Source: Thermoleophilaceae bacterium (GTDB lineage Bacteria; Actinomycetota; Thermoleophilia; Solirubrobacterales; Thermoleophilaceae). Taken from it: a stretch of 64,000 bases of DNA. The notes below the pieces were generated by a model. The model saw nothing but the letters and a program-made list of their open reading frames with translations, did not search any database and was not told the DNA's origin. Positions 1 to 64,000 of this stretch are shown here, piece by piece. How positions within the stretch are numbered: position 1 is the first letter of the stretch; each line of letters starts with the position of its first letter. Made by a program: the position numbers and the translations under genes. Location of the stretch: the NCBI GenBank assembly GCA_030447905.1, contig JAUJNZ010000005.1:140780-204779 (forward strand), given 5' to 3'.

Positions 1-446
1 AGAACGTCGACCGCCTCCACCGCAGGGCGGGCACGCAGCGACTGGTCGAGATCCACGGATCGATCGAGTGGAGCGTGTGCCTGCGCTGCGGCGGTCGCGT
101 CGGGCTCGAGCGGGTGCTCGAGCTCCTCGGCCAAGGGAAGGGACCGCCGGAGTGCGATGCCTGCCTCGAGCCGCTCAAGCCCGACGTCGTCCTGTTCGGC
201 GAGCTGCTTCGGCGCGAGGCCACCGAGGAGGCCTTTTCGCTCGCTTCGAGCGCCGACCTCATGCTGTGCGTCGGGTCCTCGCTCGAGGTGTTCCCGGTGG
301 CGTCCCTGCCCGGGGTCACGCGCGACGCAAATGGCCGCCTCGCGATCGTCACCCAGGGCTCGACTCCCTACGACGGCGATGCTGCCGTCAGGCTCTCGGG
401 CGACGTGGTCTCAGAGCTCGAGGCGGTGATGTCGGCGCTGGACTGA
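1..446 (+). CDS. NAD-dependent protein deacetylase, sirtuin (Sir2) family, 5'-truncated by window edge
   Basis: This is the C-terminal part of a sirtuin; the 5' end lies outside the window and the frame is open from base 3. The visible protein begins with the conserved QNVDRLH-type segment (NVDRLHRRAG) and the catalytic histidine motif EIHGS. The zinc-binding cysteines follow as CLRC and CDAC, and then the VGSSLEVFPV motif of the Rossmann core. Family knowledge: sirtuins remove acyl groups from lysines using NAD+ and release nicotinamide. The four cysteines and the catalytic His are intact, so the protein looks functional. The fragment stops at TGA just before a short gene on the opposite strand. 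The subfamily cannot be settled without the N-terminus. Confidence 0.92.
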   Translation, partial: NVDRLHRRAGTQRLVEIHGSIEWSVCLRCGGRVGLERVLELLGQGKGPPECDACLEPLKPDVVLFGELLRREATEEAFSLASSADLMLCVGSSLEVFPVASLPGVTRDANGRLAIVTQGSTPYDGDAAVRLSGDVVSELEAVMSALD

Positions 447-489
447 GCGTCTTCGGGCTCGGTCTGCGAAGCCGGGATCGGCGCCCGGG

Positions 490-675
490 TCAGTCGTGGG
501 AGCGGGCGAGATGCCTCAGGGCCGGCTTCGTACCGTCCACCTCGCGGCCGTTGATCCACACGCGCCCGCCCGGACGGAGCTCGGTCTCGAGCCGGCGGCG
601 TGCCGCCATGGTCAGAGCGATCGCGCGGCGACGCTCGTGGCGGCTCGGCATGCGCGTGACGGTTGAGGACTCCAT
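490..675 (-). CDS. Small basic hypothetical protein (61 aa)
   Basis: A short minus-strand reading frame of 61 codons. It starts at an ATG preceded at a suitable distance by a GGAGAAG ribosome-binding site; an in-frame GTG 11 codons further upstream is the alternative start. The N-terminal half is rich in Arg and Ala (HERRRAIALTMAARRR) and probably helical. The C-terminal half, GGRVWINGREVDGTKPALRHL, looks like a small beta-turn-helix segment. I do not recognise a family. It converges with the sirtuin gene and leaves a 43-bp gap. The RBS and the non-random composition favour a real gene, but it could be a spurious frame. Confidence 0.5.
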   Translation of the reverse strand: MESSTVTRMPSRHERRRAIALTMAARRRLETELRPGGRVWINGREVDGTKPALRHLARSHD

Positions 676-751
676 TTCTTGATCTTCTCCATTCGACGAC
701 CGCGCCACCTATGGCCGCAGGGCCATGATTCTCGCCGGCCAGCCTCGCCGT

Positions 752-772
752 GTGTCCCGTATGCGAGGACAC
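752..772. promoter_or_regulatory. Inverted repeat GTGTCC-N9-GGACAC in the 709-973 gap
   Basis: Two perfect 6-bp arms (752-757 and 767-772) are separated by nine bases, about 80 bp upstream of the small minus-strand gene. No good coding frame is visible from 709 to 973, so the segment is probably the shared 5'/3' region of the flanking minus-strand genes. The dyad could be an operator or a chance occurrence; I see no known regulator motif. Confidence 0.3.
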
Positions 773-973
773 TACGGCCGCGAGCTAAGGGAGGCGTGAA
801 CGGGCGGTAAAGAGTGGCCAAAGAATGAGGAACTCGCCACGCGTGCGGGGAGTCGAGATCGGGAGTCGGGCACCTCGCCACGGCACCGCTCCCGCTCAGC
901 GATCGTCGCCAGCCCCACACCGCGGTGAAGCGGCCTTCGGCGAGCCGACCGCTCGCCGGCGTTACCGCCGCCC

Positions 974-3484
974 CTACTCGCCGTGGGAGCGACCGCCGCG
1001 TCGCCGCGCGGGCAGCGAGCTCTTCGACGGGCGGCGGGACACGGAGGGGTTATCGATGGAGCCGAGCCGCTTGACCAGCTTGTACCAGTCGTCGCGCTTG
1101 AGGACCGGCGACCCCACGCCAGGCCGTCCGCGCCCGCCCGCACGACGGAAGCCGATGTGGAGGTGGTCGGCGTGATCGGCCATCTTGAGCGTCGGGCCGC
1201 CGATGTCGAACAGCGAGATGAGCTGTTGCGGCTTCATCGTCCCCGTCAGCAGCATCAGCCGCTTGATCGCCTGATAGGTCGGCCCGCCCCTCTGCTGGTT
1301 GCCGAGCACCGGCTGGCCGTTCCACCGCGAGATGTCGACCGCGTCGCCGGAGGAGTGGGCGGATACGTTGCCCGAGGTCGTGTAGTAGGAGTGACCGCAG
1401 CGCAGCGAGTTGACCGTGGGCCTGAGCCCGACCTCGGCGAGGTAGGCCAGTGTGGCGAGGACCTGCCGGCTTACCAGCCCCTTCGCGATGTCTTTGCGCC
1501 CGCAGGAGTAGATGTCGATGCGGTCGTCGCCGAGAACCCGCTTCTGCAGCAGGGGCTTGGCCATCAGGAGGATCTGGCCCACGGAGGTACCCCCTCGCAG
1601 GACGTTCTTGCCCGAGGCCCGATAGATCGCCGTGGCCTCGAGCAGCTTCCACCCGTCGAGCAGCGGCTTGGGATCGATCTTCGGCGCGCCCTTCCCCGCC
1701 GGGCGGACGGCGAAGGAAAGGTGCGGATCCTTGCCCTCGTCATCGCCGACGCGGCCGAGGATGGTGTCGCCCATCACCCGGGAGCCCTTGCGCAGCGGCG
1801 CGAGGCGGAAGTCGTTGGAGTTGAAGCCGCGTGTGTTCAGGAAGTAGCCCTCGAGCGACGCGGGGGTACCAGGGGACGCGAGCGGGTCGCCGCGGTAGGC
1901 GGCGAGCTGAGCCGCCCCGCCGGCCGCAAGGGCTTTCGGGCGGTTGGGATGGGCGAACAGGCGCTCCTTCACCACCGGCTCCTCCTGGAAGCGGGACCCG
2001 CCGGAGGGCGGCTGGCCCCCGGACGAAGGCGACGCTCCGAGCGCGGACGCGAGGCCACTGCCACCGTCCTTCTGGCGTCCTGCGCTCGCGGCGGCGTTCG
2101 GGCGTGGATCCCCCACGGTGAGCCCCGCCATCGACCGCGAAGCCTCGCGCTGGGCCTGCCTGCGGAACTCCTCCTTGGGGACCGGGTAGTGCGACGAGAT
2201 CGACCCGAGGTTGGCGTAGGTGAAGCTATTACCGAAGTTGTCCTGCAGGACGACGTAGCGCCCGAGCCGCTTGGACCGCCCGATCTTCTTGACTACGCCG
2301 TCGTTGACCGCGATCACCGGTGAGCCCTTCTTGGCGAAGAGGTCGATGTCCTTGCGGTTGGCGTTGTCCGACACCAGCTTGGCCGCGTTTTGACCCGGCT
2401 TGACGCGCTTGCGCGCCTGCGCCTCGGAGATGTCGTCGGCGTACTTCACCTTCCCGCGGACCGGGAAGCGCGCTTCGGCGAGCCCGGTGAGCGAGCCGAC
2501 GAGGTCGGGCGACATCCCGGCGATGAGGCGCGTGCGCAGCACGACCGAGTCGACGTACCAGCCTGCGTGGTTGTAGGCGAAGATCGCCTTGCGCATGTCC
2601 TTCGGCGCACCGGCGGCCTTGAGGTAGCGGGCGGCAGCGAAGATCGCGTCGACCGGGTTGTACGGATCCTTGCGCCCGTCCTCGTTGGCGTCGACGCCGT
2701 ACGCCTTCCAGGTCGCAGGCATGAACTGCATCCATCCTTGCGCCCCGGCCGAGGAGACGTTGAGGTTACGACCGTAATTCGTCTCGATCTCGTTGATCGC
2801 CGCGAGATACTCCCAGCGGATCCCGTACTCCGTGCCGGCCGCCTGGTAGATCGGCATCAGGAAGAGAGGGATCTTGAACTGCCGAATGGTGAAGTTCGGG
2901 ACCCCCCTCAGCGGGTCGCCCGGAGAGCCGTCGAAGTAACCGCGGGCCGAGGGAGTCGGAGCGCCTCCGGGCGTGCGCGTACGCCGCGGACGCGGGCGAG
3001 AGGGGGCGCGCCGCAGGCGCCGACCCTGACCCGAAGATCGAGGTCTACGCGGCCTCGACCGGCTCGACCTGGGCCTGCGCGGCCTGGGCCTCTCGGCCCT
3101 GGGCTTGCCGGGCTTGGGCTTGCCGGGCTTGGGCTTGCCGGGCTTGGGCTTGTCGGGCTTGGGCTCGCCGGGCTTGGGCTTGCCGGGAGGGACGCCCGCG
3201 CGTGGGGGCTTCTGGCCGCCGCCCCCGCCGGCGTTGCCCCCGCCGCCGGTGTTGCCCCCGGTACCGCGGCCAGGGAGGCGCGGGGGGACTGGAAGCTTTA
3301 GTCCTGGCGCCGCGGCGCCTTGAGGCGAAGCCCGGCGGCCGCCGCACTCCGGAGCCGTCGAGCCGCCGGCGCACGAGACTCCCGCAGGAGCACCCGAGCC
3401 ACCGTAGGCAGCGGTACCGATGACGAACAGGAGCCCTGCCAACAGGGCTCCTGCGATGGCCCCATAGATCGATCGGTGTCTCAT
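974..3484 (-). CDS. Secreted three-module cell-wall hydrolase: lytic transglycosylase + degenerate M23-like + M15/LAS-like peptidase (836 aa)
   Basis: An N-terminal signal/anchor helix (MRHRSIYGAIAGALLAGLLF) is followed by a long Pro/Lys/Gly/Arg-rich spacer with KPKPG repeats, about residues 90-195. An SLT goose-lysozyme-type transglycosylase domain follows, with catalytic Glu in AINEIETNYGR, then SAGAQGWMQFMPATW and AIFAYNHAGWYV. Next is a split M23-like fold (GSPVIAVNDGVVKKIG ... PHLSFAVRP) in which the usual His/Asp zinc ligands are replaced (TYANL in place of TYAHL). The C-terminal domain has SAHSSGDAVDIS and ADHLHIGF, the HxxxxxxD...HxH zinc pattern of M15/LAS D-Ala metallopeptidases. 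Inferred role: cutting both glycan strands and peptides of peptidoglycan outside the membrane. The 454 bases upstream contain two strong hairpins and may be a structured leader. The start is the ATG after a GGGAGCGGG stretch. Confidence 0.85.
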   Translation of the reverse strand: MRHRSIYGAIAGALLAGLLFVIGTAAYGGSGAPAGVSCAGGSTAPECGGRRASPQGAAAPGLKLPVPPRLPGRGTGGNTGGGGNAGGGGGQKPPRAGVPPGKPKPGEPKPDKPKPGKPKPGKPKPGKPRAERPRPRRPRSSRSRPRRPRSSGQGRRLRRAPSRPRPRRTRTPGGAPTPSARGYFDGSPGDPLRGVPNFTIRQFKIPLFLMPIYQAAGTEYGIRWEYLAAINEIETNYGRNLNVSSAGAQGWMQFMPATWKAYGVDANEDGRKDPYNPVDAIFAAARYLKAAGAPKDMRKAIFAYNHAGWYVDSVVLRTRLIAGMSPDLVGSLTGLAEARFPVRGKVKYADDISEAQARKRVKPGQNAAKLVSDNANRKDIDLFAKKGSPVIAVNDGVVKKIGRSKRLGRYVVLQDNFGNSFTYANLGSISSHYPVPKEEFRRQAQREASRSMAGLTVGDPRPNAAASAGRQKDGGSGLASALGASPSSGGQPPSGGSRFQEEPVVKERLFAHPNRPKALAAGGAAQLAAYRGDPLASPGTPASLEGYFLNTRGFNSNDFRLAPLRKGSRVMGDTILGRVGDDEGKDPHLSFAVRPAGKGAPKIDPKPLLDGWKLLEATAIYRASGKNVLRGGTSVGQILLMAKPLLQKRVLGDDRIDIYSCGRKDIAKGLVSRQVLATLAYLAEVGLRPTVNSLRCGHSYYTTSGNVSAHSSGDAVDISRWNGQPVLGNQQRGGPTYQAIKRLMLLTGTMKPQQLISLFDIGGPTLKMADHADHLHIGFRRAGGRGRPGVGSPVLKRDDWYKLVKRLGSIDNPSVSRRPSKSSLPARRRGGRSHGE
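3101..3188 (-). repeat. 15-bp tandem repeat encoding KPKPG spacer
   Basis: About six near-perfect tandem copies of a 15-base unit (GGGCTTGCCGGGCTT on the plus strand) lie inside the wall-hydrolase gene. Read on the minus strand each unit gives Lys-Pro-Lys-Pro-Gly. Single-base variants (TGTCGG, CTCGCC) give KPDKP and KPGEP. The period is a multiple of three, so slippage would change spacer length without breaking the frame. Such positively charged, proline-rich stretches are common cell-wall-spanning linkers. Confidence 0.85.
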
Positions 3485-3938
3485 CCCGCTCCCTCGACGT
3501 CCGTGTCCGGACCGCTAGAAGTGCGGCGCAAGCTAGCAGACCCCCCAGGCACTGGCGTCACGCTACTTGGTATGGGAAAGATCTGCAACAAGGAGGGTTT
3601 GCGCGAAAGAGTTCGTTCACCCAAGGGGCGATACGATGGGAATTCGCCCCTTATCGGCAGGCACGGTCGGTCCCTTCAACGATTTCCCGACGGCAACGGC
3701 CTCGACGGGCGGGCGATCTCTCGAGCGCCCGCCCGGCGGCCAGGGGGGTCCAGTCGCGCACTACGCGCGCCAGCCCTCGTCTCGCGTGCACAACCTGGGA
3801 CGTGGGCAAAAAAAGGGCACAAAAGGGGCGCGGTCTTCCCGGTGGTGTGGGGACGACAGGGCGTGCGCCTAAGGGTCAGGTAAAGGTTAGGACTCGGCTC
3901 GTGGCCGTCGGCAATGTCGGTTCGGATACGCTGCCCCC
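3485..3938 (-). promoter_or_regulatory. Long hairpin-rich leader/intergenic region upstream of the wall hydrolase
   Basis: This 454-bp stretch has no convincing coding frame. It holds two perfect 9-bp inverted repeats: 3623-3631 with 3644-3652 (12-nt loop), and 3707-3715 with 3726-3734 (10-nt loop, arms GGGCGGGCG/CGCCCGCCC). On the minus strand a T7 run and the fragments GGGACC and GGGGCGAAT occur. They loosely resemble pieces of the c-di-AMP (ydaO) riboswitch core, which in other actinobacteria precedes wall-hydrolase genes. The match is incomplete and the identity is a hypothesis. The plus-strand gene at 3939 must also draw its promoter from here. Confidence 0.4.
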
Positions 3939-4463
3939 ATGGATCCGGAGGCGTCCTCGGAGCGCGGGATGGTCGATCGCCTCTCGCGGCAGGGCGAGGA
4001 AGCTCTCGGTCGGGTCGTGGAGGAGCTCGTGGGAAACCCCGTGGTCGCGGGCGCGCTCTCACGGGCGCTCTCGGCCCGCGAGAAGGCGGTCCAGGCCCAG
4101 GAGACGGCCATGGGGGCGCTCGGAATCCCCTCCGCGGCCGACGTCGAGCGGCTGACGCGCCGGCTACGGTCGGTCTCCCAGCGGCTCGAGGGGGTCGAGG
4201 ACTCGCTCGACCGCGTGGAGGCGCGGCTCGAGTCCCTCGCCTCCGCCCCGGCCGGGAGCGAGGACGGGTGGACCGCTCACCTCGACGGGCGACTCGACGA
4301 AGTGGCGCGCGACCTGGCCGCCCTGCGCGAGGCCGTGGCTCCCGAGAGCCCGCTGCCGCCTCAGAGCCAGGAGCGGCTCTCGGTCGGACGGGCGGCCGCC
4401 TCCGGCCGGTCGGGCGGACGAGCGCGCGCTGGAGGGCCGTCGCGGTCGCGGCGGTCCTCCTAG
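3939..4463 (+). CDS. Coiled-coil, phasin-like small protein (174 aa)
   Basis: An acidic, Glu/Arg/Leu-rich protein predicted to be mostly helical. The N-terminal half (DRLSRQGEEALGRVVEELVG ... ALSAREKAVQAQETAMGALG) resembles the amphipathic helices of phasin/PHA-synthase-subunit-like proteins. It is followed by a heptad-rich segment (LTRRLRSVSQRLEGVEDSLD RVEARLESL) typical of a coiled coil. The C-terminus is low-complexity Arg/Ser/Gly. A second protein of the same style lies at 5288-5668, with the nucleoside phosphorylase gene between them on the other strand. No enzyme motif is seen. A surface protein of polyester granules or an unrelated coiled-coil scaffold are both possible. Confidence 0.7.
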   Translation: MDPEASSERGMVDRLSRQGEEALGRVVEELVGNPVVAGALSRALSAREKAVQAQETAMGALGIPSAADVERLTRRLRSVSQRLEGVEDSLDRVEARLESLASAPAGSEDGWTAHLDGRLDEVARDLAALREAVAPESPLPPQSQERLSVGRAAASGRSGGRARAGGPSRSRRSS

Positions 4464-4511
4464 GCGCCCCCCGCGCCCGGCCGGAAGCCACGGCGGGCTT
4501 GAGGCGGTGGA

Positions 4512-5276
4512 TCAGCGTGCGAGGGCTTTCTCGGTCGACAGGGCGGCGTAGGCCACCTCTCCCAGTCTGAGCCCCACGGCCTCGAGCCCCTCACGGGCGA
4601 TGCGCTCACGCGAGCGAACCGACGTGCCAGGGCTGGTGTCGAGCAGGTCGGACACGGCGAGCAGGGACCCCGCCCGCACCCCCCGCAGCTCGGCGAGGCG
4701 AAACAGGGTCGCCGTCTCCATCTCCACGGCGATCGCGCCCCGGGCCCGCCAGCCCTTGGCCTGTCCGGGCCGCTGGTCGTAGAACAGGTCGCACGAAGCT
4801 ATCGGTGCGGGGGCGCCCCAGGCGGCCCGAGCGAGGGCGGCAGTAAGCCCTCCGTGGGGGAGGACGCGCTCCTCGGCTCCGAGCGCCGCGCTCGTTCCGT
4901 CGGCCGAGATCGCCTCGCCCGCCACGATCAGGTCTCCGAGCTCGAGCGCGGGATCGAAGGCCCCGCAGGTGCCGATCCGGACGAGCGTGCCGGCGCCCAG
5001 GCCGATCAGCTCCTCGACTACGATCGCTGCGCTCGGCCCGCCCATTCCGGTCGACTGCACCGAGAGCGGCCATCCGTCCGGCGCCTCGCCGGTGTAGCCC
5101 CAGAGGCCGCGGTGGTGGTTGAGCATCCGAGGCTTGTCGAGTAGGTGCTGGGCGACCTGGAGAGCCCGGTGAGGATCGCCCGGCAGCAGGACTCGCTCGG
5201 CGAGTGGAGCCGCCGGCTTGAGGTGGATGGGAGACCCTCGGCGCGCGGCGGGCACCGCCGGGACGATATGGGACAC
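4512..5276 (-). CDS. Purine nucleoside phosphorylase / uridine phosphorylase family (NP-I, 254 aa)
   Basis: A full-length member of the NP-I nucleoside phosphorylase family. These enzymes split nucleosides with phosphate into a base and (deoxy)ribose-1-phosphate in cytoplasmic salvage. Visible family motifs are LLPGDPHRA near the N-terminus (phosphate and nucleoside contact), STGMGGPSA, VRIGTCGAF and the EMETATLFRLAEL segment that closes over the sugar. A SDLLDT segment stands at the usual base-recognition Asp position. The GDP...GMG...EME arrangement fits hexameric DeoD-like enzymes; uridine phosphorylase specificity cannot be excluded. It is divergent from the 5288 gene, with only 11 bp between starts. 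Confidence 0.88.
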   Translation of the reverse strand: MSHIVPAVPAARRGSPIHLKPAAPLAERVLLPGDPHRALQVAQHLLDKPRMLNHHRGLWGYTGEAPDGWPLSVQSTGMGGPSAAIVVEELIGLGAGTLVRIGTCGAFDPALELGDLIVAGEAISADGTSAALGAEERVLPHGGLTAALARAAWGAPAPIASCDLFYDQRPGQAKGWRARGAIAVEMETATLFRLAELRGVRAGSLLAVSDLLDTSPGTSVRSRERIAREGLEAVGLRLGEVAYAALSTEKALAR

Positions 5277-5287
5277 TGGGGCCCGCG

Positions 5288-5668
5288 ATGGCGAGGCGCC
5301 GGCCCACCCCCATGGACGTACCCGACGCGGTCCGCGATGCCGTAGACCGCACGGTTCAGGCCACGATCGGCTCCGCCCAGCTCACCCGCGGGCGCGCGCA
5401 GGAGGCAGTCGACGAGCTCGTCCGCACCGCCGAAGCCGGGGCGGGAGCGGTGCGGGAGGCGGTCGTCGGGGCCTTCGAGGAGCGCAGGCCGGCGACGAGT
5501 GAGGACATCAAGGAGCTCCAGGCCGAGCTCCGGCGGATCTCACGCCGGCTCGGGGCGATCGAGCGGCGGCTCGGCGACGGTGGCGGCGAGTCGAGCCGCT
5601 CCATGGGCGGAGCCTGGAGCGCGACCGCCCGCAGCGGGGGATCGGGCGGCGCGCGGCGCGCCTCCTAG
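5288..5668 (+). CDS. Phasin-like helical protein (126 aa)
   Basis: A small helical protein that starts MARRRPTPMDVPDAVRDAVD. The second Met is an alternative start. The segment VDRTVQATIGSAQLTRGRAQEAV is the type of sequence found in phasin-like and PHA granule-associated proteins. It continues into a predicted coiled coil (IKELQAELRRISRRLGAIERRL). The tail is Ser/Gly/Ala-rich and probably disordered. Its composition matches that of the protein at 3939-4463, so the two may be relatives or partners. Ten bases separate it from the downstream epimerase gene. The granule association is an inference from composition only. Confidence 0.7.
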   Translation: MARRRPTPMDVPDAVRDAVDRTVQATIGSAQLTRGRAQEAVDELVRTAEAGAGAVREAVVGAFEERRPATSEDIKELQAELRRISRRLGAIERRLGDGGGESSRSMGGAWSATARSGGSGGARRAS

Positions 5669-5677
5669 CCGTAGCCG

Positions 5678-6667
5678 ATGGCGGGCGGCCGCGTCCTCGT
5701 GACCGGGGTCTCGAGCTACCTCGGTACCGAGATCGCTCGAGCCCTCGCCATCGATCCCTCGATCGAGTACGTCGCCGGGCTCGATGATCGCCCGCCGCGC
5801 TCGCGCCTGGACGGAGTCGAGTTCATCGAGGCCGACATCCGGGGAGGGCGGTTGGGGGACCTGCTTCCCCGCGCCGGGGTCGACACCGTCATCCACAACA
5901 AGATCGTCCGTCGCCCGGGCTCGGGCATGTCGCCGCGGGCGGCCCACGAGATCAACGTGATCGGGACGCTCGAGCTCGTGGCCGCATGTGAGCGCTCCGC
6001 GAGCGTGGCCGCGATCGTCGTCCGCGGCTCGGCGGGGATATACGGAGCCGAGCCGGAAGCCCCCCAGTTCTTCACCGAGGAGCTCGCGCGCCTCTACCCG
6101 CTGCGCACCGGCTTCCAGCGCGACGTCGGCGAGATCGAGAACCTGTTCGGCGCGTTTGCCCGCCGCAACCGCGAGGTCGTCTGCACGATGCTGCGCTATC
6201 AGCCCGCGATCGGGCCCTCGCTCGACACTCAGATCACCCGTCTCCTGTCCCTTCCCGCCGTTCCCACTCCGCTCGGCTTCGACCCCCGGCTCCAGCTCGT
6301 GCACGAGCACGACGCGGTGGCGGCCACGCTCGCCGCGGTGCGGACGCCGGTCCGCGGCGCCGTCAACGTCGCCGGACCGGGCACGATCGGCCTCACCCGA
6401 CTCCTGCGCCGTGCCGGCCGGGCCGCCCTGCCGGTTCCGTCCCCGCTCTTCGATGTGGTGACCGCCGCGAGCGGCCGGCTCGGCCTCGCGAGCGTCTCCC
6501 CCGACCTGCGCCGGCTCCTGCGCTACGGCCGGGCGGTCGACACGACGCGCCTGACCGATGAGGTCGGCTTCACTCCCCGCTTCTCGACGCCGGACGCGGT
6601 CGAGGATTGGGCGCGCGCCCGGCGCGGGCGACGACTCGCCGCCGTCGGCGAGTTGCTCCCGGGGTGA
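5678..6667 (+). CDS. NAD-dependent epimerase/dehydratase (extended SDR family, 329 aa)
   Basis: An N-terminal Rossmann fold is clear: RVLVTGVSSYLGTEIARAL matches the TGxxGxxG dinucleotide-binding signature of extended short-chain dehydrogenases. DDRPP and FIEADIRGG follow at the cofactor-adenine positions, and NVIGTLELV aligns with the usual NVxGT helix. The catalytic YxxxK is not obvious; RGSAGIYGAEPEA stands at the Ser/Tyr region, so catalysis may be altered. The substrate is unknown. The stop codon overlaps the GTG start of the next gene (GTGA), implying translational coupling with the acyltransferase and a possible lipid or isoprenoid context. Confidence 0.85.
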   Translation: MAGGRVLVTGVSSYLGTEIARALAIDPSIEYVAGLDDRPPRSRLDGVEFIEADIRGGRLGDLLPRAGVDTVIHNKIVRRPGSGMSPRAAHEINVIGTLELVAACERSASVAAIVVRGSAGIYGAEPEAPQFFTEELARLYPLRTGFQRDVGEIENLFGAFARRNREVVCTMLRYQPAIGPSLDTQITRLLSLPAVPTPLGFDPRLQLVHEHDAVAATLAAVRTPVRGAVNVAGPGTIGLTRLLRRAGRAALPVPSPLFDVVTAASGRLGLASVSPDLRRLLRYGRAVDTTRLTDEVGFTPRFSTPDAVEDWARARRGRRLAAVGELLPG

Positions 6668-7713
6668 GTCCCGCGCGCCGGGAGCGCGGCGACCGGGCTG
6701 AGACCGCCGCGGACTGGGCCCGCGGCCCCACCGATCTCCCGCTGCGGCCGGCGGTGACGATCTTGCGCGGGCTCCAGGGCGGGCTCGCGCGCGGCCTCGC
6801 CCCTCTAGAGGCTCTCGGGGGGACCGCCTCGGGGCTTCCCCGCGAGGTGCGGGCCGGACTCGAAGGTGCCCTGCGCCGGATCGAGGGCGATTTCCCGGAG
6901 GACGAGTGGGGCTTCGACGAGGGCTTCGCTGACGCCGTGCTTCCTCTGCTCGAGCTGATGTACGACCGCTGGTGGAGAGTCGAGGCGCTCGGCGTGCCCC
7001 ACGTGCCCGCGCACGGCCGCGCCCTGCTTGTCGCCAACCACGCGGGCGTGCTGCCATGGGACGCGGTCATGATCGCCGTGGCAATCATGCGCGAGCATCC
7101 GCTGCCCCGCCACGTCCGCTTCCTCGTCCTGCGCTGGGCCATCGACCTCCCCTGGCTGTCGACGGCGGTCCGCAAGCTCGGCGGAGCCGTGGCGTCTCCG
7201 TACAACGCCGTCCGCCTGCTCGAGCAGGACGAGCTCGTCGCCGTCTTTCCCGAGGGCCCCCGCGCGATCGGCAAGGACTGGTCCGAGCGCTACCGGCTGC
7301 AGCGCTTCGGGCGCGGCGGGTTCGTCGAGATCGCCCTGCGGGCCGGCGCCCCGATCGTTCCCGTAGCCGTCGTCGGCAGCGAGGAGATCTATCCGAAGCT
7401 CGCCGACCTGCGCCCTTTGGCCAAGCTCCTCGGTGCCCCGTACTTCCCGATAACCCCGACGTTCCCGGCGCTCGGTCCGCTCGGTGCCGTGCCGCTGCCC
7501 TCGCGCTGGCGGATCGAGTTCTGCGAGCCGATCGAGACCGCGTCGTTTGGCCCCGAGGCGGCCGACGACCGCCGCCTCGTGCTCGAGCTCGCCGAACGCG
7601 TGCGAGAGACGATCCAGCAGCGCCTGCTCACCGGCGTCTTCGAGCGCGGGTCGGCGTTCGTCCGGCCGCGTGGTCCTTTCCGCGACGCGCGTCGGACCGA
7701 CTGCTTAGGGTGA
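6664..7713 (+). CDS. 1-acyl-glycerol-3-phosphate acyltransferase-like (PlsC superfamily, 349 aa)
   Basis: The central region carries the PlsC/LPLAT signatures. VANHAGVLPWDA corresponds to the NHxxxxD catalytic motif; FPEGPRAIG is the substrate-phosphate motif; APIVPVAVVGSEEIYP is the conserved downstream strand. Related proteins in actinobacteria are annotated as lysophospholipid acyltransferases acting at the inner membrane face. The N-terminal 100 residues are a helical extension not seen in minimal PlsC. I chose the GTG at 6664 because it overlaps the upstream stop (GTGA); an upstream in-frame GTG at 6607 would overlap the epimerase by 60 bp. The order epimerase-acyltransferase-SCP2-like protein suggests a lipid-modification operon. 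Confidence 0.85.
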   Translation: MSPARRERGDRAETAADWARGPTDLPLRPAVTILRGLQGGLARGLAPLEALGGTASGLPREVRAGLEGALRRIEGDFPEDEWGFDEGFADAVLPLLELMYDRWWRVEALGVPHVPAHGRALLVANHAGVLPWDAVMIAVAIMREHPLPRHVRFLVLRWAIDLPWLSTAVRKLGGAVASPYNAVRLLEQDELVAVFPEGPRAIGKDWSERYRLQRFGRGGFVEIALRAGAPIVPVAVVGSEEIYPKLADLRPLAKLLGAPYFPITPTFPALGPLGAVPLPSRWRIEFCEPIETASFGPEAADDRRLVLELAERVRETIQQRLLTGVFERGSAFVRPRGPFRDARRTDCLG

Positions 7714-7717
7714 GCCG

Positions 7718-8140
7718 ATGGGCTTTCGCTCGACGAGCGAGTTTCGCGAGGTCATGGATCAGGTGTTCGAGATGATGAGCACCGACGAGGACATGGGTCC
7801 GCGCCTGCGCGAAGCCGAGGTTCCGCAGCGTTTTGACTTCCCGGACTTGGATCTCGTGGTCAACATCGCCCCCGCACCGGATGTGCGGGACGGCCACTAC
7901 CTGCGCTGGGAGTGGTCGGATGACGTGGACTGGGACTGCGAGGTCGAGATGCGGATGGCCTCCGACGTGGCGAACCGTTACTTCCAGGGTGAGGAGAACG
8001 TGGCCCTGGCGATCGCCCGGAGGCGGATCAAGACCTCGGGCAACGTCAAGAAGGCGCTCTCGCTGATCCCGATCACCAAGCCGCTCTTCTCCCGCTATCG
8101 CGAACTGCTCGAGGAGTGCTACCCGCACCTCGTGGCGTAG
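7718..8140 (+). CDS. SCP2 sterol-transfer-like small protein (140 aa)
   Basis: This 140-residue protein starts four bases after the acyltransferase stop. The pattern DLDLVVNIAPAPDVRDGHYLRW ... CEVEMRMASDVANRYFQGEENV followed by IKTSGNVKKALSLIP is the layout of SCP2-type lipid carriers: an amphipathic beta sheet, then a helix with a G-N-hydrophobic motif. These proteins hold hydrophobic ligands in a tunnel in the cytoplasm. No signal peptide or membrane span is present. Its place directly behind an acyltransferase supports a role in lipid handling. Family assignment is by pattern and could be wrong in detail. Confidence 0.7.
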   Translation: MGFRSTSEFREVMDQVFEMMSTDEDMGPRLREAEVPQRFDFPDLDLVVNIAPAPDVRDGHYLRWEWSDDVDWDCEVEMRMASDVANRYFQGEENVALAIARRRIKTSGNVKKALSLIPITKPLFSRYRELLEECYPHLVA

Positions 8141-8147
8141 TCCAGCC

Positions 8148-8804
8148 GTGCTCACTCGTGCGCGGCGCCGTTGGCACACTCGCCCGGCTTTGCCGGCCGT
8201 CCACCTCGACGACACCCTTCCGTGGGCGGTGACGTGGACCGTCGACGAGCCCATGGAGCGTTCGTCGCACGCCCTCGCCGCCGACGGGCGGGTGTGGCTG
8301 CTCGATCCCGTGGCCGACGAGGCCGCCCTCGACGCGGCCGAGGCCCTCGGCGAGGTGACCGCCGTCCTTCAGCTCCTCGACCGCCACCCGCGCGACTGCG
8401 CCACGCTCGCCGCCCGCTACGGAGTGCCGCATTATCTCCTCCCTCAGCGCGTGCCGGACTCGCCGTTCGAGGTCAGGCGTATGGTATGGCTGCCTGGCTG
8501 GCGCGAGGTCTCGCTGTGGTGGTCCGACCAGCGGGCGCTCGTCGTGGCCGAGGCCGTCGGGACCGCCTCCTACTTCGCCGTCGCGGGGCGGCGGCTGGGC
8601 ATGCACCCGATGCTCCGAGCCCTGCCGCCGGGCGCGCTCCGGCTATTCGCCCCCCGCGTCCTCCTATGTGGGCATGGGCGGGCGCTCCACGAGGACGCAG
8701 CGTCCGCCCTGGACGAAGCGCTTTCCCGTAGCCGCCGGGACGCGCCGCGGGCGGCACTCGCGGCGGTACGGGCTTTCTCTGGCGGGCAGGGCCCGAGCGG
8801 CTAG
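8148..8804 (+). CDS. Hypothetical protein, possibly a degenerate metallo-beta-lactamase fold (218 aa)
   Basis: I do not recognise this protein with certainty. It has alternating short hydrophobic strands and acidic loops. LLDRHPRDCATLAARYGVPHY and LLCGHGRALHEDAA recall the HxHxD and the later GH segment of metallo-beta-lactamase-fold proteins, but the full ligand set is not visible. The predicted start is GTG at 8148, eight bases after the SCP2-like gene, so it is probably the last gene of that operon. Its TAG stop codon coincides with the CTAG target duplication of the downstream insertion element. The element therefore inserted exactly at the end of the gene without changing the protein. 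Confidence 0.65.
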   Translation: MLTRARRRWHTRPALPAVHLDDTLPWAVTWTVDEPMERSSHALAADGRVWLLDPVADEAALDAAEALGEVTAVLQLLDRHPRDCATLAARYGVPHYLLPQRVPDSPFEVRRMVWLPGWREVSLWWSDQRALVVAEAVGTASYFAVAGRRLGMHPMLRALPPGALRLFAPRVLLCGHGRALHEDAASALDEALSRSRRDAPRAALAAVRAFSGGQGPSG

Positions 8805-8820
8805 GAGGGTCTAGCGAAAC
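8805..8820 (+). repeat. Left terminal inverted repeat of the IS element
   Basis: GAGGGTCTAGCGAAAC matches the complement of 11147-11162 at 15 of 16 positions. A further GCTAGC block lies inside both ends at slightly different spacing. The preceding CTAG is the target duplication and doubles as the TAG stop of the upstream gene. Confidence 0.85.
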
Positions 8821-8936
8821 TCGCTAGCCCGGTCGTGGTGCGGGATTGCGGGTGCGGGCGGATGGCGGTTACCCCAAGATCGGGGCGGTTTTACCCCAAC
8901 GGCTCATCGAGTGCATCGAGGAGTGGCGTCAGCAGT

Positions 8937-8956
8937 CCCCGCTCTTTGCGGGGTTT
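8937..8956 (+). terminator. Intrinsic terminator near the left end of the IS element
   Basis: CCCCGC, a five-base loop TCTTT, GCGGGG and then TTT form a compact 6-bp GC hairpin with a short T tract. Such terminators near IS ends commonly block read-through from outside into the element. Apart from this hairpin the 8821-9160 stretch shows no reliable coding frame and probably holds the promoter of the passenger pair. Confidence 0.6.
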
Positions 8957-9161
8957 CCCGAGACCGTTTACGCAAATCCCCTGCGTAACGCCCAAAACAG
9001 GCGTCGCTCCATCCGCTCACCGGCTCAGGATGCACAAAGCCCGCCCGGTTCCCACGCCCGGACGGGCCAAGTGCAAAGAGCTTCGGGAGTCGAAGCGAGC
9101 CTGACTGAGCAAGGGCCAGCCTCGCACGGCGCTCGGACGGACCGAAGGGAAAGGAAGTCCG

Positions 9162-9374
9162 ATGGCGGTGCCGGATTGGGTTCCGAAGGACCTCAAGAAA
9201 GACTTCAAGGAAGCCGAAAAGCAGGGATGGCGGTTCAAGAAGACCACGAACGGCGGTCAGGCGCTTGCCCCCGATGGGGTCAGCATCGTGACCTTTCATC
9301 TGACGCCAGGGCGCAACGCCAAGAGGGAGGTTCTGTCTAAGATGCGGGAATACGGCTATCGGCCACGAGCCTGA
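9162..9374 (+). CDS. HicA-like small protein (70 aa), passenger gene of the IS element
   Basis: The sequence KEAEKQGWRFKKTTNGGQ followed by ALAPDGVSIVTFHLTPGRNAK and KREVLSKMREYG has the helix-strand-strand-strand-helix layout of HicA mRNA-interferase toxins, a dsRNA-binding-like fold. The catalytic histidine of HicA, in the GSHHxF turn, is missing: NGGQAL stands in its place. It may be a non-catalytic relative or use another residue. An AAAGGAAG ribosome-binding site precedes the ATG. Nine bases separate it from the next small gene, as in hicA-hicB pairs. The toxin role is an inference from fold-like pattern and arrangement only. Confidence 0.6.
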   Translation: MAVPDWVPKDLKKDFKEAEKQGWRFKKTTNGGQALAPDGVSIVTFHLTPGRNAKREVLSKMREYGYRPRA

Positions 9375-9383
9375 GGGAGCGGG

Positions 9384-9701
9384 ATGGAGCACAGAGTTGA
9401 GATCACGATCTCCGAGCATGGCCGAGCCGCTGACAACGGCGACAGACTCCTGGGCGGGTTTCACGACCTCAGCCCAGAGGTGGACGCCGTGGTCGACCAG
9501 AACACCGAAACGGGGCACCTCACCGCCACGTTCTTTGTCGATGAGGAAGACGCTCAAGAAGCCGTGGAGAAGGGTGCCCATGCCTTTGCGGCCGCGTTGG
9601 TTCAGGCCAACTTGGAACTCACCCGGGTCATCGATGTTCGAGCCTCCCTCGTCTCAGCTGACGAGGAGGATGTGCGCGAGCTTGAGCCTGCTGGCGCCTA
9701 A
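9384..9701 (+). CDS. Unknown acidic protein (105 aa), putative partner of the HicA-like gene
   Basis: This protein follows the HicA-like gene with a good GGGAG ribosome-binding site. It is acidic. It begins with a predicted strand (HRVEITISEHG), then GGFHDLSPEVDAVVDQN, a strand (HLTATFFVD), and a long helix (EEDAQEAVEKGAHAFAAAL). It ends with a strand (IDVRASLVS) and an acidic tail. The layout and size resemble the partial RNase-H-like domain of HicB antitoxins, but I see no diagnostic HicB motif and no DNA-binding domain. It could instead be an unrelated ferredoxin-like small protein. It lies entirely inside the IS element. Confidence 0.6.
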   Translation: MEHRVEITISEHGRAADNGDRLLGGFHDLSPEVDAVVDQNTETGHLTATFFVDEEDAQEAVEKGAHAFAAALVQANLELTRVIDVRASLVSADEEDVRELEPAGA

Positions 9702-9815
9702 TTCCGCTTTCTAGAGCGGTTTTCCGTCCGATGCATGCCGTAGTCTAACTCCTACGGCAATCGAAAAAGCGACCCCCGCACGGTTGGCGCCGCCGGGGGT
9801 CAGGACCGAGGAGTT

Positions 9816-10935
9816 ATGGCCTCCCCGGACGGACCGACAGTACCACCGCGCTCGGCGGCTTCCGAGCTTCGCGTCCTCTTGGATTCCCCGGAGATTGCGG
9901 GACTCGTCTGCGATCTCGGAGACACGCGGTGGACCGGTCGCCCCGGCTACCCGCTCCGCGCGATGGTCGGCGTGGCGCTCGCCAAGAGCCTCTACAGCAT
10001 CCCGACATAGACCAAGACCGTCGCCCTCGTGCGCGAGCACGACGCCTTGAGGGAGGCCATCGGCGGCGAGTGCCCGTCCGTCTACGCCGCCTACCGCTTC
10101 GCCGCCAAGCTCCGCGCCTACTCCGACCTGCTCGATGGCTGCATCGCCCGCGTGCTGGATCGCCTGCATCGAGAGAACCCCGACTTCGGCCGCGATCTCG
10201 CCATCGACGCTTCGGACCTCCCGGCATATGCGAACGGCCAGCGCTACGTGTCGAAGGGCGGCCGCGAGCGCGAGCGTTTCCGCGAGCTGGGGCCACCGCT
10301 CGGCTGTCTCGACGCGCAAGGGTGGCGGGTTCTACGGGTTCAAGGTCCACGCCGCAGTCTGCGCCCGCACGGACCTCCCGGTCGCTTGGCGGGTAGATAC
10401 GGCCGGTAGCCACGAGTCCAACTACGTCGCGCCTCTGCTCGACGCGGCGAAGGATCGTGGCTTCGCCGCCGAGACGACGGCGCTCGATAAGGGCTATGAC
10501 CTTGGCCGGGTCTACGGGGAGTGCGAGGACCGCGACTCCCGACCGATCATCCCACTCCGCGAGACGCCCGACGTGAAGCGCGGGGCGGACAAGCCGCCGA
10601 CGTGCGAGCATGGCGAGTGGCGGTTCGCCGGTGCCGACCAACGGCGTGGAAAGACGAAGTGGCGGTGCCCCACCGGGGAGTGTCATCCCCGCTCACGGTG
10701 GATCAAGGCGGACCGCCTTCACCCCTTGGTCCCGCGCGAGTCGAAGCGCTGGAAGTCGCTCTACCGTGGCCGCGCCTCTGTCGAGCGCGAGTTCGGTCGG
10801 CTCAAGAATGAGTGGGCGTTACTGCCGCTCCGCGTCCGTGGGATCGAGCGGGTGCGGCTCCATGCCGATCTGACGATCCTCGCCAAGCTGGCGTGCGCGT
10901 TGGCGAGGGCACGGGGCGCTCCGCTCGCCGCGTAG
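9816..10935 (+). pseudogene. IS5-superfamily DDE transposase, interrupted by a nonsense codon and a frameshift
   Basis: The N-terminal part (YPLRAMVGVALAKSLYSIPT) runs into TAG at 10008-10010, where TGG (Trp) would fit the family, and then continues in the same frame (LVREHDALREAIGG). After KGGRERERF, near 10255-10290, the reading continues one frame on with SWGHRSAVSTRKGGGFYGFK and runs to 10935. DDE residues are visible: the Asp in IDASDLPAY, the Asp in ALDKGYD and the Glu in YRGRASVEREFGRLK, the last giving the exact Y-(2)-R-(3)-E-(6)-K signature of IS4/IS5 transposases. A Cys-rich insertion (CEHGEW ... CPTGECH) precedes it. Two independent lesions suggest decay, unless one is a sequencing error. 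Confidence 0.9.
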
Positions 10936-10956
10936 CTGCGCTACCGTCCCAGACCC

Positions 10957-11166
10957 GTGGCGGATCGGGTTTGGGTAGCCGATACATGTCCTGAGTGCGG
11001 CGGCACCGGCAGGCGGACTCTCCTGGGCGAGCAAGAGCACGTCGGCACGAAGGAAAGCACGGCGACATGCCCACCTTGCCACGGGGAAGGGGTCGTTGGC
11101 GCTCGCTGGGTGCTCTTCTCAGAACTCCCCGAGGGTTTCGCTAGCCGTTTCGCCAGACCCTCCTAG
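10957..11166 (+). CDS. DnaJ-type zinc-ribbon small protein (69 aa), passenger gene at the right IS end
   Basis: Two CxxCxGxG-like motifs, CPECGGTG and CPPCHGEG, make a single DnaJ-style zinc centre in a 69-residue protein. The last residues (RFARPS) are encoded by the terminal inverted repeat itself. The TAG stop is supplied by the CTAG target duplication, so the exact C-terminus depends on the insertion site. It starts at GTG 21 bases after the transposase frame. DnaJ cysteine-rich regions bind unfolded protein or act in redox reactions. Its job in a mobile element is unknown. Confidence 0.6.
   Translation: MADRVWVADTCPECGGTGRRTLLGEQEHVGTKESTATCPPCHGEGVVGARWVLFSELPEGFASRFARPS
11147..11162 (-). 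repeat. Right terminal inverted repeat of the IS element
   Basis: The complement reads GAGGGTCTGGCGAAAC, one mismatch from the left end. CTAG follows at 11163-11166 as the target duplication. Confidence 0.85.
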
Positions 11167-11269
11167 ATGGGAACGAGCCGTTCGCGCGGGTTCACAGTTC
11201 GGGCCGAGCCGGGCGCTAGCGTCAAAGGTCAGGCTGAGCCGGACGGCCTCTCGCAGCGATCCCTCCGGA

Positions 11270-11695
11270 GGATATGAAGCTCAGGAATGCAGCCGAGCAG
11301 GCGGCGTCAGGCCGGAGACCCTGCGACGGTGGGCCAAGTCGGGCGTTGTTGCCCAGATCGACGAGGTGATGGATCATCGGCCAGGACTCACGCTCCCTCG
11401 AGTGGGCGGTCGGCTTTCAAACCTTGTTCGACGACCGCGCCGCTCCGCGCATCGGCGTACATCGGGGTGCGGCCATCTACCGCGACGGCGACTACATCGC
11501 CCGGGACGGCAACCTCACCGCGCGCATGGTCACGCGGGCGCGCGGAGGCGAGGTCCTGCTGACCGACGCGGTGCGTGAGACCGCCGAGCGGCTCGAGCAC
11601 CTCCACCCCGACGACGTGGGGCAGGTCAAGCTCAAGGGCTTCGACGAGCCGTGGGCGCTGTCGCGGGCGATGCAGGCCGACGCGGAGTCGGCGGA

Positions 11696-11699
<4 letters not shown>
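11270..11699 (+). pseudogene. Remnant of a class III adenylate/guanylate cyclase with the catalytic core deleted
   Basis: An N-terminal piece (YEAQECSRAGGVRPETLRRW) matches the helical MerR-like front domain found in some actinobacterial cyclases. It stops within about 35 codons. A different frame then resumes with LEWAVGFQTLFDD, APRIGVHRGAAIYRDGDYI, NLTARMVTRARGGEVLLTDA and VGQVKLKGFDEPWALSRAMQ. That is the C-terminal part of the class III cyclase domain and its tail. The intervening part of the catalytic domain, including the metal-binding Asp region, is missing, so the gene cannot be active. The TGA stop overlaps the proposed tilS start. Confidence 0.75.
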
Positions 11700-13090
<1,391 letters not shown>

Positions 13091-13238
13091 CGACCGAGCC
13101 GGGGCGCCGTTCCACTCTCTTCGAGTGACGCGTCGGTACGAGGAGCCGTCCGCCACTCGAGGCTAGGCGCGCGCCGCCGGGGGAAAGGGACAGCACCGCG
13201 CCCCCCCGGCGCCGAGACCTGACCGGCGAGGAGAGCCA

Positions 13239-13589
13239 GTGACCCAGCCGCAACAGCAGCAGAGCCCACCCGGCGTCGAGGCCTGCTCGAGCCGCGGGCC
13301 GACCACGGCGAGGAGAGCTACCGGGGCTCGGGCCGCCTGGAGGGCAAGGCGACGCTGATCACCGGCGCCGACAGCGGCATCGGCCGGGCGGTCGCCATCG
13401 CCTTTGCGCGCGAGGGGCGGACGTCCTGATCTCCTACCTCGATGAGGACGAGGACGCCCGCGAGACCGAGCGGCTGGTCGAGGAGGCCGGACGCCGATCG
13501 CGCCCGTGTACGTGATGCTCGCCTCCGACGAGGCGAGCTACGTCTCCGGAGCGCGCGTCGGGGTCACCGGGGGCTCGCCAATCCCCTGA
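13239..13589 (+). pseudogene. Remnant of an SDR-family oxidoreductase (internal deletion and frameshifts)
   Basis: A GTG with a good RBS opens [11 protein letters not shown] and loses frame after about 14 codons. The neighbouring frame then reads [38 protein letters not shown], the cofactor-binding start of a classical SDR. Another single-base slip leads to [20 protein letters not shown]. The central and catalytic half (NNAG, Ser, YxxxK) is absent. The C-terminal tail VYVMLASDEASYVSGARV-GVTGG follows almost directly. Roughly 150 or more residues of the usual 290-300 are missing, so this is a true deletion derivative rather than only a sequencing slip. Confidence 0.75.
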
Positions 13590-13632
13590 GGGCAGCTCCT
13601 GCGGTTCATTCGACCCGGCGGGCCCGCTGCCT

Positions 13633-14500
13633 AGACCGCGAAGTCCCGACCCGCGGCCGAAGCGGGCGAACATCAAGGACAACACCGTCACGACGAAGGA
13701 CATAAAGAACCGCTCGCTTCTGAGGGGCGACTTCGCAGCGAACCAGCTTCCGCGGGGCGCGCCGGACCCCAGGGCGCAGGGACCGCCAGGGCCTCCAGGC
13801 CCCCAGGGCGAGCAGGGGCCGGGCGCCCCGCCGCCGCCTCCACCACCTCCCGGGGCGAGCATCAAGATGGAGATCTCCGGCATCGGAACCTTCGACATCC
13901 GCAGCGCGACGTGAACGGTCCCGTGAGCCGACCGGGGTCACGACCCCCGGGCGGTGGCGAGACCTCGTCATCACCAAGGTCCCCGACGGGGCCTCGAATC
14001 GCCTCGCCCAGTCGGCCGCCAGCGGCCACGGCCGCGACAGTCCGCTACTTCGCCGACGGCGACGAACACCTTCGCCCCGGGGCCAACACCTTTTGCGACC
14101 TCTCCGTGCGCGACTTCTCCGGCGAGGACGTGAACGGCGATCGGGTCGACCAGGTCGCTTTCACGTGGGGCGTCGTGCAGCAGTTCACCGGCACGGGCGG
14201 CTTCGGTTCTAAAGCGAGTTTCGACACCTTTTCGGTGGTCACGCGGCCGGACCGGGGCTCGGCCGACCTACTGGCGGGCGCACGCACGGGTCCCACCTTC
14301 CCATCGTCGAGATCCGCTTGCTAGAGCCCGGCACCACCACCGAGTACAGCCGGTACAAGCTCGATGACGTGGTCGTCTCCGCCTTCGACTTCGGTGGCGC
14401 GCGGAGCGTGCTCCAGTCGATGGAGCTCAGCTTCGCCCGCATCGAGACGGGCGTCGGGGGAGGTCTGGCGTTGGGACATCTCAAGGAACACCGGGAGCTG
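13633..14500 (+). pseudogene. Degenerate collagen-like and Hcp1-family-like coding remnants
   Basis: An open stretch without a start reads TVTTKDIKNRSLLRGDFAAN, then a GPPGPPGPQGEQGP collagen-like run and GASIKMEISGIGTFDIRSAT, and stops at about 13914. Further on, DVNGDRVDQVAFTWGVVQQF and FDTFSVVTRPDRGSADLLAG appear. After a one-base slip near 14300, EIRLLEPGTTTEYSRYKLDD VVVSAF and SMELSFARIET follow. This succession is the beta-barrel pattern of Hcp1/T6SS-tube-like proteins, a family that also occurs in actinobacteria without a T6SS. No single frame covers it, so it is a remnant or error-rich copy. The two parts may have been one secreted protein or two. Confidence 0.5.
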
Positions 14501-14605
14501 AGGACTCGGCCACGTTGCGAGAGACGGCTCGGACGTCCTCCTCAAAGCTGAGCTAGCCAGCCAAGGGCGGCCAAGGCCGCCCGGCTCCACTTACACTCGC
14601 CAGCC

Positions 14606-15175
14606 ATGCGCGACGCGCACCTCGGGCAGATCTTCGTACAGCAGGACGAGCTCGCCCACCGCGTGCGCGCCCTCGGCGAGCAGATCTCCGCCGACTACGC
14701 GGGCCGAGAGCTTCTGCTCGTGTGCGTGCTCAAGGGCGCGGTCTTCTTCCTCTCCGACCTGATGCGCGGTCTCGAGGTGCCGTGCCAGGTCGACTTCATG
14801 GCCGTGGCCTCGTACGGCTCGCAGACCGAGACCTCGGGCGTCGTGCGGATCATGAAGGACCTCGAGGAGCCGATCGCCGGCCGCGAGGTCCTGATCGTCG
14901 AGGACATCGTCGATTCGGGCCTCACCCTGCAGTACCTCCTGCGGGCGCTGCGCGCGCGCGAGCCCGCTACGCTCGAGGTCTGCGCGCTGCTGACCAAGCC
15001 CGAGCGGCGCAAGGTCGAGCTCCCGATCCGGTACGTCGGGTTCGAGATCCCGAACCGGTTCGTGGTCGGCTACGGACTCGACCACGCCGAGCGCTTCCGC
15101 AACCTGCCCTACGTCGCGGCCCTCGATGAAGGCCGTGCGCCGGCCGAAGCGGGCTCGCGCCAAAGCCCAACCTGA
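14606..15175 (+). CDS. hpt: Hypoxanthine phosphoribosyltransferase
   Basis: A type I phosphoribosyltransferase that converts hypoxanthine (and guanine) plus PRPP to IMP or GMP in purine salvage. The PRPP loop VLIVEDIVDSGLTLQYLLR is perfectly recognisable. LVCVLKGAVFFLSDLMR (PPi loop region), the flexible-loop SYG segment and the base-contact KPERRKVELPIRYVGFEI are also present. At 189 aa it has normal length. The conserved position between tilS and ftsH supports the assignment, although degraded sequence separates it from tilS here. The ATG start lies 105 bp after the last remnant segment, and ftsH follows 69 bp downstream. Confidence 0.96.
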   Translation: MRDAHLGQIFVQQDELAHRVRALGEQISADYAGRELLLVCVLKGAVFFLSDLMRGLEVPCQVDFMAVASYGSQTETSGVVRIMKDLEEPIAGREVLIVEDIVDSGLTLQYLLRALRAREPATLEVCALLTKPERRKVELPIRYVGFEIPNRFVVGYGLDHAERFRNLPYVAALDEGRAPAEAGSRQSPT

Positions 15176-15244
15176 CCGATACACCGCTGATAACCTGAGG
15201 TTTCAGCTCCGTCTCCGGCATTGCCCCGGAAGGAGGCGTGACCC

Positions 15245-17184
15245 GTGAGCAAGTTCTTCAAGAGCGCTGCCTTTCCCATCCTGATCGTCGTCGTTCTGGC
15301 GTTCTTCGTCCAGAACCTCGTGTCCTCGGGCCGGGAGGGCAAGGAGCCGACCTACACCGACTTCCTGACGCAGGTCGAGCGCGGGGAGATCAAGAAGGTC
15401 ACCCTCAACACGGGCGACAACACCATCGACGTCGAGCGCAAGGGGCCCGAGGGAGCCCAGAACCTCGAGTACGAGACCGGGTACCCCAACAACACCGAGC
15501 AGAACCTGGTCAACCAGCTGCGCACGGCGCAGATTCCGATCGACGTCGAGGGCTCGGGCGGGAGCGCGTGGTCGACACTGCTCATCTACGCGTTGCCGCT
15601 GCTGCTCTTCCTGTTCTTCTGGATCTTCATCCTCAACCAGATGCAGGGCGGGGGCTCGAAGGTCATGAGCTTCGGCAAGTCGCGCGCGAAGAGGATGTCG
15701 GTCGACTCGCCGAAGATCACCTTCCGCGACGTCGCGGGCGTAGACGAGGCGGTCGAGGAGCTCCACGAGATCAAGGAGTTCTTGGAGAACCCGAAGAAGT
15801 TCCAGGCCCTCGGGGCGCGTATCCCCAAAGGCGTGCTGCTGTACGGGCCGCCGGGCACCGGCAAGACGCTGCTGGCGCGCGCGGTCGCGGGCGAGGCCGG
15901 CGTGCCGTTCTTCTCGATCTCGGGCTCTGACTTCGTGGAGATGTTCGTCGGCGTCGGTGCCTCCCGCGTGCGCGACCTCTTCGAGCAGGCCAAGCAGAAC
16001 TCGCCGTGCATCATCTTCATGGACGAGATCGACGCGGTCGGCCGCCACCGCGGCGCCGGCATGGGGGCGGCCACGACGAGCGCGAGCAGACGCTGAACCA
16101 GCTGCTGTCGAGATGGACGGCTTCGAGGCCAAGGACAACATCATCATGATCGCGGCCACCAACCGGCCCGACATCCTCGATCCGGCGCTGCTGCGACCCG
16201 GCCGCTTCGATCGTCAGGTCACCGTCGACCGCCCCGACCGCAAGGGCCGCGCCCAGATCCTCGGCGTGCACACACGCGGAAAGCCGCTCGACAAGGAGAT
16301 CGACCTCGACAACCTCGCCGGCCAGACCCCGGGCTTCACCGGCGCCGACCTGTCGAACCTGGTCAACGAGGCGGCGCTGCTCGCCGCGCGCCAGGGCAAG
16401 CGCGAGATCGTCCACGATCACCTCGAGGAGGATCATGCGGGTGATCGCGGGTCCCGAGAAGAAGACCCGCGTTATGAGCGAGAAGGAGCGCCGCGTGACC
16501 GCCTACCACGAGATGGGCCACGCGATCGTCGCGCACTTCCTCGAGTACACAGACCCCGTCCACAAGATCTCGGTCATCTCGCGCGGGCAGGCGCTCGGCT
16601 ACACCATCTCGCTGCCCACCGAGGACAAGTTCCTGACCACGCGCGCCGAGCTCGGCGACACGATGGCCATGACCCTCGGCGGGCGCGCGGCCGAGGAGAT
16701 CGTCTTCAGCGAGGTCACGACCGGCGCCTCGAACGACCTCGAGAAGGTGACCCAGACCGCCAAGCAGATGGTCATGCGTTTCGGCATGTCGGACAAGCTG
16801 GGCCCGCGAGTCTTCGGACACGACCACGGCCAGCCCTTCCTGGGGCGCGAGTTCTCCGCGGAGCCCGACTACTCCGACGACATCGCCCGCGAGATCGACG
16901 ACGAGGTCCGCCGCATCGTCGAGGAGGCCCACCAGTCGGCGCGCGACGTCCTCGAGCAGAAGCGGTCAGAGCTCGACCACGTCTCGGAGATCCTCCTCCG
17001 CCGTGAGACCATCGAGCGCGAGCAGTTCATCCAGCTGCTCGACGGCGAGAACGAGGAGCAGGTCTTCGGCCGCGACGAGCCGATCGTGCCCCAGCCGACG
17101 CTGCCGGCGGGCGGGGAGGAGAAGGAGAAGCGCCACCGCGAGGCGCCGCGGCCGCTGCCGCGGCCGGGGTTGGCGGCGGACTGA
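15245..17184 (+). CDS. ftsH: ATP-dependent zinc metalloprotease FtsH, interrupted by three small indels
   Basis: FtsH is a membrane-anchored AAA+ protease for misfolded and regulatory proteins. The first frame (15245-16096) has an N-terminal span, a periplasmic loop, a second span ([18 protein letters not shown]), Walker A GPPGTGKT and Walker B IIFMDEID. It then slips near 16060 in a run of G, where GGHDER is expected, and again near 16108 (CTGCTG[G]TCGAG). A frame with [17 protein letters not shown] and the SRH region follows. Near 16430 two bases are missing and a third frame gives the peptidase with HEMGH zinc motif and the acidic tail to 17184. All pieces together make a complete FtsH. 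Because the gene is usually essential, these indels may be sequence errors. Confidence 0.92.
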
Positions 17185-17283
17185 GGCCGCGGGAGCCGCG
17201 ACCGGCCGCTCAAACAGGCGTCCTCGGGGCCGGACCGCGGTTCGGGTTGCGCCGGCCTCTCGAGGTCTCGGGATACTTTCTTT

Positions 17284-17296
17284 ACGGCTGCGTAAC
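17284..17296 (+). promoter_or_regulatory. Motif ACGGCTGCGTAAC upstream of the PhoX-like gene, shared with the nuclease promoter region
   Basis: The same 13-mer with one change occurs at 18893-18905 upstream of the secreted nuclease. In both cases TTTACGG lies just before it. The shared element may be a promoter core or a regulator site common to the two secreted proteins. It lies about 70 bp before the start codon. The rest of the 17185-17364 gap holds nothing else I can name. Confidence 0.4.
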
Positions 17297-17364
17297 CTGG
17301 CGCGCGGTAGGCCTCCGTACGCTCCGCAGTCGCTGGCGCGCCCGCGGTCGCGAGGAGACGCCCC

Positions 17365-18828
17365 ATGAAGCGGAGACCGGTAACCGCGTCCGCCGCCGCG
17401 ATGCTCGTGGCGCTCGGAGGCGGAGCCTGCACGGCGAGCAAGGAGAACGAGAAGCCGCCCAAGGGACCGGAGGGAACTCCGGCCCAGCTGATGCCCGTCG
17501 CGGCCGGTGTCCGGGTCAGGCCGATCCTCTCGACCGGTGAGGCGGTCGGGACCTACCAGATGTCCGGCGTTCCGGATGGCCTCGGCGCCTACGCCGGCGG
17601 CGGTCCGTCGGCTCAGGGTGGCGGTGGTGAAGGATTGCAGGTGCTCATGAACCACGAGCTCGACGGCGAGGAGCCTGCCGGCGTCGGCGCGCGGGTCTCG
17701 CAGCTCGAGCTCGATCGCGACACGCGCCGGGTACGGGCGGCGCGCTACCCACTCGACGGCAGCGAGGGCTTCCTGCGCTTCTGCTCGGCGACGCTCGCGA
17801 CCATCGACGACCGGCGACTGTTCCTCACGGGGGAGGAGTCGACCGACGACGGCGACCTGACGTCGGCACCCGACGACGGCCTCGGCCGCGGGGGCAGCTC
17901 GATCGCCCTGGACCCGGCGACCGGCCGGTACCGCGAGACGCGGCACTTCGGGCTGTTGCCGCATGAGAACCTGGTCCCGGTAGACGGCCTCGACGAGGCG
18001 GTCGTGCTAACAACAGAGGACGGCGAGCCCGGCGAGAACGAGTCGCAGCTGTACGCCTACATCGCCCCGAGCTTCGGCGACGCGATCGCCGGCCGGAGAG
18101 GTTCGCTGCACGTCTGGAAGGCCGACCGCCAAAGGGAATCGGATGGGGACCCGTCGACCGACGACATCGCGGAGGGCGAACGCGTGCGAGGACGCTTCGT
18201 GCCGCTCTCGCAGAAGGACAACGCGGACGCCGGCGCGCTCGAGGACGCCGCCCAAGCCGAGGACGCGTTCGACTTCGAGCGACTAGAGGACGCGGCGCTC
18301 AGCCGCACCGAGGACGGCAGCCTGCACATCGCCGATACCGGGGCGGCGGGCGCTGAGTCGGTTAGAGGGCGCCTGTACCGGTTCGACTTCGAGCGGTCGG
18401 ACCCGCGGCGAGCGACGCTCACGCTCGAGCTCGACGCCGACGCGCAGGCCCTTCGACCGGACCCGGTAAAGCTGGTGAACCCGGACAACCTCGACGCCTC
18501 CGCCCGTTCGCTCGTGATCCAGGAGGACCGCAACGAAGAGCATCGCGGCCCCGAGACCGAGGGCGGGTACGGACGCGTGCTGGTCTACGACCTCGCCACC
18601 CGACGACTGCGCGCGGTGGCGCGCGTGAACACCCCCTCGCCACTCAGGCCCGGCGAGTGGGAGTCTTCCGGGGTGACCAACGCAGGCGACCTGCTCGGGC
18701 CGGGCCGCTGGCTGCTCGACGTGCAGGCTCACGAGCGAACAGCTCCCCAGCCTGGGCCCCGCCTCGGGCGCTCCTCCGCCAGCGGAGAGGCCGGCCAGCT
18801 GATCGAGATCACGATCCCCGGCAGCTGA
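17365..18828 (+). CDS. PhoX-like (DUF839) secreted phosphatase family protein (487 aa)
   Basis: The N-terminus is a secretion signal (KRRPVTASAAAMLVALGGG) ending in a cysteine that could be lipidated, though the lipobox is weak. The body matches PhoX/DUF839 beta-propeller proteins: LQVLMNHELDGEE, FLTGEESTDDG, HENLVPVDGLDEAVVLTTED and NPDNLDASARSLVIQEDRNE, then WESSGVTNAGDLLG. PhoX enzymes are Ca/Fe-dependent extracellular alkaline phosphatases that free phosphate from organic esters. Only the family is assigned; whether the active-site set is complete cannot be judged by eye. It lies upstream of a secreted nuclease and PHO-box-like repeats, which supports a role in phosphorus scavenging. Confidence 0.8.
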   Translation: MKRRPVTASAAAMLVALGGGACTASKENEKPPKGPEGTPAQLMPVAAGVRVRPILSTGEAVGTYQMSGVPDGLGAYAGGGPSAQGGGGEGLQVLMNHELDGEEPAGVGARVSQLELDRDTRRVRAARYPLDGSEGFLRFCSATLATIDDRRLFLTGEESTDDGDLTSAPDDGLGRGGSSIALDPATGRYRETRHFGLLPHENLVPVDGLDEAVVLTTEDGEPGENESQLYAYIAPSFGDAIAGRRGSLHVWKADRQRESDGDPSTDDIAEGERVRGRFVPLSQKDNADAGALEDAAQAEDAFDFERLEDAALSRTEDGSLHIADTGAAGAESVRGRLYRFDFERSDPRRATLTLELDADAQALRPDPVKLVNPDNLDASARSLVIQEDRNEEHRGPETEGGYGRVLVYDLATRRLRAVARVNTPSPLRPGEWESSGVTNAGDLLGPGRWLLDVQAHERTAPQPGPRLGRSSASGEAGQLIEITIPGS

Positions 18829-18843
18829 CGACCCCCGCTAGGC

Positions 18844-18861
18844 GTTTCACAGGCGTTTCAC
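18844..18861 (+). promoter_or_regulatory. PHO-box-like direct repeats (GTTTCAC-N4-GTTTCAC)
   Basis: Two identical heptamers GTTTCAC start 11 bases apart (18844 and 18855). A related GTTTACG at 18878 is about three periods further on. Heptamers with four-base spacers and an 11-nt period are the known design of PhoP/PhoB boxes (GTTCACC-type units in Streptomyces). The site lies 168 bp upstream of the secreted nuclease and just after the PhoX-like gene. Phosphate control is an inference from spacing, similarity and context. Confidence 0.55.
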
Positions 18862-18892
18862 AGGTGAGCGACGAACCGTTTACGGGTCGCTG

Positions 18893-18905
18893 ACGGCTGA
18901 GTAAC
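18893..18905 (+). promoter_or_regulatory. Motif ACGGCTGAGTAAC upstream of the nuclease, copy of the PhoX-upstream element
   Basis: It matches 17284-17296 at 12 of 13 positions and lies 124 bp before the nuclease start, downstream of the PHO-box-like repeats. The spacing fits a core promoter placed behind activator sites. Both copies contain TAAC, which could serve as part of a -10 element. Confidence 0.4.
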
Positions 18906-19028
18906 AACAGGGGCTCGGCGCGCTGGAAGGCTGCCGTCCGTCTCCATCGGGTGGACGGATGTTCGAGTCCCCCCCGGAGGCAGCCCATCCCACTCGACCC
19001 CTCCTAGTCAGGGGAAGGAGACGCCCCG

Positions 19029-21967
19029 ATGACTTTCTCGCGTCCGCATGGCCGTGGCGAGCGCCGCCGGCTGCCGATCGCCCTGAGCGCCGCCGCTCTC
19101 GGGCTCGTGGCCCTCGCCGTGCTGTTCAGCACGAATGCGTGGGCCGTGCCCGGTAGCAGCTCGCCGGTGTTCATCAACGAGTTCCACTACGACAACACGG
19201 GCACCGACGTAAACGAGTTCATCGAGATCGCCGGCCCGGCGGGCACCGATCTTTCCAGCTTCAGCCTCGTGCTTTACAACGGGAGCGGCGGCGCCTCTTA
19301 CGACACGAGGACTCTGTCCGGCACCATACCCAACCAGGACGATGGGTTCGGCACGGTGTCCGTCCCATACGGGTCAAACGTCATCCAGAACGGGTCGCCG
19401 GACGGGATCGCCCTCGTCCAGGGCAGCACCGTCATCCAGTTCCTGAGCTACGAAGGTACCTTCGCGGCCACGAACGGGCCGGCCAACGGGCAGACGAGCA
19501 CTGACGTCGTGGTTTCGGAGACTGGGTCGGAGACTGCTGGCCAGTCGCTCCAGCGAAAGGGAAACGGAAACACCTCGGGTCAATTTACCTTTGCGCCTCC
19601 TGAAGACGACACGCCCGGCGCGGTCAACACGGGGCAAGACTTCACGGCGGCTCCGCCACCGGTCACGATCACCCGGATCAACCAGATCCAGGATTCTTCC
19701 CAGCGGTCGCCACTCGTGGGCCAGTCCGTCACCGTGGAGGGCGTCATCACCGCCTTCCGCGACTTCGGCTTCTTCATGCAGGAGGAGGAGACGCCCGGCT
19801 CGACTACGGACGACGACGCGGATCCGAACACTTCCGAGGGCATCTTCGTCTTCACCGGCAGCCGCTCCGAGCCCGACGACTTCTTCGACGCGGGCAATGT
19901 AGTCCAGGTCGCCGGCTCGGTGAACGAGTTCCGCCCCGGCGGCGCGGCAGAGAACCTGACCGAAACCCAGATCTCGACCTCGCTCACCAACGTCACCCGG
20001 CCGCTGGGCAGTCTCCTGCCCGTCGACATCAACTCGCTGGAGACCATCATCGGAAGCGGTGGCCGGCGGCCGCCGACCGAGATCATCGACAACGACACCC
20101 CGAACCCCCCCGGCGACATCGAGGCCGCCGGCGGCAACTACGACCCCGCCCAGGACGGCATCGACTTCTACGAGAGCCTCGAGGGCATGCTCACGCGGGT
20201 CAACAACGCCGTCGCGGTGGGCCCCGCGGGTCGGGAGAGAGTCGGCCGAACTCCCTTTGGTGAGATCCCCGTGCTGTCCGATAACGGTTCCAACGCGACG
20301 GGTACCCGTACCACCAAGGGTGGCATCACGATCCGGGAGGGGACTAACCCGAACTCCACGCGAGACGACGACTTCAACCCCGAGCGCGTCATCTTCGACG
20401 ACGAGGTGCTGCAGGACCGGCCCGGGGCCTTCGAGATCCCGCGGACCGCCGTCGGCCAGAAGTTCCCGCTGCTGCGCGGCGTTATCAGCTACAGCTTCGG
20501 CAACTTCAAGGCGCAGCTGATCGCGGACCCCCCCGGTCCGTTCGACTCGCCCCGTCCGGAGGACGTGACGAGGCGGCCGTCGTCGAGAGAGCTGGCCGTC
20601 GCCGAGTACTCGTTGGAGAACCTGAGCCCCGAGCAGGACGAGACGACCTTCGCCGGGGCGGCGAACGAGATCGTCCAGAACCTCAGGTCGCCCGACGTCA
20701 TCGGCTTGACCGAGGTCCAGGACAACGACGGCGACCAGAACAGCGGCGTCACCGACGGCAGGCTGACGGGTGGGGCGCTCACCAGGCCATCCGGGACGTC
20801 GGCGGGCCGAGCTACCTGTACCGTGAGATCGACCCGGTAGACGACCAGGAAGGCGGCGAGCCGGGCGGCAACATCCGAGTGGCGTTCCTCATCCGCGAGG
20901 ACCGCGGCCTCGACTTCGTCGACCGTGGCAACGCCGGGCCCACCGATGAGACCCAGGTGGGGCCCGGGCCCCAGCTGACCCTCAGCCCGGGTAGGATCCT
21001 CGACGACGCGGGCACCAACGGCGACGACCTGCCCGGCGACGCCTTCGAGGACAGCCGCAAGCCGCTGGTCGGCGAGTTCAACTACCGCGGCCAGAAGCTC
21101 TTCGTGGTCCAGAACCACTTCGTATCAAAGGGCGAGGACACGCCGCTGTTTGGCCGCTTCCAGCCCCCGCGGCTTGAGAGCGAGCCCCAGCGGCGCGATC
21201 AGGCGCAGGTGGTGAACAACTTCGTCGAGGAGCTTTTGGCGGCCAACCCCAACGCACGGGTGGTCGTCACTGGCGACCTCAACGACTTCGAGTTCTCCAA
21301 CCCCTTGGCGGACCTGAAGGACAACGACCTGACCAACCTGATCGACGGGGTGGCTGAGCGCGAGCAGTACACGTTCAACTTCGAGGGCAACTCGCAGGTA
21401 CTCGACCACATGCTGATCAGCGGTGGGCTGCGATCGGTGAACAGCGGCTACCCGAGCGACTTCGACGTCGTCCACACGACCGCCGACTTCGCCGACCGCC
21501 AGAGCGACCACGACCCGATCGTCGGGTTCTTCGAGCTGGCGCCGCCCGTGGCCCCGCCGCCCCCGCCGCCCCCGCCCCCGAACGGCGGCCAGCCCGGCCG
21601 CACCATCAACGGCGGCAGCGGCAACGACGTCCTCGTCGGCACCCCCGGCAACGACGTGATCCGCTGCGGGTCAGGCCACGACCGCGTCGACGGACGAGGC
21701 GGTAACGACGTGATCGACTGCGGCTCCGGGAACGACATCGTCGCGGGCGGTGAGGGCCACGACCGCATCAACGGTGGGTCGGGCAACGATCGCCTTGGGG
21801 GCGGTCCCGGCAACGACACGATGTCCGGCGGGTCCGGCAGGGACGCCATGCACGGCGATTCCGGCAACGACGCCATGGAGGGTGGATCCGGAAACGACAC
21901 CATGCGCGGTGGTTCCGGCACCGATCGCCTGCGCGGCGGTTCTGGGCGCAACTCGGTATCGCAGTAA
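19029..21967 (+). CDS. Secreted LTD / OB-fold / exonuclease-endonuclease-phosphatase nuclease with RTX tail, one frameshift
   Basis: A signal peptide ends near STNAWA. A lamin-tail domain follows (VFINEFHYDNTGTDVNEFIE), then an OB-fold segment (SVTVEGVITAFRDFGFFMQE), then the nuclease domain. The nuclease begins with LAVAEYSLENLS and VIGLTEVQDNDGD, loses frame near 20760-20800, and resumes with NIRVAFLIRED, LFVVQNHFVSKGED, VVVTGDLNDFE and QVLDHMLIS. It ends with QSDHDPIVGFF. These are the Glu, Asn, His and Asp motifs of the EEP nuclease fold, as in ExeM/NucH-type extracellular DNases. A proline hinge leads to about a dozen GGSGND calcium-binding RTX repeats. Likely role: degrading extracellular DNA for phosphate. 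The single slip may be a sequencing error. Confidence 0.9.
21605..21960 (+). repeat. RTX nonapeptide-encoding tandem repeats
   Basis: Roughly 27-base units encode GGSGNDxLx-type calcium-binding nonapeptides (for example GGSGNDRLG, GGSGRDAMH, GGSGTDRLR) at the C-terminus of the secreted nuclease. Variation between units shows an old, diverged array rather than recent slippage. RTX repeats fold into a beta roll when calcium is available outside the cell. Confidence 0.85.
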
Positions 21968-21988
21968 CAGAGCCGGGCAGTCCGCAGC

Positions 21989-22019
21989 GGAGCCCCCGTG
22001 CACGTCGCGCGGGGGCTCC
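21989..22019. terminator. Bidirectional terminator between nuclease and nitroreductase genes
   Basis: A perfect 10-bp inverted repeat, GGAGCCCCCG and CGGGGGCTCC, is separated by 11 bases. It lies 22 bp after the nuclease stop and 22 bp before the end of the convergent minus-strand gene. There is no long T tract, as is common in GC-rich actinobacteria. Confidence 0.75.
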
Positions 22020-22041
22020 TCGCGTCTCGTCGTCCCGCCGG

Positions 22042-22479
22042 CTAGGCCAGGTGGGTCACATACCGCTCGACGGGCCATCGCTCGGGCGGGCGCTTGGCCT
22101 CGCGGGGCCAGCCGAGATGGATGAGGCCGAGCACCCGCTCGCCGTCCTCGAGCCCGACCGCCTTGCGTCCGGCGACGGTGCGGAGGACCGCCGGCGTGCG
22201 CCAGTAGCCGGCGAGACCTCGCGCGTGAGCCCCCAGGAGGACTGCGTAGACTGCGCAGGCGGCGGCGTGCAGGTCTTCTTCGTCCTGGATCGGGTCGCCG
22301 GACAGCGCAGCGGAGGCCACGACGAGGGTGGGAGCGCGGGAGAGCTTGCCCGCGGCCTCCGGCTCGTCCGCGGCCTGAAGGGCCGACAGGGCTCCCGGCC
22401 CGAGGACCCGGAAGCGCCATGGGTTGGTGAGGTTGTGGTTCGGAGCCCAGCGGGGGGGCGAGAGGAGCGCCACCGGCAC
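22042..22479 (-). CDS. Nitroreductase-family protein, probably N-terminally truncated or mis-sequenced (145 aa)
   Basis: The readable protein holds WAPNHNLTNPWRFRVLG, APTLVVASAALSGDP, EEDLHAAACAVYAVLLGAHARGL and the C-terminal GLIHLGWP. These are typical of FMN-dependent nitroreductases of the actinobacterial NAD(P)H-flavin reductase type. The family normally begins with an Arg-rich FMN-phosphate motif (about 30 residues) before WAPNH. Here the upstream DNA (22480-22600) is full of long G/C homopolymers and offers no such frame. Either the 5' end is degraded or indel errors hide it. The function may be lost. It is convergent with the nuclease and divergent from the cupin gene. Confidence 0.7.
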   Translation of the reverse strand: MPVALLSPPRWAPNHNLTNPWRFRVLGPGALSALQAADEPEAAGKLSRAPTLVVASAALSGDPIQDEEDLHAAACAVYAVLLGAHARGLAGYWRTPAVLRTVAGRKAVGLEDGERVLGLIHLGWPREAKRPPERWPVERYVTHLA

Positions 22480-22637
22480 GCGGGGCGAGAGCGGGTCGCC
22501 GCCCGAGGCCGGGTGGGGTGGGCGGGGGGGGGTGGCCGCCGCGAGGGCCCCGGGGGGGCAATATGGCAGCGGTGCCCCCCGCCGCGGGGCAGAGAGGCCG
22601 GGGTTGCGGGGAACACTGGGTAACCAAGACGACGCTC

Positions 22638-23036
22638 ATGCCGCAGGAGCTCGAGCTCAACGAGGCCTGGATCGAGGGAGATCCGGGTGCCCGCTGGCGC
22701 TCGGCGGCCGGGCACGGTCCGTCGACGGGCGCGCGGGCTTCGGGCAGCTCCGTCCTGGCGGTGGCGCCCGGCTGCCGCCTCCCGCGTCACACCGACAGCG
22801 CCGAGGAGGTCGCCGTGGTGGTCGCCGGGGCGGCGGAGGTGGTCGTGGGAGACGAGCGGAGCGCCGTGCCGGCGGGAGGCGTGGTTCTCATACCCGCGGA
22901 GGTGCCCCATGAGGTCCACAACGCGGGCGAGGACGAGCTTCGCTTCGTCGCCGTCTACGCCGACACCCAGGTCGTGACGCGCTACGAGGCAGAGGTCCAG
23001 CCCACGGGATCTCGGGAGCGGCATCCGGTTGGCTGA
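22638..23036 (+). CDS. Small cupin-domain protein (132 aa)
   Basis: A single-domain cupin. PGCRLPRHTDSAEEVAVVVAG is the first cupin motif, with a His and Glu at the metal positions. AGGVVLIPAEVPHEVHNAGEDE is the second, with the later His. The barrel strands between them are recognisable. Such stand-alone cupins bind a metal and a small molecule and can be dioxygenases, isomerases or sensors; no substrate is suggested here. I use the ATG at 22638 because the longer frame passes through low-complexity sequence. It overlaps the CDGSH gene by 8 bp, so the two are likely co-translated. Confidence 0.8.
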   Translation: MPQELELNEAWIEGDPGARWRSAAGHGPSTGARASGSSVLAVAPGCRLPRHTDSAEEVAVVVAGAAEVVVGDERSAVPAGGVVLIPAEVPHEVHNAGEDELRFVAVYADTQVVTRYEAEVQPTGSRERHPVG

Positions 23037-23268
23037 CCCGCACGACCAGGTGACGATAACCCCCTACCGCGACGGCCCGCTGCTCGTGCGCGGTCCGTTT
23101 CGCCTCCAGGACATGCAGGGGAGGGTGATCGACGTCGAGCGCGAGACCGTTGCGCTCTGCCGGTGCGGTCGCTCCCGGGTCCGGCCGTTCTGCGACGGCA
23201 GCCACAAGCTGACGCGCTTCCGCGCGCCGAGCGCCGCCGAGCGCGGGCGCGAGCCCGACTCGGGCTAG
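23029..23268 (+). CDS. CDGSH iron-sulfur domain protein (79 aa)
   Basis: CRCGRSRVRPFCDGSHK is an exact CxCx(2)Sx(3)PxCDGxH motif, the 2Fe-2S ligand set (three Cys, one His) of CDGSH/mitoNEET-type proteins. The front part (VTITPYRDGPLLVRGPFRL) is the usual small beta cap. These proteins carry or sense labile Fe-S clusters and electrons. Translation starts at TTG within the cupin gene. The stop overlaps the end of the convergent diiron-oxidase-like gene by a few bases. A second CDGSH gene lies at 37663-37950. Confidence 0.9.
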   Translation: MADPHDQVTITPYRDGPLLVRGPFRLQDMQGRVIDVERETVALCRCGRSRVRPFCDGSHKLTRFRAPSAAERGREPDSG

Positions 23269-24275
23269 CTCGTCACCGCCGCCGGGAGCGGCACGCGCAG
23301 CGACGTCGTCCCCGACTCCCAGCGCTCGAGCAGGTGGCTCGACCAGCTCCCCTCGACGGCTCCGAGCGCTCTGGCTCCCCAGAGGATGTCTGGAGCCACG
23401 GCCGGCTCCTCGCGCGCCAGCCCGCCGGCGAGGTCGACCGCGGCTACGTTCTCGTGCACCGCGTCCGCGACCACGTGCTCGTCGAAGAAGCCGGTCGCCC
23501 GCTCGTCGAGACCGAGCCGGCGCAGGCCGTCGGCGTAGCGGCGGTTGGGGATCGACGAGGTCATCTCGAACAGCGCCAGGTGGCCGACGATCGCCCCGCG
23601 CCAGCGCCGATGGAGGCCGAGCAGGGACATGAGGTTGACCGTCGCGAGCGTGACACCCGGAACGTGATCGAGGTAGGCCCCGTAGGTGGGATCGAGGCCC
23701 AGCGCCTCGAGCGTCACCGAGAACAGTTCGGCGTGGATCCGCTCTGCTCGCCCGCCGCCGTACTCGTCGGCCTGGATCTCGACGAGCGCGGCCTTGGGCG
23801 AGCCGCTCAGCCGGGGGAGCGCCCACGAATGCGGGTCGGCCTCCTTGAGCTGGTAGGTCGAGCGGTGGACCGCGAACTCCATCACCTGCTCGAGGTCGGC
23901 ATAGCGCTCGATATAGGTCGAAAGCGACGGTCCGTCGTCGGCGTCGGCGATCGCCCGCAGCGCCAGGTCCATCTCCTCTGGCGCGGCCGAGGGACCCGGC
24001 TCGCCCACCGTCTCGACCAGGGCCTCCTCGAACCGCGACTCGAGGCGGCGGCGCAGCGCGAGCAGGGAAGGCTCCCACTCCCAGCCGTCGTCCACTCCCG
24101 CAAGCCCGCGGTAGTGAAGCTCGTAGGACAGATAGAGCGCGAGGTTCAGGTCCTCGTCCCTGAGCGGGTCGGACGAGCCGATCGCAGGGCCGGGGGGCAG
24201 GTGGTGCGGGGCCCGGACGAGCTCCTCGAGGAGGCGCTCGCTGGTCTCGCCGCGAGGATGGGGAAGCCTCGCCAC
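23265..24275 (-). CDS. Haem-oxygenase-like diiron redox protein (iron-containing redox enzyme family, 336 aa)
   Basis: An all-helical protein with Glu/His pairs suited to a non-haem diiron site: LYLSYELHYRG, VEIQADEYGGGRAERIHAEL and TGFFDEHVVADAVHE. This is the layout of the haem-oxygenase-like diiron oxidase (HDO, Haem_oxygenas_2) superfamily, whose members oxidise small substrates or amino-acid side chains with O2. The length of about 336 residues is normal for the actinobacterial iron-containing redox enzyme group. It is convergent with the CDGSH gene, a pairing I recall from other actinobacteria, and the small Fe-S protein could deliver electrons. The substrate is unknown. The ligase gene lies immediately upstream on the same strand. 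Confidence 0.78.
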   Translation of the reverse strand: MARLPHPRGETSERLLEELVRAPHHLPPGPAIGSSDPLRDEDLNLALYLSYELHYRGLAGVDDGWEWEPSLLALRRRLESRFEEALVETVGEPGPSAAPEEMDLALRAIADADDGPSLSTYIERYADLEQVMEFAVHRSTYQLKEADPHSWALPRLSGSPKAALVEIQADEYGGGRAERIHAELFSVTLEALGLDPTYGAYLDHVPGVTLATVNLMSLLGLHRRWRGAIVGHLALFEMTSSIPNRRYADGLRRLGLDERATGFFDEHVVADAVHENVAAVDLAGGLAREEPAVAPDILWGARALGAVEGSWSSHLLERWESGTTSLRVPLPAAVTS

Positions 24276-24284
24276 GCCGCCAAC

Positions 24285-25463
24285 CTACCCCGTAACGCCC
24301 ACCGCACAACAGCCCGCGAGGAAGCAATCGGCCAGCCACCCGGCGAGGCCGTGGACACCGGCCTCCGCGGCGACCTTCCGTTGACGAATCGCCCCGTTGA
24401 CTTCGACGAGCGAGCGGGCGTCCGCGAGCTCGGCGGCGCACCCGAGCCGCGCGGCGGTCGGCGCCAGCACGTCGACCAGCCCGTGCAGGCGCTCGCGGGT
24501 CGTGCGGCGCTCGCCGGTCTGGAGGTCGGCGAGGGTACCGTCGACACCGTGCCGGCTCGCCGACCAGCGGTTCTCCTCGATTCGCCAGCGCGGGTGGACG
24601 GGGAGCGGGTCTCGGGCGTCGTAGCGCTCGGCGAGCCAGGCCACCAGAGCATGAGCGACGGCCGCCACCGCGGCGGCCTCGGCGACCGTCGTCTGCGTGT
24701 CGGGCACCCGCAGCTCGAGCGTTCCGAACGTCGAGTGCGGGCGCAGCTCCCACCACCACAGGCGCGGCTCGCTCACCGTGCCCGCTGCGGCACCCCAGGC
24801 AAGGGCGTCGGCGAAGTCCTCCCAGCTCGCGAGCGCCGGTGGAACCCCCTGGCGGGGCAGCGCCTCGGACACCTTCGGTCGCACGGAGGCCAGTCCGCTG
24901 TCGCGGCCGTCTCGAAAGGGTGCGTTCGCCGCGAGCGCGGCGAGCTCGGGAAGGTAGGAGCGCAGGCTGTTGTAGACGGCGAGTGACCGCTCGGCGCCCC
25001 CGACGGCGACGTGGACCTGGAGGCTCGACACGAGCTGGGTGCGAGCAACGGGCCCGTACTCCTCGACGATCTCGGCATAGCGCGGGTCAGAGCTCAGCTC
25101 ACCCTCTCTCGCGCTGAACGGGTGATATCCCGTGGCCACGGGGCGGGCGGCGTCCTCGGCGGCGGCCGCGAGAGCGCGGCGCCCGGCGGCGATCTCGCGT
25201 GCGGCGGTGCGCACGTCGGCAAGCGGAGGAGTGAGGATCTCGAGCTGCGACGTCGGAAGCTCCGGCTTGAAGCGTCGGTCGCCGGAGAGGGCGGCGAGCA
25301 CGACGGGCGCGTTGGGCACGAGCTCGAGGCTGGCGGGATCGAGCAGAAGCACCTCCTCCTCGAGACCCACGGTAAACGGCTGCGGGCGCTCGAATACGGC
25401 CCGGAGCTCCTCCGCCGTGGGCGGGGCACTCGGAGCGAGCGCGGCTGGCGGCCGGTGGCTCAC
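24285..25463 (-). CDS. Carboxylate-amine ligase, glutamate-cysteine ligase type 2 family (YbdK-like, 392 aa)
   Basis: TVGLEEEVLLLDP is the conserved GxEEE metal/ATP motif at the front of GCS2 enzymes. LPTSQLEILTPP, SSLQVHVAVGG and WWELRPHSTFGTLELRVPDTQTT are the further family blocks, and RIEENRWSASRHGVDG gives the C-terminal Asn-Arg-Trp-Ala-like motif. GCS2 proteins join a carboxylate to an amine with ATP; in actinobacteria they make gamma-glutamylcysteine or an unknown product. I start at GTG 25463; longer readings add an unlikely Arg/Pro-rich leader and run into the divergent gene. Nine bases separate it from the diiron-protein gene, so they form an operon. Confidence 0.88.
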   Translation of the reverse strand: MSHRPPAALAPSAPPTAEELRAVFERPQPFTVGLEEEVLLLDPASLELVPNAPVVLAALSGDRRFKPELPTSQLEILTPPLADVRTAAREIAAGRRALAAAAEDAARPVATGYHPFSAREGELSSDPRYAEIVEEYGPVARTQLVSSLQVHVAVGGAERSLAVYNSLRSYLPELAALAANAPFRDGRDSGLASVRPKVSEALPRQGVPPALASWEDFADALAWGAAAGTVSEPRLWWWELRPHSTFGTLELRVPDTQTTVAEAAAVAAVAHALVAWLAERYDARDPLPVHPRWRIEENRWSASRHGVDGTLADLQTGERRTTRERLHGLVDVLAPTAARLGCAAELADARSLVEVNGAIRQRKVAAEAGVHGLAGWLADCFLAGCCAVGVTG

Positions 25464-25501
25464 GCCGTTTGCGCTCGGGGCCCGGAGGAAATGAGCCGCC
25501 C

Positions 25502-26170
25502 GTGAGGATCGTGACGCTGCCGGGCGTCTTCCGACCCCGCAACGACACCTGGCTCCTCGCGCAGCGGCTCGAGGAGGAGCGCCTCGGGCCGGGCGCGACC
25601 GTCCTCGATCTGTGCGCGGGGAGTGGGGCCCTCGCGGTCTTCGCGGCAAGCAGGGGCGCGCTGGCCAGCGCGGTCGACCTGTCGCGCCGGGCCGTCGTCT
25701 GCGCGCGCCTCAACGCTTGTCTCAACGGCGTCCGCGTGCGGGCTCGCCGGGGTGACCTCTTCTCCCCCTACGGGGGCGAGCGCTTCGACGCGATCGTCTC
25801 GAACCCGCCCTACCTGCCCGGGGGCGACGACGAGGCCCTGCCCCGCCGGGGGCGCGCCCGTGCCTGGGAGGGCGGTTCCGACGGCCGCGCGTTCCTCGAC
25901 CGCATCGGCCGGGAGGCGGCGGCTCACCTGCGTCCCGGCGGCGTGCTTCTGATCGTCCACTCCTCGCTCTCGGGGGAGGCGGCGACGCTCGAGTCGCTTC
26001 GCGAGGGCGGTCTCGAGCCCACGGTCACCGACCGCCGCCGCGGACCGCTCGGCCCGCTCCTCTCCAGTCGGGCCCCGGCGCTCGAGCGCCAAGGCAGGCT
26101 CAAGCCGGGCGTCCGCGAGGAGGAGCTGCTCGTCATCCGGGCACAGGTACCCTCTCCAGGTGGGCATTGA
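25502..26170 (+). CDS. Class I SAM-dependent methyltransferase, HemK/PrmC-like (222 aa)
   Basis: LDLCAGSGALAVFAA is SAM motif I. SNPPYLPGG is the NPPY catalytic tetrapeptide of N-methyltransferases that act on Gln or Asn amides or nucleic-acid amines. RPGGVLLIVHSS is motif VI. The protein lacks the N-terminal helical domain of PrmC, so it is closer to short HemK-like enzymes seen in actinobacteria. The start is a GTG at 25502, 38 bp from the divergent ligase start. Its 3' end overlaps the folP start by 11 bp, linking it to the folate genes. The substrate is not evident. Confidence 0.82.
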   Translation: MRIVTLPGVFRPRNDTWLLAQRLEEERLGPGATVLDLCAGSGALAVFAASRGALASAVDLSRRAVVCARLNACLNGVRVRARRGDLFSPYGGERFDAIVSNPPYLPGGDDEALPRRGRARAWEGGSDGRAFLDRIGREAAAHLRPGGVLLIVHSSLSGEAATLESLREGGLEPTVTDRRRGPLGPLLSSRAPALERQGRLKPGVREEELLVIRAQVPSPGGH

Positions 26171-27017
26171 TCCCATCGTCGAGGTCCCCGAGCCCTCCGT
26201 CATGGGCATCGTCAACGTCACCCCGGATTCGTTCTCGGACGCGGGACGCTACCTCGACGCCGACGGCGCGGTCGAGCACGGCCGCCGCCTCGCCGCGGAG
26301 GGTGCGGCCATAATCGACGTCGGCGGCGAGTCGACGCGCCCGGGCGCCGAGCCCGTGGCCGCCGCCGAGGAGCTCGAGCGCACGATCCCCGTGGTCGAGC
26401 GGCTCGCGGCGGGGCGGGACACGGGTCCGGCGGGACTGCGGGTCTCGATCGACACCACCAAGGCGGAGGTCGCGGCCGCGGCCCTCCAGACCGGTGCCCG
26501 GATGGTCAACGACGTATCGGCCTTTCGCTTCGAGCCCGAGATCGCGGGGCTCGTCGCGGGCGCTGGAGCCACCTGCGTGCTCATGCACATGCAGGGCGAG
26601 CCGCGGACCATGCAGCAGGATCCCCGCTACCACGACGTCGTCTCCGAGGTCAAGTCGTTCCTCGAGGAGCGGCTCGCCTTTGCCGTCGCCGAGGGCGTGC
26701 GCGAGGAGCACGTCTGGCTCGATCCAGGAATTGGCTTCGGCAAGACCCCCGACCACAACCTCGAGCTGCTGGCGCGCCTGGACGAGCTCGTGGCCATCGG
26801 GCGGCCGCTGGTCGTCGGGACCTCGCGCAAGAGCCTGCTCGGCCGGCTCACCGGGCGGGAGCTCGACGACCGCCTGCCGGGCACGATCGCCACGAACGTG
26901 CTCGCCCTCGCCCGGGGGGCCCGGGTCTTCCGGGTTCACGACGTCGCTGATGTGGCGGACGCGCTGACCGTCGCGCGGGCGGTGCTCTCGGGCCGAGCTC
27001 CGGGCACGGCCGCCTGA
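26160..27017 (+). CDS. folP: Dihydropteroate synthase
   Basis: FolP condenses 7,8-dihydropterin pyrophosphate with p-aminobenzoate to give dihydropteroate, and it is the sulfonamide target. All family motifs can be read: MGIVNVTPDSFSD, IDVGGESTRPGA, VSIDTTKAEV, MVNDVSAF, WLDPGIGFGKT and VVGTSRKSLLG. The length of 285 aa is usual. Translation begins at a GTG inside the methyltransferase gene. folB follows after 24 bp and folK overlaps folB, making a compact folate operon followed by coaX. Confidence 0.96.
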   Translation: MGIDPIVEVPEPSVMGIVNVTPDSFSDAGRYLDADGAVEHGRRLAAEGAAIIDVGGESTRPGAEPVAAAEELERTIPVVERLAAGRDTGPAGLRVSIDTTKAEVAAAALQTGARMVNDVSAFRFEPEIAGLVAGAGATCVLMHMQGEPRTMQQDPRYHDVVSEVKSFLEERLAFAVAEGVREEHVWLDPGIGFGKTPDHNLELLARLDELVAIGRPLVVGTSRKSLLGRLTGRELDDRLPGTIATNVLALARGARVFRVHDVADVADALTVARAVLSGRAPGTAA

Positions 27018-27041
27018 GCCGCGATTGCTACGTTCGCGGAG

Positions 27042-27479
27042 GTGGACTCGCCCGACGACGATCTCGATCCCGACCAGGCCGACGAGCTCGAGGACGACGA
27101 CCTCGGTGCCGAGCCGCTCGTCACCGTCGAGATCGCGGGCCTTTCCGTCTACACCCACCACGGGGTCGGGGAGGCCGAGCGTGAGGTCGGCCAGCGGCTC
27201 GTCTTCGACCTCTCGTTCGAGCTCGATCGCTGCGACGCCACCGTCACCGATCGGTTGGAGGACACCGTCGACTACGGCGACGTCTGCCAGCAGGTCGCGC
27301 TCGTCGCGCAGGCGCGCTCGTTTCGGACCCTCGAGCGCCTGTGCGCGCACGTCGCCGACCGCATGATGGACCGCTACGGCGTCGACCAGGTATCGGTTCG
27401 CGCGGCCAAGCCGGAGCCGCCGATCCCGCTGCCCGTCGACGAGGTCGCGGTCGAGGTCTTCAAGGAGCGCGCGGACTGA
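27042..27479 (+). CDS. folB: Dihydroneopterin aldolase
   Basis: FolB splits dihydroneopterin into 6-hydroxymethyl-dihydropterin and glycolaldehyde. The signature VEIAGLSVYTHHGVGEAERE (normally GLxxxxxHGVxxxE) and the DTVDYGDVCQQV segment are present, as is LERLCAHVADRM. Lys in AAKPEPP stands at the usual KPxAP catalytic site. An acidic extension of about 25 residues precedes the core, so the true start could be later than the first GTG used here. It ends in GCGGACTGA, which overlaps the proposed CTG start of folK. Confidence 0.94.
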   Translation: MDSPDDDLDPDQADELEDDDLGAEPLVTVEIAGLSVYTHHGVGEAEREVGQRLVFDLSFELDRCDATVTDRLEDTVDYGDVCQQVALVAQARSFRTLERLCAHVADRMMDRYGVDQVSVRAAKPEPPIPLPVDEVAVEVFKERAD

Positions 27480-27985
27480 GCCTGGGCGGGGCGCGCCATC
27501 GCGGCTTCCTCGGGCTCGGCTCTAACGTGGGCGACCGCAGAGCGACCCTGCGGGCGGCCCGCACCCGCCTCGACGCGCGGCCTGGCCTCCGGGTGCTCGT
27601 CTCCTCCTGCGCCTACGAGACCGAGCCCCAGGACCAAGCCGCCGGCCAGCACGACTTCCTGAACGCCTGCCTCGAGATCGCGACCGACCTCGAGCCCGAG
27701 GCGCTCCTCGACGTCTGCAAGCAAGTCGAGCTCGAGCTTGGTCGCCGCGCCGACCATCGCCGTCACGCTCCGCGGCCGATCGACATCGACGTCCTCCTCC
27801 TCGGGGAGATCGAAGCCCGCGACGAGCGCCTCACCCTTCCCCACCCCGACCTCACGCGACGCCGCTTCGTGCTCGTGCCGCTGCTCGAGCTCGACCCCGC
27901 GCTCGTGCTTCCCGACGGAACCCCGCTGGCGCCGGCCCTCGACGAGCTCGAAGGTCAGCGCGTCGAGCAGGCGGGACCGCTCTGA
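27476..27985 (+). CDS. folK: 2-amino-4-hydroxy-6-hydroxymethyldihydropteridine pyrophosphokinase
   Basis: FolK transfers pyrophosphate from ATP to 6-hydroxymethyl-dihydropterin. FLGLGSNVGDRRATL is the start of the fold; SCAYETEPQ, RPIDIDVLLLGE (the DxD metal site) and LTLPHPDLTRRRFVLVPL follow. No ATG, GTG or TTG lies between the folB stop and the conserved GLGSN motif. The nearest standard start is a GTG 135 bp inside folB. A CTG at 27476, overlapping the folB TGA and preceded by AAGGAG at eight bases, is the best-placed start. The alternative is a much longer N-terminus of unlikely Arg-rich composition. Confidence 0.93.
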   Translation: MSLGGARHRGFLGLGSNVGDRRATLRAARTRLDARPGLRVLVSSCAYETEPQDQAAGQHDFLNACLEIATDLEPEALLDVCKQVELELGRRADHRRHAPRPIDIDVLLLGEIEARDERLTLPHPDLTRRRFVLVPLLELDPALVLPDGTPLAPALDELEGQRVEQAGPL

Positions 27986-28015
27986 GCGTCCGGTCTGCGG
28001 CGATAATCCCACACC

Positions 28016-28792
28016 ATGCTCCTCGCCATCGACGTCGGCAACACCCAGACCCACGTCGGCACGTTCCGCGGCTCCGAGCTCGTCGACCACTGGCGCTTCG
28101 CCACCGTCCGCGAGGCCACCGCGGACGAGCTCGCCTCGCTCCTCAAGGGGCTGCTCGACCTGCGCCACCTGGTCCTGGCCGAGCTCGAGGCCGCGATCGT
28201 CTCCTCGGTGGTCCCCCAGCTCACGCGGGAGTACGAGGTCCTGTCCACGCGCTACCTCCACGGCGCCATGCTCGTGGTCGGCCCGACGGTCCGCACCGGG
28301 ATGCCGATCCGCTTCGACAACCCGCGCGAGGTCGGCGCCGACCGGCTCGTCAACGCGCTCGCCGCCTACGCCCGCTTCGCGGGTACCTGCATCGTCGTTG
28401 ACTTCGGAACCTCGACCAACTACGACGCCGTGTCGAGCGACGGGGAGTACCTGGGAGGAGTGCTCGCCCCCGGAATAGAGATCTCGATGCACGCCCTCTC
28501 CGAGCGGGCCGCCATGCTTCCGAAGATCGACTTCGAGTCTCCCGAGGAGGTGATCGGGCGGACAACGCTGACCGCGCTTCGGTCGGGGCTCATCTACGGC
28601 ACCGCCGGGCAGGTCGACGGAATCGTGGGACGCATGCGGGAGGAGTTGGGTGTCGAGGCCCGAGCGATCGCCACCGGGGGGCTCGCGAGCTCGATCGTTC
28701 CCTTCTGCGAGGAGGTGGACGAGGTCGACGACGAGCTGACCCTCCGCGGCCTGCGCCTGGTCTACGAGCGCAACGCCACGCCCGCCGGCTGA
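28016..28792 (+). CDS. coaX: Type III pantothenate kinase
   Basis: CoaX phosphorylates pantothenate, the first step of coenzyme A synthesis, and unlike CoaA is not strongly feedback-inhibited. LLAIDVGNTQTHVG is the ATPase-fold phosphate 1 motif. MPIRFDNPREVGADRLVNAL carries the GADR motif and VVDFGTSTNYD the catalytic Asp region. LGGVLAPGIEIS and GRTTLTALRSGLIYG complete the family. The length of 258 aa is typical. It follows folK after 30 bp and starts at ATG. Confidence 0.96.
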   Translation: MLLAIDVGNTQTHVGTFRGSELVDHWRFATVREATADELASLLKGLLDLRHLVLAELEAAIVSSVVPQLTREYEVLSTRYLHGAMLVVGPTVRTGMPIRFDNPREVGADRLVNALAAYARFAGTCIVVDFGTSTNYDAVSSDGEYLGGVLAPGIEISMHALSERAAMLPKIDFESPEEVIGRTTLTALRSGLIYGTAGQVDGIVGRMREELGVEARAIATGGLASSIVPFCEEVDEVDDELTLRGLRLVYERNATPAG

Positions 28793-28830
28793 CTCCCCGG
28801 CCGCCCGCCGGAAGCTACGGTTCGAACACC

Positions 28831-29814
28831 GTGCGCGCGCTCACCGATCCCTGGCAGATCGCTGGCCACACGATCGAGAACCGGCTCGTGCTGGCTCCGC
28901 TGGCCGGAATCGGGAACTGGTTCGTGCGCCTGCAGGCCCGCCGCTATGGCGCCGGGCTCGTGGTCTCCGAGATGGTGTCGAGCTTCGGCCTGAAGTACGG
29001 CGACGAGCGGACCTTGCGCGAGTTCCTGCGCATCCACCCCGACGAGCACCCGGTGGCGATCCAGCTCTTCGGTCACGACCCCGAGGCGATGCGCGCCGCC
29101 GCGGGGATCGTCGCCGAGGCCGGTGCCGACCTGATCGACCTGAACATGGGCTGTCCGGTGCGCAAGGTGTGCAAGACGGGCGCCGGCGCCTCGCTGCTCG
29201 AGGACCCCGACCGGGCGGTGGCGCTCGCGCGCGCGGCGATCGAGGGCAGCGGGCTTCCGGTCACCGTCAAGCTGCGTTCGGGCCAGCGGCCGGGTGAGCG
29301 CACCGGCGCCGACCTCGCCCACCGGCTGGTCGCCGAGGCTTGTGTCGCGGGGATCGGCTTCCATCCGCGCCACGCCTCACAGCAGCACAAGGGAGAGCCC
29401 GACATCGCCCTCGCCGCCGAGCTCGTCGAGAAGCTCGCCGACGTGCCGGTGATCCTCTCCGGTGGCCTCTCCTCAGACGAGCGCGCGCTCGCGGCTTTCG
29501 AGCGGACGGGCGCCGCCGCGGTCATGCTCGCGCGCGGCTCGCTCGGCAACCCATGGCGGTTCGCGCGCCTGGTCGACCGCTACGCCGGTGAGCCGCCCGC
29601 CGAAGAGGTCGCCCGCGAGCTCGAGTGGGTCATCGACCGCTGCGAGGAGCATCTCGGAACCGAGCGCGCCGGGCGCTATCTGCGCAAGTTCTACCCCTGG
29701 TACGCCGACACCCTCGGGCTGAGCAAGGCCGACCGCCGAGAGCTGGTCGAGGCGCCCACGACCGCGGCCGCGCGGCGCGCCCTGGACGCGCTCGCCAGCC
29801 CGCTCATGGCCTGA
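28831..29814 (+). CDS. dusB: tRNA-dihydrouridine synthase (Dus family)
   Basis: An FMN-dependent TIM-barrel enzyme that reduces uridines in tRNA D-loops with NAD(P)H. LAPLAGIGNWFVR is the N-terminal FMN site. DLNMGCPVRKVCKTGAGASLL contains the catalytic Cys region. VKLRSGQ, FHPRHASQQHKG and ILSGGLSS further define Dus. A C-terminal helical tRNA-binding domain is present (LRKFYPWYADTLGLSK). Among bacterial subclasses the DusB symbol is by context (next to greA and lysS, as in Bacillus) and not proven. GTG start. Confidence 0.9.
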   Translation: MRALTDPWQIAGHTIENRLVLAPLAGIGNWFVRLQARRYGAGLVVSEMVSSFGLKYGDERTLREFLRIHPDEHPVAIQLFGHDPEAMRAAAGIVAEAGADLIDLNMGCPVRKVCKTGAGASLLEDPDRAVALARAAIEGSGLPVTVKLRSGQRPGERTGADLAHRLVAEACVAGIGFHPRHASQQHKGEPDIALAAELVEKLADVPVILSGGLSSDERALAAFERTGAAAVMLARGSLGNPWRFARLVDRYAGEPPAEEVARELEWVIDRCEEHLGTERAGRYLRKFYPWYADTLGLSKADRRELVEAPTTAAARRALDALASPLMA

Positions 29815-29929
29815 CCAAGGGTTCGAGGCTCCCCTGGCCGCTGCTATCCTCGCCGGTCCTTCCGGCCCGGGAGGCACCTCCGCGACCGACCGACCGCGCG
29901 CACCCCGAGACGGGCGGAAGCGAACACCC

Positions 29930-30409
29930 ATGCCCCAAGACCTCATGCTCACTCCCGAAGGGCTCGAAGAGCTCAAGTCGAAGATCGAGCACCTGTCGAC
30001 CGATCGCCGACGCGAGGTCGCCGACCGGATCCGCGACGCGCGGGAGTTCGGCGACATCTCGGAGAACTCCGAGTACGACGACGCCAAGAACGAGCAGGCC
30101 ATGCTCGAGAAGCAGATCGCCGAGCTCGAGGAGAAGCTGCGCTCGGCGAGGGTGATCGACGAGGGCCGGGTCGGGACCGACAAGGTCTCGGTTGGCACGA
30201 CCGTCCACGTCAAGGACCAGAAGACCGACAAGTCCGCGAAGTACAAGTTGGTCGGCTCGGCCGAGGCCGATCCCTCCAACGGGCGCCTCTCCAACGAGTC
30301 GCCGGTGGGCAAGGCCCTCATGGGCCGCAAGCGCAACGAGGTCGTATCCGTGCCGGTCCCGCGCGGCCCGGCTCGCGAGCTAAAGATCACCAAGATCGAC
30401 GCCGGCTGA
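29930..30409 (+). CDS. greA: Transcription elongation factor GreA
   Basis: GreA enters the RNA polymerase secondary channel and stimulates cleavage of backtracked transcripts. MLTPEGLEELKSKIEHL begins the coiled coil. Its tip has the two acidic residues in DISENSEYDDAK, needed for cleavage. The C-terminal FKBP-like domain includes VGTTVHVKD, NGRLSNESPVGKALMGRK and ELKITKID. The length of 159 aa is normal. A 115-bp gap separates it from dus and probably holds its own promoter; lysS begins 57 bp downstream. Confidence 0.96.
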   Translation: MPQDLMLTPEGLEELKSKIEHLSTDRRREVADRIRDAREFGDISENSEYDDAKNEQAMLEKQIAELEEKLRSARVIDEGRVGTDKVSVGTTVHVKDQKTDKSAKYKLVGSAEADPSNGRLSNESPVGKALMGRKRNEVVSVPVPRGPARELKITKIDAG

Positions 30410-30466
30410 ACCCGCCCTGGCGCTGCGCGCTCGAGCCTGAGCCGCCGCCCCCAATAGGCTCTCGGC

Positions 30467-31906
30467 GTGGAAGACGATCGGCGCGTCAAGCTCGAGCGCT
30501 TACGTGCGGACGGGATAGATCCCTTCCCGCCCGACTTCGACGGCGTCACTCCGATCGCCCGGGTCCACGCCGCGCACGGCACGCTCGAGCCCGGCGAGGA
30601 GACCGACGTCTCCTTCCGTGTGGCCGGCCGCCTGACCGCCCGGCGCGGACACGGCAGGGCCACCTTCCTTGACCTCGTCGACCGCTCCGGGCGCATCCAG
30701 CTCCACGCGCGCCTCGACGTGCTCGGACAGGAGGCCTTCGACCGTCTTACCTCGCTCGACCTCGGCGACCTGATCGGAGCCGACGGGACCGCCTTCAAGA
30801 GCCGTCGCGGGGAGCTGTCGCTTCGCACCGACGCCTGGAGGCTGCTGGCCAAGTCGCTGCGGCCTCCCCCCGAGAAGTTTCACGGCCTCGAGGACACAGA
30901 GACCCGCTACCGCCGCCGCGAGCTCGACCTGATCGCCAACGAGGAGGCGAGGAGGCTGTTCGTGCTGCGCTCGCGCGTCGTCGCCGCGATCCGCCGCTAC
31001 CTCGACGAGCACGACTTCCTCGAGGTCGAAACCCCGGTGCTGCAGCCACTCTACGGAGGCGCCGCCGCCCGCCCGTTCACGACCCATCACAACCAGCTCG
31101 ACCGCGACCTGTACCTGCGGATCGCCACCGAGCTGTACCTCAAGCGGCTCGTGGTCGGCGGGCTAGAGCGCGTCTACGAGCTCGGCAAGAACTTCCGCAA
31201 CGAGGGCATCTCGCCCAAGCACAACCCGGAGTTCACCATGCTCGAGTGGTACGAGGCCTACGCCGACTACGAGGACGCCGCGGCACGGCTCGAGGAGCTC
31301 GTGGCTTACGTGGCAGGCGAGGTCGGCTACTCCGGCGAGCTCGACCTGACTCCGCCCTGGCGGCGCCTCACCCTGCGCGCCGCGATCGAGGAGTGGACCG
31401 GCATCGACGTGCTCGCCGCACGCGAGCCCGCCGCGCTCGTGAGCGTGGCACGCGAGCGCGGGATCGCCGACCTCGACGCGAGCGAGACCTGGCCGCGCCT
31501 CGTCGACGACCTCCTGTCCAAGCACGTCGAGCCGGCGCTCGACCAGCCCACCTTTATCTTCGACTATCCGGAGGAGCTCTCGCCGTTCGCCAAGGCCCAC
31601 CGCTCGGCTTCGCCCGAGGATCGGCTCGTCGAGCGGTTCGAGTGCTTCGCGGCCGGCATCGAGATCGCCAACGCCTTCTCCGAGCTCAACGACCCCCACG
31701 AGCAGCGGGCGCGCTTCGAGGCCCAGCGCGCCGAGCTCGCGGCCGGCGACGAAGAGGCGCAGCCCTTTGACGAGGACTTCGTGCGCGCGCTCGAGCACGG
31801 GATGCCCCCGACCGGGGGCCTCGGCCTCGGCATCGACCGCCTCGTCATGGTGCTCTCCGGGCGGCGGTCGATCCGCGAGGTCGTGCTGTTTCCGGCGATG
31901 CGGTAG
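30467..31906 (+). CDS. lysS: Lysyl-tRNA synthetase, class II
   Basis: The protein has an N-terminal OB-fold anticodon domain (VSFRVAGRLTARRGHGRATF, LVDRSGRIQLHAR) and the class II catalytic core. Motif 2 reads KNFRNEGISPKHNPEFTMLE, and motif 3 is GLGLGIDRLVM. TRYRRRELDLIANEEAR and FLEVETPVLQPLYGGAAARPF are lysine-type specific. The length of 479 aa is normal. It starts with GTG and ends the folate-greA-lysS stretch. Confidence 0.96.
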   Translation: MEDDRRVKLERLRADGIDPFPPDFDGVTPIARVHAAHGTLEPGEETDVSFRVAGRLTARRGHGRATFLDLVDRSGRIQLHARLDVLGQEAFDRLTSLDLGDLIGADGTAFKSRRGELSLRTDAWRLLAKSLRPPPEKFHGLEDTETRYRRRELDLIANEEARRLFVLRSRVVAAIRRYLDEHDFLEVETPVLQPLYGGAAARPFTTHHNQLDRDLYLRIATELYLKRLVVGGLERVYELGKNFRNEGISPKHNPEFTMLEWYEAYADYEDAAARLEELVAYVAGEVGYSGELDLTPPWRRLTLRAAIEEWTGIDVLAAREPAALVSVARERGIADLDASETWPRLVDDLLSKHVEPALDQPTFIFDYPEELSPFAKAHRSASPEDRLVERFECFAAGIEIANAFSELNDPHEQRARFEAQRAELAAGDEEAQPFDEDFVRALEHGMPPTGGLGLGIDRLVMVLSGRRSIREVVLFPAMR

Positions 31907-32108
31907 GGGCTGCGCGGCAGCTTGGCTCGGCCGTCGGCTCCCCGAGGGAGCGCGGGCACCACCGGCACGACCCAAAGACTAGGAGGGGGGCCTAGTGACA
32001 GATGACGACCACGACCTTATTGTCGCTCCGACAGCTCGGCAGGCCCCGATCCGACTCGCGACGCGGCGAGTCAGGGTGCCGAGATCACTCGAGAGAACAG
32101 GAGTTACC

Positions 32109-34481
32109 ATGCTCACCCACCCGGGCCGGACATTGCGCCGGCCGCCTCGGCGGACGCTCACCGCTCTGATTGCTGTAAGCGCCGCGCTGGGGATGTCGCT
32201 CCTCACCACCTCGGCGGCGCAGGCAGGCGAAGTCATCGAGAAGGTCATGGACGAGAACTTCCAGGTGTCGGAATCGTCCTCTGGCGAGGACACGGGGTTC
32301 GACGTCCGGTCCGGCGATCGCCTGGTGATCACCGGAGGCGGAAAGATCAAGTCCGGCCTCTTCGGCCAGGACTGGGTCTTCCCCGACGGGGGGAACCAGA
32401 ACGACACCCGTGCCGAACTGCCGCTGAACCAGAGCACGCTCTACGACAAAACGTGTGCGGGGTGGTTCGGCGCCCGCCACCGGTGCTCGCCGAGCTACAG
32501 CCTGATCGGCGTCTTCGGCGGACACCCCCGGTACTTTTTAATCGGAAGCTCATACGACAGCGTCTACACCGGCGAGACGAGCAGGCTTCGCCTGAGGACC
32601 AACGACGATGCCCCGGGTGGTGGCGAAGGAGCGTTTACCGCCGATGTCCAGGTGTACCGGGCGCTGCCCGACGGTGACAACGACGGCGTCCCGGACCAGC
32701 GAGACAACTGCCCGAGTAACTCGAACCCCGATCAACGAGACGCAGACGGGGACAGGGTCGGCGACGCCTGCGACAGCAGTGGGGAGGACCCGGGCCCGGG
32801 TGTCGACGAGGGTTACTTCAGGGTGACTCTGAACGGTTTCAAGGTTCTTCAGCAGACAGATGATCACGCGTTCGAGGTCGACGGCAAGGGGGACGAGGTG
32901 TACCTCCGAAACGACACTCGACTCGTCGGCGGAACCGGCGCGACGATCGCCCAGGACGACTACTCGTCGCCGGTCCTCGGAGACACCAACGGCTGGCCCG
33001 CGCGCCTGAAGGCAGGCTCGGCCAGCGACCGCGGCGGCTTGAAGACCGGAGACGGCTTCCCGACCGCTACGCCGTGGAACCGCTCAGATCCTCTGACCAA
33101 CGATCCACCGCAGGCAGATCGCGAGATCGTGCCGCCCCTCATCTTGGCCCAGGAGAAGCTGACCGACGGGCGAAACGGGCTGGTCGTATCCCCAAGCGTG
33201 TGGGAGTGGGATGGCGGCCGCGGTCTGTTCAACCGATTCGTCGATGCAGTGGCGAAGTACGGGTCGGACGCCTCGCGCCTTGCCAGCCTGATCGCCGGCC
33301 AGGACCAAGCCTTCGAGGACCGGCTTGCCGATAACCTCGAGAAGTCGCTTCCCGCCCTGAAGGGCATCGTAGAGGGAACGGTGGGAGAGCCTCAGGACCG
33401 GCCCGTGGGAATGGCCGACTCGGGGGAGGACTACACGTTCAAGCCCAAGTCGTTGTTCCTCAACTACGACGTCGCGGATCGAGTCAGTAAGACCACCTTT
33501 TCGCACGGGAAGGGCGTCGTAGCCATGGAGTTCCAGGACTCCCAGCGCATCGGTGGAGGCCGTTACGCCGTCTACCTTCAGGTCGAGCGGGTCGAAGGAC
33601 CGCCGGTCGACGGAGGCGGGGACAAGACTCCGCCCGTCACCACCATCGCCTCCAAGCCGTCGGCTCTCGTGAACAGCGGGTCGGCGACGCTCGGGTTCTC
33701 GTCGTCGGAGTCGAACTCGAGGTTCGAGTGCAGCTTGGACGGGGGGAACTTCACCCCCTGCGCTTCGCCCAAGTCGTACTCCGGGCTCGCCAATGGACGG
33801 CACACCTTCCAGGTGCGGGCCATCGATGCGGCTGGGAACGTCGACCCGGTCGGTGCAACTGCCGTATGGACGGTCGATACCCGTAAGCCCGTCACCACCA
33901 TCGCCTCCAAGCCGTCGGCTCTCGTGAACAGCGGGTCGGCGACGCTCGGGTTCTCGTCGTCGGAGTCGAACTCGAGGTTCGAGTGCAGCTTGGACGGGGG
34001 GAACTTCACCCCCTGCGCTTCGCCCAAGTCGTACTCCGGGCTCGCCAATGGACGGCACACCTTCCAGGTGCGGGCCATCGATGCGGCTGGGAACGTCGAC
34101 CCGGTCGGTGCAACTGCCGTATGGACGGTCGACACCCTCAACCCACGGGTGACGAGGGTAAGGCCTGGCGCAGGTGCCCGAGGGGTGGCGCCGGGCACAA
34201 ACGTGGTCGCCGACTTCTCGGAGGCGATGAGGGCGACGACCGTGAACCGGACGACGGTCCAGCTCAAGAAGACGGGTAGTCCCCAGTCGATCTCGGCGGT
34301 CGTGACCCGCTCGGGTCCCTACCGCGTCGTCCTCAATCCGCGCCAGAGCCTCCAGCGCGGCGCCACGTACGTGGCCACCGTGGGTACGGGTGCGATGGAC
34401 GTCGCGGGCAACCGGCTCGACGGCGACCCTCGGCGAGCAGGGCTGCAGCCGAAGCGCTGGAGCTTCAGGGTCGGGCGATAG
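32109..34481 (+). CDS. Secreted multidomain protein: lectin-like N-domain, TSP3 repeat, two identical Ig-like repeats, SbsA-type Ig domain (790 aa)
   Basis: The ATG at 32109 has AGGAG five bases before it, so I prefer it to the in-frame GTG 114 bp upstream. A signal peptide follows (LTALIAVSAALGMSLLTTSAAQA). The region up to about residue 200 (YSLIGVFGG, RLRLRTNDDAPGGGEGAF) looks like a PA-IL/LecA-like or PA14-like sugar-binding fold. PDGDNDGVPDQRDNCP with DADGDRVGDACD is a thrombospondin type 3 calcium repeat. An unrecognised middle part of about 260 residues comes next, then two identical 85-residue Ig-like repeats (SRFECSLDGGNFTPCASP) and a C-terminal SbsA-type Ig domain (VVADFSEAM). Likely a cell-surface or secreted adhesin; the partner is unknown. 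Confidence 0.75.
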   Translation: MLTHPGRTLRRPPRRTLTALIAVSAALGMSLLTTSAAQAGEVIEKVMDENFQVSESSSGEDTGFDVRSGDRLVITGGGKIKSGLFGQDWVFPDGGNQNDTRAELPLNQSTLYDKTCAGWFGARHRCSPSYSLIGVFGGHPRYFLIGSSYDSVYTGETSRLRLRTNDDAPGGGEGAFTADVQVYRALPDGDNDGVPDQRDNCPSNSNPDQRDADGDRVGDACDSSGEDPGPGVDEGYFRVTLNGFKVLQQTDDHAFEVDGKGDEVYLRNDTRLVGGTGATIAQDDYSSPVLGDTNGWPARLKAGSASDRGGLKTGDGFPTATPWNRSDPLTNDPPQADREIVPPLILAQEKLTDGRNGLVVSPSVWEWDGGRGLFNRFVDAVAKYGSDASRLASLIAGQDQAFEDRLADNLEKSLPALKGIVEGTVGEPQDRPVGMADSGEDYTFKPKSLFLNYDVADRVSKTTFSHGKGVVAMEFQDSQRIGGGRYAVYLQVERVEGPPVDGGGDKTPPVTTIASKPSALVNSGSATLGFSSSESNSRFECSLDGGNFTPCASPKSYSGLANGRHTFQVRAIDAAGNVDPVGATAVWTVDTRKPVTTIASKPSALVNSGSATLGFSSSESNSRFECSLDGGNFTPCASPKSYSGLANGRHTFQVRAIDAAGNVDPVGATAVWTVDTLNPRVTRVRPGAGARGVAPGTNVVADFSEAMRATTVNRTTVQLKKTGSPQSISAVVTRSGPYRVVLNPRQSLQRGATYVATVGTGAMDVAGNRLDGDPRRAGLQPKRWSFRVGR
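33633..34142 (+). repeat. Two near-identical 255-bp tandem repeats
   Basis: The unit starting at 33633 is repeated from 33888 with essentially no base differences; the one I see is GATACC versus GACACC at the unit end. Each unit encodes 85 residues of an Ig-like domain. Identity at third codon positions points to a recent duplication or to ongoing homogenisation. Confidence 0.92.
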
Positions 34482-34503
34482 TCACGCCGATCTGACTGCA
34501 CGG

Positions 34504-34527
34504 GGCGGGACCCGACCGGGTCCCGCC
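34504..34527 (+). terminator. Intrinsic terminator after the surface-protein gene
   Basis: A perfect 10-bp stem, GGCGGGACCC and GGGTCCCGCC, with a four-base GACC loop, followed by CTT. It lies 22 bp after the stop codon. Confidence 0.85.
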
Positions 34528-34619
34528 CTTGCTCGTTCAGAGGTCGAGGATGAGGCGTCGGTCGGATCGGTCCGGTTCGTTCCGGACCGGCGGCGGCACC
34601 GAGCGGGGCATTCGGCCGG

Positions 34620-34775
34620 CAGCGAATCGCTTCGACTCGCTCGTCGCGCTGTACGGCTATCTCTCCACCACCGCGACACGTTCGATCGCATCCTCGTCGC
34701 CCAGGCGCACGGCGAGACTCACGCTGGTCACGAGCGACCGTCGCATCGCGCGCTACGAGGCCCCCCGATGGCCGC
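34620..34775 (+). pseudogene. C-terminal remnant of a VapC-type PIN-domain toxin
   Basis: LSLHHRDTFDRILVAQAHGE is the DxxD-LVAQA motif of PIN-domain toxins. After a loss of about two bases near 34717 another frame continues with LTLVTSDRRIARYEAP, the final LVTxD-R-ARY block. Both pieces match VapC-family ends closely, but the N-terminal half and any antitoxin gene are gone. The remnant lies between a terminator and the clpC promoter region. The rest of 34530-34980 has no other gene; near 34901 there is a palindrome CCGATATCGG with a second CCGATAT 17 bases on, upstream of clpC. Confidence 0.7.
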
Positions 34776-34983
34776 GTCCCGAGTGGTGCCTCCGTCCCCC
34801 CAGTACGCGCTATCTGGGCGCAACACGCGAACGTGACCCGTCCGGGGCCTCGACCCCCGCTGGTAGACTGACCTTCGGGCGATCGGGTACCAGAGCTCAT
34901 CCGATATCGGTTCGCCGCCGATATACGGTCGGAGACTTTGGGCGTCCGCTCGACCCGTAGCCACGCTAGAGAGGAACAGAGCC

Positions 34984-37638
<2,655 letters not shown>

Positions 37639-37662
37639 GCGGGCTCGCCGCGCCGACCCACT

Positions 37663-37950
37663 TTGACCGATCCGGGCTCTCCGGGGGAGCAGCCGGCGGG
37701 GGAGCCCGTGACCGGCGCGGTCGTCGAGATCAGGGTACGCGAGAACGGGCCCTACCGCGTCGAGGGCCCGCTGCGCCTGATCGACGCCGACGGCAACGAG
37801 TACGACCTGGCACAGCGGGGCGAGGTCATCGCCCTGTGCCGCTGCGGCGGGTCGACGACCAAGCCGTTCTGCGACGGGACGCACTCGAAGAAGGGGTTCG
37901 AGGCGGCGGAGCGAGCGGTGGCGGCGGAGGGGCGAGACGGTCTCTCCTGA
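37663..37950 (+). CDS. CDGSH iron-sulfur domain protein (95 aa)
   Basis: CRCGGSTTKPFCDGTHSKKG is the complete three-Cys/one-His CDGSH motif for a 2Fe-2S cluster. The segment before it (VVEIRVRENGPYRVEGPLRL, IDADGNEYDL) is the small beta cap and is close to that of the other CDGSH protein at 23029. It is shorter on motif but longer at both ends. Likely an electron or Fe-S carrier in the cytoplasm. TTG start; it lies between clpC and radA. Confidence 0.9.
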   Translation: MTDPGSPGEQPAGEPVTGAVVEIRVRENGPYRVEGPLRLIDADGNEYDLAQRGEVIALCRCGGSTTKPFCDGTHSKKGFEAAERAVAAEGRDGLS

Positions 37951-37992
37951 ACCAGGGGCGAAGCCGTCCTCCCTGCGGCTTACCGTTGCAGG

Positions 37993-39441
37993 ATGCCTCG
38001 GGCCACCTATGTCTGCTCGGTGTGTGGGCAGGAGAGCCCGCGGTGGCACGGCCGCTGCCCGGGCTGCGGTGCCTGGAACACGCTGGTCGAGGAGCGGCCG
38101 GCGCCGGGACGGGGAGGCGGTGCGGCGGGGAACCATGCGCCGTCTGCAGGGGCGCTGTTCCCTGTACCCCTCGCCGAAGTAGACGCCCCCGCGGTCGGGC
38201 GCCTCTCGACCGGCATCGCCGAGCTGGACCGCGTTCTCGGCGGCGGCCTCGTGCCCGGGTCGCTCGTGCTCCTGGGCGGTGCGCCCGGCATCGGCAAGTC
38301 GACGATCACCGCCAGCGCGCTCGGCCATCTCGCAGCGGCGGGTCGGCGGACGCTCTACGTGACCGCGGAGGAGTCAGCCGCGCAGGTGAAGTTGCGCGCC
38401 GAGCGCCTCGGCGGGGCGGCCCTGCGGGTCCCGATCGTGGCCGACACCGACCTGGACGCCGTCGTCGCGACGATCGAGGCCGAGGCGCCCGACGTGTGCG
38501 TGATCGACTCGGTGCAGACGCTCCACGCCGAGGGCATGAACGGCTCTCCGGGAACGGTCGGCCAGGTGCGTGAGGTGGCGGGGCGGATCGCCCGCGTCGC
38601 CAAGCAGCGCCATGTCGCCACCGTGCTCGTGGGCCACGTGACCAAGGAGGGGTCGCTCGCGGGCCCGAGGGTGCTCGAGCACCTCGTCGACTGCGTGCTC
38701 CAGTTCGAGGGCGAGCGCGAGCGCGCCTACCGCACGGTGCGGGCGCTCAAGAACCGCTTCGGCTCCACGAACGAGGTCGGGGTGTTCGAGATGCGCGACT
38801 CGGGGCTTGTCGAGGTCGTGGACGCCTCGGCCCGCTTCGTCTCCGAGGCGACGCGCGCCCCGGGGTCGGTTGTCCTCTGCGCCATGGAGGGCTCGCGCCC
38901 CCTGCTCGTCGAGGTGCAGGCGCTGGTCGCGCCCTCGGAGCTCGTGCCGCCCCGACGGGTGGTCAGCGGGGTCGACCGCAACCGACTGGCCCTGCTGCTC
39001 GCCGTCCTCGCGCGCCACGGCGCCATCGGCCTCGGAGCGAGCGACGTGTTCGTCTCCGCGGCGGGCGGCGTACGCGTGGATGAGCCCGGAGCCGACCTCG
39101 CGATCGCCCTCGCGCTGGCCTCCGCGGCGCGTGGCGTGCCGTTGCGGATCGCCTCCGACTCGCAGGGCAGCGCTTCCCGCGCCGCCGGGCCTCGGTCCGG
39201 TGGGGCCGTGGCCGGCGGGCGAGCCGTGGCCGACGGCACCGACCGCCCGCTCGCCGCCTTTGGCGAGATCGGGCTCACCGGCGAGCTTCGCTACGTCGCC
39301 CACCCCGAGCGCAGGAGCGCCGAGGCCCACAAGTTCGGCCTCGCGCCGGTGCTGTCGCCCGAGGGGCCGGCCCGGACCCTGCGCGCCGCTCTGACCGCGG
39401 CGCTCGGCTCGGCGGCTCCGCGGGCGCGCCAGGCCGCCTGA
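37993..39441 (+). CDS. radA: DNA repair protein RadA
   Basis: RadA is a RecA-like helicase that processes recombination intermediates. The N-terminal zinc finger reads YVCSVCGQESPRWHGRCPGC. The RecA core has Walker A GGAPGIGKST, VTAEESAAQVKLRAERLG and the RadA-specific KNRFGSTNEVG motif. The C-terminal Lon-like domain is present (AAGGVRVDEPGADLAIALAL, GEIGLTGELRYV). At 482 aa it is slightly longer than average because of Gly/Ala-rich loops. The clpC-radA-disA order of other phyla is kept, but seven or more genes are inserted before disA here. Confidence 0.96.
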   Translation: MPRATYVCSVCGQESPRWHGRCPGCGAWNTLVEERPAPGRGGGAAGNHAPSAGALFPVPLAEVDAPAVGRLSTGIAELDRVLGGGLVPGSLVLLGGAPGIGKSTITASALGHLAAAGRRTLYVTAEESAAQVKLRAERLGGAALRVPIVADTDLDAVVATIEAEAPDVCVIDSVQTLHAEGMNGSPGTVGQVREVAGRIARVAKQRHVATVLVGHVTKEGSLAGPRVLEHLVDCVLQFEGERERAYRTVRALKNRFGSTNEVGVFEMRDSGLVEVVDASARFVSEATRAPGSVVLCAMEGSRPLLVEVQALVAPSELVPPRRVVSGVDRNRLALLLAVLARHGAIGLGASDVFVSAAGGVRVDEPGADLAIALALASAARGVPLRIASDSQGSASRAAGPRSGGAVAGGRAVADGTDRPLAAFGEIGLTGELRYVAHPERRSAEAHKFGLAPVLSPEGPARTLRAALTAALGSAAPRARQAA

Positions 39442-39480
39442 CCTCTTGACGCCCCGACGGTGGAGGGGAAGAATCGACCC

Positions 39481-40125
39481 GTGCGCGTCGTGCTGGCCGA
39501 CGATTGGAAGCTGCTTCGCGAGGGGCTGGCGGAGCTGCTCGGCCAGGCCGGCTTCGAGGTCGTTGGGCGCGCCGGCGACGCCGAGGACCTGCTGCGCAAG
39601 GTGGGCGCCCATCGTCCGGACGTCGCAGTGGTCGACGTGCGCATGCCCCCGACCCACACCGACGAGGGCCTGCGCGCCGCCGCGGAGATCCGTGAGCGCT
39701 TTCCCGGCACGGGCGTACTCATCCTCTCCCAGTACATCGACGAGGCCTACGCGGTCGAGCTGTTCGGCGGCGGAGCCGACGGACTCGGGTATCTGCTCAA
39801 GGACCGCGTCGCCGACCTCGATCGCTTCGTCGACGCGGTCCGGCGGGTCGGAGAGGGAGGCTCGGTGCTCGACCCCGAGGTGGTGGCGACCATGCTGGGT
39901 CGCCGCCGCGACCAAGATCCGCTCGCCGTGCTGACCGCCCGCGAGCGCGAGGTGCTCGAGCTGATGGCCGAGGGCCGCTCGAACCACGCCATCGGCGAGC
40001 AGCTCGTGATCAGCCAGCGCGCCGTCGAGAAGCATGTCACCGGCATCTTCGAGAAGCTCGAGCTGCCCTCGGAGGCCGAGACCCACCGGCGCGTGCTCGC
40101 CGTGCTCGCCTACATGCAGGCCTGA
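39481..40125 (+). CDS. Two-component response regulator, NarL/LuxR type
   Basis: The receiver domain has acidic pair ADDWKLLREG, phospho-acceptor Asp in VAVVDVRMPP, Thr/Ser region ILILSQY and Lys in YLLKDRV. The output domain is a LuxR helix-turn-helix (LTAREREVLELMAEGRSNHAIGE, VEKHVTGIFEKL). I use GTG at 39481 because GGAGGGGAAG lies about eight bases upstream. It is convergent with the histidine kinase gene at 40215-42083, with a 90-bp gap, so the two probably work together. Confidence 0.92.
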   Translation: MRVVLADDWKLLREGLAELLGQAGFEVVGRAGDAEDLLRKVGAHRPDVAVVDVRMPPTHTDEGLRAAAEIRERFPGTGVLILSQYIDEAYAVELFGGGADGLGYLLKDRVADLDRFVDAVRRVGEGGSVLDPEVVATMLGRRRDQDPLAVLTAREREVLELMAEGRSNHAIGEQLVISQRAVEKHVTGIFEKLELPSEAETHRRVLAVLAYMQA

Positions 40126-40214
40126 ACCCAAGGGAACCGACCGCCGGTACGTCCGTCGGGCCGCCGGGCCCGCACGAGCCCTACTCCGGAGCGTCTCCGC
40201 ATCGCCGACGCCCC

Positions 40215-42083
40215 TCAGTCAACAGGGATCTCCGCCCGGATCAGCGTTCCCTCCCCGGGCGGGCTTATCACCTCGATGCGTCCGTCGAGCGCGCCGACGC
40301 GGTCCCACAGGCCACGCAGCCCGGAGCCCGCGCACGGGTCGGCGCCCCCGACTCCGTCGTCGCGGACCTCGACCCAGAGCCGGCCGTCGCCACGGCGCAC
40401 CGTGACGTGGGCGCGGCTGGCCTGGGCGTACTTGGCGACGTTGGTCAGCGCCTCGGCGACCACGAAGTACGCCCCCGCCTCGACGCCCGGCTCGAGGCGC
40501 TCGCCGTCGTGCACCTCGAGCTCGACGGGGACCGGCGCTCGGGTCGCGAGCGCGGTGAGGGCAGGACCCAGCCCCCGATCCGAAAGCACGGCGGGATGGA
40601 TGCCTCTGGCCAGCTCACGCAGGTCGGCGATCGTCGTCTGCGTCTCCTCGACGCACTCCTCGAGCATGTGCCTGGCCTGCTCGGAGTCGCTGTCGACCTT
40701 GCTCGTCGCCAGCCGCAGTCGCACCGAGAGGGCCACGAGCCGCTGCTGAGCGCCGTCGTGGAGGTTGCGCTCGAGCCTCCGCCGCTCGGCGTCGGCCGCT
40801 CTGACCATGCGCGCGCGCGAGTCGCGCAACTCGGCGACGCGGGCCTTGAGGGCGGCCTCGAGGCGTTCGTTCTCGAGCGCCAAGCCGACGGCGGCCCCGG
40901 CCCGACGAACGAGGTCGGGTTGGGAGCACAGCGAGGCGTCGTGGACGATCGCGGCGACGCGGTGGCCTGCGCGGTAGATCTCGGTCCAGACCCGGCCGTC
41001 GCCCTCCTGCGGGAGCGAGGTCTCGCGGCCCGAGCCGTCGACGTAGCGCTCCGACTCCGGCAGCCAGAAGGCGAGCTCGACGGTACGGTCCCCGAGCGCT
41101 CGGGCGAGCGCCTGGCGGACGCCCTCCAGGGGCAGCGAGTCCGACAGCCGTTCGACGAGCTGCGCCACCGCGCTCGCGCGGGCAAAGCTGCCGCCGGCGA
41201 GCCCCGCCAGGAAGGCGAGCGGAACGGCGGCGAGGGCGGCGTGGGCAAGCCAGTCGACCGGGCTCCAGTGAAGCCCGGTCAGCGGGGGCGCAAGGTCGGT
41301 GAGTCGTGCGGCGGCCACCAGGATGAGCGCCACCGCGCCCACCAGGGGCAGCGGACCGAGGGCCCGACGGTGAGGGGTCGAGGCGCTTCGGCGACGGTTG
41401 AGCAGGCGTGCCGCGGCCGCCAGCACGACGGCCGCCGCAGCGACCGCGTACGCCTCCCCGAGTGCCTCGGCGAGCGCCGGACGGGAGGCCACCGTGAACA
41501 GCGGCCGCGGGCATCCACCGCAGTCGGGCACGCGGTCGACGAACAGCAGGGCGAGGGCGTAGAGGACAGTCCCGACGAGCCACCCCGCGGTCGCGAGGGC
41601 GCGGGTGAAGGCGCCGCCGAGACGGCCATCCGGAAAGGCGACCAGAGCGTGGACCAGCGCCGCCGTCCAGAGGCCGCCAGCGAGCGTTCCGGCGGAGGCG
41701 AGCAGCGGGGTCGCGGCGGCCTGGAGGGTGACGGCGAGCCACGCGAAGCCACTCAGGGCGAGCAGCGGCCCGAAGCGGTTTCCCGGCTGGCGCGACCAGG
41801 CGAAGACGCCTCCGAGAGCCAGTCCCCACCCGATCGCCAGCGTGAGAACCGCCGACAGGCGCCCAGCCGGCTCCTCGGGCTCGCCTCCGACAAGCAGCGC
41901 GAGCCCGGCGAGTCCGACGGCGACGGCGGCCAGCGCGAGGCCGGCCAGGGCGCGCCGAAGCCCGGTCACCGCTCCCGCGCGGCCGTCGCGGGACTGGTCC
42001 TCAGCCCCGCCCCGCAGAGCGTCGGGGAACGCCGAGGCCTGGGCGCGGACGAAGCCGGGCTCACTCTGCGGCGAGCCAGCCAT
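40215..42083 (-). CDS. Membrane sensor histidine kinase, HisKA_3 (NarX/DesK) type (622 aa)
   Basis: The N-terminal 300 residues contain about eight hydrophobic helices. A GAF-like segment with an acidic loop is followed by the HisKA_3 dimerisation region, in which ERNLHDGAQQRLVALSVRL carries the phospho-His. The ATPase domain has VVAEALTNVAKYAQ (N box), VRDDGVGG (G1) and GLRGLWDRVGALDG (G2). The ATG at 42083 overlaps the stop of the substrate-binding protein gene (ATGA), so the kinase is the last gene of the osmoprotectant transporter operon. Its partner is probably the convergent LuxR-type regulator. Confidence 0.9.
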   Translation of the reverse strand: MAGSPQSEPGFVRAQASAFPDALRGGAEDQSRDGRAGAVTGLRRALAGLALAAVAVGLAGLALLVGGEPEEPAGRLSAVLTLAIGWGLALGGVFAWSRQPGNRFGPLLALSGFAWLAVTLQAAATPLLASAGTLAGGLWTAALVHALVAFPDGRLGGAFTRALATAGWLVGTVLYALALLFVDRVPDCGGCPRPLFTVASRPALAEALGEAYAVAAAAVVLAAAARLLNRRRSASTPHRRALGPLPLVGAVALILVAAARLTDLAPPLTGLHWSPVDWLAHAALAAVPLAFLAGLAGGSFARASAVAQLVERLSDSLPLEGVRQALARALGDRTVELAFWLPESERYVDGSGRETSLPQEGDGRVWTEIYRAGHRVAAIVHDASLCSQPDLVRRAGAAVGLALENERLEAALKARVAELRDSRARMVRAADAERRRLERNLHDGAQQRLVALSVRLRLATSKVDSDSEQARHMLEECVEETQTTIADLRELARGIHPAVLSDRGLGPALTALATRAPVPVELEVHDGERLEPGVEAGAYFVVAEALTNVAKYAQASRAHVTVRRGDGRLWVEVRDDGVGGADPCAGSGLRGLWDRVGALDGRIEVISPPGEGTLIRAEIPVD

Positions 42084-43042
42084 CAGCGGATCAGCCCCTC
42101 GTCGAGAAGCCACCGCTCGGCAACCCGAGCGGGAGTCTCACCGTCGACGTCGACCTGACCGTTCAGTCGCCGCATCGTCGCGTCGTCGAGGCGAGCGGCG
42201 ATGGCCCCGAACAGCGACCGCAGGGAGGGATGGGCTCTGGCGACTTCGGCGCGCACGTTGAGGGCCGGGTTGTAGCGGGGGAAGAACCTGCGGTCGTCGC
42301 GAAGCAGCGTCAGCCTCAGGCGGTCGATGCGGCCGTCGGTGGCGAAGACCGAGCCGAAGTTGCACCGCTCCTCGCTGGCGAGCTGCTCATAGACGAGGCC
42401 CTCGTCGAGCTTGAAGATCCGGCCGTCGGGGATACGGAAGCCGTAGGCGTTCTCGAGCCCGGGAAGCCCGTCGTCGCGAGAGCGGAACTCCTCGCCGACG
42501 CAGATGGTCGCGTCCTGCGGGCGCGCGCGGGCCAGGCGGGCGAGGTCGGAGATCGACCGCACGCCGAGCGCCGGCGCGTCCGCCGCCCGGGTGGCGATCC
42601 CGTACGTGTTGTCGAAGGGCGCGAACGGAAGCCAGGCGATCCCGTTTCGGGCACGGTCGCGCGCCGCCACGGCTCGGTACTGCGCCTGGCTCGAGGGCAG
42701 CGGCTCGGTCTCGTCGAAGTAGACGATCCACGCCGTTCCCGTGTACTCCCAGTACATGTCGATCTCGCCCGAGGTCAGCGCGCGGCGGGCGGTGACGCTG
42801 CCCGCGAGGCCCGTCTCGTCCTCGACCTCGGCGCCCGCGGCCTCGAGCGCCGTGATCGCTATCTGGCCGAGCACCAGCTGCTCGGTGAACTCCTTCGAGC
42901 CCACGGTGAACTTCTGGCCCCGCAGGGCGTCGGATGAGATCGAGGCCTGGGCCCCAGGCTGGTGCTCCTCTCCGCCACAGCCGGCGAGCGCCGCTGCGGC
43001 CAGCGCGGTGAGCGCGAGCGCGAGTGCGAGGGGACGCCTCAC
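42083..43042 (-). CDS. Glycine betaine/choline-type ABC transporter substrate-binding lipoprotein (OpuBC/ProX family)
   Basis: A lipoprotein signal with lipobox LAGC is clear (LALTALAAAALAGCGG). The mature part shows VGSKEFTEQLVLGQI, SGEIDMYWEYTGTAW, and NTYGIATR, with the conserved aromatic residues of quaternary-amine binding proteins. It collects betaine-like osmolytes outside the membrane for the permeases encoded beside it. The GTG start overlaps the upstream permease stop (GTGA), and its own stop overlaps the kinase start. Exact ligand not determinable by eye. Confidence 0.9.
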   Translation of the reverse strand: MRRPLALALALTALAAAALAGCGGEEHQPGAQASISSDALRGQKFTVGSKEFTEQLVLGQIAITALEAAGAEVEDETGLAGSVTARRALTSGEIDMYWEYTGTAWIVYFDETEPLPSSQAQYRAVAARDRARNGIAWLPFAPFDNTYGIATRAADAPALGVRSISDLARLARARPQDATICVGEEFRSRDDGLPGLENAYGFRIPDGRIFKLDEGLVYEQLASEERCNFGSVFATDGRIDRLRLTLLRDDRRFFPRYNPALNVRAEVARAHPSLRSLFGAIAARLDDATMRRLNGQVDVDGETPARVAERWLLDEGLIR

Positions 43043-43824
43043 GGGTCCAGGCCCCGCGGGCGCAGGGCGCTCTCGATCCAGCCGGCCGCCCAGTCGAGCG
43101 CCAGGGCGAGGACGGCGGTCAGAGCGGCGCCCGCTACGAGCACGGTCTCGCGTCCCAGGCGGATGCCCGCGGTGATCGTGTCACCGAGGCCGCCGCCGTC
43201 CACGAACGTGGCCAGCGTAGCCGTGCCCACGTTGATCGCGAGCGCCGTCCGCACCCCGGCCAGGATCACCGGCACGGCGAGCGGCAACTCGACCCGGCGC
43301 AGTGTCTGCCACACGCTCATGCCCATCCCTCGCCCGGCCTCGATGAGCGAGCGGTCGACTCCGCCGAGCCCGACGAGCGTGTTGCGCAGGATGGGCAGGA
43401 AGGAGTAGGCCACGAGAGCCAGGATCGCCTTGTCGGGCCCGATTCCGGCGACGATCGCGATCAGCACGAGCAGCCCGATCGAGGGGACGGCCTGACCGAT
43501 GTTGGCCACGGCCACCCCTAGCGGCGCGAGCGGCCGCAGACGCGGACGCGTAAGCGCGATCCCGAGCGCCACGGCGAGCGCCACCACGATCGCCGTCGAC
43601 AGGAGCGTGAGCTCGAGATGCTCGACCAGGCGGCGTGCGAGCACACCGAGGTCGAGCTGGCGGCGCTCGATCGAATCGAGTGGCTGGGCCGCGAGCCACA
43701 GCAGCAACAGGGCGGTGACGATGGCCAGCGATATAGGGAGGGCAAGGCCCGCGAGCACCCGTCTCGCGCCGCTCGAAGCGGTGGGGGCGGTCTCGACGGT
43801 CGCCGGAGCGGGGGGCGCGGCCAC
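43039..43824 (-). CDS. Osmoprotectant ABC transporter permease (OpuBB/OpuBD family, 261 aa)
   Basis: Six or so hydrophobic segments surround the EAA-type loop DRSLIEAGRGMGMSVWQTLR, followed by VELPLAVPVILAGVRTALAIN and FVDGGGLGDTITAG. This is the glycine-betaine/choline permease pattern. It is the second permease of the operon; the first is at 45095-45745, giving the two-permease OpuB/OpuC layout. GTG start; 78 bp separate it from the ATPase gene. Confidence 0.9.
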   Translation of the reverse strand: MAAPPAPATVETAPTASSGARRVLAGLALPISLAIVTALLLLWLAAQPLDSIERRQLDLGVLARRLVEHLELTLLSTAIVVALAVALGIALTRPRLRPLAPLGVAVANIGQAVPSIGLLVLIAIVAGIGPDKAILALVAYSFLPILRNTLVGLGGVDRSLIEAGRGMGMSVWQTLRRVELPLAVPVILAGVRTALAINVGTATLATFVDGGGLGDTITAGIRLGRETVLVAGAALTAVLALALDWAAGWIESALRPRGLDP

Positions 43825-43902
43825 GGCCGGTCAGGCGCTCGCCGTGCGCGCGGCAGGAATCGGTCGGAGGAGGGGGATCGTCATGGTCAGGCGCGAGGGC
43901 TT

Positions 43903-45102
43903 CTACGAACGGACGAGCCCGGCCTCCTCACCACCGGCGGTCCTCTGGGATGGTCGGGAGGGGTCTGCCGCCGCCATGATCGCCTCGAGGTCCACGATCG
44001 CGTGCAGGGCGCCGCCGTCGCCGACGGCCGCCGCCGCGCCGACCCCTCCGCGCACGATCGCGTCGAGCGCCTCGTGCAGCGTCGCCGCGGGTGTCAGCTC
44101 GGCGGAGGCCGGCACGCCGGGCTCGGTCCCCGGCTCGCCACCGCGCTCGAGCTCTCGCGCGGTGACCCAGCGCCACGGGCGCCCGGCCTCGTCGAGCAGG
44201 AGCGCAGCCGGCCGGCCGGAGGCGATCAGCTCGTCGCGGACGACGTGCCGCTCGGCGGCTCGCGGAAGGGCGGGCCAGTGGCCCGGCTCGAGCTCCCGCA
44301 CCCGCAGGAGGCCGAGGCGGCGCAGCGCCGCTCCCGAGCCGACGAACTCGCGCACGTAGTCGTCGGCGGGGTCGCTCAGGACGCGCTCGGGCGCGGCCAC
44401 CTGCAACGCTCGCGCCCCACGGTCCACGATCGCGATCCGGTCGCCGAGCTTGATCGCCTCGTCTATGTCGTGGGTGACGAGCAGTATCGTCTTGGCGAGC
44501 GAGCCCTGGATTCGCAGAAGCTCGTCCTGAAGGCGCGCGCGGGTGATCGGGTCGAGCGACCCGAACGGCTCGTCCATGAGCAGGATGGGCGGGTCGGCGG
44601 CCATCGCGCGCGCCACGCCCACCCGCTGGGCCTGCCCGCCCGAAAGCTCGCGCGGGAAGCGATCGCCAAAGTCGGCCGGGTCGAGGCCGAGGAGCTCGAG
44701 CAGCTCTTCCGCCCGGCGGGCGATGCGGGCGCGGTCCCAGCCGAGCACGCGCGGGACGGTGGCCACGTTTTCGGCCACCGTCATGTGCGGGAAGAGGCCC
44801 ACCTGCTGGATCACGTAGCCGATCCGCGTACGCAGCGCATCGGGGTCGAGGCTGGCCGTGTCCTCGCCGTCGACCGTGATCCACCCCTCGTCGGCGTCGA
44901 GCAGGCGGTTGATCAGCCGCAGGGTCGTCGTCTTGCCACACCCGGACGGACCGACCATAACGAGAAGCTCCCGGGGCCGGACCTCCAAGGTCAGCGCATC
45001 GACGGCGGGCTCCGCCTGGCCGCGGTAGCGCTTGGTCACCGCCTCGAGGCGGATCGCCGCCGCGGGCGGCGGCGCGGCGGGCGAGATAGGTGTCTCAGCC
45101 AC
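43903..45102 (-). CDS. Osmoprotectant ABC transporter ATP-binding protein (OpuBA family, 399 aa)
   Basis: GPSGCGKTTTLRLINRL is Walker A. VIQQVGLFPHMTV is the Q loop, ELSGGQAQRVGVARAMA the ABC signature and ILLMDEPFGSLDP Walker B. THDIDEAIKLGDR is the switch-His region. A C-terminal extension of about 130 residues (YVREFVGSGAALRRLGL ... LHEALDAIVRGG) stands where CBS domains sense ionic strength in OpuA-type ATPases and looks like a diverged CBS pair. I start at GTG 45102, which overlaps the upstream permease end by 8 bp. Confidence 0.92.
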   Translation of the reverse strand: MAETPISPAAPPPAAAIRLEAVTKRYRGQAEPAVDALTLEVRPRELLVMVGPSGCGKTTTLRLINRLLDADEGWITVDGEDTASLDPDALRTRIGYVIQQVGLFPHMTVAENVATVPRVLGWDRARIARRAEELLELLGLDPADFGDRFPRELSGGQAQRVGVARAMAADPPILLMDEPFGSLDPITRARLQDELLRIQGSLAKTILLVTHDIDEAIKLGDRIAIVDRGARALQVAAPERVLSDPADDYVREFVGSGAALRRLGLLRVRELEPGHWPALPRAAERHVVRDELIASGRPAALLLDEAGRPWRWVTARELERGGEPGTEPGVPASAELTPAATLHEALDAIVRGGVGAAAAVGDGGALHAIVDLEAIMAAADPSRPSQRTAGGEEAGLVRS

Positions 45103-45745
45103 GCAGTCCCCGCGAGATCGTCGCGCGCCCGACGGCCGCGTAGACGAGGTCGAACAGCAGCGCCAGGGCGACGATCCCGAGGATTCCGCCGAGAACCAGG
45201 TCGAGTGCGGTCGCGCTCCCGATCCGGGCGAGGCCGGCGAAGATGTCCTCACCGAGGCCTGGTCCGTTCACGGCGGCGGCGATCGCCGCCACTCCGACGA
45301 GGATCAGGGTGGCGACCCGAAGCCCGGCGAGGATCACGGGCCAGGCAAGCGGAAGCTCGATGCGCAGTAGGCGCTCCCGCCGGCCCATTCCCGAGGCCCG
45401 CGCGGACTCGATCACCGCCGGGTCTACTGCACGAAGACCGACGATCGTATTGCGCACGATCGGCAGCAGGCCGTACATGGTGAGCGCCACGACGGTCGGC
45501 GCGCCGCCGAGCCCTAGAACCGGCACGAGCAGCCCGAACAGCGCGTAGGAGGGGATGGTCAGGAAGCCGCCCGTGACCGCGAGGGCGACCCCGGTCGCCC
45601 GCGGGCGACGGTGGACGAGGATGCCGAGGCAGCCGCCGATCGCCGCCGCCAGCCCCACGGCGATCGCCACGGTGACGGCATGGGCGAGGGCGAGCTCGAA
45701 CAGGTGATCGGACTGACCTGCGAGATACTCGAGGAAGTTGCTCAG
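45095..45745 (-). CDS. Osmoprotectant ABC transporter permease, first gene of the operon (216 aa from a CTG start)
   Basis: The EAA-loop segment DPAVIESARASGMGRRERLL, then IELPLAWPVILAGLRVATLI and VNGPGLGEDIF, mark the same permease family as the 43039 gene. A reading from the first standard start (GTG 45670) would cut off the first membrane helix. The frame upstream reads LSNFLEYLAGQSDHLFELAL, the normal family N-terminus, starting at a CTG at 45745 with GGGAGGG eight bases before it. I therefore propose a CTG start. The 45746-45968 gap separates it from the divergent plus-strand gene. Confidence 0.85.
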   Translation of the reverse strand: MSNFLEYLAGQSDHLFELALAHAVTVAIAVGLAAAIGGCLGILVHRRPRATGVALAVTGGFLTIPSYALFGLLVPVLGLGGAPTVVALTMYGLLPIVRNTIVGLRAVDPAVIESARASGMGRRERLLRIELPLAWPVILAGLRVATLILVGVAAIAAAVNGPGLGEDIFAGLARIGSATALDLVLGGILGIVALALLFDLVYAAVGRATISRGLRG

Positions 45746-45852
45746 GGCGCCGGCCCTCCCGTGCTCGCCGGCTTGCTCGTCCCGGGCGATGCGGGGGATC
45801 CGCCCGGAAAAGTACCGGAATCGGTCACCGCGGACGTCGGGGTACGGTCAAC

Positions 45853-45869
45853 CGAACCTCCGGGGTTCG
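45853..45869. promoter_or_regulatory. Dyad CGAACC-N5-GGTTCG between divergent genes
   Basis: A perfect 6-bp inverted repeat with a five-base spacer lies between the divergent osmoprotectant operon and the anti-sigma-like gene. It is placed to act as an operator for either side. No regulator can be named. The rest of 45746-45968 shows no gene. Confidence 0.35.
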
Positions 45870-45968
45870 CCGATCGGCGGCGACGACGGTGGCGAGCCGC
45901 ATCGACCGAAGGTGTCGATTCGCCCAGAATGGCATCGCATGGTCAAGCACCGCTCGGGAGGCAAGCAC

Positions 45969-46562
45969 ATGGACAGCGCACTCGCAATCGACGGCTTCCT
46001 GCCCTTCCTTGGTGACCACCGCCGCCGTCGAGGCGCCGACGACCGGCTTGTCGCGAGCGCCCGCGATCGCGATCCGGAGGGAACCCAGGGGTCCGGCCCC
46101 GGCGACGTCGAGGCGCTGAAGCTGTCGTTTCCGGCGAGTGCTGAGGCGCCCCAGCTGGCCCGACGCTCCCTGGACACCCTCGAGAAGAGCCTTGACGGCG
46201 ACCGTCTCTACGAGCTGCGCCTGCTCGTCACCGAGCTCGTGACCAACAGCGTCCGCCACGCCGGGCTCGGGCCCTCGGACTGGATCGGGTTCGAGGTCGC
46301 GGTGACGTCCGAGCGCACGCGGATCGAGGTCAGCGACCGAGGGCATGGCTTCGAGGACACCTCCCCTCCCACCGCGCGCGAGGGCGACGATTCCACCGAC
46401 GATCCCGTGCTCGCCGCCCGCGGCTCGGGGTGGGGGTTTCACCTCGTCGAGCAGCTGTCCGACCGTTGGGGTATCTCGCACCGGGGCGAGACGCGGGTCT
46501 GGTTCGAGCTCGACGCTCCCGGGGCCCGCGATGTCGCCGATCCCTCGGTGGCCGCGGCGTAG
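45969..46562 (+). CDS. Anti-sigma-factor-like ATP-binding protein (HATPase_c_2, RsbW-type, 197 aa)
   Basis: An N-terminal extension of about 60 residues precedes an RsbW-like kinase domain. LRLLVTELVTNSVRHAG is the N box. IEVSDRGHGFED is the G1 box and RGSGWGFHLVEQLSDRWG the G2 region. The closing strand RVWFELDAP also matches the family. Such proteins bind sigma factors or phosphorylate anti-anti-sigma partners; no partner gene is adjacent. I use the ATG at 45969 with GGGAGG upstream; in-frame ATGs further upstream exist. The LuxR-type gene starts 21 bp downstream. Confidence 0.85.
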   Translation: MDSALAIDGFLPFLGDHRRRRGADDRLVASARDRDPEGTQGSGPGDVEALKLSFPASAEAPQLARRSLDTLEKSLDGDRLYELRLLVTELVTNSVRHAGLGPSDWIGFEVAVTSERTRIEVSDRGHGFEDTSPPTAREGDDSTDDPVLAARGSGWGFHLVEQLSDRWGISHRGETRVWFELDAPGARDVADPSVAAA

Positions 46563-46583
46563 GCGAGCCCCGCCGCTACTTCT

Positions 46584-47387
46584 GTGACCGCGCCCGTGCG
46601 GGCCGACCCGGCCGCGTCTGAACCCGATGCCCTTTCCGCCCTCGGGCTCACGGGTCTGGGTAGCCTGGGGCTCGCGGCGCTGGCTCTGGTCGAGCTCGGC
46701 CTCGGCCGGGCCGGGGAGGCGGCTGAGCATCTCGAGGAGCTCCTCGGGCTCCCCGAGGTGCCGGGCTCGGCCCTCAAGTGGCGGACCGATCTCGTCGAGG
46801 CCTACGTACGGCTGGATCGGCGCGCCGACGCCGCACGAGAGCTCGATCGCCTCGAGCGCCATCCCGCCGATGACCTGCCGGCCGAGGTGCCGGCGGCGAT
46901 CGGCCGGTGCCGGGGATTGCTCGCCGCCGATCACGAGGTTCATCGTTGCTTCGGGGACGCGCTCGCTCGTCACCGAGACGACCCGGTGCCGTTCGAGCGA
47001 GCGCGCACGCAACTCTGCTTCGGAGAGCGCCTGCGGCGGTCTCGCCGGCGAGCCGAGGCGCGGCTGCCCCTGCACTCGGCGCTGGCTAGCTTCGAGGAGC
47101 TGGGAGCGGTGCCGTGGGCCGAACGCGCCCGCCGCGAGCTCGGGGCGGCCGGCCAAACGCAGCGCCCAACCGAGGAGGTATCCGGTGAGGATCTCACCGA
47201 ACGCGAGCTGCAGGTCGGGCGGCTCGTCGCCGAAGAGCTGACCAACCGCCAGATCGCCGCAGCCCTCTTCGTCACCCCGAAGACGGTCGAGTACCACCTC
47301 CGCAGCCTGTACTCGAAGCTCGCCCTGCGGTCGCGTACCGATCTCGCACGTCGCTTCGCGCCCGCGCTCGCCGACGAGGCGGTCTAG
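46584..47387 (+). CDS. LuxR-type regulator resembling the C-terminal end of large LAL regulators (267 aa)
   Basis: The C-terminal 65 residues form a LuxR helix-turn-helix (LTERELQVGRLVAEELTNRQIAAAL, VEYHLRSLYSKLALRSRTDL). The first 200 residues are Ala/Leu/Glu-rich helical repeats (LALVELGLGRAGEAAEHLEEL), like the TPR-type end of LAL/MalT-class regulators. The AAA+ ATPase module of such proteins is missing, so this is either a naturally short relative or a truncated gene that kept a start (GTG). Regulatory target unknown; it lies in a cluster with an anti-sigma-like protein and a receiver. Confidence 0.8.
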   Translation: MTAPVRADPAASEPDALSALGLTGLGSLGLAALALVELGLGRAGEAAEHLEELLGLPEVPGSALKWRTDLVEAYVRLDRRADAARELDRLERHPADDLPAEVPAAIGRCRGLLAADHEVHRCFGDALARHRDDPVPFERARTQLCFGERLRRSRRRAEARLPLHSALASFEELGAVPWAERARRELGAAGQTQRPTEEVSGEDLTERELQVGRLVAEELTNRQIAAALFVTPKTVEYHLRSLYSKLALRSRTDLARRFAPALADEAV

Positions 47388-47522
47388 CGATCCCCTCGAT
47401 AGGCAGTCTCTCCGGCCGGGTGAGTCAGGCGAGCGGCGGCCGGGCTCCGAAGCAAGCAGGAGCGCTCCAGCGTACGGGTAGCCGCACGTACGGCGGCCTC
47501 GCGCGCGGGAACACTCGAGGAG

Positions 47523-47882
47523 ATGGGAACGACCGTTTTGATCGTCGACGACAGCCCGACCTTCCGCTCCGCCGCCCGTCTGCTGCTCGAATCCGAGGGC
47601 TACGAGGTCCTCGGGGAGGCGGGGGACGGCAAGACCGCCGTGGCGTGCGCGAGCAGGCTCAAGCCCGAGCTCGTCCTGCTCGACGTCAAGCTGCCCGACA
47701 CCGACGGGTTCGACGTCGCGGGGCGGCTCAGCCGCCGCGACGACGGCCCGGGAGTCATCCTGGTCTCCAGCCACGACTTGAGCGACTTCGGGTCGCTCGT
47801 CGAGCAGAGTGGCGCGCGCGGGTTCGTGGCCAAGTCGGATCTGTCAGGGCCGGCGATCGCGGCGCTTCTCGACGGCGGCTGA
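47523..47882 (+). CDS. Stand-alone response-regulator receiver domain (CheY-like, 119 aa)
   Basis: VLIVDDSPTFRSAARLLLES supplies the acidic pair. ELVLLDVKLPDTDGF holds the phospho-acceptor Asp. VILVSSHD provides the Ser/Thr and FVAKSDLSG the Lys. There is no output domain. Receivers of this sort pass phosphate or bind a partner protein. The neighbouring LuxR-type gene upstream and disA downstream give no firm hint of its kinase. ATG start; 114 bp separate it from disA. Confidence 0.9.
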   Translation: MGTTVLIVDDSPTFRSAARLLLESEGYEVLGEAGDGKTAVACASRLKPELVLLDVKLPDTDGFDVAGRLSRRDDGPGVILVSSHDLSDFGSLVEQSGARGFVAKSDLSGPAIAALLDGG

Positions 47883-47963
47883 GCCGTCCGTCGGCGGCCT
47901 CCTCGCCGATCCGGCCGCCTGGCGATCGCCGAAAGGCAACGCATGCTACCTATGTCCAGTCTG

Positions 47964-47986
47964 TAAGGGAAGCACTTTATCCCTTA
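47964..47986. promoter_or_regulatory. AT-richer dyad TAAGGGA-N9-TCCCTTA immediately upstream of disA
   Basis: A perfect 7-bp inverted repeat ends 10 bp before the disA ATG, in a locally AT-rich island. TAGTAT at 47985-47990 overlaps its right arm and could be a -10 box. Transcription would then start at or beside the ATG, giving a leaderless mRNA; no Shine-Dalgarno sequence is visible. A repressor on the dyad would cover the promoter. Inference from position only. Confidence 0.5.
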
Positions 47987-47996
47987 GTATGGGTTA

Positions 47997-49109
47997 ATGC
48001 AGGCGCACGCCGGAGACGAGTCGACCGAGCTCGGAGACCGTCAGGAACCCCGGCTCATCCGGGCGCTCGAGACCGTCGCCCCCGGAACGGCGATCCACGA
48101 GGGGGTCGAGAACATCGTGCACGCCCGCACCGGTGCCCTGCTCGTCATCGGGGACGAGGAGGAACTCTCGTTCCTGCTCTCGGGCGGGCTGCGGATCGAG
48201 GTCGACTACACCCCCGGCCTCCTGTACCAGCTCGCCAAGATGGATGGGGCCATCTTCCTCTCGGCGGACGCGACCAAGATCCTCTGGGCCAACGTCCAGC
48301 TCATGCCCGACCCAACGATCCTCTCGCTCGAGACGGGTACCCGCCATCGCACCGCGGAGCGGGTCTCGAAGCAGACGGGCGCGCTCGTGATCGCGATCTC
48401 CCAACGCCGCGACGTGGTCTCGCTGTACCTCGACGGGAGCAAGTACATCCTCGAGGACATCCCGGTAGTGCTGGCCAAGGCCAACCAGGCGCTCGCCACG
48501 CTCGACAAGTATCGTCGCCGCCTCGACCAGGTCTCGACGCGGCTGACCGCGCTCGAGTTCGCGAGCGGAGTGATGCTGCACGACGTCCTCACCGTGCTCC
48601 AGCGGGCGGAGCTCGTCACCCGCATGGCCGTCGAGGTCGAGCGCTTCATCGTCGAGCTCGGGACCGAAGGCCGCCTGATCGAGATGCAGCTCGAGGAGAC
48701 AATGGTCGGCGTCGCGACCGACAAGGCGGCGCTCGTGCGCGACTACGTCACGGCCGCCTCGGAGGAAGACCTCCCGCTCGTCCTCGACTCGCTCGCCCGG
48801 CTGCCCCATCAGGACGTGCTCGACTTCGGTCGCCTGGCCGAGCTGCTCGGCTACGAGCGCAAGGTGGGTACGCTCGACTTCCTTGTCTCGCCGCGGGGGT
48901 ACCGGATCGTCGGTCGCCTGCCGCGCGTGCCGCGCCTCGCCATCGAAGCCATCGTGCGCTCCTTCGACGGGCTCGACGAGATTCTCGCCGCCACCGACGT
49001 GGAGCTCGAGGCGCTCGACGGCGTCGGCGAGGTCCACGCGCGCGAGATCCGCGAGGGCCTGCGCGGGCTGCAGGAGATCAACCTCGTCGACCGGTACCTG
49101 CAAACCTAG
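47997..49109 (+). CDS. disA: DNA-integrity scanning diadenylate cyclase DisA
   Basis: DisA makes cyclic di-AMP from two ATP and scans DNA for branched structures. The DAC domain shows KMDGAIFLSADATKI (DGA motif) and GTRHRTAERVSKQTGALVIA (RHR motif), both needed for activity. A helical spine follows. The C-terminal HhH domain reads IVGRLPRVPRLAIEAIVRSF and LDGVGEVHAREIREGL. The length of 370 aa is standard. carD follows 25 bp later. The presence of a c-di-AMP synthase makes c-di-AMP control of wall-hydrolase genes in this genome plausible. Confidence 0.97.
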   Translation: MQAHAGDESTELGDRQEPRLIRALETVAPGTAIHEGVENIVHARTGALLVIGDEEELSFLLSGGLRIEVDYTPGLLYQLAKMDGAIFLSADATKILWANVQLMPDPTILSLETGTRHRTAERVSKQTGALVIAISQRRDVVSLYLDGSKYILEDIPVVLAKANQALATLDKYRRRLDQVSTRLTALEFASGVMLHDVLTVLQRAELVTRMAVEVERFIVELGTEGRLIEMQLEETMVGVATDKAALVRDYVTAASEEDLPLVLDSLARLPHQDVLDFGRLAELLGYERKVGTLDFLVSPRGYRIVGRLPRVPRLAIEAIVRSFDGLDEILAATDVELEALDGVGEVHAREIREGLRGLQEINLVDRYLQT

Positions 49110-49134
49110 ACAAAGCACGCGGCGCCCCGGTGTC

Positions 49135-49737
49135 GTGCGACAGAAGGAGGACATCATCACCACCGAAGCTAGCTGGGAAGAGGACCTCGAGGAGCTGGAG
49201 ATCATCCGTGAGGTCGAGATCGAGTACGAGATCGGCGACCACGTCGTGTATCCCCATCACGGTGCCGGGAAGGTCCTCAAGAAGGAGGTCCGCAATGTGC
49301 TCGGAGTCGAGCGCGAGTACCTGACGATCAAGATCATCCACAACGAGATGACGGTCATGGTGCCGTGCGAGAACGCATCGAAGGCGGGGCTGCGGCGCAT
49401 CATCGACGAGCAGGAGGTCGAGCGGGTCATCGCCGTGCTGCGCGACGACATGAGCTCGATGCCCAAGAACTGGAATCGCCGCTTCAAGCACAACCGGGAC
49501 AAGATCAAGACGGGCGACGTGTACGAGCTCGCCGAGGTCGTCCGTAACCTGTCCATCCGGGAGTCCGACAAGGGCCTTTCGACCGGCGAGAAGCAGATGT
49601 TCACCCGCGCCAAGAAGGTATTGGCCTCGGAGCTCACCTACGCGCTCGAGATGGAGGAGGGCGACGCGGAGGCCCATATCGACAGGCTGATCGACGAGGC
49701 GCAGACCGCCCGCGACGGAGCCGTCGCGGGAGGCTGA
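49135..49737 (+). CDS. carD: CarD-family RNA polymerase-binding transcription regulator
   Basis: The core begins EIGDHVVYPHHGAGKVLKKE, the Tudor-like RNAP-interaction domain that binds the beta subunit. MVPCENASKAGLRRIID and the C-terminal helices (WNRRFKHNRDKIKTGDVYEL, SDKGLSTGEKQMFTRAKKVL) follow as in CarD/CdnL, which stabilise open complexes at rRNA and other promoters. An N-terminal acidic extension of about 30 residues is unusual. The only standard start (GTG 49135) lies before a perfect AAGGAGG at 49144-49150; just after that stands ATCATC, so an ATC start cannot be excluded. Confidence 0.92.
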   Translation: MRQKEDIITTEASWEEDLEELEIIREVEIEYEIGDHVVYPHHGAGKVLKKEVRNVLGVEREYLTIKIIHNEMTVMVPCENASKAGLRRIIDEQEVERVIAVLRDDMSSMPKNWNRRFKHNRDKIKTGDVYELAEVVRNLSIRESDKGLSTGEKQMFTRAKKVLASELTYALEMEEGDAEAHIDRLIDEAQTARDGAVAGG

Positions 49738-49780
49738 GGCCGGTCCGCTCGCCGGTCAGCGCACAGCTCGCCTCCGGGGG

Positions 49781-50473
49781 ATGGCCGTGGTCGGACTGCT
49801 CGTGGCCGCCGGAAGCGGCAGGCGCCTCGGCGCCGGGCGTCCGAAGGCGTTCGTCGAGTGCGCCGGGCGAACGATGCTCGAGTGGAGCCTCGGCGTCCTG
49901 CGGCTCACGTGCGACCGGGTGGTGGTGGCGGTGCCCGCGGGCCTCCAAGAAGGCGATCCCGATCGGGTGGCCGGAGCGCCCTCCCGGTCGGGCTCGGTGC
50001 GCGCTGCGCTCGGGGCGGCGCCCGAGGCCCGAGTCGCCGTGGTCCACGACGCCGCCCGTCCGCTCGTCACCCCCGGGCTGGTCGAGCACTGCCTCGGCGC
50101 GCTCACGGAGGGCTGGGACGGAGCCGTCGCCGCGGCACGCCCCACGGACACCCTCAAGGAGGCCCGACCCGAGGACGGGGGGGTGGTCGAGACCCTCGAC
50201 CGAGCGCGGCTGTGGGCGGTCCAGACGCCGCAGGTCTTCAGGGCGGACGCCCTGCGCCGCGCGCTCTCTGTCGACCCGGCCACGCTCGCGGCCGCCAGCG
50301 ACGACGCGGCGCTGGTGGAGGCCGCCGGCGGGACGGTGCGGGTGGTCGACGCGCCACCCGACAACCTCAAGGTGACGAGCGCGCTCGACCTCCGCATCGC
50401 CGAGGCGCTGCTGCGCGAGCGGGAGGGGCCGGTCCGAGCCGGTGCGGGCGTCGACTACTCGACCGCGCGCTGA
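49781..50473 (+). CDS. ispD: 2-C-methyl-D-erythritol 4-phosphate cytidylyltransferase
   Basis: IspD joins CTP and MEP in the non-mevalonate isoprenoid pathway. GLLVAAGSGRRLGAGRPKAF is the CTP-binding loop. SRSGSVRAAL, VVHDAARPLVTP and AARPTDTLKE hold the catalytic Arg/Lys and Asp positions. WAVQTPQVFR and DNLKVTSALDL complete the signature. The length of 230 aa is normal. ispF is only 870 bp away, separated by a PHP-family gene, so the two MEP-pathway enzymes share an operon. Confidence 0.95.
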   Translation: MAVVGLLVAAGSGRRLGAGRPKAFVECAGRTMLEWSLGVLRLTCDRVVVAVPAGLQEGDPDRVAGAPSRSGSVRAALGAAPEARVAVVHDAARPLVTPGLVEHCLGALTEGWDGAVAAARPTDTLKEARPEDGGVVETLDRARLWAVQTPQVFRADALRRALSVDPATLAAASDDAALVEAAGGTVRVVDAPPDNLKVTSALDLRIAEALLREREGPVRAGAGVDYSTAR

Positions 50474-50494
50474 TCGAGCCGCCGGGACGTAGGC

Positions 50495-51325
50495 ATGCTC
50501 ACCGACCTCCACGTGCACCTGCGCCCGGACGAGCCCGAGGCGAGCGCCGAGGAGAGCTTCACGCGCGCCAACGCCGAGCGCTACGCGGAGGTCGCTTCCG
50601 AGCGGGGGATCGGCTTCCTCGGGGTCTCCGAGCACCTGCACCGTTTCCGCCAGTCGCTCGAGGTCTGGCGCCATCCCTTCTGGCAGCGGAGCGCCGTCGA
50701 CGATCTCGACTCCTACTGCGAGTTCGTGCGCACCGAGACCGGTCTCGCCCTCGGTATCGAGGCCGACTTCGTCCCCGGCCGTGAGGACCGGATCGCCGAC
50801 CTGCTCGCCGAGCGCGACTGGGACTATGTGCTCGGCTCGGTCCACTTCCTCGGCGAGGGCGCCGTCGACATGGCCGGCGAGTGGGACGTCTGGCGCACGG
50901 CGAGCGATCCCGAGCGGGTATGGCGACGCTACTTCGAGACGCTCGGAGAGGCCGCGCGCAGCGGGCTCTTCGACGTGCTGAGCCACCCCGACCTCGTCAA
51001 GGTGTGGGGGCCCGAGCGACCGCTCCCGGGTCGCGACCCGCGCTTCCTCTACGACCTCGCGATGGACGGCATCGCCGAGTCCGACGTGGCCGTCGAGGTA
51101 TCCACCGCGGGCTTGCGCAAGCCCGTGCGGGAAATCTATCCCGCGCCTGGCTTTCTGTCGATGTGCCTCGAGGCGGGGCGCCCCGTGGCGTTGTCCTCCG
51201 ACGCCCACACCCCCAACGATCTCGGGTTTCGCTACGAGGAGGCGATCGAGCTGCTCGGTTCGCTGGACGTGGAGGAGGTCGCGGTGTTCGAGCGGCGCGA
51301 GCGGCGGCTCGTGCCGCTCGGCTGA
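50495..51325 (+). CDS. PHP-domain phosphoesterase, histidinol-phosphatase-like (276 aa)
   Basis: The metal-site motifs of the PHP fold are present: TDLHVHLRPD, GVSEHLHRF, LGIEADFVPG, YVLGSVHFLGEG, LSHPDLVKVWG and a final SSDAHTPND. Family members are histidinol phosphatases (HisK) or trinuclear-metal phosphoesterases of unknown substrate. Histidinol phosphatase is the closest guess. The insertion between ispD and ispF suggests co-expression with isoprenoid genes, but no functional link is known. ATG start 21 bp after ispD. Confidence 0.88.
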   Translation: MLTDLHVHLRPDEPEASAEESFTRANAERYAEVASERGIGFLGVSEHLHRFRQSLEVWRHPFWQRSAVDDLDSYCEFVRTETGLALGIEADFVPGREDRIADLLAERDWDYVLGSVHFLGEGAVDMAGEWDVWRTASDPERVWRRYFETLGEAARSGLFDVLSHPDLVKVWGPERPLPGRDPRFLYDLAMDGIAESDVAVEVSTAGLRKPVREIYPAPGFLSMCLEAGRPVALSSDAHTPNDLGFRYEEAIELLGSLDVEEVAVFERRERRLVPLG

Positions 51326-51343
51326 CGGCGGCAGGGGGCGGGG

Positions 51344-51829
51344 GTGAGCACACGCGCCGGGATCGGCTACGACACCCATCGGCTCGTCGCCGGGCGGAAG
51401 CTCATCCTCGGCGGGGTCGAGATCGCGGAGTCAGAGCTCGGCCTCGAGGGCCACTCGGACGCCGACGTGCTCACCCACGCCATGATCGACGCCCTGCTCG
51501 GCGCCGCCGGACTCGGCGACATCGGGGAACACTTCCCGGACACAGACGTACGGTGGCGCGACGCCGACAGCGCCGACCTGCTGAGCGAGGCCTGCTCGTT
51601 CCTCGAGGACCGCGGGTGGACGATCGGGCATCTCGACGCGACCGTCATCTGCCAGGCGCCCAAGCTCGCCCCCTACCGGGAGCGCATGCGCAACCGCCTC
51701 GCGGCGACGATCGGTCTGCGACCCCTCGAGGTCAACCTCAAGTTCACCACCAACGAGGGGGTGGGCTTCCTCGGGAGGGGCGAGGGGATCGCCGCACTGG
51801 CCGTCGCGACGCTCGAACGGGCCAGTTAG
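51344..51829 (+). CDS. ispF: 2-C-methyl-D-erythritol 2,4-cyclodiphosphate synthase
   Basis: IspF cyclises CDP-ME-2-phosphate to MEcPP with loss of CMP. The zinc ligands stand in GIGYDTHRL (Asp, His) and in the later His of [44 protein letters not shown], and [20 protein letters not shown] are further family blocks. The length of 161 aa is normal; the start is GTG, 18 bp after the PHP gene. Confidence 0.96.
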
Positions 51830-51866
51830 CGGCCGGCGTCTGCCGGAGCCGAACTAGGCTGCTCTC

Positions 51867-53255
51867 GTGCGCCAGATCCGCCTCCACGACACCCTCGCCG
51901 GGGAGCTGCGTCCGCTCGAGCCGCGCACTCCGGGAGAGGTCGGGATCTACGCGTGCGGTCCCACCGTCTACTCGCGCGTGCACGTCGGCAACGCCCGCCC
52001 GTACGTCGTCTTCTCCCTGCTCAAGCGCTATCTCGCCCACGAGGGGTACCGCGTGCGCCTGGTCATCAACGTCACCGACGTCAACGACAAGATCTACGCC
52101 GCGGCCGCGGCCGCCGGGGTCCCGAGCGACGAGCTCGCGCGCGATATGACGGCCCGCTACGAGGAGGACACCGACCGGCTGGGCCTCGGCCGACCCGACC
52201 GAGAGCCCAAGGCGAGCGAGACCATCGAGCCGATCGTCGCCCTGATCGAGTCGCTGGTCGAGCGTGGTCACGCCTACTCCGCGGACGGGGACGTCTACTT
52301 TCGGGTACGCAGCTTCGGCGAGTACGGAAAGCTGTCGAACCGCGCGCTGGCCGACATGGAGCAGGGTGAGGACGACGCCGACGTCGCGCTAAAGGAGGAC
52401 CCGAGCGACTTCGCCCTCTGGAAGGCCCACAAGCCGGGCGAGGACACCGCCTGGGACGCGCCGTGGGGGAGGGGGCGGCCCGGGTGGCACATCGAGTGCT
52501 CGGCCATGGCGGAAGAGCTGCTCGGCCTCGACTTCGAGATCCACGGGGGCGGTTCGGACCTGATCTTCCCCCACCACGAGAACGAGATCGCCCAGACCGA
52601 GGCGGGACGCGGGGCCCCTCTAGCCCGGGTCTGGATGCACAACGGGATCGTTCGGCTCGAGCAGGAGAAGATGTCGAAGTCGGTGGGAAACCTACGGCTG
52701 CTCGGAGAGGCGCTCGACCGCTTCGGTCGCGACGCGCTCGTGACCTATCTCGCCAGCGGGCACTACCGTCGCCCGCTCGCCTTCTCGGAGGACCTGCTCG
52801 CCGATGCGGGCCGCGCGGCCGACCGGGTGCGCGACTTCTGCCTGCGGCTCGACGCGGGCGCGCCGGCTCCCGAAGCGCTGGTCCCGTACGCCGAGCGCTT
52901 CTTCGCCGCGCTCGCCGACGACTTCAACACCCCGGCGGCGCGCGCCGAGCTCTTCGACTGGATCGGCCACGGCAACCGCCGCCTCGACGCCGGCGAGCGG
53001 CTGGGGGTCGGACAGCTCGCGCCCATGCTCAACTGCCTCGGGCTCGAGGGGCTCCTCCCCACGGCGGCCGGTGAGCCCGGCGACGGAGCGAGGCCGTCCC
53101 CCGGCGAGGACGTCGAACGCCTGCTCGCTGAGCGCGAGGCGGCCCGCGCCGCGCGCGACTTCGCAACCGCCGACATCCGGCGCGACGAGCTCGCGGCACT
53201 CGGCTGGGAGGTGCGCGATACGTCGGAGGGGCCGCGGATCGTCCCGAGGCGCTGA
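51867..53255 (+). CDS. cysS: Cysteinyl-tRNA synthetase
   Basis: YACGPTVYSRVHVGNARPY contains the zinc Cys and the HIGH-like HVGN motif; KMSKSVGNL is KMSKS. GRGRPGWHIECSAMA and GGGSDLIFPHHENEIAQTEA hold the remaining zinc ligands and Cys specificity residues. The C-terminal helical and anticodon domains are complete (462 aa). The related mycothiol ligase MshC is shorter and lacks the anticodon end, so CysS is preferred. GTG start; it is followed after 7 bp by the rRNA methyltransferase gene. Confidence 0.95.
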   Translation: MRQIRLHDTLAGELRPLEPRTPGEVGIYACGPTVYSRVHVGNARPYVVFSLLKRYLAHEGYRVRLVINVTDVNDKIYAAAAAAGVPSDELARDMTARYEEDTDRLGLGRPDREPKASETIEPIVALIESLVERGHAYSADGDVYFRVRSFGEYGKLSNRALADMEQGEDDADVALKEDPSDFALWKAHKPGEDTAWDAPWGRGRPGWHIECSAMAEELLGLDFEIHGGGSDLIFPHHENEIAQTEAGRGAPLARVWMHNGIVRLEQEKMSKSVGNLRLLGEALDRFGRDALVTYLASGHYRRPLAFSEDLLADAGRAADRVRDFCLRLDAGAPAPEALVPYAERFFAALADDFNTPAARAELFDWIGHGNRRLDAGERLGVGQLAPMLNCLGLEGLLPTAAGEPGDGARPSPGEDVERLLAEREAARAARDFATADIRRDELAALGWEVRDTSEGPRIVPRR

Positions 53256-53262
53256 CCGGAGC

Positions 53263-53958
53263 GTGATCGTCTACGGTCGCCAGGCCGTGCGCGAGGCGCT
53301 GCGGGGGCGCCGCGCGGTACGCAGGGTCTTCTCCACCGCGTCGGCGGCGCGCGCCGACTGGCTCGAGGGAGTGGCCGTCCAGGTGGTCCCGCAGGCACGA
53401 GTCGAGGCCTTGGCCGCCAGCCCGGATCACCAGGGGATTTGCGCGGAGGCCGATCCCTACCCCTACGCGGACGCCGCGGAGCTGCTCGCCGCGCCCGACG
53501 CGCTCGTCGTCTGCCTCGACGAAGTCCAGGATCCCCGCAACCTCGGTGCGGTCTGCCGCGTCGCCGAGTGCGCCGGTGCGGCCGGAGCGGTCATCCCGCA
53601 GCGGCGCGCCGCCGAGATCACGCCCGCGGCGTGCTCCGCCTCGGCGGGCGCGGTCGAGCACCTGGCGGTTGCCCGGGTACGCAACATGGCGGACTGGCTC
53701 GGCGAGGCCAAGGCGACGGGCGCCTGGGTCTACGGGGCCGCGCTTGACGGCGCCGTCCCCTACGAGCGCCCGGACTACCGCGGCCGCGTCGTCCTCGTGC
53801 TCGGGTCGGAGGGGCGAGGCCTCCGTCCCCGCATCGCTCGCACCTGCGACGAGCTCGTGGCCCTCCCGGTTCGTGGTCGGGTCGGCTCCCTAAACGTGTC
53901 GTCCGCCGCGGCGGCACTCCTCTACGGGATTCTGCACTTTCGCTCCCTGGCCTCTTGA
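53263..53958 (+). CDS. rlmB: 23S rRNA 2'-O-methyltransferase, SpoU/TrmH family (RlmB-like)
   Basis: IVYGRQAVREALRG is the N-terminal L30e-like substrate-binding domain. VVCLDEVQDPRNLGAVCRVAECAG is motif 1 of SPOUT methyltransferases, with the conserved Asn-Leu-Gly. VVLVLGSEGRGLRPRI is motif 2, and VRGRVGSLNVSSAAAALLY motif 3 with the SLNVS knot. The 231-aa length fits RlmB, and the position between cysS and sigH matches Bacillus. The start is GTG at 53263. Confidence 0.93.
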   Translation: MIVYGRQAVREALRGRRAVRRVFSTASAARADWLEGVAVQVVPQARVEALAASPDHQGICAEADPYPYADAAELLAAPDALVVCLDEVQDPRNLGAVCRVAECAGAAGAVIPQRRAAEITPAACSASAGAVEHLAVARVRNMADWLGEAKATGAWVYGAALDGAVPYERPDYRGRVVLVLGSEGRGLRPRIARTCDELVALPVRGRVGSLNVSSAAAALLYGILHFRSLAS

Positions 53959-53983
53959 CAGGGGCACAGGGAATGTCCATACT
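53955..53983 (+). promoter_or_regulatory. Promoter for the sigH gene (TTGACA-N17-CATACT)
   Basis: A perfect -35 hexamer TTGACA at 53955-53960 and CATACT at 53978-53983 are spaced by exactly 17 bp. The -35 overlaps the end of rlmB. A perfect palindrome ACCCTAGGGT at 54016-54025 lies just downstream and could be an operator. The start codon is at 54114, leaving a leader of about 120 nt. Confidence 0.75.
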
Positions 53984-54113
53984 GCGCGTCTCCATAACGC
54001 TTGACTCGAGGTTCAACCCTAGGGTCGGCATCCGGCAAGGGCGCGACCAGGGGAGGTACGTCCGCCGCTAGACGACGCTGAGGGCCGCATCGGCGGTCCG
54101 GAAGGGACGTCCC

Positions 54114-54785
54114 GTGGCTACCTACATCTCCCATCCCCCGCGGCTTCGGCACGCGCGCGGCCGGTCCGAGGTCGATCCAGACGATCACTACCTCGTGGCG
54201 CTCGCCAAGCAGGGACACAGCGACGCGCACGACCGCATCGTCCGCCGCTACTACGGCTTCGTGCGCCTCAAGGCCTCCTCCTACTTCCTGCTCGGCGGTG
54301 ACGGTGACGACCTGATGCAGGAGGGGCTCGTCGGCCTCTACAAGGCCGTGCGCGACTACCGCAGTGACCGCGAGGCGAGCTTCCGCAGCTTCGCCGAGCT
54401 GTGCATCACCCGGCAGATCATCACCGCGGTCAAGACGGCTACGCGCAACAAGCACACGCCGCTCAATCAGTCGGTCTCGTTCTCCCAGACCCCCACCGCC
54501 AGCGGGGACTCCGAGCCGTCGCTCGACGAGCTGCTCGCCGGTCCCTCGGCACACGACCCCGTCAACCAGGTCATCTCCGCCGAGGAGCTCTCGAGCCTCG
54601 TAGCCTGCCTGTCGACCGTCCTCTCGGAGCTCGAGAGCTCGGTCCTGTCGCTCTACCTCGACGGCCGCTCCTACGACGAGATGGCAGGGCGGATCGGGTG
54701 TGACTCGAAGACGGTGGACAACGCGCTCCAGCGGGTCAAGCGCAAGGTGGGGGCGCACCTGCGGTCGCGCGCGGTGGCCGCGTAG
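54114..54785 (+). CDS. sigH: RNA polymerase sigma-70 family factor, SigH-type (223 aa)
   Basis: Region 2 reads HDRIVRRYYGFVRLKASSYF and GGDGDDLMQEGLVGLYKAVRDY, with the DLxQEGxxGL core-binding motif. FRSFAELCITRQIITAVK belongs to regions 2.3-2.4. Region 4 is LSELESSVLSLYLDGRSYDEMAGRI, CDSKTVDNALQRVKRKV. The arrangement cysS-rlmB-sigH and the similarity to stationary-phase sigma-H of Firmicutes justify the symbol. Its targets here are unknown. GTG start; a TTGACA promoter precedes it. Confidence 0.93.
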   Translation: MATYISHPPRLRHARGRSEVDPDDHYLVALAKQGHSDAHDRIVRRYYGFVRLKASSYFLLGGDGDDLMQEGLVGLYKAVRDYRSDREASFRSFAELCITRQIITAVKTATRNKHTPLNQSVSFSQTPTASGDSEPSLDELLAGPSAHDPVNQVISAEELSSLVACLSTVLSELESSVLSLYLDGRSYDEMAGRIGCDSKTVDNALQRVKRKVGAHLRSRAVAA

Positions 54786-54913
54786 GGGTTGCGGTGGGCG
54801 GCTCGGCCGCCCGACTCCCGGGGCGCATGCGCTAACGTGGCCACGGCCCGCCGCCGTTTGACCCCCTTTTGCGCGCCGGGCAGGCTCAAGGCCCCGACCC
54901 GGTCATCCGATGG

Positions 54914-55867
54914 ATGGCCTCGATGGATATGTCGGCTCGTCTTCCGCTGGTCGTCGCCGGACTCGTGATGCTGTTGCTCGTTTTCGCTACCTCGCTGAGC
55001 GCGCGGGGCGCCCGAGCTCGTGCGGGGGCCGAAGCCGTCGCGGCGAGCGACGGGGCATCGGCTCCGAGGCCGGCAGGCCTGAGGTTGAGGCCCGTCGCTC
55101 GCTTGGAGGCGAAGGCCCGACCCGCCGCGACCCAGCGTGCGTCGAGGACATCGCGAGCGACTCGCTCTCCCGCCGCCGCGACCATGGCAGGGCGCCCGGC
55201 CCCGACCGTCGCGACCCGCCTTTCTGAGCGGCATCCGGCCACGGTCTCGCGTCCCCGCGCCCGGCCGGCCAAGCTGCTCCGCGTGCGATCGGGCCGCTCG
55301 ATCGCCGTGCGCTCCCGACCCGGAGGACGCGTCATCCGACGGCTCGGCGATCGGTCCGAGCTCGGCTCCCGCCGGGTGCTGAGCGCGGTGACGACCCGCG
55401 GCCCCTGGCTCGGCGTCGCCTCGTCCGCGCGCACCGACGGGCGGCTCGGTTGGGTCGACGGTCGCAGCTCGGCCCTCACGCTCACTGCGGCCGAGGTCTC
55501 GATCCAGGCCGACCTCTCGCGCCGGCGGGTCGAGCTGCGCAGCGGAAGCCGCGTCCTCCTCCGCGCCCGGGTGACGATCGGGCGACCGGGGTCGAGCACG
55601 CCGACCGGGCGCTTCGCCGTCACCGACAAGCTGAACGGGCGCGACATGAGTCCGTACTACGGCTGTTGCATCCTCGCCCTCTCCGGGACCCAGCCCAACC
55701 TTCCGGCGGGCTGGAGCGGGGGAGACCGCCTCGCCATCCACGGCACCGACGACCCCGGATCGATCGGCACGGCCAGCTCGGCCGGCTGCCTGCGCGCCGG
55801 CGAGTCCGACGTCAAGCGGCTGATGCGGCTCGTTCCCCTCGGCACGCTCGTCGAGGTTCGTCGCTGA
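54914..55867 (+). CDS. L,D-transpeptidase with YkuD domain (about 317 aa)
   Basis: A membrane-anchor helix near the N-terminus (LPLVVAGLVMLLLVFAT) is followed by an Ala/Arg/Pro-rich stretch. Next is an SH3-like segment (LLRVRSGRSIAVRSRPGGRVI), then the YkuD domain. The domain has SIQADLSRRRVELRSG, GRPGSSTPTGRFAV and the catalytic IHGTD ... SAGCLRAGESDVKRL with HxGT and S-x-GC-R motifs. Such enzymes make 3-3 peptidoglycan cross-links or anchor proteins outside the membrane. ATG 54914 or 54923 are both possible starts; an earlier GTG adds 15 residues. Confidence 0.9.
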   Translation: MASMDMSARLPLVVAGLVMLLLVFATSLSARGARARAGAEAVAASDGASAPRPAGLRLRPVARLEAKARPAATQRASRTSRATRSPAAATMAGRPAPTVATRLSERHPATVSRPRARPAKLLRVRSGRSIAVRSRPGGRVIRRLGDRSELGSRRVLSAVTTRGPWLGVASSARTDGRLGWVDGRSSALTLTAAEVSIQADLSRRRVELRSGSRVLLRARVTIGRPGSSTPTGRFAVTDKLNGRDMSPYYGCCILALSGTQPNLPAGWSGGDRLAIHGTDDPGSIGTASSAGCLRAGESDVKRLMRLVPLGTLVEVRR

Positions 55868-56037
55868 GGCCGATCGCGCGCCCGCGACGCCCGCGCGACA
55901 TCAGCGGACGGCCGCTCGCACGGTCCTGATCCCCCGGTCGCGGGTCGCGCTGCGTGGCGTCGACCACGCTCGGAAGGTTGCTCCGGCCCGGCGCTGTGTA
56001 AGGGCGTTCTCATCGTGGATCCCTATATCCAAGAAGC

Positions 56038-56058
56038 AGAATTTGGTTCGTAAACTCT
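56038..56058. promoter_or_regulatory. Candidate DtxR/MntR-type operator (AGANTTT-N7-AAANTCT)
   Basis: A 21-bp imperfect dyad in which 12 of 14 arm positions are symmetric lies 4 bp before the GTG start of the DtxR-family regulator. Size, AT-rich arms and position fit autoregulation of a manganese/iron regulator gene. The direct match to known MntR boxes is only partial. Confidence 0.5.
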
Positions 56059-56062
56059 TGCC

Positions 56063-56747
56063 GTGACGGTCTCCGACACCAGCCACCGCTCGCCCGTCGT
56101 CGAGGACTACGCCAAGGCGATCTACTCGCTCGGAGTCGACGGCGCCAGCCCGGTGGCGACGAGCAGGCTCGCCGACCGGCTCGGGGTAACGCCCGGCTCG
56201 GTCTCGGCCATGGTGCGAAGCTCGGCGAGCTCGGCCTCGCCTCACACACCCCCCTACCGAGGGGTCAGCCTGACCGCCGAAGGCCGCCGCGTGGCCCTCG
56301 AGGTCATCCGCCACCACCGCCTGCTCGAGCTCTTCCTGTCGCAGGTCCTCGAGATGCCGTGGGATCGCGTCCACGCCGAGGCGGAGGTGCTCGAGCACGT
56401 CCTCTCCTCGGAGCTCGAGCAGACGATCGCCGCCAAGCTCGGCGACCCGACGCGTGACCCCCACGGGGACCCGATCCCCCTCCGCGGACTTCCTGGTCGA
56501 GGAGCGCGCGACCCGCAGCCTGAACGACTTCGCCGCCGGGGAGTCCGGGCGCTTCGTGCGGGTCTCGGACGCGGACCCCGCCATGCTCCGCTATCTCGCC
56601 GCGCGCTCGATCAGTCCCGGTGCCCGCCTCGAGGTGCTCGACCGCCAGCCGTTCGGCGGGCCGCTCGAGGTGCGCTTCGACGACGGCGAGGTGCAGACCC
56701 TCGGCGGCGAGCTCACACGGGCGATGCGGGTCGAGGTCGACGAGTGA
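56063..56747 (+). CDS. mntR: DtxR/MntR-family metal-dependent regulator, frame disrupted
   Basis: [16 protein letters not shown] and [20 protein letters not shown] form the winged HTH of DtxR-type repressors. Two compensating slips between 56215 and 56265 garble the recognition wing ([13 protein letters not shown] is expected). [20 protein letters not shown] and [15 protein letters not shown] give the metal-binding dimerisation domain. A single extra C near 56476 then shifts the frame. [20 protein letters not shown] continues to 56747 as the SH3-like FeoA domain. All parts are present, so sequence errors in C runs are as likely as true mutation. Its end overlaps the mntH GTG (GTGA), arguing for Mn control. 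Confidence 0.85.
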
Positions 56748-58048
56748 ACCCTCCGCCGCCGGACTCCAACACGCTCGCGCTTCCCGGTTCCCTCTCCGAG
56801 CCCGAGGTAATCTCGCCGCTGCGGGTCGCCCGAGAGCGCGGACGCGTGCGCGGGAGGCTCGCCCTGCTGGGGCCGGCGTTCGTCGCCGCGGTCGCCTACA
56901 TCGATCCCGGTAACTTCGCCACGAACATCACGGCCGGCGCGAAGTACGGCTACCTGCTCGTGTGGGTGATCGTCGCGGCCAACCTGATCGCGATGCTCGT
57001 GCAGTACCTGTCGGCGAAGATCGGTATAGCCTCGGAGCGCAACCTGCCCGAGCTGTGTCGCGACTCGATGCCGAAGCCCGTCACCTTCGGGCTGTGGCTG
57101 CAGGCCGAGGCCATCGCCATCGCCACCGACCTGGCCGAGTTCGTCGGCGCGGCGATCGCCCTCTACCTCCTCTTCGGCGTGCCCCTGTTCACCGCCGGTC
57201 TGATGACCGCGCTCGTCGCGTTCGCGATCCTCGCCCTCCAGACCAGGGGCTACCGCCGCTTCGAGCTCGCCATCGCGGCCATGCTCGGCCTCGTCCTGCT
57301 CGGGTTCCTCTACGACTTCCTGAAGGTCGGCGTCGACCTCGGCGGCTTCGGCGCGGGGCTCGTGCCGAGCTTCTCCGGCACCGAGAGCGTCCTGCTCGCC
57401 GTCGGCATCCTCGGCGCCTCGGTGATGCCGCACGTCGTCTACCTGCACTCCGCGCTCACCCAGGACCGGATCCCCGCGCGCGACGAGGCCGAGAAGCGGG
57501 AGCTGCTGCGGTTCGGCCGCATCGACGTGATGATCGCGATGGGGCTGGCCGGGGTCATCAACCTGACCATGCTCGTGGTCGCGGCAGGCCTATTCTACGC
57601 CAGCGGACGGACCGGGGTCGACTCGATCGAGGGGGCGCACGCCGGCTTCGAGACCCTGCTCGGGGGCGGCGCGGCGCTGGCCTTTGCCATCGCCCTGCTC
57701 TCCTCGGGGCTCTCGAGCTCGAGCGTCGGCACCTACTCGGGTCAGGTCGTGATGCAGGGGTTCATCCGTCGCCGCATCCCGCTCTTCCTCCGCCGCGCGC
57801 TGACCATGGCCCCGGCGCTGGTCGTGCTCGGAGTCGGCCTCGAGCCGACGAGCACGCTCGTGCTCTCGCAGGTGGTGCTCTCCTTCGGCATCCCCTTCGC
57901 GCTCGAGCCGACCACCCTCCTCACGCGGCGGCGCGACCTGATGGGCGGGCTGGTGAACCGCCCGGCCACGACCGCGGTCGCCTCGGTGGTGGCGGGACTC
58001 ATCATCGCCCTCAACGGCTTCCTGCTCTACGGCACGTTCTTCGGTTAG
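56744..58048 (+). CDS. mntH: Nramp-family divalent metal (Mn2+) transporter MntH
   Basis: About 11 membrane helices are seen. [19 protein letters not shown] carries the DPGN metal-binding motif in TM1, and [15 protein letters not shown] the MPH motif in TM6. Family members import Mn2+ or Fe2+ with protons at the inner membrane. 434 aa is standard. The GTG start overlaps the stop of the DtxR-type regulator gene, so the regulator and transporter are translationally coupled. Confidence 0.95.
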
Positions 58049-58082
58049 TCGGGCCGGGCTCCCGCGGGCGACGCCGCACTCC

Positions 58083-58583
58083 ATGGCCGACGACCTCCCT
58101 GCCGTGCGGGTCGAGCTCTTCCGCGACGCCATGGCCGCCCTGGCGAGCGGGGTGGCCGTGGTCACCGCGCGGCGCGCCGACGGGAGTCCGGCCGGCCTGC
58201 TGGCCACCTCGATCGCGGCCTACAGCGCCGAGCCGCCGTCGATCCTGCTCTCGATCGCCCACAGCTCGCGCTCCCACCCGACCCTCGTCGAGCACGCCGA
58301 GCGCTTCGGGGTCCACCTTCTCGGTCGCGACCAGGGAGCCCTGGCGCAGGCCTTCGCGAGCCGGTCCGACGACAAGTACGCGCGCCTCGACTGGGCGTGG
58401 GATCGAGACGTCCCGCGGCTCGGCGGCGTCGTCTCCTACCTGCGCTGTGGGCGCAGCGCGACCTTCGATCGCTACGACCACTCGATCGTGATCGGAGACG
58501 TGCTCGACGGCCACCACTCCGGCGGCGAGCCGCTGCTCTGGGTGCGCCGGCGCATGGACTGGCGCCTCAGCCCGGAGGCCTAG
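58083..58583 (+). CDS. Flavin reductase-like FMN-binding protein (166 aa)
   Basis: FRDAMAALASGVAVVTARRADGS and PAGLLATSIAAYSAEPPSILL are the flavin-binding start of the flavin-reductase/HpaC family. HPTLVEHAERFGVHLLG and the closing YDHSIVIGDVLDGHHSGGE also match. These enzymes reduce FMN or FAD with NAD(P)H for a partner monooxygenase; none is adjacent. It starts 34 bp after mntH and the next gene is a nitroreductase, so both may serve a flavin-based redox step. Confidence 0.88.
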   Translation: MADDLPAVRVELFRDAMAALASGVAVVTARRADGSPAGLLATSIAAYSAEPPSILLSIAHSSRSHPTLVEHAERFGVHLLGRDQGALAQAFASRSDDKYARLDWAWDRDVPRLGGVVSYLRCGRSATFDRYDHSIVIGDVLDGHHSGGEPLLWVRRRMDWRLSPEA

Positions 58584-58621
58584 GCGTGGCCGCCGTCGCG
58601 CCGTGTCGATACGGTGGGTAC

Positions 58622-59134
58622 GTGGACGCCTACCTGGCCGTGGTCGCCAAGCGCGAGGTGCGCGACTACACCGACCGTCCGCTTCCGGATGAGGTGGTCG
58701 AGCGGCTGCTCGAGGCCGGCCGCGTCACCGGAAGCTCGATGAACCGTCAGGCCTGGCGCTTTCTAGCGCTCGAGAGCCGCGAGATCCGCGACGCCGTCGC
58801 CGACACGGTCTACGAGCCCGACAACCTGCTCGGGGCGGCGCTCGCGGTAGCGATCGTCGTAGCCGGCGGCGCCACCGGCGACTTCGATGCTGGGCGTGCC
58901 GCTCAGAACATGATGATCGCGGCCCTCAGCGACGGCGTCGGCTCGTGCCCGAACGGCGTGGCCGACCGCGAGCGGTTCGGGGAGCTCGTACCTCTGGAGG
59001 AGGGGGAGCGGCCGGCGATCGTGATCTCCTTCGGCTTTCCCGCCGGCGCCTACCGGCCCGAGGACCGCTCCCCGCGGGAGTGGATCCGCCGGGCGCGGCG
59101 CAAGCCCGCGCCCGAGGTGATCAGTCGGCTCTGA
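58622..59134 (+). CDS. Nitroreductase-family FMN protein (170 aa)
   Basis: VVAKREVRDYTDRPLPDEVVERLLEAGR is the typical Arg-rich FMN-phosphate start. GSSMNRQAWRFLAL and AAQNMMIAALSDGVGSCPNGV correspond to the other cofactor contacts, and ISFGFPAGAYRPEDRS to the C-terminal strand. It is a small NAD(P)H-dependent reductase; the electron acceptor is unknown. GTG 58622 is used; an in-frame GTG 36 bp upstream is possible. It is the complete counterpart of the damaged nitroreductase at 22042-22479. Confidence 0.88.
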   Translation: MDAYLAVVAKREVRDYTDRPLPDEVVERLLEAGRVTGSSMNRQAWRFLALESREIRDAVADTVYEPDNLLGAALAVAIVVAGGATGDFDAGRAAQNMMIAALSDGVGSCPNGVADRERFGELVPLEEGERPAIVISFGFPAGAYRPEDRSPREWIRRARRKPAPEVISRL

Positions 59135-59152
59135 GCGCCACGTGACGACCCA

Positions 59153-59225
59153 AGCCGGAGAGGGGATTCGAACCCCTGACCTGCCGCTTACAAGGCGGCT
59201 GCTCTGCCAGCTGAGCTACTCCGGC
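59153..59225 (-). tRNA. tRNA-Thr (anticodon TGT)
   Basis: On the minus strand the acceptor stem GCCGGAG pairs with CTCCGGC. The D arm begins AGCTCAGCTGGC. The anticodon arm GCCGC-CTTGTAA-GCGGC gives anticodon TGT, reading ACA. The T arm contains GGGGTTCGAATCCCC. The 73-nt gene does not encode CCA. In related genomes tRNA-Thr lies near rpmG-secE-nusG after sigH; those genes are not in this window. Confidence 0.96.
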
Positions 59226-59239
59226 ACTCGCTCGCGAGT

Positions 59240-59806
59240 CTAAGGCGCGGATGCGGGGGGCGGCGACGGCGACGAGGCTCCGGCCGCGCCGGCGGCCCCG
59301 ACCGCCGCCTCGATGTCGCCGAAGCCGTTCGAGGACAAGTCGTACTCCGGCGGCTCGACGTGGCGATCGGCGTTGAGCTGGGCCTCGAGCAGTCCCAGCG
59401 CGACCCCGAACAAGGCATGCCGCCACACGGCCTGAGCGTGAGCCTGACGGTTGCCCGCGAGGACCGGGATCTCGTCGCGAGCGGGGTGGACGCGGTCGAC
59501 GAGCGTCACGAGCGGCCACAGGCCGAAGTGCTCGACCATGCCGGCGAGCACGCCTCGGGCGACGGGTGGGCCGGGGAGGAACGGTCGCAGCTGGGCGTAC
59601 ACCGCGCCGAACAGCGCGCCGTTGGCGACGTGCAGGGCGGCGCCGACGAGGGGCCAGCCCGTACCCCGCGTGACGGCCTTCCCGAGTAGCTCCACATCGT
59701 CGTAGGCCGACCCGCCAACGCGCTTGTCGAGCGGCTGCTGAGCGGCCCAGGCTCCCGCTGCGAGGCCGCCCGCCAGGGCCCCGTTGAGGCTGCGGCGGAG
59801 GTCCAT
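59240..59806 (-). CDS. Hypothetical membrane-associated protein (188 aa)
   Basis: I do not recognise the family with certainty. RRSLNGALAGGLAAGAWAAQ is a first hydrophobic helix with glycines. PLVGAALHVANGALFGAVYA and HALFGVALGLLEAQL are further amphipathic or membrane helices, giving a small DUF1440-like pattern. The C-terminus is Ala/Ser/Pro-rich. No catalytic motif is visible. It is transcribed toward the tRNA gene and away from the PlsC-GpsA fusion gene. The 59807-59982 gap probably contains both promoters; I see nothing else there. Confidence 0.65.
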   Translation of the reverse strand: MDLRRSLNGALAGGLAAGAWAAQQPLDKRVGGSAYDDVELLGKAVTRGTGWPLVGAALHVANGALFGAVYAQLRPFLPGPPVARGVLAGMVEHFGLWPLVTLVDRVHPARDEIPVLAGNRQAHAQAVWRHALFGVALGLLEAQLNADRHVEPPEYDLSSNGFGDIEAAVGAAGAAGASSPSPPPASAP

Positions 59807-59982
59807 GGCGGCAGCCTACCGCGCGGGCCGCCTTACGGGCGTGTCGCGGTCGCGCAACGAGCTTCGCGCGGGTCGGACCGCGGCGTAACCGCCCCCGCCC
59901 GGGGGGGTACCACGGTCGGAAGCCAGGTTTCAAGGGAGGCGCCCGACGTGATCGGGCGCGCCTGGCCGCCATCTCACCTTCG

Positions 59983-61713
59983 ATGCCCCGTCGCCCCGAC
60001 CCGACCCCAAGCGCGCCCCTCCGCGAGCCCGCGCGGAAGGCCAACCGGACGTCCACGCGCGATCTCGAAGGCCACCACGAGCGCACCCGCCGCCGCGGCG
60101 TCAACCGGCCGCTCCTGCTGCTCGCCCACCTGCTCCTGCGGCCGCCGATCCTGCTCCTCTTTCGGCTCGGGCGCACGGGGCGCGAGCACATCCCCGCGCG
60201 TGGAGCGGTCCTCCTCGCCGCCAACCACCGCTCCTTCCTCGACCCGTGGCTCATAGCGTGCTGCGCTCGCCGCCCGATCTACTTCATGGCCAAGCGCGAG
60301 CTCTTCGACCGGCGCCTCGTGGGCCGGATGCTCAACGCGCTCGGCGCCTTTCCCGTCTGTCGGGGCGAGTCGGACGAAACCGCCATGGAGACCGCCCGGC
60401 TGCTGCTCGAGCGCGGTGAGGCGGTCGTCGTCTTCCCGGAGGGAAGGCGCATCCGCCGCGGGTCGCTGCGGCGCCCCCGTCGCGGCGTCGGCCGGCTCGC
60501 GCTCGAGACCGGAGCGCCCGTCGTCCCGATCGCGGTGCTCGGCTCCGAGCGGGCACGGCGAGGATGGGTGGTCCGCCCCGTCAAGATCCGCGTCCGCTGC
60601 GGGCGCCCCCTCACCTTCCCGCGCATCCAGCGGCCCTCCTCGCGGCTCGCCGCCGAGCTCGGCGAGCGCGTCTGGCCGTGCGTCGAGCTGCAGTGGGAGT
60701 GGCTCGGCGGCCTCCCTCCGCTGCGTACCGCCGCGGTCGTCGGGGCGGGCGCGATGGGAACCGCGTTCGCCGTGCTGCTCGCGCGCGCCGGGCTCGACGT
60801 CCAGCTCGGCTGCCGGCGCGCCGATCAGGCCGCGCGCCTGCGCGAGGACGGCGCGAACGCGGCCTACCTGCCCAACGTCGAGCTGCCCGAGGGCGTGCGC
60901 GTGGCGACGACCGCTGAGATCGAGTACGGCGGAATCGACCTCCTCGTGCTCGCCGTCCCCTCCCGCGAGGTCCCCGAGGTGGTCGCCCGGATCGGAGCGC
61001 GCGTCGGGGGGCGAAGCGCCGTGCTGGTGCTCGCCAAAGGGCTGGTTGCGCCGCTCGGGGCTCGCCCGACAAGCTACGTGCAGGCGCGCGTCGCCGCGCG
61101 CGCGGTCGCCTACCTCGGCGGACCCGCGCACGCCGCGGAGGCGGTCGCCCACGGTGCCGCGGTGGTACTCGCCTCCGCCGACGACGATCTGCGCCCGCAG
61201 CTCGCCGAGATCCTCGCCCGAGCCGGGCTCGACGTCGAGCAGACCGACGACGTGGTCGGCGCGGAGCTCGGCGGATGCGCGAAGAACGCCGCCACGCTCG
61301 CCGCCTCGGTGGCCGCCGCGGTGAGCAACAACGGCGCCGGAGCCGCGGCCGGACGGGTATTCGCCGAGGCCTACGAGCTGGCGATCGAAGCGGGGGCTCG
61401 ACCCGAGACCCTCGTGGGCCTCGCCGGGGTCGGCGACCTGGTCGGAACCGCGCTCGCGGCCGGCAGTCGCAACCGGCGCGCGGGCGAGCTCCTGGCCGAA
61501 GGCTTACCCGCCGATCAGGTGCCGGGCGTGCTCGGGTGCGCCGCCGAGTCGCTCGACGCGGTCCCGCTGCTCGTCGACGCGCTCGAGCGGGCCGGCATCG
61601 AGTGCCCGACGACGCGCGGGCTGGCCGCGCTCGTGGCGGGCGAGACCACCGCCGAGCGATGGATCGAAGAGCTCGGAAGCGGGGCGGCCGACCGGCAGAG
61701 GAGCGTCGCCTGA
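59983..61713 (+). CDS. PlsC-GpsA fusion: acyltransferase + glycerol-3-phosphate dehydrogenase (576 aa)
   Basis: Residues about 40-240 are a PlsC-type acyltransferase: LLAANHRSFLDPW is NHxxxxD, FPEGRRIRRG the phosphate-binding motif, and APVVPIAVLGSE the downstream strand. From about residue 246 a complete GpsA follows. VVGAGAMGTAFAVLLARAG is the NAD(P) site and GGCAKNAATLAASV holds the catalytic Lys. GVGDLVGTALAAGSRNRRAGELL is the glycerol-phosphate signature. One chain could thus make sn-glycerol-3-phosphate from DHAP and acylate it or its lysophosphatidate at the membrane. No frameshift or stop lies between the parts. The N-terminal 35 residues are basic. Confidence 0.88.
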   Translation: MPRRPDPTPSAPLREPARKANRTSTRDLEGHHERTRRRGVNRPLLLLAHLLLRPPILLLFRLGRTGREHIPARGAVLLAANHRSFLDPWLIACCARRPIYFMAKRELFDRRLVGRMLNALGAFPVCRGESDETAMETARLLLERGEAVVVFPEGRRIRRGSLRRPRRGVGRLALETGAPVVPIAVLGSERARRGWVVRPVKIRVRCGRPLTFPRIQRPSSRLAAELGERVWPCVELQWEWLGGLPPLRTAAVVGAGAMGTAFAVLLARAGLDVQLGCRRADQAARLREDGANAAYLPNVELPEGVRVATTAEIEYGGIDLLVLAVPSREVPEVVARIGARVGGRSAVLVLAKGLVAPLGARPTSYVQARVAARAVAYLGGPAHAAEAVAHGAAVVLASADDDLRPQLAEILARAGLDVEQTDDVVGAELGGCAKNAATLAASVAAAVSNNGAGAAAGRVFAEAYELAIEAGARPETLVGLAGVGDLVGTALAAGSRNRRAGELLAEGLPADQVPGVLGCAAESLDAVPLLVDALERAGIECPTTRGLAALVAGETTAERWIEELGSGAADRQRSVA

Positions 61714-61738
61714 GCCAGCGCGGGGTAGGTCCAGATGG

Positions 61739-62269
61739 GTGGAGCGCCTCGACGGCAAGGCGGAGCTCGACGCCGAGTTCACAGATCTTTATCGCGCTCA
61801 CCTGCGCGACGTCTATAGCTATGCGTATTACCGGATCGGCAACCACCACGACGCGGAGGACCTCACGGAGCAGACCTTTCTCCAGGCCTGGCGGCACTTC
61901 GAGCGCGCCCGGCGCGAGGCCGAGGGCCGTCCCCTGCGGCCGTGGCTCATCCGCATCGCCCACAACCTCGCCGCCAACTACTACCGCGATCGCTCGCGAC
62001 GCCCGCAGACCAACCTCGACGATGCCGCCCCGGTCGCGGCGCTGCACGAGACGGCGAGGCTCGTCGAGGGCCGCCAAGAGCTGCGCGACGTCCTCGAGGG
62101 TGTGGCCGCTCTTCCCGACGACCGCCGCGAGGCCCTGATCATGCGCTTTGCGCTCGGCATGGACAACCGCGAGATCGCGCGAGCCCTCGGGCGCTCGGAG
62201 GGAGCGACCAAGGTGCTGCTCCACCGCGCGATCAAGCAGCTCGAGGGGGCGCTGGCGACCCATGGCTGA
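61739..62269 (+). CDS. ECF-type sigma-70 factor (176 aa)
   Basis: Region 2 reads FTDLYRAHLRDVYSYAYYRIG and HHDAEDLTEQTFLQAWRHFERA. RPWLIRIAHNLAANYYRDRSRR closes region 2. Region 4 is LPDDRREALIMRFALGMDNREIARALGRSEGATKVLLHRAIKQL. The start is GTG. The stop overlaps the next gene (ATGGCTGA), which encodes a small single-span membrane protein; such pairs usually are sigma and anti-sigma factors. No target promoter could be identified. Confidence 0.93.
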   Translation: MERLDGKAELDAEFTDLYRAHLRDVYSYAYYRIGNHHDAEDLTEQTFLQAWRHFERARREAEGRPLRPWLIRIAHNLAANYYRDRSRRPQTNLDDAAPVAALHETARLVEGRQELRDVLEGVAALPDDRREALIMRFALGMDNREIARALGRSEGATKVLLHRAIKQLEGALATHG

Positions 62270-62606
62270 GCTGAGCGACACCGAGCGCCTGTTGCGCTAC
62301 GCCCTCGCTCCGGTCGAGCCGCCGCGCGGCCTCGCCGATCGAGTCGAGCGCCATCTGGCGCTGGTCGCCGGCGCGGCGGCGGAGGAGCTCGCCGACTGGG
62401 AGCTGAGCGCCATGCGCGACCCCCGCAACTGGGTGCGTCCGGTGGCCGCGGTCGCGGTGGGAGGCGTGGCGGCGGGAGGGCTGGTGCTGGTACGCGCCCG
62501 CCGCCACACGCGCGAGCGACCGCGGGGCGGCGTCGGGGGTATGCGCGGGCTCGACCGCGGTGCGCGTGAGGTGGTGCGGGGCGTGCGGCGGCGCCTCGCG
62601 CGCTGA
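62262..62606 (+). CDS. Small single-span membrane protein, putative anti-sigma partner (114 aa)
   Basis: Residues 1-60 are helical and acidic to neutral (LSDTERLLRYALAPVEPPRG LADRVERHL), like the cytoplasmic part of anti-sigma factors that often begin with a short Leu-rich helix. One membrane span follows (VRPVAAVAVGGVAAGGLVLV), then a basic Arg-rich tail. There is no zinc-binding HxxxCxxC motif. The 8-bp overlap with the ECF sigma gene indicates translational coupling. The anti-sigma role is inferred from context. Confidence 0.7.
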   Translation: MAELSDTERLLRYALAPVEPPRGLADRVERHLALVAGAAAEELADWELSAMRDPRNWVRPVAAVAVGGVAAGGLVLVRARRHTRERPRGGVGGMRGLDRGAREVVRGVRRRLAR

Positions 62607-62677
62607 GGCAGAGCTCGCCGTCCGTCGGGGCCGGGCGCCCGCCCCGAGCCGCCTCGGGCGCCGATATCGTCTGAGCC

Positions 62678-63472
62678 ATGCCGACCTGCTACCGGCATTC
62701 CGACCGCGAGACCGGCGTTGCCTGCTCCAACTGCGAGCGCCCGATCTGCCCCGACTGCATGACGACGACGCCCGTGGGCATGCGCTGCCCGGAGTGCGCG
62801 CGCGACCGCACCCAGGTGCGCAGCCTGCAAACGCTAGAACGCCAGCCGACGCTGACCTACGCCCTCATCGGCGTCAACGTGCTGGTGGCGCTCGCGGTGT
62901 TCCTCGGAGGGGGGCTTCTGATCGGCTACGGCGCGGTCTCCCGTGAGACGGTCGCTTCGGGCGAGGTCTGGCGCATCGTCACCGCCGGCTTCCTGCACGC
63001 ACCGGGCAACCCCCTGCACCTGCTGTTCAACATGTTCGCCCTCTACATCCTCGGCGGCCTGCTCGAGCCGGCGGTCGGGCGGCTGCGCTTTGCTCTCATC
63101 TACTTCGTGTCCTTGCTCGCAGGGTCGTTCGGCGCGCTGCTGTTTCAGCCGACGGGCTTCACGATCGGCGCCTCCGGGGCGGTCTTCGGCATGATGAGCG
63201 CGGCCATCGTGGTCATGCGCAATCGCGGCATCAGCCCGATGGAGAGCGGCCTCGGCATCTGGCTGGGGCTCAACCTCGCGATCACCTTCCTGATACCGGG
63301 AATCTCGATCGGCGGCCACATCGGCGGGCTCGTGGGCGGGGCGCTCGCGGCCCTCCTCCTGTTCGAGATCGGGGACCGGGTGCGCGTGCCGGCGGTCGTG
63401 CCAGCCGCGGCGGTGGCCGCGCTGGGCGGCCTCGCGGTCGCGGGGTCGCTGGCGATCTCGGGCGCCGGCTAG
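62678..63472 (+). CDS. Rhomboid-family intramembrane serine protease with N-terminal B-box-like zinc finger (264 aa)
   Basis: The N-terminus has a compact zinc finger (CYRHSDRETGVACSNCERPICPDC, then MRCPECA), as in actinobacterial rhomboids. Six or seven spans follow. The catalytic Ser is in IGASGAVFGMM and the catalytic His in GGHIGGLVGGALAAL. HLLFNMFALYILGG is the loop-1/TM2 His-Asn motif. Rhomboids cut membrane proteins within or near their spans. The final spans are Ala/Gly/Val-rich. ATG start. Confidence 0.93.
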   Translation: MPTCYRHSDRETGVACSNCERPICPDCMTTTPVGMRCPECARDRTQVRSLQTLERQPTLTYALIGVNVLVALAVFLGGGLLIGYGAVSRETVASGEVWRIVTAGFLHAPGNPLHLLFNMFALYILGGLLEPAVGRLRFALIYFVSLLAGSFGALLFQPTGFTIGASGAVFGMMSAAIVVMRNRGISPMESGLGIWLGLNLAITFLIPGISIGGHIGGLVGGALAALLLFEIGDRVRVPAVVPAAAVAALGGLAVAGSLAISGAG

Positions 63473-64000
63473 AAACGCGCCCCGAGCTCGGCTCGCGATC
63501 CGGGCACGAGCTCGACGAGGCGTCCCTCCGGCGGTGCCTCGACCTGATCGGGGTGCAGGACGTGAGCAAGCAGCTCGACCCCGTCAACGAGCCGCGGCCC
63601 GGGCCGGGAGAAGTAGGCGGCGGCGTCGACGGCCACGACCCGGCCGGCCCCCAGGCCCGCGATCCGCTCGGCGTGATCGCGCACCTCGCGAGCGGAGCGC
63701 TCGGTGTCATAGCCGCACGGCATGGCGATGACGATCTCGGGCCGCGCCGCTTCGAGCTCCCTCGGCTCGCCGACGCGCGAGCGCTCGCCGGGGCGACCCA
63801 GCACGTCCTCGCCGCCCGCGAGCGCGACCATCTGCGGAACCCAGTGGCCGCCGACGAAGAACGGGTCGAGCCACTCGAGGCAGGCGACGCGGGGCGCCTC
63901 CTCGCCGGCAACCGCCTCGGCCACGCGGTCGAGGCGGTCGGCGGCGTCCCGGCCGAGGCGGTCTCCGGCCCCCTCGGCCCCCGCCGCCGAGGCGAGCTCG
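63469..64000 (-). CDS. Cobalamin/iron-type ABC transporter binding-fold protein (TroA/BtuF-like), 5' end outside window
   Basis: The visible C-terminal part reads RVACLEWLDPFFVGGHWVPQMVALAGGEDVLG, a hallmark of BtuF/FecB-like proteins. ELEAARPEIVIAMPCGYDTERS and VVAVDAAAYFSRPGPRLVDGVELLAHVLHPD further match cobalamin-binding family members that often lack a signal peptide. The start lies beyond base 64000. Its stop overlaps the rhomboid end by a few bases. The ligand (cobalamin or another) is uncertain. Confidence 0.85.
   Translation of the reverse strand, partial: ELASAAGAEGAGDRLGRDAADRLDRVAEAVAGEEAPRVACLEWLDPFFVGGHWVPQMVALAGGEDVLGRPGERSRVGEPRELEAARPEIVIAMPCGYDTERSAREVRDHAERIAGLGAGRVVAVDAAAYFSRPGPRLVDGVELLAHVLHPDQVEAPPEGRLVELVPGSRAELGARF

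Follow-up and report, generated by a model that had tools for sequence, protein, structure and literature searches.

Insertion sequences (IS) with passenger genes are a described class, the transporter IS (tIS; PMC7986276, PMC9330008). Tn3-family transposons carry several toxin-antitoxin (TA) families at a recurring place, which were gained by repeated acquisition (Lima-Mendez 2020, PMC7157771), and the toxin families given for them do not include one with a HicA-fold pair (PMC7157771). Tn7-like transposons carry defence genes as cargo (PMC8649781). In HicAB systems, the catalytic histidine of HicA lies in strand beta2 and is needed for RNase activity, and HicB combines an RNase H fold with DNA binding (PMC7180214).

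Here we analyzed an element in a 64,000-nucleotide stretch of DNA (the window) from a Thermoleophilaceae bacterium, which harbors two small adjacent genes, A and B. Like tIS, the members of its family have terminal repeats that enclose one transposase together with unrelated passenger genes; unlike tIS, they share ends and transposase and exchange the passenger module in fixed slots, several of the modules being TA- or defence-like. As in the Tn3-family TA transposons, different modules are carried at one recurring place, whereas the transposase is of an IS1182/IS5-type DDE kind, the elements mostly measure 2-4 kb, and no resolvase was seen in an ORF and domain scan of the window's element. 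With Tn7-like transposons (PMC8649781) the family has in common that transposon ends bound variable cargo including defence-like genes, but it is far smaller and has a single DDE transposase. The pair itself resembles HicAB (PMC7180214) in that a small first gene of predicted HicA fold is closely followed by a second small gene, but A lacks the catalytic His and B, as predicted, does not share the RNase H-fold and DNA-binding make-up of HicB. We consider, with a probability of about 0.6, that a transporter-type IS carries the pair as a passenger and that the pair forms a TA- or defence-type module. An IS-borne TA pair had been regarded as new in an earlier note on this DNA; tIS and transposon-borne TA modules are already known, whereas the modular family with exchangeable cargo looks like a new variation on both, and the literature that could be searched (few subscription journals; ISfinder outside its scope) did not reveal an IS family that has a TA/defence slot of this kind.

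The element (Table 1) is a transporter IS, in which ends and transposase enclose passenger genes. That the pair is carried inside an IS, as had been proposed from the sequence, is borne out by a 20-nt inverted repeat with 95% complementarity (8801-8820 versus 11147-11166, each including CTAG), by the CTAG on both sides and by the DDE_Tnp_1 transposase downstream of the pair. Two subterminal TACCCC motifs (8870-8875 and 8892-8897) were recognized in the left-end block from an alignment of 17 left ends. A candidate ORF for a 69-aa CxxC zinc-ribbon protein (10957-11166) occupies slot 2 and extends into the right terminal repeat; its match to Pfam DnaJ_CXXCXGXG (E 3.6e-6) is below the cut-off, and sister elements have other genes at this place. 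When the flanks of the window's element were joined, no relative matched across the junction.

Table 1. Coordinates of features of the element in the window
Feature	Position	Strand	Remarks
Whole element, transporter-IS-like	8801..11166	+	2366 bp; CTAG target duplication at each end included
Conserved left-end block	8801..8898	+	CTAG + terminal repeat GGAGGGTCTAGCGAAACTCGC; 94% identity over 98 bp to left end of G002 element
Cargo slot 1, variable between elements	8899..9703	+	most elements without DNA similarity here, conserved on both sides
Conserved leader, two predicted hairpins	9019..9155	+	about 137 nt upstream of A
Gene A	9162..9374	+	70 aa; predicted HicA-fold protein without catalytic His
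Gene B	9384..9701	+	105 aa; partner of A, predicted ferredoxin-like fold
Terminator-like hairpin, then TTTT	9704..9719	+	directly behind B
GC-rich hairpin just upstream of transposase start	9771..9801	+	retained by 15 of the 16 transposase-bearing elements aligned
Transposase gene	9816..10935	+	DUF772 N-terminus, DDE_Tnp_1; broken
Cargo slot 2, variable between elements	10936..11128	+	
Conserved right-end block	11129..11166	+	two GTTTCG repeats + CTAG

As the earlier note had pointed out, two closely spaced small genes with ribosome-binding sites precede the transposase. Shine-Dalgarno-like sequences are located upstream of A (AGGAAG; 9152-9157) and of B (GGGAG; 9375-9379), and the two frames, both open in the window, are nine bases apart. 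A single-sequence model predicts for A a dsRBD-like alpha-beta-beta-beta-alpha fold (pLDDT 74). When this model was searched with Foldseek, HicA chains appeared at ranks 1, 2, 5 and 6 with E-values that were not significant, and with a second aligner (VIA) E. coli HicA 6hpb was the top match (Z 4.8, rmsd 3.0, 56 residues). Window A has no Pfam match and only a weak one to the PADLOC HicA-like model (E 0.015), for which its relatives reach E-values down to 5e-13; their matches to Pfam HicA_toxin (E 7e-6 to 7e-5) are below the cut-off. Profiles of A and B gave nothing convincing against solved structures. These weak but concordant signs suggest, at the level of prediction, that A is a divergent HicA-fold protein, and the HicA layout without catalytic His described beforehand is consistent with them. 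The catalytic His is absent in window A and in its counterpart from genome G001, and present in those of G005, G068 and a viral contig (L106). In an alignment read by eye, it is missing in about half of the wider pair family and, therefore, its loss is a feature not only of the IS-borne pair. Lacking this residue, A may be an attenuated toxin, a toxin that relies on a different active residue, or a regulator that binds RNA.

For B, a model of moderate confidence (pLDDT 73) predicts a beta-alpha-beta-beta-alpha-beta fold, with ferredoxin-like proteins as the best structural matches. Pfam and NCBIfam scans gave no HicB profile match, and a DNA-binding domain (HTH or similar) was seen neither in the model nor in those scans. 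A strict HicAB system was rejected on these two grounds, and a HicB-type fold is not supported for B, which the earlier note had likened to HicB in size and layout only. B also matched Pfam Flg_hook weakly (E 3e-4); this match was discarded, as it is below the cut-off and is repeated by no relative of B. The models thus point to a HicA-like protein with a non-HicB partner, and the likeness to TA pairs that had been claimed holds for the organization.

A homologous adjacent pair with 41-43% protein identity to A and B was found in G001, further adjacent pairs of this type occur in G005 and G068, and more distant ones in G271, G328, G325, G058, G089, G059 and G255. In total, nine or more genomes besides the window's own contain related adjacent pairs, as does the viral contig (65 kb), where the pair, found with the A profile, lies at 4986-5568. 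No relatives were obtained with the B profile among viral contigs, with single-protein queries among genome contigs, or in a protein search of phage and plasmid collections. In the viral contig, a gene for an XRE-like regulator (named by eye) follows the pair at 5732-5962, and in G068 the pair adjoins a tyrosine-recombinase-like gene (also named by eye). Because homologous adjacent pairs occur in other genomes and in a viral contig, A and B are, judging from homology, more than chance ORFs, and their presence in G005, G068 and L106 means that such pairs also exist apart from IS elements. As to the check proposed in the earlier note, to look for the same pair in elements with the same ends, the G001 pair adjoins a right end of the element family, although a left end was not found beside it at that locus, and the delimited sister elements carry other genes or none at the place of the pair.

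The transposase was classified by means of P0003, an intact relative from G019. Its nearest NCBIfam model is IS1182 (138 bits, E 4e-40; cut-off 270), and the best IS5 model gave 67 bits (cut-off 140). Accordingly, the label 'IS5-like' given to the element beforehand is only approximate, as P0003 is nearer to IS1182 than to IS5 and below both curated cut-offs, and the transposase likely represents a separate group related to IS1182. Among 217 genomes sampled across the phylum, with the window's own genome excluded, a comparable transposase was present in one. In the window, the transposase gene is interrupted by a TAG at 10008-10010 and by a small deletion or frameshift near 10290-10310. Since an intact copy was not found in the 95%-complete assembly of the window's genome either, these data suggest that the element is no longer able to move on its own. 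One might then regard the pair, too, as a decaying remnant, i.e. a captured HicA-like pair whose toxin is inactive without its His and which is as neutral as the dead transposase beside it. The broken transposase and the loss of the His in both the window and G001 would fit such decay, which we nevertheless consider unlikely: A and B have remained open with their ribosome-binding sites although the transposase is broken, the frames of the G001 pair are open at 41-43% identity and have outlived much substitution, and the many family members that lack the His, some of them outside elements, form intact pairs, which argues for a maintained His-free function.

Sister elements were searched with the left end and the transposase, and were counted if both ends could be placed. 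Including the window's element, 16 transposase-bearing elements with the same ends were obtained from 13 genomes (the window's and 12 others) of one order; each has one left end, one right end and one transposase between them, and at each locus the best left-end score was well above the next best. The 4-bp flanks match (CTAG or CTAA) in all elements except L066 (CTAG/CTAA). As CTAG also seems to be the preferred target, matching flanks by themselves carry less weight than usual. The elements have in common the transposase block and their outermost stretches, of about 98 bp on the left and about 40 bp on the right. When the window's element was compared to that of locus L036 (G002), identities of 94% over element positions 1-98, of 80% over positions 902-2113, and of 87% over the last 38 bp were determined, and there was no similarity between these three stretches. 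The 80% stretch starts at position 902, immediately behind the stop codon of B. Further element pairs showed the same pattern of constant and variable parts. From the left end to the transposase, the elements measure between 134 bp (no left cargo) and about 2.7 kb. The left slot is between 0 and about 2.5 kb long, the right one about 170 to 1430 bp. A TTTTTCCGTCCGA-like motif marks the start of the transposase block in the element alignments. The GC-rich hairpin in front of the transposase, which in L038 (G002) aligns in its 3' half only, could be a terminator against read-through or could control translation of the transposase. At L023 (G000:C13; 4684-5558), a tight cluster of related-element ends (two left, one right) encloses a small lysine-rich ORF and the remnant of a transposase, probably a nested or non-autonomous derivative.

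The cargo differs from element to element and is often encoded on the strand opposite to the transposase. Pfam identified DUF3800 (G019), an N6_N4 methyltransferase (N6_N4_Mtase) together with an Mrr_cat nuclease (G027), a PIN domain (G043), XRE regulators (HTH_3) in G269 and G075 and, as a weak match, a PAPS reductase (PAPS_reduct; G261). A RelE-like toxin with its partner (G002) and HEPN-like proteins were named by eye, and several cargo genes have no assigned family. A seventeenth, transposase-less element in the window's genome (G000:C25) carries a DUF2283 pair, in which DUF2283 was likewise identified by Pfam and its partner was named by eye; neither this partner nor the RelE-like toxin was confirmed by profile and PDB searches. 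In L069 (G340; 598-5387), a second transposase gene, IS66-like by eye, is located on the other strand in the left slot, apparently as the result of an IS insertion into the cargo. One uncharacterized protein family occupies different slots in the three elements that carry it, two elements have XRE regulators related to each other, and L038 has no left cargo. Repeated cargo exchange is indicated because families recur in different slots and elements and because L038 lacks left cargo. Further evidence of cassette exchange comes from the leader, which precedes two unrelated gene pairs: besides the window's element, only the one with the DUF2283 pair (G000:C25) and the HicA-like pair in G001 have it. 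Its predicted hairpins are slightly more stable than those of shuffled sequences (z -1.0 to -1.9) and one base pair is changed on both sides among the copies, which suggests an RNA structure. The leader had no match in Rfam, and a covariance model searched against 61 genomes retrieved none beyond the three copies from which it had been built.

The earlier note had also considered the pair as a possible transposition control. A would then bind the leader RNA or the transposase mRNA, and B would modulate this binding, so that the pair regulates its own element. The position of the pair immediately before the transposase, with both in the same orientation, the possibly structured leader shared with another element, and the RNA-binding type of fold predicted for A without a catalytic His would suit such a function. 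However, in elements with the same ends and the same transposase, the place of the pair is taken by unrelated genes, which often lie on the opposite strand, or is empty (L038); a terminator-like hairpin separates B from the transposase; and pairs of the family exist outside such elements, for example in G005, G068 and the viral contig. As the sister elements do without the pair, it is unlikely to govern their transposition, and we regard this function as improbable. That there is no true cargo-carrying IS, and that the genes were merely trapped by two independent nearby insertions or by a rearrangement, is similarly hard to maintain: although related-element ends lie close together and nested in G000:C13 and the broken transposase leaves recent movement of the window's element as a unit unestablished, two independent insertions would not repeatedly yield matching flanks, which 15 of 16 elements have, and each element has one left end, one right end and one transposase.

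The passenger-cargo reading thus accounts best for the locus. Comparison of the elements shows that a clade of DDE transposons (IS1182/IS5-like) keeps its ends and transposase block constant, while small modules, often TA- or defence-like, take each other's place from one element to the next in the DNA between left end and transposase and, to a lesser degree, in that between transposase and right end. The window's module consists of A and of B with its predicted ferredoxin fold, with a conserved leader before and a terminator-like hairpin of its own after it. A might bind RNA by means of its HicA/dsRBD-like fold and might be kept inactive or be regulated in a complex with B, and the pair would act, to the advantage of the element or its host and independently of transposition, as a module for addiction or defence. 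The fuller proposal, that these are cassette carriers, i.e. IS-sized DDE transposons of this bacterial order with fixed ends and transposase, two slots for the repeated exchange of TA/defence modules, and a new HicA-fold/ferredoxin-fold module that acts without the His, is put forward more tentatively, and we would rate it as somewhat less than an even chance.

If true, IS-sized elements can carry and trade defence and TA modules, which would partly account for the spread of these modules from chromosome to chromosome in the absence of plasmids, phages or large transposons. With their constant ends, the elements would also offer a route to new modules, namely to whatever sits between left end and transposase, and the pair provides a testable case of a HicA-type protein that has been retained without its catalytic residue.
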